Virus record (IMG/VR): IMGVR_UViG_3300033145_002238
Location: 1-20,053 of that record
DNA from: a virus
Strand: one strand, 5' to 3'
DNA: 20,053 nucleotides
In this document: positions 1-20,053 of the stretch, one piece after another
Position numbering within the stretch: the stretch's first letter is position 1
Layout of the letters: each line of letters begins with the position of its first letter
Position numbers and translations under genes: made by a program
The notes under the pieces: generated by a model
Database searches by the model: none
What the model was told of the DNA's origin: nothing
The model's input: the letters and a program-made list of their open reading frames with translations, nothing else

Positions 1-93
1 AAGTTCAGTTCAATGTTACAAGATGTCGGGACAAGCATATACGACGTGAGAAAAGAACACTTAGTGAAAATACTAGAAGAACTAAACAAGTAA
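1..93 (+). CDS. 3' end of an unknown protein (partial)
   Basis: The frame is open from the first base of the window to TAA at 91-93 and encodes the last 30 residues of a protein. The tail is helical and charged, ending in ILEELNK. The next gene starts 13 bases after the stop on the same strand, with its ribosome site in between, which suggests co-transcription. The start and most of the protein lie outside the window, so no function can be assigned. It could also be the tail of a longer viral protein. Confidence 0.6.
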   Translation, partial: KFSSMLQDVGTSIYDVRKEHLVKILEELNK

Positions 94-106
94 AGGTGGA
101 TAAAAA

Positions 107-355
107 ATGAAACTATATGAATTTAAAACAAAATTTATGACAAAAATAGCTCTCTTAAAGACTACTAATAAACGTGAAAAAGAGCTCAAGGATGTATTGA
201 TGACTAAGTTAAACAATCTACGGGCTATGAATTTACCGAACTTAGTACATACATTGTACCTGATAATAGAGCACGAGAACGTGAGCAACGAGTTTAAAAA
301 GCTATGTAGAGAGATGATAGAAGATATAGATAAAATGGATTTAGAGGGCGACTAA
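107..355 (+). CDS. Small helical protein of unknown function (82 aa)
   Basis: ATG at 107 is preceded by AGGTGG at 94-99, about 7 bases away, a good archaeal ribosome site. The protein is almost entirely predicted helix: a Lys-rich N-terminal half (residues 1-40) and an acidic C-terminal half (residues 55-82) containing one Cys and ending in DLEGD. No catalytic motif is visible. The downstream four-cysteine gene starts one base after the stop, so the two are probably translated together. I do not recognise the family. Small helical proteins of this kind are common in archaeal viruses. Confidence 0.75.
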   Translation: MKLYEFKTKFMTKIALLKTTNKREKELKDVLMTKLNNLRAMNLPNLVHTLYLIIEHENVSNEFKKLCREMIEDIDKMDLEGD

Positions 356-356
356 A

Positions 357-512
357 ATGGCCAGTTGCAGAATATGTAAGTATCTTAGAACAGAATTCAA
401 GGTATACAATGAGTTAATGGGTTGGAGCCTAGGCAAGTGCGCTAAAAAACAAACATTTGTTTTCGCAGACATCGTACCATGTAAATACTTTAAGCCTAGA
501 GAACCACAGTAA
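357..512 (+). CDS. Four-cysteine mini-protein, probable zinc binder (51 aa)
   Basis: This short frame starts with ATG at 357, one base after the stop of the 82-aa gene, and ends with TAA at 510-512. GAGG at 344-347, inside the upstream gene, can serve as ribosome site. The protein has CRIC at residues 4-7, a third Cys at 28 (GKC) and a fourth at 43 (CKYF). The CxxC...C...C layout with a closing CxYFxPR is typical of small single-zinc or Fe-S binding proteins. Known: such mini zinc fingers occur in archaeal viruses and hosts as regulators or cofactor-binding proteins. Inferred: a metal-stabilised regulator or partner protein. The exact family is not recognised. Confidence 0.75.
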   Translation: MASCRICKYLRTEFKVYNELMGWSLGKCAKKQTFVFADIVPCKYFKPREPQ

Positions 513-603
513 AATCTGCTTTATTCTCTAACAAGACCTGACACAGTATCTTTCACACCCCAATCCACATCATCCACTCCATCGAGAAAACACCGAAACC
601 AAA

Positions 604-1749
604 TCACCAACCCAGCTTCATAACCTTCCTAAGCTTGTTTAGGTGCTTATCCCTCTCCTCGGTAAGAACAGTGACCTTCTCTAGCCTCTTCACCCATCTT
701 TCGAGCGTTCTCTGCATCTCCCAGTCAAGAACACGCTTGAGTTGGTGGTAGTGCGTCCTATGCTCAACCAGCTCACCGTAGTAGAAATCAGCTATGGCAA
801 ACAACTCCAACTCCTCATGACCAAGGACTTGGTAAGCGAAGTTATCCTTGCCAGCGAGCCACTCAGAATGTTCACTTCTTGTTCTTCTATACACCTCAAG
901 AGCTTCAATGTAGTTCCTAACCCTGTATCTGCGCTTTGCATGCTGGAGTTGCTTCTCTATAGCTCCATGTCTATACGGGTTGTCACCATAGATAGCTATG
1001 ATAACCGTAGATGATTCACTAGGTTTGAACTCGAACGCGCCCCACGTGATGGCGAATATGTCCACAGTGCCCAGCTCATCATGCGTCACCACGTTCTTCG
1101 CAAGAGCAGGTCTGTACGGGTCATCGTCCGTCCCCGAGCCACACATGTCCACTTCAAGCACGTAGATGGCGCCAGGGGCTGGGGACATCGGGGCGAGTAA
1201 CCTCATGCTCACGATGTCAACGAACGCATAATGATTGCCTGGCCAGCCACCGCCAAAGTACCCCGAAGCAATGTCCGTGTCCGTTGCACTGATCTTTGGC
1301 GTGGACATGTCCGATCTGAACGCCTTCAATGTGGATCCCGAGGCGCTGAACGCGATGAGGTAGGATCTTCTATTTTCGAGGTTTACGGCTTCGGTAGCAA
1401 GTCTCGTATATGAACCCCCCACGGTCTTGCCGATCATGAAGTCTTCCAATGCGGCACCTGTGTTTATTGACATCCAATAGAAGTCTTTACCGCTCGCCAT
1501 CCTAGCGAAGAGGTACATCAGATAGGCAGAGGCCACCGTTTGGACAGCCTTGTCCACGAAGCTGTCATAGGTTAGTGTCGCACCACCCCAATTCACGGTG
1601 ATCTCGAAGAGCCGTGTTTTGTTGATCGTGGCCAAGTACGCGAAGGTTACGTCCTCGGTTGGGTACTCTAAGTGTTCTCTGGTTACGCTTCTATGTGGGT
1701 GGTCTATCGGGGTCTTCTGTCTGTGGTATTCGAGTACGAGGTCAGGCAC
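604..1749 (-). CDS. Predicted virion structural protein, two-part (381 aa)
   Basis: The start is GTG at 1749, with GGGGTGG at 1756-1762 placed 6 bases upstream. Residues 1-240 look beta-rich with Gly/Ser/Thr loops and aromatic residues, including a GYFGGGWPGNHY segment and an acidic CGSGTDDDPY loop; this resembles a beta-sandwich virion protein. Residues about 265-381 are strongly helical and rich in Arg, Glu and Lys, with many aromatic residues, resembling a stalk or packing segment. No enzyme motif is visible. Its DNA is visibly richer in G and C than the neighbouring genes, especially at 1020-1680, which hints at a different origin. It lies alone on the minus strand, converging on the small genes to its left. 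The role as a surface or minor structural protein is an inference. Confidence 0.8.
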   Translation of the reverse strand: MPDLVLEYHRQKTPIDHPHRSVTREHLEYPTEDVTFAYLATINKTRLFEITVNWGGATLTYDSFVDKAVQTVASAYLMYLFARMASGKDFYWMSINTGAALEDFMIGKTVGGSYTRLATEAVNLENRRSYLIAFSASGSTLKAFRSDMSTPKISATDTDIASGYFGGGWPGNHYAFVDIVSMRLLAPMSPAPGAIYVLEVDMCGSGTDDDPYRPALAKNVVTHDELGTVDIFAITWGAFEFKPSESSTVIIAIYGDNPYRHGAIEKQLQHAKRRYRVRNYIEALEVYRRTRSEHSEWLAGKDNFAYQVLGHEELELFAIADFYYGELVEHRTHYHQLKRVLDWEMQRTLERWVKRLEKVTVLTEERDKHLNKLRKVMKLGW

Positions 1750-1761
1750 TGTGTTCCACCC

Positions 1762-1923
1762 CTATATAGTGGTTTGGACACTACCTATTATCTCCTCTAC
1801 GAATCCGTGATGGCTACTTAGAGGTTTTCTCGTATTCTTCTGAGTATCCTCACGATGTTCTTCAAGATCGTTATGAGTAGGTTGTGGTGGGATGGAGACA
1901 AGTTCGGATACCATATACATGTG
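1762..1923 (-). CDS. Doubtful small ORF upstream of the 381-aa gene (53 aa)
   Basis: An open frame on the minus strand ends at TAG (1762-1764), directly at the ribosome site of the 381-aa gene, an operon-like arrangement. It can start at ATG 1923 or, longer, at TTG 1965. Neither has an obvious ribosome site. An AT-rich TTTAAA element near 1978-1983 could serve as promoter. The sequence is polar (Glu, His, Asn, Gln) with no recognisable motif. Apart from this frame, the 1750-2076 interval contains only promoter-like sequence. It may instead be the leader of the 381-aa transcript. Confidence 0.35.
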   Translation of the reverse strand, partial: HMYMVSELVSIPPQPTHNDLEEHREDTQKNTRKPLSSHHGFVEEIIGSVQTTI

Positions 1924-2028
1924 TTTTAGGATTACGGTTTCTCGAAAAACTATTGGTGCGGGCAAGTTCTAAAAGTGTTTAAAGCGTTTTTTTCTTCCTA
2001 ACTCGATGTTTCTTTACCGTCATACATG

Positions 2029-2035
2029 TTTATAA
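2029..2035 (+). promoter_or_regulatory. TATA-like element for the 120-aa gene
   Basis: TTTATAA lies about 42 bases before the ATG at 2077. A start site about 25 bases downstream would leave a short leader that contains GAGGT near 2060-2065 as ribosome site. The upstream stretch also has a T-run at 1986-1993 of unknown role. The assignment rests on sequence and spacing only. Confidence 0.45.
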
Positions 2036-2076
2036 CTAAAGACTTGATTCTAGTATAGCTAGAGGTATGCGTTAAA

Positions 2077-2439
2077 ATGCCAGTAGTGATCGCGTCTAAA
2101 ACGCCTTATTCAGGGACTGTAACGCCTTCAGATCTAAATGTCGAGACCACCGTTGTTGAGATGGGGTGCGACGACTACATAGTCGAGGGCTACTTGGATC
2201 TCTCACAGCTACAGTCAGGTGACTCTGTAACCGTTTGCGAATACATAGCCGTGGATGGAGAAAACTATCAGAAGTTCTTGTGCGTGGACTTCGATGGCCC
2301 CGTAAGCGAGCCTGTTATCAGGTTCCACGCCAAGACCTTGCTAAGCAATATGCTATACAAGGTTACTATAACCCAGAAGTCTGGTATACTAAGGAGCTTC
2401 CCATACGGTTTCATCAAAGAAGTCATGGGTACGTCATAG
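2077..2439 (+). CDS. Small beta-rich protein of unknown function (120 aa)
   Basis: ATG at 2077 is preceded by GAGGT about 12 bases upstream. The protein is predicted to be nearly all beta: alternating hydrophobic strands, few helices, and Cys at residues 31, 51 and 65. It ends in a strand-turn-strand segment with FPYGF. This is compatible with a small virion surface or fibre-associated protein, but no family is recognised. A T-run right after the stop, and a new promoter before the 821-aa gene, suggest it is its own transcription unit. Three further bases (ACGTCA, then TAG) close the frame with no overlap to neighbours. Confidence 0.8.
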   Translation: MPVVIASKTPYSGTVTPSDLNVETTVVEMGCDDYIVEGYLDLSQLQSGDSVTVCEYIAVDGENYQKFLCVDFDGPVSEPVIRFHAKTLLSNMLYKVTITQKSGILRSFPYGFIKEVMGTS

Positions 2440-2450
2440 CTTTTTTCTCT
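2437..2450 (+). terminator. T-run terminator after the 120-aa gene
   Basis: The TAG stop at 2437-2439 is followed one base later by six T residues (2441-2446) and a pyrimidine-rich stretch. Archaeal RNA polymerase commonly terminates at T-runs without a hairpin. No strong stem is visible. Confidence 0.5.
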
Positions 2451-2471
2451 ATCTATAACTAATATTTTTGC

Positions 2472-2478
2472 TTATACT
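2472..2478 (+). promoter_or_regulatory. TATA-like element and SD for the 821-aa gene
   Basis: TTATACT at 2472-2478 is placed so that a start about 25 bases later (near 2500) would give a leader beginning just before AGGTGA at 2505-2510. That site matches the archaeal anti-SD and lies 13 bases before the TTG at 2524, which is longer than usual. A perfect palindrome, CACTAGTG (2512-2519), sits between the SD and the start. Confidence 0.45.
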
Positions 2479-2523
2479 CTACTTTTCATGTGGTAGAGAG
2501 TGCTAGGTGAACACTAGTGAGCT

Positions 2524-4989
2524 TTGTATCAACGTATCCAACAGTTTTCAACAACTGAAACAGTCCATGGTAAGGGCGTTGTCTCAGAGTTCTCCCGCTC
2601 CATTAGTGATCTTGGTAGTGGCCTCGGTAAGCATGTCTCAGTAGAGATGCCAGTAACTGATACAGGGCTTGGTTCAAGCCTCATAGCTGAACGTTCACTC
2701 CAGATACTCGATCAAGGTACCCCCTTAGAGAAAGGTCTTGTAGAGGCCTATAGTATTGTTTCCGATACAGGGCTTGGAGATGACAAGCTCTTATCCATCG
2801 AGCTCCCCGTTTCAGAGCTAGGCCTAGGTACCGAACTAGTCTATGAGCGGAGCCTACAAACCATAGAACTAGGCTATGGTTCTGAGGCCAGGCTTTCGCC
2901 TATACCGATCTCAACGTCTGACCTTGTGAGCGCCAAGGACATTATAGGTAAACGTGATATCCGAGTACTAATGGATACAGGGCTTGGATCAGAACTATCA
3001 TACTTTGGATTACTTGTTTCTGATACAGGGCTAGGTACTGAGTTAGCGCACCAAGATAGAATGGTTGCTGATACAGGGCTTGGCGGTGAGGTAAGGCTTT
3101 CGCCTATAACTAAGGCTACTAGTGATCAAGGCTTAGGTATTGATAAATCCTTGTTCAACTTATGGGAGGTACTATTACAAGATACAAGCTATGGTGAAGG
3201 CATAGTCTCTAAAAAAGAATCGGGTACCAGCGATATTGGTTCATCGCTTGATACTTGCGCTGTGGAGAAACTGGTTAGCGACCAAGGCTCCAGTGTAGAG
3301 CAGATAATAGAGCAAGACAAGGGTGTGATCGATACAGGGCTTGGTAGTGAGGAAAGAGTATCACCTAAACCTATAATCACGGTTGAACTGAGCTTAGGTT
3401 ATAGTAAGGCTTGGCACTCGTATAGAGAAGACTTTAGACGAGACGATAGCGTAGGAGAAGACTTCATAAGCATTCTTGAAAGAATATTGCCAGATACTTC
3501 AACTGGTACTAGCACTTCGCTTGTAGGTATACCTACTGGTGACCTTGGTAGTGGTCTAGAAGTAATAATCGTGAGAGATTTAACCGAACAAGACCTTGGT
3601 AGTGGTATCGAGGTCAGATTATCACCCATCCCGTTAACTAGAGTAGACACAGGCTTTGGATCAGAGTATGTTATATCTGACAAAAACACTATTATAAGCG
3701 ATAAAGGCTTGGGATCATCTATATCTACACTACTAATGCGTATACCATGGCTAGGCCAAGGGATTAGTTCAACCACTAGCACGGCTAGACACTATGGAGT
3801 ATACGTTATTTCAAGGACGCATAAGACTAGCCTACAAGCCTCATCAACGATCAGAGGCATTACCGTAGCCACTGCAACGCTTAAACACCCTATCAGTATC
3901 AATTATCTGAGTAGTATCACGGGTAAGACGAGTTTCATAACATTAATCAAGGCATTGGTTTCGAGTAGTACATCATTCTCCATATTGTCTGACACCTATG
4001 CTTCAAGCATTTTGAAGCAAAGCATAAATGCATTGACTTCCTCGGCTACTATGTCAAGACAAGTATCACTCATAGACATTGTTGAGAAAATTAGAATTGA
4101 TAAGAACTTAACTACACTAGCCAACCGAGTATTAACTAAACAACTCTACAATATACTAGTATATGGTTTTAGCCGTGACTTGGTGAGCTCTACTGTGTTA
4201 ACCACACACTTGAAAGAGAGAGTCATGGCTGATAAAGCTTTAGGCACTAGATCTGGTATACTATATGCGTCATTAAATGAGGTCTTATACCTATCATTAA
4301 ATCGCATGTTAAGTGGTGTGAAAACTGGTTGGAGTATAATCAGTGAAGAAGAGCTAGTACATGGTATTAGTTTAATGCTTGGTGCATACAAGTATAAGTC
4401 CGCTAGATTAGAGAAAGAGATTCTCAGCGCCCTACTCACAATATCACATGAGACCAAGAATATACCAGTTGTAAGAGAACTCGAGCTAAAGCTAGGTCTA
4501 GTATACGGTAAACTACATGAAACTCACCTTTCTGCCACGCTCCATGAAATAATCTTATATAACTATAAGTTGAGCCTAGCAGTAGGAGTATTGTTTGTAG
4601 AGCTAGTAAACACGTTATACGAGTTCGTGCAGAGAGGCATAAGGCTTTCTACAACTGTCTTCAAGTTCCTCTACGAGCTAGAGAAAATCACTACTAGGTT
4701 CAGGTATGTTAGTGAGGGAGAACCTGTAAAGCACCAAGACCACAACGTGTTCGTTGACTTCTGTAACATGTTCCTAAACTTTGCTTCGCAACTTGTAAAC
4801 GAGATTTTCCCGTTTGACGAGGAGGTTAAGTCAAAGCTACAAGAGCTAGGCGATGTGATTAGCAAGTTGGAGAGAGTCTATGCTTTACAAGTAGTGCTCC
4901 CAGAACACCATAACAGCGTTGTAGACGCATTGTTGAAGATAAGGGAGTTCCTAGTCTTGATAAGAAGGAAAGTAGGATTAGAGACGTAA
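2524..4989 (+). CDS. Giant repeat protein with DTGLG repeats, fibre-like (821 aa)
   Basis: The first possible start is TTG at 2524, because an in-frame TGA lies at 2518-2520. A later ATG (2647) is the only alternative close by. Residues about 29-415 contain some 20 copies of a short unit, spaced roughly 16-22 residues, with consensus D-(T/L/Q)-G-L-G-(S/T)-E followed by a hydrophobic strand. On top of this there is a longer repeat marked by RLSPIP-like segments near residues 122, 190, 278 and 365. Residues 420-620 are Ser/Thr-rich and continue a degenerate strand pattern. Residues about 640-821 are helical and charged, and end in a coiled-coil-like region. There is no signal peptide and no catalytic motif. 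Inferred: an extended beta-repeat stalk or fibre with a helical anchoring end, carried on the virion or at the host surface. Confidence 0.85.
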   Translation: MYQRIQQFSTTETVHGKGVVSEFSRSISDLGSGLGKHVSVEMPVTDTGLGSSLIAERSLQILDQGTPLEKGLVEAYSIVSDTGLGDDKLLSIELPVSELGLGTELVYERSLQTIELGYGSEARLSPIPISTSDLVSAKDIIGKRDIRVLMDTGLGSELSYFGLLVSDTGLGTELAHQDRMVADTGLGGEVRLSPITKATSDQGLGIDKSLFNLWEVLLQDTSYGEGIVSKKESGTSDIGSSLDTCAVEKLVSDQGSSVEQIIEQDKGVIDTGLGSEERVSPKPIITVELSLGYSKAWHSYREDFRRDDSVGEDFISILERILPDTSTGTSTSLVGIPTGDLGSGLEVIIVRDLTEQDLGSGIEVRLSPIPLTRVDTGFGSEYVISDKNTIISDKGLGSSISTLLMRIPWLGQGISSTTSTARHYGVYVISRTHKTSLQASSTIRGITVATATLKHPISINYLSSITGKTSFITLIKALVSSSTSFSILSDTYASSILKQSINALTSSATMSRQVSLIDIVEKIRIDKNLTTLANRVLTKQLYNILVYGFSRDLVSSTVLTTHLKERVMADKALGTRSGILYASLNEVLYLSLNRMLSGVKTGWSIISEEELVHGISLMLGAYKYKSARLEKEILSALLTISHETKNIPVVRELELKLGLVYGKLHETHLSATLHEIILYNYKLSLAVGVLFVELVNTLYEFVQRGIRLSTTVFKFLYELEKITTRFRYVSEGEPVKHQDHNVFVDFCNMFLNFASQLVNEIFPFDEEVKSKLQELGDVISKLERVYALQVVLPEHHNSVVDALLKIREFLVLIRRKVGLET
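2608..3768 (+). repeat. DTGLG-type protein repeats in the 821-aa gene
   Basis: The DNA 14-mer GATACAGGGCTTGG occurs at least five times (near 2658, 2763, 2973, 3071 and 3331), plus a one-base variant near 3023. The repeat is evident both in protein and in DNA, so at least some copies are recent or are kept alike by recombination. Spacing is irregular and there is no spacer logic, so this is not a CRISPR array. Confidence 0.85.
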
Positions 4990-4993
4990 AAAA
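4988..4993 (-). terminator. T-run ending the long minus-strand block
   Basis: Read on the minus strand, six T residues follow the TAA of the 50-aa gene within a few bases. The same positions form an A-run spanning the stop of the convergent 821-aa gene. No clear stem precedes it, so this is a simple archaeal T-tract terminator candidate. Confidence 0.4.
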
Positions 4994-4995
4994 CA

Positions 4996-5148
4996 TTATT
5001 TTGTGTAAATCATGACTATATACTCAGCTGTCTCGTAAGTTACCTCTAATATCTCTAGCGCAGCATCTACTTTACTATTATGATGTTGTGAACGTATGGT
5101 TTCTTCCTTTTGTGCATACTTTAGCTCTACTTTAAAGACCGTGGACAT
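4996..5148 (-). CDS. Small protein of unknown function (50 aa)
   Basis: The frame starts at ATG 5148, eight bases after the TAG stop (5157-5159) of the 233-aa gene, with a weak GTGGT-like ribosome site in between, and ends at TAA 4996. The protein begins with a beta-like stretch, STVFKVELKYA, followed by a helix containing HHNSKVDAALEIL and a hydrophobic C-terminal strand (YIVMIYTK). The tidy spacing and balanced composition argue that it is real and the last gene of the block. A strand-helix-strand mini-protein is plausible. No family is recognised. Confidence 0.65.
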   Translation of the reverse strand: MSTVFKVELKYAQKEETIRSQHHNSKVDAALEILEVTYETAEYIVMIYTK

Positions 5149-5156
5149 TGCTACCA

Positions 5157-5858
5157 CTAGTACGTCGATCTTGTAGAGACTTCTGTTCCTGATCCATAGT
5201 CTTCTACATAGATTATATTATACGGTGCTAACACAGCCATAATCACTATTGTTATCTCCAACATCGATTTAGGAGGCATGTTTATTGGAGAATCTAATAC
5301 ATCTCTTGCTATGAGGAACTTCTTCCAGGTATAGAACTCTCTAGCTACTAATCCTATCTCGCTGACTACTTGTGATACATCGGCCTCGTTTACGACTATA
5401 CGCTTAATAGAGAACTTAACATATGATCCATCAAATTCAGGCTCTGATACCTCCGTTGAAAGATAATTCATGTAGCCTTCTCCTTTACCGTGAGGATAGG
5501 GTTGATCTAGCGAGTAGTAATTAATCGTAGTAGGTGAATCCCCAGCACCCACCAAGATACCCCAATCCGTTGGCTCGTTACGCTCCAAGAGTTTGTCTCC
5601 AGCATCAGCCTTAATGTTCCATCCAAGTGGTATACCATATGCTTTGTTTGGTGTAGGAAACGTTAATGTGAACTCTACACCATTAGTATCAACGGCTGGT
5701 GTTGGCGATGGGGGCGGAAACTTTGAATCCTCTCCCTTGAACATTGTCTCTAGCATAATCATGAAGTTCTTTACAAAAGAGTTGAAGGGCTTTACGCCCT
5801 TCTTAAGAACCCTTCCATCCTTAGAGTATAACGTATAGGCTATGTATCCCGTAATCAT
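5157..5858 (-). CDS. Virion/fibre beta-sandwich protein, phage-like, copy B (233 aa)
   Basis: ATG at 5858 is the first start in frame; only a weak AAGG precedes it. Residues 24-40 (FNSFVKNFMIML) form the helix seen in copy A. The core runs from WGILVGAG (99-106), through a Tyr-rich segment, HGKGEG (123-128), a strand-rich region, SEIGLVARE (166-174), LIARDVL (182-188) and a final strand. From memory, this GILVGxG ... VNEIGL ... LIARDV ... P pattern is widespread in bacteriophage virion proteins of tail-fibre or surface type. It is clearly paralogous to the upstream 242-aa protein. The C-terminal tail after residue 210 is extra and ends in Ser/Thr/Gly. Inferred role: a surface or fibre component of the particle. 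No enzyme motif. Confidence 0.8.
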   Translation of the reverse strand: MITGYIAYTLYSKDGRVLKKGVKPFNSFVKNFMIMLETMFKGEDSKFPPPSPTPAVDTNGVEFTLTFPTPNKAYGIPLGWNIKADAGDKLLERNEPTDWGILVGAGDSPTTINYYSLDQPYPHGKGEGYMNYLSTEVSEPEFDGSYVKFSIKRIVVNEADVSQVVSEIGLVAREFYTWKKFLIARDVLDSPINMPPKSMLEITIVIMAVLAPYNIIYVEDYGSGTEVSTRSTY

Positions 5859-5898
5859 ACAATTATTGCCTTGTATTTTACTCGTGCTCCCACCCCAC

Positions 5899-6627
5899 TT
5901 ACACTGATATTATTAGCATGTATTGCACGTCTAATGTGTAATCATTAGGTACAGTGATAGGCTCTATTAGATCCCTTATAACCAAGATGTTGTCCTCTGG
6001 GCAGAACTGTCTTACCACTAAGCCTACCTCGTTTATCGTTATGTCTGCTCCGCTGTGGTTTATGAATGATCTCTTAAGCACTAGTCTAGCCTCGTTGCCT
6101 ACTACTTCAACGTTTTCCACATCTGATGACAAGTATAACATCATCCCCGAGCCAACACCGTTTGGCACCTTTGACTCCAAAGCATAGTCATCTGCCTCAA
6201 CTGTCTTAGTACCAGTTCCCACCAAGATGCCATGAGAATCATCTTCTTTTAGAGCCCATGCTTGATATCCCGCTAAGGTACGCTCGTATTCTATCTCACG
6301 GTATTCGACCGTGTAACTGACAGTCTTCTTGGTCTTACACAGCATAGTTGTTATGGAGTCACCGTTCATATTCTTGGCGTTGTACGAAGAAACCGTGAGA
6401 ACAGCGTAGAGTATCCTCATAAAGTTTAGTAGGAAACTGTTGGCAGGGTACTCTTTCTGCATCACCACGTTGTTGTTTTTGTCTTTGAGGGTTACGACTA
6501 TCGATGCTTTAACGCCTTTGAGCTCCACACCTTGCTTTTTTAGTTCTTGTCCTACACTGGTGTCAACTGATACTCCAATCTTACCTTGCGTTGGAAGCCT
6601 TTGAGGCTCTCCAGTTGGCATCACCAT
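5899..6627 (-). CDS. Virion/fibre beta-sandwich protein, phage-like, copy A (242 aa)
   Basis: The frame opens with ATG GTG ATG just 6 bases after the stop of the 178-aa gene; GGGT a few bases upstream is the likely ribosome site, so the first ATG (6627) is kept. Residues 41-60 form a strand pair with an NKNN-type turn. Residues 62-76 form the NSFLLNFMRILY helix. The shared core has HGILVGTG (132-139), YALESKVPNGVGSG (148-161), INEVGLVVRQF (198-208) and VIRDLIEPITVP (216-227). The same order of motifs occurs in the next gene (233 aa), so these are tandem duplicates that diverged. The family pattern is known to me from many bacteriophage virion proteins. It is probably a fibre or decoration protein. 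Confidence 0.8.
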   Translation of the reverse strand: MVMPTGEPQRLPTQGKIGVSVDTSVGQELKKQGVELKGVKASIVVTLKDKNNNVVMQKEYPANSFLLNFMRILYAVLTVSSYNAKNMNGDSITTMLCKTKKTVSYTVEYREIEYERTLAGYQAWALKEDDSHGILVGTGTKTVEADDYALESKVPNGVGSGMMLYLSSDVENVEVVGNEARLVLKRSFINHSGADITINEVGLVVRQFCPEDNILVIRDLIEPITVPNDYTLDVQYMLIISV

Positions 6628-6633
6628 TTACCC

Positions 6634-7170
6634 TTAGCCTATGTAGAGTTCAACTGTTAGTATCCACGTTGATCCTTGAGTCTTTGTTCCTAGGTTCTCT
6701 ACCTTCCTGTTAAGGTTGACAGCATTATCATCTGGGCCGTTTGCTACAGTCCATTCGTTCCATGTGAAGTTGGCTTCGTCTGCTCCGAAGGTTGCTCGGA
6801 AGACAGCTTTTCTACCGCTTCCATAGATTGGGTATCCAGAATCAACTTTCTTGTAGTACTTGTTTGCACCTTGCAGTCCCGTTTGAGAGTAGTCTTCTGC
6901 TGCAGTTCCATCGCCTACTCCTATATGAGCATTAGCTTCGTCGAATGGTGTGAACGATCCACCACATATCGCTGTCCATATCAAGTTTATGCCTTCTTCG
7001 AGGAATAGGTTTCCTTTTACTACTCGTTTCTCTACTAGTTGATGGCTGTATTCTTCTATGAGTTCGTCTATGGTTTTACCTACTCTTCCAAGCCTATATA
7101 TCTCGTTTCTTGGATCAATGAATTTGACTAGTAGGGTTCGGGTATGTATTCTTACTCCGTCCCGCCCCAT
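6634..7170 (-). CDS. Widespread phage-type virion protein, tail/fibre associated (178 aa)
   Basis: The start chosen is ATG at 7170, because GGTGGTGA (7176-7183) lies exactly 5 bases upstream; a longer in-frame start five codons earlier would place that SD inside the gene. The N-terminal part (residues 1-55) is a helical lead with Arg/Leu. The C-terminal two thirds carry the order NAHIGVGDGTAAE, Y-QTGLQG, YPIYG, FRATFGADEANFTWNEWTV, NLNRKVENLGTKT and a terminal strand STWILTVEL. From memory, this string is very common in virion proteins of tailed bacteriophages and is placed near fibre genes. It is first in the trio that ends the block and is probably part of the same surface structure. Its presence beside spindle-virus-like coat genes is noteworthy. 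Confidence 0.85.
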   Translation of the reverse strand: MGRDGVRIHTRTLLVKFIDPRNEIYRLGRVGKTIDELIEEYSHQLVEKRVVKGNLFLEEGINLIWTAICGGSFTPFDEANAHIGVGDGTAAEDYSQTGLQGANKYYKKVDSGYPIYGSGRKAVFRATFGADEANFTWNEWTVANGPDDNAVNLNRKVENLGTKTQGSTWILTVELYIG

Positions 7171-7211
7171 AGGTTTCACCACCAATTAATCTATAGACTA
7201 TTTAGAGATTA

Positions 7212-8342
7212 TTAAGTAGTGTCCTCGACGACTACATTATACAGCATCTTGGCTACGATATCCCACCTGTATTCTTTCTTAAGTTTCTTCTCCCTCCATT
7301 CAAGTACCCTAGCCTTATAGTCATCTAGGTTATCTAAGATGTGGTGGAGTTTGTTCAAGGCATCCTCTACATCAATGGCATAGCCATAACCAACATGTAG
7401 AGCATTGTTTGGTAGAGGCCGTACTCTCTTCCCCTTCTTGATCCACAAGAATGGTGGTACGTAATCAGTCCATGAGCCATGTTCACACGCAACGCATGGA
7501 ACTCCCCTGACTAGTGATTCTAAGCATACGCACTCGAAGCCTCCGCCTCTTGAGAAGTTTAGTGTTATGTCTACTAGGTCGTAGAGAGCCATCTTCTCGT
7601 AGTCGTTGAGCCATCCGTAGATATTGATCGCGTCATACTGTATCAGCTGTTGGTACTCAATGGGGTTGGGAACCCCAGTCTTCAGGATTATTGCTACGTC
7701 CCTCCTCTCATGGCTTAGCCGTGTATAGACCTCGTAGACCTCGGGCCATCCCTTACGCTCTCCCGAATGCCATAGCCAGAACAAGATGATCTTCTTGTTC
7801 TTCTTAATCTTGTACAAGTATATTTGTAGAAGCAACGGGTTAATTGATTTAACAGGCATGGACTCCCAGACATTAGGCGTAGTGTACCATTCGGGGTCCA
7901 CTCCGTGGGGAACACGGTAGACCTTAGCCTTGAAGCCACTACGCTTTGCTACTTCCACGCAATAAGATGATGGTACAATGAATTTATCGTATCTGTTAGC
8001 CAGTTCGATTGCAATATCTGAGTATTGATCTGAGTCACACACATCGACGCCTATTAGTTCGTCGTAGTTACTCCTCCACCACTTATAGTAGTCTTCTCTG
8101 AAGCGACCATATGTATCGACCTTTGTTTTAAGTATCTTGTGCATTATGAAGAATGCTGGATGTACTATAGCCTTGTATCTCGTTACAGGCGTGAATGATG
8201 GGAAGTATAATTCGTCTACCTCGTAGATCTGGAGGTTGAACACCTTTCTCATGTACTCGATGTGCTTACGAGCAACAAGAGTGAAGCTAACGGTATGCCA
8301 CTTCGGATAGCTATACAAAATGTTTAGTGATGTTGTTGACAT
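7212..8342 (-). CDS. Glycosyltransferase, GT-B / GT4-like (376 aa)
   Basis: ATG at 8342 is preferred to the in-frame GTG four codons earlier, because GGGTGA (8350-8355) then lies about 8 bases upstream. The protein has a GT-B layout. The N-terminal half ends in a VPHGVDPEWY segment (about residues 148-157). The C-terminal domain starts with an IILFWLWHSGERKGW strand-loop carrying the RKG nucleotide-sugar loop (about 190-205). It then has IYGWLNDYEKMALYDLVDITL and the acceptor/donor loop SRGGGFECVCLESLVRGVPCV (about 265-286). In the classical EX7E motif the first Glu is replaced by Gly and a Glu sits three positions later (GGGFE-x4-E). Known: GT4-type enzymes transfer nucleotide-sugar-activated sugars. 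Inferred: it modifies virion or host surface proteins. It lies between structural genes and is cytoplasmic, with no signal or membrane segment. Confidence 0.85.
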   Translation of the reverse strand: MSTTSLNILYSYPKWHTVSFTLVARKHIEYMRKVFNLQIYEVDELYFPSFTPVTRYKAIVHPAFFIMHKILKTKVDTYGRFREDYYKWWRSNYDELIGVDVCDSDQYSDIAIELANRYDKFIVPSSYCVEVAKRSGFKAKVYRVPHGVDPEWYTTPNVWESMPVKSINPLLLQIYLYKIKKNKKIILFWLWHSGERKGWPEVYEVYTRLSHERRDVAIILKTGVPNPIEYQQLIQYDAINIYGWLNDYEKMALYDLVDITLNFSRGGGFECVCLESLVRGVPCVACEHGSWTDYVPPFLWIKKGKRVRPLPNNALHVGYGYAIDVEDALNKLHHILDNLDDYKARVLEWREKKLKKEYRWDIVAKMLYNVVVEDTT

Positions 8343-8363
8343 AGGTGTCTTCACCCATCCACT

Positions 8364-9107
8364 CTAGATTTCCTTGTAGTTTATAGCGTAGAATATCTCT
8401 GCCCCCGTATCTAGCCCAGTCCATTCAACTATTACTGGTTCGTCTACTTCGCCTGGAACCCTTATCGCGGGTATTATGACGAAACCGTATTTTGTTGGAT
8501 AAATAACCGTGATTATCTTGCCCGTGTTCTTGAACTTTATGTAAACCTTTCCATCAGTTGAGTTTGTTGAGGCATAAGCTCTTCTCACATCTATGCGTCT
8601 ACCAGGGCTCGGCCTAGCTATCTCTACAGGTGATGTCTGCGTACTAGTATCAATGATTCCTATCGCTGGTATCAAGTCCTCATCGGCATCTCTTGGTGAT
8701 ACAGGTATCCTGCCATACTCGTCCAACGGCTCGGTTATGATAGTGCCTATCCTTCCGTACTCATCCATGTATATTCGTTGCACTTTATCCCTTATTACCT
8801 CGACCTTCTCCACTAGCCTTGACTCATCCACCGCTTGTGTTATCTTCTCTTTGGCTGGCGGGAAGATGTCATAGAGGTTTATAGGGTCTTCGTCCTTGAT
8901 AACCTTCTTCCCTTGTACGTAGAGATCGTAGTAGAAGTAGCCGTAGAAACCGTATAATTCATAGAACGGGTTCTGGGGCGATCCCTTTGTTTCTAATACT
9001 TCTACGTCTCCATATAACTGATTGAGTATATCTACTACCGTGTTAGCCCAAGTTACGGTCGCTCTTTGCCCAGGCTTGACTTTGAGGTAGTCAAATGGTT
9101 TAGACAT
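8364..9107 (-). CDS. Beta-rich virion protein with DEYGRI repeats (247 aa)
   Basis: ATG at 9107 follows GAGGTGAG by about 6 bases, a strong ribosome site. Residues 1-40 are FDYLKVKPGQRATVTWANTVVDILNQLYG-like, a strand then a helix, followed by a Tyr/Phe-rich segment (45-70). A helix near 95-115 leads into two copies of DEYGRI about 14 residues apart (near 119 and 133), a pattern seen in trimeric fibre and baseplate proteins. The C-terminal 100 residues are all beta with Gly and Pro turns. No enzyme motif. Placed directly downstream of the 442-aa gene, 7 bases away, it probably belongs to the same sub-assembly. The role (fibre shaft or baseplate-like part) is inferred. Confidence 0.8.
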   Translation of the reverse strand: MSKPFDYLKVKPGQRATVTWANTVVDILNQLYGDVEVLETKGSPQNPFYELYGFYGYFYYDLYVQGKKVIKDEDPINLYDIFPPAKEKITQAVDESRLVEKVEVIRDKVQRIYMDEYGRIGTIITEPLDEYGRIPVSPRDADEDLIPAIGIIDTSTQTSPVEIARPSPGRRIDVRRAYASTNSTDGKVYIKFKNTGKIITVIYPTKYGFVIIPAIRVPGEVDEPVIVEWTGLDTGAEIFYAINYKEI

Positions 9108-9114
9108 GTCTCGC

Positions 9115-10443
9115 TCACCTCACAGTAAATAATCTCTTACTCAGGAACCTAAATCGTTCCCTGTACCTGCGATTAATGAATATGTCTATTTGCTTCTTCA
9201 GGGAATCGTATAGGTCTTCTAGTGTTTCGCGTCTAAGTCCCTTCCGCTCCCAAGTCTCAATCCACCATTGCTTGAAGTCTTCCTCTGTCATGGCTCTAAA
9301 CGTGTCTTCTCCCCAACGATGAGGCGACCCCTTTATACCAAAGATCTGTAAGACCGCTGACTTGTAGAGTCTTAGCCTAAACACGTCTATGTTTGGCTCA
9401 TGCTTTCGTACAATCGAGGCGACTAGTCTTTCAAGATACATTCTCTGTGTCACGGGGAGGCTAAATGTTTCTAGACGTTCGCTCCTTGTCCATTTCTCCA
9501 TTTCTTCTCTGCGCTGATAGTTCGCTACTGCTAGAGCAGTTGTTAATACCATGTTCCTAAAGTTAGCCCAAAGCTTATCATAGATGTACGCTATACTACA
9601 TTTCCCGTCCTTGAATGGATGAGCTTCTTTACCGCTCTCACCCACCCAGAAGAAATAATCCCACGAGGCCTCGTCAAAGTGTCCTCCCATGATCAAGTCT
9701 ACCATGTCTTCAAACTCTATCGACTTTTCCTGTAAGTCGTAGTCTATGTATCTGATCCAGCCCTTACCTTCCTCATCGCCCCAATAGCTCTTATCCCACC
9801 AGCCATAGTCCCAGACCATCACTTGCTCCTTGACCGCTGAGATAGCTGATAACTTGTTGAATAGTATCTTTTTGACCTCTGGGTGTATCTCCAATATCTT
9901 TGCTAGGACATCGATTTTCTCCCTTGCATCGTTTAACGTTATATCCTTCTTCATTAGAGCGTATAGCGTGGAACGTATGAGCTCGTAAACCTCAGTTGGA
10001 TCATAGTATGACGTGTTATACTGCGTCCTATCATAGTATCCCTTGACCAGCCTGGTTTCCTTGAACTGCTCGGCAAAGTCTTCCTCAAAGATCTTCGTAA
10101 TATCCTCTATAACATCCTTGCACTCGGGCACAAGATCCTCTATTACCTTCTTCACTAGTTTGATCCTTATTCCTCGTGCAAATTCTTCAGGGGTTGGAAG
10201 CTCTATGTCCCATACTAGGTTGATCGGCTCTATGTCAAGCGCAGGTAGGCTTAGGAGTAGCATTGAGACAAGGCTAGACCATAGCGTATCACTTAGAACC
10301 CAATCAGAAAAATACGATAGCCAATCAAACTCATTGAATAATAACGAGAGGGTAGTCCATGCTCCCTCATCCGACAGAATCTTTATCCAGTAGTCCTGCT
10401 TCTGCTTTAATATCTCGTGCGCCTCGATACTAGCCATGCCCAT
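9115..10443 (-). CDS. Large helical protein of unknown function (442 aa)
   Basis: The frame starts ATG GGC ATG at 10443, overlapping the 83-residue membrane gene by 14 bases; GAGG about 14 bases upstream is the likely ribosome site. The protein is predominantly helical and Trp-rich, with long amphipathic helices (residues 90-210). A compact Trp/Tyr cluster is near 225-275, containing YGWWDKSYWGDEEGKGW and FFWVGESGKEAH. The C-terminal part is basic and ends in YRERFRFLSKRLFTVR. No known catalytic motif is visible, and I do not recognise the family. Its position between the membrane protein and the beta protein suggests a virion assembly function. The strongly basic tail could contact DNA or an acidic partner. 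Confidence 0.8.
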   Translation of the reverse strand: MGMASIEAHEILKQKQDYWIKILSDEGAWTTLSLLFNEFDWLSYFSDWVLSDTLWSSLVSMLLLSLPALDIEPINLVWDIELPTPEEFARGIRIKLVKKVIEDLVPECKDVIEDITKIFEEDFAEQFKETRLVKGYYDRTQYNTSYYDPTEVYELIRSTLYALMKKDITLNDAREKIDVLAKILEIHPEVKKILFNKLSAISAVKEQVMVWDYGWWDKSYWGDEEGKGWIRYIDYDLQEKSIEFEDMVDLIMGGHFDEASWDYFFWVGESGKEAHPFKDGKCSIAYIYDKLWANFRNMVLTTALAVANYQRREEMEKWTRSERLETFSLPVTQRMYLERLVASIVRKHEPNIDVFRLRLYKSAVLQIFGIKGSPHRWGEDTFRAMTEEDFKQWWIETWERKGLRRETLEDLYDSLKKQIDIFINRRYRERFRFLSKRLFTVR

Positions 10444-10681
10444 TGTTCTCAGCCTTCCTCTTATGCATCATGGGCTTCAAGCCCCTCTCCACAACCAATT
10501 GTACCAAGAACGAGTAGAGGAATGCCCTAACACCAACGTACAAGTCAAAAATTGTCGGTAAGCGATCATATGGTAACGAGGCAACGAACGCTATTGCAGC
10601 TATTATTAGCGAGTCGATTATTATCCATAGTACTGGTTTGCCAGGGTTACGTGCGGGCGGGTCATAGGCAAAATCGAGGAT
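10430..10681 (-). CDS. Small membrane protein without a canonical start (83 aa)
   Basis: This frame is open from TTA/ACA just after an in-frame TGA down to TAG at 10430-10432. It encodes a proline-rich N-terminus (DPPARNPGKP), one strongly hydrophobic segment (about residues 19-36, VLWIIIDSLIIAAIAFVA) and a second weaker one (about 47-62), then a basic tail. No ATG, GTG or TTG occurs in frame before the middle of the protein. A perfect AGGTGAT (10687-10693) lies five bases before ATC at 10681, so an AUC start is the simplest reading. Alternatively a GTG at 10691, in another frame, would join the coding frame if one T of TTTT (10670-10673) were missing. It overlaps the 442-aa gene by 14 bases. 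Likely inserted in a membrane or virion envelope. Confidence 0.6.
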   Translation of the reverse strand: MLDFAYDPPARNPGKPVLWIIIDSLIIAAIAFVASLPYDRLPTIFDLYVGVRAFLYSFLVQLVVERGLKPMMHKRKAENNGHG

Positions 10682-10692
10682 TGTTAATCACC

Positions 10693-10797
10693 TCATACAA
10701 CTACGTTTTTTCTCCTATGTCCATATAACCATGTTTTAAGCGTACTCCTACTAATGTTTAGCATTTTTGCTATTTCAGAAGGGTTATAGCCACACAT
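10693..10797 (-). CDS. HTH microprotein, possible DNA binder (34 aa)
   Basis: ATG at 10797 has AGGT about 8 bases upstream; the frame ends at TGA 10693-10695, which overlaps the ribosome site of the membrane protein gene. The peptide contains NPSEIAKMLNISRSTLKTWL, an excellent helix-turn-helix of the resolvase/sigma-4-like kind: SEIAKML helix, NIS turn, RSTLKTWL recognition helix. A short basic tail (GHRRKN) follows. It lies exactly in frame with the preceding coiled-coil gene, separated by one TAA and two codons, so the two may once have been, or may sometimes be, one protein of about 93 residues. Alone, 34 residues is only just enough for an HTH, so this may be a remnant or a dimer-forming mini-regulator. 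Confidence 0.6.
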   Translation of the reverse strand: MCGYNPSEIAKMLNISRSTLKTWLYGHRRKNVVV

Positions 10798-10803
10798 GTT
10801 CCA

Positions 10804-10974
10804 TTACCTAGCACCTCGTATTTGCTTCAATGCCTCTTCTACCGCCTTCCTTACCTCGTTCACACGCTTTGACAACTCGTCAACGCTTTTCTTTAGTTCT
10901 AGTAAGCGTTTTCTTAGATCCTCCCTCATGTTCTGGGGAAGGTCTTGTTGTTGTTTGGGTTGTTTACTCGACAT
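10804..10974 (-). CDS. Coiled-coil miniprotein (56 aa)
   Basis: ATG at 10974 is preferred over an in-frame GTG four codons upstream, because GGGGGTG then sits about 9 bases before it. Residues 1-18 are polar, Gln/Pro-rich and flexible (KQPKQQQDLPQN). Residues 19-52 have heptad-like spacing of Leu/Val with Arg/Lys/Glu (LRKRLLELKKSVDELSKRV...), a clear coiled coil. No catalytic residues. It lies between the 1896-aa gene and the HTH microprotein. Inferred: an oligomerisation module, perhaps a partner of the giant protein or of the HTH peptide. Confidence 0.7.
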   Translation of the reverse strand: MSSKQPKQQQDLPQNMREDLRKRLLELKKSVDELSKRVNEVRKAVEEALKQIRGAR

Positions 10975-10995
10975 TAACGTATACACCCCCGCCTA

Positions 10996-13900
10996 CTACT
11001 TAGGCCCGTATATCTTCTGAGTAGTCAATCTATTTAATTCCGCACCATCCATTATTAATTCTATTTCTGCGTCACTCAATCCATACGCTTTGAGTCTCTC
11101 AAGCCTCTGCCTCAATTGCTCCTTCGTTATAACGCCATTAGCGTAGGCATAGACCAATTGACTCCTATACCATGATACTTGCCTCCAAACCATTCTATTC
11201 CTTATGAGCTTCCTGTAATAGTCTATCTGCTTCTGATACTTCTGTACATCAATGCCTCTGGCTTTTAGTAGGTCTCTGAATAGTTGCTCCCATTCAGGTA
11301 TGTATCTAGCGTCACTAGCGAATTGGCGTATAGTAGGTATCATGTACTGCATTATGCGGTAGTCTTTGCGTAGGTCTAGCTCTATCTTGAACATCATTAG
11401 TTCTTCCTTAGTCCATCCACCCTTCATCATTAATTCTTCTATTCTCCTGGCTACTTCTTGTGGTACGAAGAAGTACTCGTATATCCTCCTGTACACGTTT
11501 ACTACCGCGTTCACTTCTGACGCTATCATTCTGGCATAGATGTACCTCAACCATAGCTCGGCGAAGGTCTTCTCTACCCTCCTAAGCTCTAGTACTTTCT
11601 TGATGTAGTCCATGGGCACCTCTATGTACTCGGCCATAGAGGCCAGGGTTCCAAGTGTTGGAATGTACTCGATCATTCCCTCAATCTGCTCTGCAAGTAG
11701 GCGGATGTTGATTTCTGCCTCAGTAATACCAACCTTGTCCAAGAACTCTTTGATTCTTCTCTCAATGTCCTCGGGTATCGCTACTCCTCTAGCCTTAGCT
11801 TTTACATATGAGTACATCAGCGCCCTAGCATCGTCTGCTAGAGGTCTTACTTGGATGTATTGTAGCCATATCGGTTGCCACTCCTTCGGAACCCTGCGGG
11901 CCTCGAACACCTTGTTGATGAGATCGACTGGGATCGTTACGTACTCAGCCATCGTAGCCAACATGCTTGGAGTCGGTATGTACTCCCTAGCCTCAGCAAT
12001 TGCAACCTCTAGCTCTGCTCGTTCTCTGATTATCTGGACCTCCAACTCAGTGAATCCATACTCCAACGCTCTGTTCATGTACTGCTTCCACTGGTCCTCA
12101 GTTATGACGCCATAGCGTAGTGCTCTGATCGCTGATGAGAGCAGAGCCTTGTAGTCGCTCTTGATAGGCTTGACTTGTATGTACCTCAGCCACAGAGGTC
12201 TCCATTCCTCAGGCACATGCCTGGCCTCGAACACCTTCTGGATGTACTCCATCGGAATGACCATGTATTCAGCGAGTGTTCCCAGCATCGATGGAGTCGG
12301 TATGTACTCCCTAGACTCCTCGATTAGGATCTCTAGTTGTGTTGCTATGTCCCTAAGCTCCTTCTCCTTATCCGTAACGTTGAACTCGACGAAGTATGCA
12401 TGTATCTTCTTCTCCAGATCATGCGGTATGGCGATTTTATACCTCTTCGCTCTGTAGTACGCATTGAACAGCGCTCTGAAGTCGTCAACTAGTGGTCTTA
12501 GCTCTATGTATTTCTTCCAGAACTGGCGCAGTTCCTCTGGTATCTTCCTAACCACGAACGATTTCTCGATTATCTCTTGTGGTATGGTCATGTACTCAGC
12601 TAGGGTCGCTAGCTGTGATGGTGTTGGATAGTACTCCCTCTTGACAATGCCTGATATGACGTCCGTTAGGCTCAAGAAGAACTCTTCCTCGTCCTCGTGG
12701 ACGTAGATCACTTGCTTAAGTGCATCGATGACCTTCTTAGCATCATCCCTAGTTACGTAGCCATAAGCAATGCGGTAGAAGAGCCACGACGATAGCCTGT
12801 ACCACCAATACCTGATACGCTCCCTGACCTCTATGATCTGAGCTGTTTCGAGGAGCTGTAGCCTAATGTTCTCGTACTCCTCATCGAACGTTATGTGCAT
12901 CTCTTGACCTGTTATCGCCTTGGTGAGTGCACTGTAGTGCTTATCAATGATGCTGATCGCGTTCTTGAGCCTAGCCATAGCATCCTTGGCCGTTATCGCC
13001 AAGGTCCTAACTCCTGAGGATACATACTTCTCGAACTCTCGGTAGAGATCCATAATTCTGTCGATAGCCATCCTGAGCTGTAGCAACCTGCGTTCATGCG
13101 GTAGCCATCTTACAGGTAGGTTTATCCATCCAGTCTTCCACTCCTTGGTCTCGGTATCCCAGTATCCTACCTGATATGATGCTACTAGAAGACCTGAAAG
13201 GTATTCCTCGACTTTAGTTACGTTTAGCAATCCTTCCTTGAAGAGGTTTAGCCATCCAGTCCTTAGTAATGTCATCTCGTCCGATATAGCCATAATATTC
13301 TCTGCCACCGTGACAATTGGTACCCATGCTGGATGAAGGCCCGTGGCTTGGATTAGCTTGGAGAACCACTTTAGATCTACTTGTACAGGTGACTTTGGTG
13401 TATTTTCAAGTAGGCTAGGTATAGCCTTAACTAATGGTGTATATGATTCGTATCTAATTCCTGTATTCTGGAATTTCTCAGCCATGTAGAGGAAGATACC
13501 GTATCGTGACATCCAACGCATATCGATCTTCGAAGGTATGTCTGCTGCAACATCAGCCATGATCCAGCTGTCGGCTGTCCACCCACCGAGCTTGTCATAG
13601 ATTTCTCTACCGATCGGTATTCCATACATTGTTGTCTTGGGAGTGAACCATGAGAAGTTGGAGTACTCTAGCCACTTGAAGTAAGTGTTAAGTGCTAGTT
13701 CGAGGGCCTTTAATTGATCACCTGTCTTTATATTGTTTTGTATATCTAGTGGTGATAGCGGTTCTCCAGCACCGACTTCCTGGGCCTCTTTAGTGAATAA
13801 TTGTTTGATTGGCTCTGGTGGGCTGAACCACAGCATACCCGCCGTTGATCTCATGTAGAACTTCCATAGTTTATCGAATGATGGATACTTGAATGTCATT

Positions 13901-16686
13901 AAATAGCTCATAACCGTTATGTCTGGGCTCCATCCACGTAGACTTGCTACGGCCTTCATGATTCTTACGCTTGGGAAGACGTCTCTTTGTGTCATTCTTA
14001 GCATTTCTGAGTGAGTTGGTAACTCATAGTATGGTGCTAGTGGTACGTATCTCTCTTTACCGAATCTGTCAATGAACTTCATGTAGAAGTCCTTATCTTC
14101 TACTAGATATACTTCTAGTAACTTGTTAGGTAATCCGTAGACCTTGAATATGTTGGCCACGTATTGCTTAGCATCATCCCAGCTCATGTATGGTTTGTAC
14201 TCTATGCCCTCTATTCTCTCCATTAAGAGCTTTCCAGGTAACGCCCTACGTAGGAACTTCAATAGCTCTGATATCGTAGGTAACTCGAAGAATGCATCTA
14301 CTCCTAGTGTTGACTGGAAGAATGGTGTGAAGAAGTTCTTTGCTACAGGCCTTACAACGTATTTGAATGGATCAAGTGTTGCCAATGCTAGTCCTAAAGT
14401 GAATCCTTCTAAGACGGCCTTGCTTATGTCCTTGCCTAGTGTTCCTAGCCATTTAATCAGCTTACCTAGGTGCAACTTGATTCTTCCACCGAGGCCTACA
14501 CCAAGTGGTTTTCCGCTGAACTCGCTCTCGATCTCCTTTATCATCTCAGAGTTCTCGTCTATGAAGTAGAACGGCGCTAGGAATGACAATAGGTGCGGGA
14601 ACATCCTTAAGGGTATGGCGAGTAGTATCCAAAACTCCCCCTTACCGCCCGTACTTTTAATGGCTTCAGTTAAGACACCACCAATGGTCTTCCCTATAAC
14701 GTTTAGTAGTGTCTCTGATACAGGTTTAATGAATGTGTTGTATACCCAGTCTAGTGCTCCTTTAACAGCGTTGTATACTGCTTCTGCGAATCCCTTAACA
14801 GCGTCAAATAATGTTTTGGCTACGCCTTGTAAGGCGTTCCATATCCATTTGCCCAGATCTACGATTCTATCCCAGAGCCATTGTAGCCCCTCAATTATTT
14901 TACCGCCTAGCCATTGCAGTCCAGCGATCAACGGTTCTATGAAGTTCTTTTGTAGCCAGTTCCATGGATCCTTTATGAGTCCTTGCAAGGACTCCCATAC
15001 GGCTTTGAAGAAGTTTCCTATAGCTGACAATGCGTTGGCTATGCCTTGGAAGAATTCCTTGAATTTCTCGTAGAGCATCTCGGGTAATTTAATGATGGCG
15101 TTAATGAAGCCTGTTAAATATGATCCAACTAGGTATAGGTTCTTGGATACTTGGTCTAGTATTTGAGCGAACTTGTTGAAGCCATCGGCGATCTTCGAGC
15201 CTAGGTCTGTGATGTAGTCCCAGATGGTCATACCTGCAACTTTCAATGCTTCAAAGGCTTTCTGCGGTAGCTCTACGAGTTGCTGTGCTACACCTTGTAT
15301 ATACTGTGGTAGTTGTTTAGTGAAGAAGTCGGCTAGGTAACTTAGCGCATTGTTCAACCACTCGTATAGTCCTTGAAACGCCTCCGTGATAGGTGTTACT
15401 ATGTTTTCTTGTATCCACTCCCATGCTTGTCCTAGCAGTTGCTGTATTGTTTGTGGTATTTGACTAAGCCATTGTGGTAGGGTCTCCGTGAAGAATGTTC
15501 CTAGTGCATTGAGTCCTTGGTTAACCATGTCTATTAGGCTTTGGAATGCTTGTGATAATGGTGTTACCAGGTTAGCTTGTATCCACTCCCATGCACTTGC
15601 TAGTGCGTTTTGTATAGCTTGAGCTATGGATGATATCTGTTGTGGTAGTTGCCTCGTAAAGAAGTCTACTAGCGTGTTTAAGCCTTGATTAATCCAGTCT
15701 ACGAGCATTTGAAATGTTTGAGTCAACGGCGTTACTATGTTTTGCTGGATCCAATCCCATATCCCGCTTAAAGCGTCTTGTATCATCTGCGGTATTTGTC
15801 CCAACCATTGTGGTAGTTGTTCTGTAAAGAAGTTTACTAATGTGTTTATTCCCTGGCTTACCCAGTCAACTAGTTGTTGGAAAGCTTGTGATAGAGGCGA
15901 TATAATGTTCTGCTGTATCCAGTCCCATACCCCTCCTATTGCTTCATGTATCATTGAAGGCAATTGTGCTAGATAACTTGGTAGGTCCTCTGTGATAAAC
16001 TTTGTAACAGTTGATACAGCCTGGCTTATCCACTCGCTTAGTTGTTGGAAAGCACTAGTTAATGGATCAACTATGTATTGTTGTATCCAATCCCATGCCC
16101 CTTGTACTGCCTCTTGTATCATTGATGGTATCTGTGATATATACGATGGAAGTGTTTCCGTGAAGAACTGTGTTACCGTCTCTATACCGCTTGAAACCAT
16201 GTCTATGAAGCTCTCTAAAGCCGATGATAACGGGTCAACTATGTTTTCCTGTATCCAGTCCCATATACCGCTTAACTGTTCCTCGACCCAGCTTATGAGG
16301 TCTAATACCGTTCCAGGTACTTGTTGGATATAGCTCCATATGTTGTCTACGACAGTTCTAATACCGTCTATGATCGGCTTCATTATTGATTCCCATATTG
16401 TGTTGAAGACCGCCTCCATGGCACTGGCGAACCAAGACGCTAGTTCCTGCATTCTATCATACAGCCATTGCTGTAATTGACCGATAGGATCCATTAGACC
16501 GTGTAACGAGGTCGCTAGTGCATCTAAGTCTAATTCGTCTATGCTAATCTTCGTAACACTAGCTTCCGCTACAGCGTCTATTGCTAAATCAACGCCATTG
16601 CTGTTGTTAAATGACTCGTTTAATGAGTCTATAAGGCTCATTAAATATGATGCGTCCTCGGGCGTGAAATACTCTAGTCTTTGCAC
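10996..16686 (-). CDS. Giant virion protein with two repeat families, tape-measure/scaffold-like (1896 aa)
   Basis: GTG at 16686 follows GGGAGAG by about 5 bases. Residues 1-140 are helical. Residues 142-478 hold six 56-residue repeats starting WDWIQ or WEWIQ (at 142, 198, 254, 310, 366 and 422), each with a NIVxPL segment, an FFTExLPQW segment and an IPQxIQ helix. Residues 480-680 continue as degenerate Trp/Gly-rich amphipathic helices. A hydrophobic stretch lies near 685-708 and a less repetitive domain covers about 720-1480. The C-terminal 430 residues have repeats of about 108 residues led by EYIPTPSxLATxAEY, with four good copies and a degenerate fifth. Trp-spaced amphipathic repeats of this kind occur in phage tape-measure proteins. 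Tailed spindle viruses also encode very large proteins. The function in tail length, packing or membrane contact is inferred. Confidence 0.85.
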   Translation of the reverse strand: MQRLEYFTPEDASYLMSLIDSLNESFNNSNGVDLAIDAVAEASVTKISIDELDLDALATSLHGLMDPIGQLQQWLYDRMQELASWFASAMEAVFNTIWESIMKPIIDGIRTVVDNIWSYIQQVPGTVLDLISWVEEQLSGIWDWIQENIVDPLSSALESFIDMVSSGIETVTQFFTETLPSYISQIPSMIQEAVQGAWDWIQQYIVDPLTSAFQQLSEWISQAVSTVTKFITEDLPSYLAQLPSMIHEAIGGVWDWIQQNIISPLSQAFQQLVDWVSQGINTLVNFFTEQLPQWLGQIPQMIQDALSGIWDWIQQNIVTPLTQTFQMLVDWINQGLNTLVDFFTRQLPQQISSIAQAIQNALASAWEWIQANLVTPLSQAFQSLIDMVNQGLNALGTFFTETLPQWLSQIPQTIQQLLGQAWEWIQENIVTPITEAFQGLYEWLNNALSYLADFFTKQLPQYIQGVAQQLVELPQKAFEALKVAGMTIWDYITDLGSKIADGFNKFAQILDQVSKNLYLVGSYLTGFINAIIKLPEMLYEKFKEFFQGIANALSAIGNFFKAVWESLQGLIKDPWNWLQKNFIEPLIAGLQWLGGKIIEGLQWLWDRIVDLGKWIWNALQGVAKTLFDAVKGFAEAVYNAVKGALDWVYNTFIKPVSETLLNVIGKTIGGVLTEAIKSTGGKGEFWILLAIPLRMFPHLLSFLAPFYFIDENSEMIKEIESEFSGKPLGVGLGGRIKLHLGKLIKWLGTLGKDISKAVLEGFTLGLALATLDPFKYVVRPVAKNFFTPFFQSTLGVDAFFELPTISELLKFLRRALPGKLLMERIEGIEYKPYMSWDDAKQYVANIFKVYGLPNKLLEVYLVEDKDFYMKFIDRFGKERYVPLAPYYELPTHSEMLRMTQRDVFPSVRIMKAVASLRGWSPDITVMSYLMTFKYPSFDKLWKFYMRSTAGMLWFSPPEPIKQLFTKEAQEVGAGEPLSPLDIQNNIKTGDQLKALELALNTYFKWLEYSNFSWFTPKTTMYGIPIGREIYDKLGGWTADSWIMADVAADIPSKIDMRWMSRYGIFLYMAEKFQNTGIRYESYTPLVKAIPSLLENTPKSPVQVDLKWFSKLIQATGLHPAWVPIVTVAENIMAISDEMTLLRTGWLNLFKEGLLNVTKVEEYLSGLLVASYQVGYWDTETKEWKTGWINLPVRWLPHERRLLQLRMAIDRIMDLYREFEKYVSSGVRTLAITAKDAMARLKNAISIIDKHYSALTKAITGQEMHITFDEEYENIRLQLLETAQIIEVRERIRYWWYRLSSWLFYRIAYGYVTRDDAKKVIDALKQVIYVHEDEEEFFLSLTDVISGIVKREYYPTPSQLATLAEYMTIPQEIIEKSFVVRKIPEELRQFWKKYIELRPLVDDFRALFNAYYRAKRYKIAIPHDLEKKIHAYFVEFNVTDKEKELRDIATQLEILIEESREYIPTPSMLGTLAEYMVIPMEYIQKVFEARHVPEEWRPLWLRYIQVKPIKSDYKALLSSAIRALRYGVITEDQWKQYMNRALEYGFTELEVQIIRERAELEVAIAEAREYIPTPSMLATMAEYVTIPVDLINKVFEARRVPKEWQPIWLQYIQVRPLADDARALMYSYVKAKARGVAIPEDIERRIKEFLDKVGITEAEINIRLLAEQIEGMIEYIPTLGTLASMAEYIEVPMDYIKKVLELRRVEKTFAELWLRYIYARMIASEVNAVVNVYRRIYEYFFVPQEVARRIEELMMKGGWTKEELMMFKIELDLRKDYRIMQYMIPTIRQFASDARYIPEWEQLFRDLLKARGIDVQKYQKQIDYYRKLIRNRMVWRQVSWYRSQLVYAYANGVITKEQLRQRLERLKAYGLSDAEIELIMDGAELNRLTTQKIYGPK
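11330..12640 (-). repeat. Coding repeats of about 108 residues (EYIPTPS family)
   Basis: The EYxPTPSxLATxAEY signature is found on the minus strand near 12635, 12310, 11985 and 11670, spaced 315-325 bases. Each unit continues with an ARRVPEEW-x4-LRYIQVRP segment and a helix pair that includes a G-V/I-x-T/P-E/D hinge. A fifth unit further down (to about 11000) keeps only the helix pair. Copies differ at many positions, so this is old protein-level repetition. Confidence 0.8.
15253..16263 (-). repeat. Six coding repeats of 56 residues (WDWIQ family)
   Basis: The unit is 168 bases. The Trp of each copy falls at residues 142, 198, 254, 310, 366 and 422 with no insertions between them. The exact conservation of length contrasts with moderate residue change, which suggests that length or register is under selection. 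Confidence 0.85.
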
Positions 16687-16734
16687 ACACTCTCCCTAGT
16701 CAAAACAAACGACAAGAAGGTTTATAACTACTGA

Positions 16735-17001
16735 CTAAGACTGTGTAAAAAATATATTTGTTTTACCAGAAAGAAGCATGAACTTCATTTTAGCGATTTC
16801 AACCCTTAACTTAGCCTTCAATTCCTCATTCGATGTAACATCTAGAGTGAAAACTTGAGATCTATGGTTTCCTATCTCGACATAGCATGTTACTAGGTAA
16901 TGCTTTTTCTTGTCAACCCATTTTCTTTCCGTGACCTCGAGTATGTGAACCTTGGCTCCATCCAATTCAACTGTAAACGGAGGAACTATTACCCGCGTCA
17001 T
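16735..17001 (-). CDS. Small beta-rich protein of unknown function (88 aa)
   Basis: The ATG at 17001 overlaps the TGA of the upstream gene in an ATGA junction, a typical sign of translational coupling. The protein starts with strands (VIVPPFTVELDGAKVHILEV), has a KKK turn, then three more strands and a C-terminal helix (ELKAKLRVEIAKMKFML). The layout resembles a small beta-barrel or OB-like fold, but no binding motif is clear and I do not recognise it. It precedes the giant protein by about 50 bases and may help its folding or assembly. That role is inferred from position only. Confidence 0.75.
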   Translation of the reverse strand: MTRVIVPPFTVELDGAKVHILEVTERKWVDKKKHYLVTCYVEIGNHRSQVFTLDVTSNEELKAKLRVEIAKMKFMLLSGKTNIFFTQS

Positions 17002-17279
17002 CTGCTCATCCTAGACTTGATTAACTTGTGAAGTTGCCATGTCGCTCGCACAACGTTTTTAGCACTATCTATTAGTTCTTTCAGCTCTGGATGCTTTTCT
17101 ATTAACTCGTTCGGGAGAAGTGCTACTGCATAGCTTAGTTCCTGTGCTGACATTATCAAGTTGTTCATTGTATCAAGGAACTTGCGTTGCTCGGGCGTTA
17201 GTTCTTGTTGTGTTGGGGCTTGATCGGGTACAAGCTCGGTTTCTTGTTTGGTTGATGATTTCCTAGACTTGGAGGGCAA
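16998..17279 (-). CDS. Helical accessory protein (93 aa)
   Basis: TTG at 17279 is chosen because GGTGGTGA (17285-17292) lies exactly five bases upstream, the same arrangement as in the 178-aa gene; longer starts at 17294 (TTG) or 17288-17291 (GTG) would put the ribosome site inside the gene. Residues 1-30 are Lys/Ser/Gln/Pro-rich and probably disordered. Residues 32-93 form two or three helices (QRKFLDTMNNLIMSAQELSYA and ELIDSAKNVVRATWQLHKLIK). Its start lies inside the end of the glycosyltransferase gene (overlap about 17 bases), and its stop overlaps the next start. Function unknown. The size and fold resemble small chaperones or assembly factors placed ahead of phage tape-measure genes, a comparison from gene order only. 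Confidence 0.7.
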   Translation of the reverse strand: MPSKSRKSSTKQETELVPDQAPTQQELTPEQRKFLDTMNNLIMSAQELSYAVALLPNELIEKHPELKELIDSAKNVVRATWQLHKLIKSRMSR

Positions 17280-18306
17280 GGTCTTCACCACCAATTATGG
17301 ATGACTTCACGAAGTATTTATATGTTTTCTCGACGTCAAACTCTTTCGCTCTTTCAATGCAACGCGCTTTATAGTCACTACGGTTCTTGAGGACTTCATC
17401 TTTTGCTTGAATGATTGCGTCGGCGAAGTCGTTTGGGTCATAGAAGTGTAACTCGTACTCTATTGCTCCGAACTCACGCTTATATGAGACGTCTATTACA
17501 GGGACTCTAAATGATGTCTTAGGCGTTGTTATCTCACTCAATGGGTTATAGTCAGCGTGGACGACAGGTTTCCCTGCAGCTAAAGCTTCTACTATAGGGA
17601 GTGCATAACCTTCTGATAGAGATGCTTGAGCATATAGGTCGAAGGTGTGGTAGAGACCATAAACCATGTCTTGAGAGAGCTTTCCGAATTCAGGGATCAG
17701 TATGACGTTATCTACTTCGTTGTAGTGTGAAGCTCCCTTCCTATCTGTTAGGATCACGAACTTGATACTTGGATCCTTTTCTTTAACGATTTTGCATACC
17801 TCAGCGAACACGTCGTGACCCTTACGCATATAGCCTCCTGCAATGTATCCGACTACGAAGTCGTTTTGAGATAAACCTAGCTTCTCTCTAATCGCTTTAG
17901 CCCTCCACTTAAACGCCTTAAACGCATCAACTCTAATGCCATGGTAGACTACTGCATCTACACGAGCAGTGTACTTTGAGTTGGCTATAAATGATAGATC
18001 CCTGTAGATCCATTGATCACCATGTATCCTCTTGATCCTCCCCTCGGTCGTCGTGTAGAAGAATACTTTTTTGCCTCTATTCTTCAATGCTCTAGCCAAG
18101 TACATGTATGGTAGAACCCATGCTGGGTCAAAGGTCATCACGATTATGGCTGTATCAACTTCTTTATAGGTTGATGGATCAGCGTCTGCTGATAGAATGA
18201 GTTTCACGTTATGTATACCGTTTTTGTTGAAAACATACTTGATGTCGTTGGCTACTCTTTGGAGAGAAACAGATCTATCCGAGGTTACGACTACAACGTT
18301 TCTCAT
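17263..18306 (-). CDS. Glycosyltransferase family 4-like (347 aa)
   Basis: ATG at 18306 follows a weak AGGG. The protein is a GT-B glycosyltransferase. The N-terminal domain (1-135) has a VVVVTSDRS strand-loop and YHGIRVDAFK near 121-130. The C-terminal Rossmann domain begins FVVGYIAGGYMRKGHDVF (150-167) with the RKG donor-phosphate loop. It continues through FVILTDRKG and carries a complete EX7E motif with Glu232 and Glu240 in SEGYALPIVEALAAGKPVV. Known: GT4 enzymes are retaining transferases that use nucleotide sugars. Inferred: sugar transfer to virion or cell-surface proteins. It lies between the capsid-like genes and the tape-measure-like module. The hairpin/T-run terminator of the capsid unit ends about 35 bases before its start, so it probably needs read-through or its own promoter. 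Confidence 0.9.
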   Translation of the reverse strand: MRNVVVVTSDRSVSLQRVANDIKYVFNKNGIHNVKLILSADADPSTYKEVDTAIIVMTFDPAWVLPYMYLARALKNRGKKVFFYTTTEGRIKRIHGDQWIYRDLSFIANSKYTARVDAVVYHGIRVDAFKAFKWRAKAIREKLGLSQNDFVVGYIAGGYMRKGHDVFAEVCKIVKEKDPSIKFVILTDRKGASHYNEVDNVILIPEFGKLSQDMVYGLYHTFDLYAQASLSEGYALPIVEALAAGKPVVHADYNPLSEITTPKTSFRVPVIDVSYKREFGAIEYELHFYDPNDFADAIIQAKDEVLKNRSDYKARCIERAKEFDVEKTYKYFVKSSIIGGEDLALQV

Positions 18307-18340
18307 AAAGCCCTAGATACAAGAATAGTTAAAATGAGAT

Positions 18341-18386
18341 AAAAAAACTATCTTTAAGATCACCGCCCCTTTTAAATGGGCGGATC
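18341..18386 (-). terminator. Hairpin plus T-run terminator after the capsid-like genes
   Basis: Read on the minus strand, a stem formed by GATCCGCCC and GGGCGGTGATC (arms about 18378-18386 and 18358-18368, with a two-base bulge and a loop of roughly nine bases) is followed by a seven-T run (18341-18347). This is the clearest terminator of the window and lies about 35 bases downstream of the capsid-like gene. It could also attenuate expression of the glycosyltransferase that follows. Confidence 0.7.
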
Positions 18387-18420
18387 ATCTTGGCATCATG
18401 CTATAACGCTGATATAAGCG

Positions 18421-18795
18421 TTAGTATGGAGGCACCATACCTATAACAGCTTCAATTATTCTATCAAGTATAGCTGGATCAGCCTTATAGGCTGTAATGA
18501 AGTATTGTTTCTCAGCTGATACCTCCTTCTCTAGCGTTAAGCCCTTATGGCTGAATGACAGCTTCGCTATCCTTTCAGCAAATGAAATGTACATAGCCCA
18601 TAGACCACTGGGTACACCTTCATCGCTAAGTATGTCTCTTACAGTCTCAACTACATTGTATATTACGCTGGAAGCAGCCTCATAGCGACCGTCCATTAAG
18701 TCCTTGACCGCGTTTAACCTATTAGTTACGTTGGTGCCATCGTACTTCAGATCATATTTCTTGTGCATGTCATCTAATCTTTTAACTATAGGCAT
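18421..18795 (-). CDS. Capsid-like protein, four-helix type, paralogue 1 (124 aa)
   Basis: ATG at 18795 has a very strong ribosome site, GGAGGGGGGTGA, about 7 bases upstream, fitting high expression. The protein is mostly helical. It shares with its upstream neighbour the MPIVK start, AVKxL, RY, VRDIL, VP, SHxG and ADPAxLDxI. The last segment, ADPAILDRIIEAVIG, is followed by a short MVPPY tail. From memory, small helical coat proteins of about 120-140 residues with a C-terminal ADP/CDPxxLDxI segment occur in tailed spindle-shaped archaeal viruses (ATV/ATSV/STSV group). Two adjacent paralogues suggest a major and a minor coat protein. Other archaeal viruses with helical coat proteins (rod-shaped or filamentous ones) are the alternative. 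It is last in its unit, before a hairpin terminator. Confidence 0.75.
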   Translation of the reverse strand: MPIVKRLDDMHKKYDLKYDGTNVTNRLNAVKDLMDGRYEAASSVIYNVVETVRDILSDEGVPSGLWAMYISFAERIAKLSFSHKGLTLEKEVSAEKQYFITAYKADPAILDRIIEAVIGMVPPY

Positions 18796-18835
18796 ACGTG
18801 TTCACCCCCCTCCTATCACCTTTAACCTATGATGA

Positions 18836-18915
18836 GGTTTGCTATTTTATCGAGAACAGCAGGGTCGGCACCCTTGGTTTGCTATTTTATCGAGAACAGC
18901 AGGGTCGGCACCCTT
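18836..18915. repeat. Perfect 40-bp tandem duplication in a capsid-like gene
   Basis: Positions 18836-18875 and 18876-18915 are identical. The unit begins GGTTTGCTATTTTATCG and ends GGCACCCTT. Forty is not a multiple of three, so it changes the reading frame at the 3' end of the gene. It is either a recent mutation or an artefact of assembly or amplification. Confidence 0.95.
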
Positions 18916-19218
18916 TCCTACAAATCTCTGTTTGAGTCCCTCGGCGATCGCTTCTAGTTCAGCTCCGCTGTGGGATAGTGCTTTCTTTGTTAGTTGGAAT
19001 GCGAAGGCGAAGTAGATACCATGTATTGCAGCAGGTACCGCTTCTCTTTCAAGTATGTCTCTTACACGCTCTCTTACAGCATAGAATATGCCTGCTCCCT
19101 CAATATACCTGTTGGTTGCTAGTGTCTTTACCGCACCATAGCGTGTACCTGTTTGATCGGCTGGCGTTTTTGCGCTAAACTTTTGCACTCGATCAGTTAG
19201 AGTCTTAACTATAGGCAT
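18847..19218 (-). CDS. Capsid-like protein, paralogue 2, C-terminus altered by duplication (123 aa)
   Basis: ATG at 19218 starts MPIVK, as in paralogue 1, and the two align over their whole length (AVKTL, RY, VRDIL, VP, SHSG, GADPAVLDKIAN). The last nine residues (QGCRPCCSR) do not fit: a perfect 40-bp tandem duplication (18836-18915) shifts the frame there. With one copy removed, the frame continues AN-LIIG and stops at 18822-18824, giving 118 residues and matching the paralogue's IIEAVIG. Three Cys in the altered tail are unusual for this protein. The body is helical with Ala-rich segments, as expected for a coat protein. A weak AGGGT precedes the start. First gene of the capsid unit, about 50 bases before paralogue 1. 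Confidence 0.75.
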   Translation of the reverse strand: MPIVKTLTDRVQKFSAKTPADQTGTRYGAVKTLATNRYIEGAGIFYAVRERVRDILEREAVPAAIHGIYFAFAFQLTKKALSHSGAELEAIAEGLKQRFVGKGADPAVLDKIANQGCRPCCSR

Positions 19219-19329
19219 GTCTTTCTACCCTAATAAATAGTGGGGGCATGTACTTCTAATAAGCTTGGACTATGTAGAGATAGAAAGGAAATTTAAGATA
19301 GTGACTAGTACTGAGTAATACAGTAGATC
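19219..19329. promoter_or_regulatory. Divergent promoter region between capsid unit and regulatory unit
   Basis: The 111-base gap separates genes that point away from each other, so it must hold both promoters if they are independently transcribed. For the capsid unit, TTATTAG (minus strand, 19256-19262) would place the start near 19232 with a short leader; TATTTAT at about 19230-19236 is an alternative but rather close to the ATG. For the plus gene, ATTTAA at 19291-19296 lies about 35 bases before the ATG. No ribosome site is visible for the plus gene, so it may be translated from a short or absent leader. Confidence 0.4.
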
Positions 19330-19881
19330 ATGCAAGAGAGCACATGGGGGTATAGGTCATTGAGTGGGTTCAACATCCTAGGAGAAGATGAACCCAAGGA
19401 AAAGAAAACCAAGGGACAATCGGTTTTCCGAGACGTGGTGTGGATCTGGGAGATCCCTTCCTCGCATCTAGTCGCATTGATAGCCCAGGCAGTTAGGAAG
19501 CAACTGGACACGGTGGAGAACTACGCTCAGTTCGTGGCTAGAAGGCTTCAGGAGATGGGTATAGTTGTTGAGGTTTATTCATCTATGACACCAATAACCG
19601 ATGGCTATACGCTTACTGTGTCATTTAGGGTTCGAGGTGTAAGAAAGAATGTGTTGGAGAAGAGGTTTAAGGTTGTGAGAAGGCTTGCGAAGGAAATCAC
19701 TAAAGCTAGTTCTAGATATAAGCGTGTACAGGAATTATTAGAACGGTTGAGAGCGTATGAGTCAGAACACACCTCCGAGACTGGAAATAGTTCTTCCAGA
19801 ACAAGTCTACAAGAAGCTACGGGAGAAGGCGGAGAAGTTGAAGATGAGGGTGCAAGACCTTATACTGAGGGCAATAATTAA
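19330..19881 (+). CDS. Protein of unknown function, alpha/beta (183 aa)
   Basis: ATG at 19330 has no ribosome site, as is common for first genes of archaeal transcripts. Residues 20-35 are Lys/Glu-rich. Residues 36-80 contain a WIWEIPSSHLVALIAQAV strand-helix and a longer helix (YAQFVARRLQEMG), then IVVEVYSS and TDGYTLTVSFRVRG strands and a basic C-terminal helix (to about residue 143). From residue 143 the sequence turns into a Ser/Thr/Glu/Gly-rich tail (ETGNSSSRTS...). That tail coincides exactly with the stretch where another frame encodes a good RHH protein, so it may be only a by-product of overlap, or the true protein may be shorter. The alpha/beta core could bind nucleic acid or be a regulator; no family is recognised. 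Confidence 0.7.
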   Translation: MQESTWGYRSLSGFNILGEDEPKEKKTKGQSVFRDVVWIWEIPSSHLVALIAQAVRKQLDTVENYAQFVARRLQEMGIVVEVYSSMTPITDGYTLTVSFRVRGVRKNVLEKRFKVVRRLAKEITKASSRYKRVQELLERLRAYESEHTSETGNSSSRTSLQEATGEGGEVEDEGARPYTEGNN

Positions 19882-19900
19882 AGTAATCGAGGAGGACTAG
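19757..19900 (+). CDS. Ribbon-helix-helix (RHH/CopG-like) regulator, overlapping gene (47 aa)
   Basis: A 47-residue frame runs from ATG 19757 to TAG 19898-19900, overlapping the 183-aa gene by 125 bases in another frame. It reads RLEIVLPEQVYKKLREKAEKLK followed by a MRVQDLILRAIIKVIEE helix. This is the textbook RHH layout: a short beta strand with alternating residues (L-E-I-V-L), LPxxVYxKL for helix A, a basic turn, then helix B. Known: RHH proteins dimerise through the strand and bind operator DNA in the major groove, and they are the commonest transcription regulators of archaeal viruses. GGTTGAG about 6 bases upstream may act as ribosome site. The next gene starts four bases after its stop, using GGAGG inside the RHH gene. 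Inferred: regulates the divergent promoter region nearby. Confidence 0.8.
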   Translation: MSQNTPPRLEIVLPEQVYKKLREKAEKLKMRVQDLILRAIIKVIEED

Positions 19901-19903
19901 GCC

Positions 19904-20053
19904 ATGCAAGTCGATAAATGGGTTAACAAGATATTCGCGGGTTGTGGAAGGGAGACCGAAAAGCTAGAACTACAATCGATTCTAACACAGATAGCAGAGG
20001 AGTATCATAGGGGTGAAATGAAGGACGAGGAGCTAGAGGAATTAGCGGATAAG
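19904..20053 (+). CDS. 5' end of a helical acidic protein (partial, at least 50 aa)
   Basis: ATG at 19904 lies 8 bases after GGAGG (19891-19895), the best ribosome site of this unit, and three bases after the RHH stop. The frame is open to the window end. The visible 50 residues form helices with MQVDKWVNKIF at the start and a strongly acidic stretch (MKDEELEELADK) at the end. One Cys is at position 13. No motif is recognised. The tight spacing suggests the same operon as the RHH gene. Confidence 0.65.
   Translation, partial: MQVDKWVNKIFAGCGRETEKLELQSILTQIAEEYHRGEMKDEELEELADK

Follow-up and report, generated by a model that had tools for sequence, protein, structure and literature searches.

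Does the perfect 40-bp tandem duplication near the right end of this 20,053-bp virus record (the whole stretch analysed, hereafter the window, which contains zero N) reflect a mutation of the virus or a slip of the assembly, and what does it do to the coat protein whose gene it interrupts?

The coat protein genes of the window

Two genes in tandem on the minus strand were recognised as coat protein genes: MCP1 (18847..19218, 123 aa), a rudivirus-type major coat protein paralogue with an altered C-terminus, and MCP2 (18421..18795, 124 aa), a second, intact paralogue that reaches up to 81% identity to its relatives. The first-pass annotation had called MCP1 the second paralogue, which does not fit the transcription order, where it lies upstream of MCP2. 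Both proteins scored above the cut-off of Pfam family PF12193 (Sulf_coat_C), with E-values of 1.5e-6 for MCP1 and 7e-13 for MCP2, and profile searches with either one matched the solved coat proteins of SSRV1 (6wq0) and SIRV2 (3j9x). Across the coat proteins of the window and its relatives, sequence-profile and fold matches comprised 6wq0, 3j9x, and 3fbz, and a Foldseek search with the predicted structure of one single-copy relative (L012) returned the coat proteins of SSRV1, SIRV2, and AFV1 as the closest PDB entries (probability 1.00, E 1e-3 to 1e-2). The capsid-like identity originally given to the gene is borne out by the Pfam match, the coat protein profiles, and nine relatives: MCP1 and MCP2 are a pair of paralogous major coat proteins from a Tokiviricetes-type archaeal virus.

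The Pfam, profile, and fold matches place an alpha-helical MCP with the SIRV2/AFV1 fold, the mark of Tokiviricetes (Adnaviria), in the window. Viruses of this class are further characterised by linear dsDNA packed in A-form inside a filamentous or rod-shaped virion. Known Tokiviricetes MCPs (Rudiviridae: SIRV2, SSRV1; Lipothrixviridae: AFV1, SFV1) share with it the helical-bundle coat fold and Sulf_coat_C, and a duplicated and frameshifted end is found in the window's MCP1 alone. The single MCP of rudiviruses is the nearest by sequence, although Rudiviridae are marked by one MCP forming homodimers, whereas the window and its relatives carry tandem MCP paralogues. Lipothrixviruses, which are marked by a lipid envelope and an MCP heterodimer, have two paralogous MCPs in tandem, as does the window, the sequence of which is however closer to the rudivirus MCP (judged from the genes alone). 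The virus is thus an archaeal, thread-like, and unclassified one of Tokiviricetes type. By description, and not by sequence comparison, it also resembles the ANME-1 dual-MCP rod-shaped viruses of hydrothermal sites (proposed Ahmunviridae, PMC9894754), which have two divergent rod-virus MCPs per genome; those viruses infect ANME-1, while the window's relatives sit in Desulfurococcales and Thermoprotei MAGs.

The duplication and the reading frames

The duplication at the 3' end of MCP1 was recovered as first described. Two repeat finders agreed on a perfect family with a 40-bp unit, 2.0 copies, and 100% identity (18836-18875 and 18876-18915), and inspection of the flanks (...GATGA on the left, TCCTA... 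on the right) showed that the match does not extend either way. The pair is the sole perfect tandem repeat of such kind in the window, and a degenerate pattern for its 13 encoded residues matched the two copies only and nothing in 100 shuffles, so that the pair is not a chance match. No perfect tandem repeat with a unit of at least 20 bp was found in 654 kb from 72 IMG/VR loci that had been drawn by an unrelated DNA pattern, and no second repeat like the 40-bp pair was found in 179 kb of the window and its relatives. Perfect tandem repeats as long as this one are seldom seen.

Reading both frames unaltered, without editing the sequence, settled the frame question. The first copy in gene order (18876..18915, minus strand) lies in the conserved frame and encodes KGADPAVLDKIAN, residues that the relatives also carry. 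As 40 is not divisible by 3, the second, identical copy (18836..18875, minus strand) is read in another frame, giving QGCRPCCSR and a stop at 18847-18849, while its other frame still encodes KGADPAVLDKIAN. The frame-0 product is therefore a 123-aa ORF that ends in IANQGCRPCCSR and a stop, with KGADPAVLDKIAN followed by QGCRPCCSR (...DKIAN-QGCRPCCSR). The next frame (frame 1) runs to TKGADPAVLDKIANLIIG (...KIANLIIG) with a stop at 18822-18824, and the displaced conserved ending, LIIG and its stop (18822..18835, minus strand), now lies out of frame. Residues 1-114 of MCP1 are unchanged, whereas nine new residues (QGCRPCCSR) stand in place of the terminal LIIG, the four residues that close the final coat-protein helix. 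Both the frameshift and the stop at 18822 in the restored frame thus read exactly as had been claimed. The lost ending can indeed be read out of frame, but MCP2, which had served as its comparator, ends in AVIGMVPPY and is a poorer one than the orthologous MCP1 ending of the relatives, IANLIVG. The MCP1 stop now lies 51 nt from the start of MCP2, as against 26, and the G-rich stretch ahead of MCP2 was intact on inspection.

Ribosomal recoding was considered, as the +1 frame can be read through to the conserved ending from a point a little before the second copy; yet no known slippery motif was seen by eye and no relative needs recoding, and the idea was rejected as speculative.

Single-copy relatives and the age of the duplication

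Relatives were sought with MCP1 in IMG/VR, with MCP2, and among 84,980 species genomes of archaea and bacteria. This yielded nine distinct relatives, namely L002, L003, L004, L009, L010, and L089 from IMG/VR, and three from MAGs: L011 (Thermoprotei, scaffold 'Guay16'), L012 (Desulfurococcales AUK150, a 28-kb contig), and L013 (labelled Thermotogae, scaffold 'Guay15'). The MAG members show that contigs of this virus group sit within public MAGs, which suggests thermophilic archaeal hosts, with the viral contigs either binned with those MAGs or contaminating them. The MCP2 query gave no matches as a single protein and four as an alignment, the phage collection contained neither a DNA match nor an MCP1 protein match, and 229 genomes of one class contained only distant relatives beyond those already known.

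All nine relatives have a single copy at the MCP1 site. Their MCP1 endings were IANLIVG (L002, L004, L011, L012), MILGEVIS (L003, L013), ANLVVG or ANLVV (L009, L010), and SKLIVGG (L089), each followed by a stop, and the conserved ending aligns with NIILG of SSRV1. The ancestral ending, LIVG or a close variant, accordingly goes with a single copy, as had been proposed. A single copy in all nine shows the duplication to be derived and, among the visible records, from which near-identical sibling records may have escaped, private to the window; an exact 40-mer scan of IMG/VR, from which the window itself and its closest records may be missing, found no match. The first-pass annotation had looked to related genomes with one copy as a check on the duplication itself: all nine do carry one copy, which shows the derived state, but at protein identities to the window of 76% or less they do not show the duplication to be false.

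The single-copy relatives also bear on the suggestion of a phase-variable coat protein, in which reversible changes in 40-bp copy number would switch MCP1 between the hydrophobic ending and a Cys-rich tail. Perfect tandem repeats can contract, and with a unit that is not a multiple of 3 the gain or loss of one unit would switch the frame. Against this, there are just two copies, the site has no repeat in any of the nine relatives, a second allele was not seen (none of the nine is a same-species strain), and no such mechanism is known in these viruses. Phase variation, for which I found no positive evidence, is thus highly improbable, and its fuller version, a natural on/off switch whose contraction and re-expansion would alternate the two endings and give mixed virions, is even harder to credit.

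Comparison of MCP1 between the window and its relatives gave a pS of 0.68-0.81 (silent sites near saturation) and a pN of 0.17-0.18, and this low pN against a high pS indicates that MCP1 evolved under purifying selection. The two 40-bp copies show no divergence and the codons of the displaced LIIG remain intact; on the silent-site scale the duplication would therefore be either very young or not real. Window genes with relatives in the fetched loci (from ~8364 rightwards, the part that could be compared) each match in one open frame. That part of the record is therefore not generally error-ridden, and its intact genes likewise leave a duplication that is very recent or not real.

Mutation or assembly artefact

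The duplication comes down to either an ordinary mutation or a slip of the assembly. On the evidence at hand, a recent, private, and near-neutral or mildly damaging mutation is somewhat favoured. A very recent 40-bp tandem duplication would have arisen at the 3' end of MCP1 in the sampled lineage, and the 40 extra bases would shift the frame so that the second copy is translated in the wrong frame and supplies the stop. The variant may be tolerated, or just mildly harmful, because so little of MCP1 changes, and would have reached the sample consensus. Here I infer an origin by template slippage or end-joining, support from the reads, and a working altered protein.

The perfect repeat, the nine single-copy relatives, the clean comparable genes, the place of the break at the very end of the gene, the predicted retention of the fold in the rest of MCP1, and the lack of any duplication of at least 20 bp in the 654 kb of other loci were taken as points for a real mutation. 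A perfect 12-bp tandem duplication in L003 (7333-7356), at the 3' end of another small gene and in frame (...SRGSTRGSS and a stop), was counted on the same side as a frame-keeping counterpart of the event in the window. Against it, purifying selection on a major coat gene should make frameshifts there rare, and the site lies ~1.1 kb from the contig end.

The main alternative, that two contig ends sharing 40 bp were joined with the overlap left in twice or that an amplification chimera was formed, leaving a single-copy virus with a normal MCP1, is a serious contender, if the less probable of the two. An artefact would account for the identical copies, a junction without microhomology, the broken frame in a major coat gene, the one copy in all nine relatives, and the nearness of the contig end, and assemblies are known to suffer from false duplications where contigs meet (PMC8081667). 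Such homotype duplications resemble the window in that an exact stretch could come from overlapping ends joined uncollapsed, yet they are about a read length in size and come from vertebrate long-read assemblies, whereas the window has 40 bp and no visible gap. The join without N or other damage, the intact state of the other comparable genes, and the zero comparable duplications among the other IMG/VR loci argue against an artefact. So does the position of the break: the last five codons of an ORF hold only ~1.5% of coding bases, which is how often random placement would put a break there, and it is at the very end of a gene that a frameshift is least damaging. This positional argument is a weak one, since surviving mutations and benign-looking artefacts share such a position.

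If the mutation is real, slippage or end-joining during replication is its likely origin. In vitro, archaeal PolB and PolD slip when a template bears a hairpin and short direct repeats (PMC4134008), which offers a way for archaeal replicative polymerases to misalign; the reported events, however, are deletions whose ends are short direct repeats on either side of a hairpin, while the inferred single-copy site of the window has neither direct repeats nor a significant hairpin. No microhomology was present at the duplication junction. Two small stems (AGGGT/ACCCT and AACCT/AGGTT) lie near the unit ends, but the fold of the site was no better than that of shuffles (z -0.75), and hairpin-driven slippage was rejected on this ground. 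Both features would favour slippage, and their absence counts against the mutation.

Predicted effect on the coat protein

AlphaFold2 models were compared for L012 and the window's MCP1, with mean pLDDT values of 74.5 and 70.4, respectively, i.e. moderate confidence for both. In L012, the final bundle helix includes residues 106-117, with a pLDDT of 83 for the last block, while the window's MCP1 has a helix at 106-116 followed by a low-confidence tail (pLDDT 66, then 42). This difference at the helix end is suggestive only, and the remainder of the fold is predicted to be kept. The new C-terminus might have a slight effect or might impair assembly, two outcomes between which the models cannot tell.

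In one subclade (L003, 5001-5372; L013, 4134-4505), MCP1 has a natural C-terminal extension on the scale of five residues (MILGEVIS), and the region past the last helix thus varies between lineages. This natural extension lends something to the notion of an adaptive tail in the window, for example one that cross-links subunits via its three cysteines or contacts the next helical turn, as do reports that the C-terminal extension of SFV1 VP5 touches the neighbouring helical turn (PMC6105669) and that dual-MCP rod-shaped viruses may use one copy only (PMC9894754). The tail of the window, however, arose in one step by out-of-frame reading, is absent from every other record found, and replaces a conserved hydrophobic helix end with residues predicted at low confidence (pLDDT ~42 at the end). 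Nothing indicates selection for it, and adaptation is a most unlikely explanation.

As it stands, the locus is a caution that a metagenomic contig may carry a single exact duplication and so present a misleading new coat protein ending, which relatives expose at once. Should reads confirm the favoured mutation, it would show that, in a natural virus, one MCP of a paralogous pair can change in its terminal residues, with a mild bearing on the need for both paralogues in such virions.

Other genes and repeats in the window

Two glycosyltransferase-like genes of the Glycos_transf_1 family were found on the minus strand (17263-18306 and 7212-8354). The former is the next gene downstream of the two coat genes, a position that it shares with its counterparts in 8/9 relatives, the contig of L013 ending too soon to tell. 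An 821-aa ORF without a Pfam match (2524-4989, plus strand) contains many short DTGLGSE-like repeats at a spacing of 48-51 nt or multiples thereof. Lastly, a 1896-aa ORF (10996-16686, minus strand), the C-terminal part of which matches phrog_7334, contains 56-aa (168-bp) repeats with the pattern WDWIQxNIVxPL..., arrayed at ~15355-16264, with at least six at a regular 56-residue spacing. The motif occurs 7 times in the window, 3 times in L005, and twice each in L004 and L012, and the array seems to differ between relatives.
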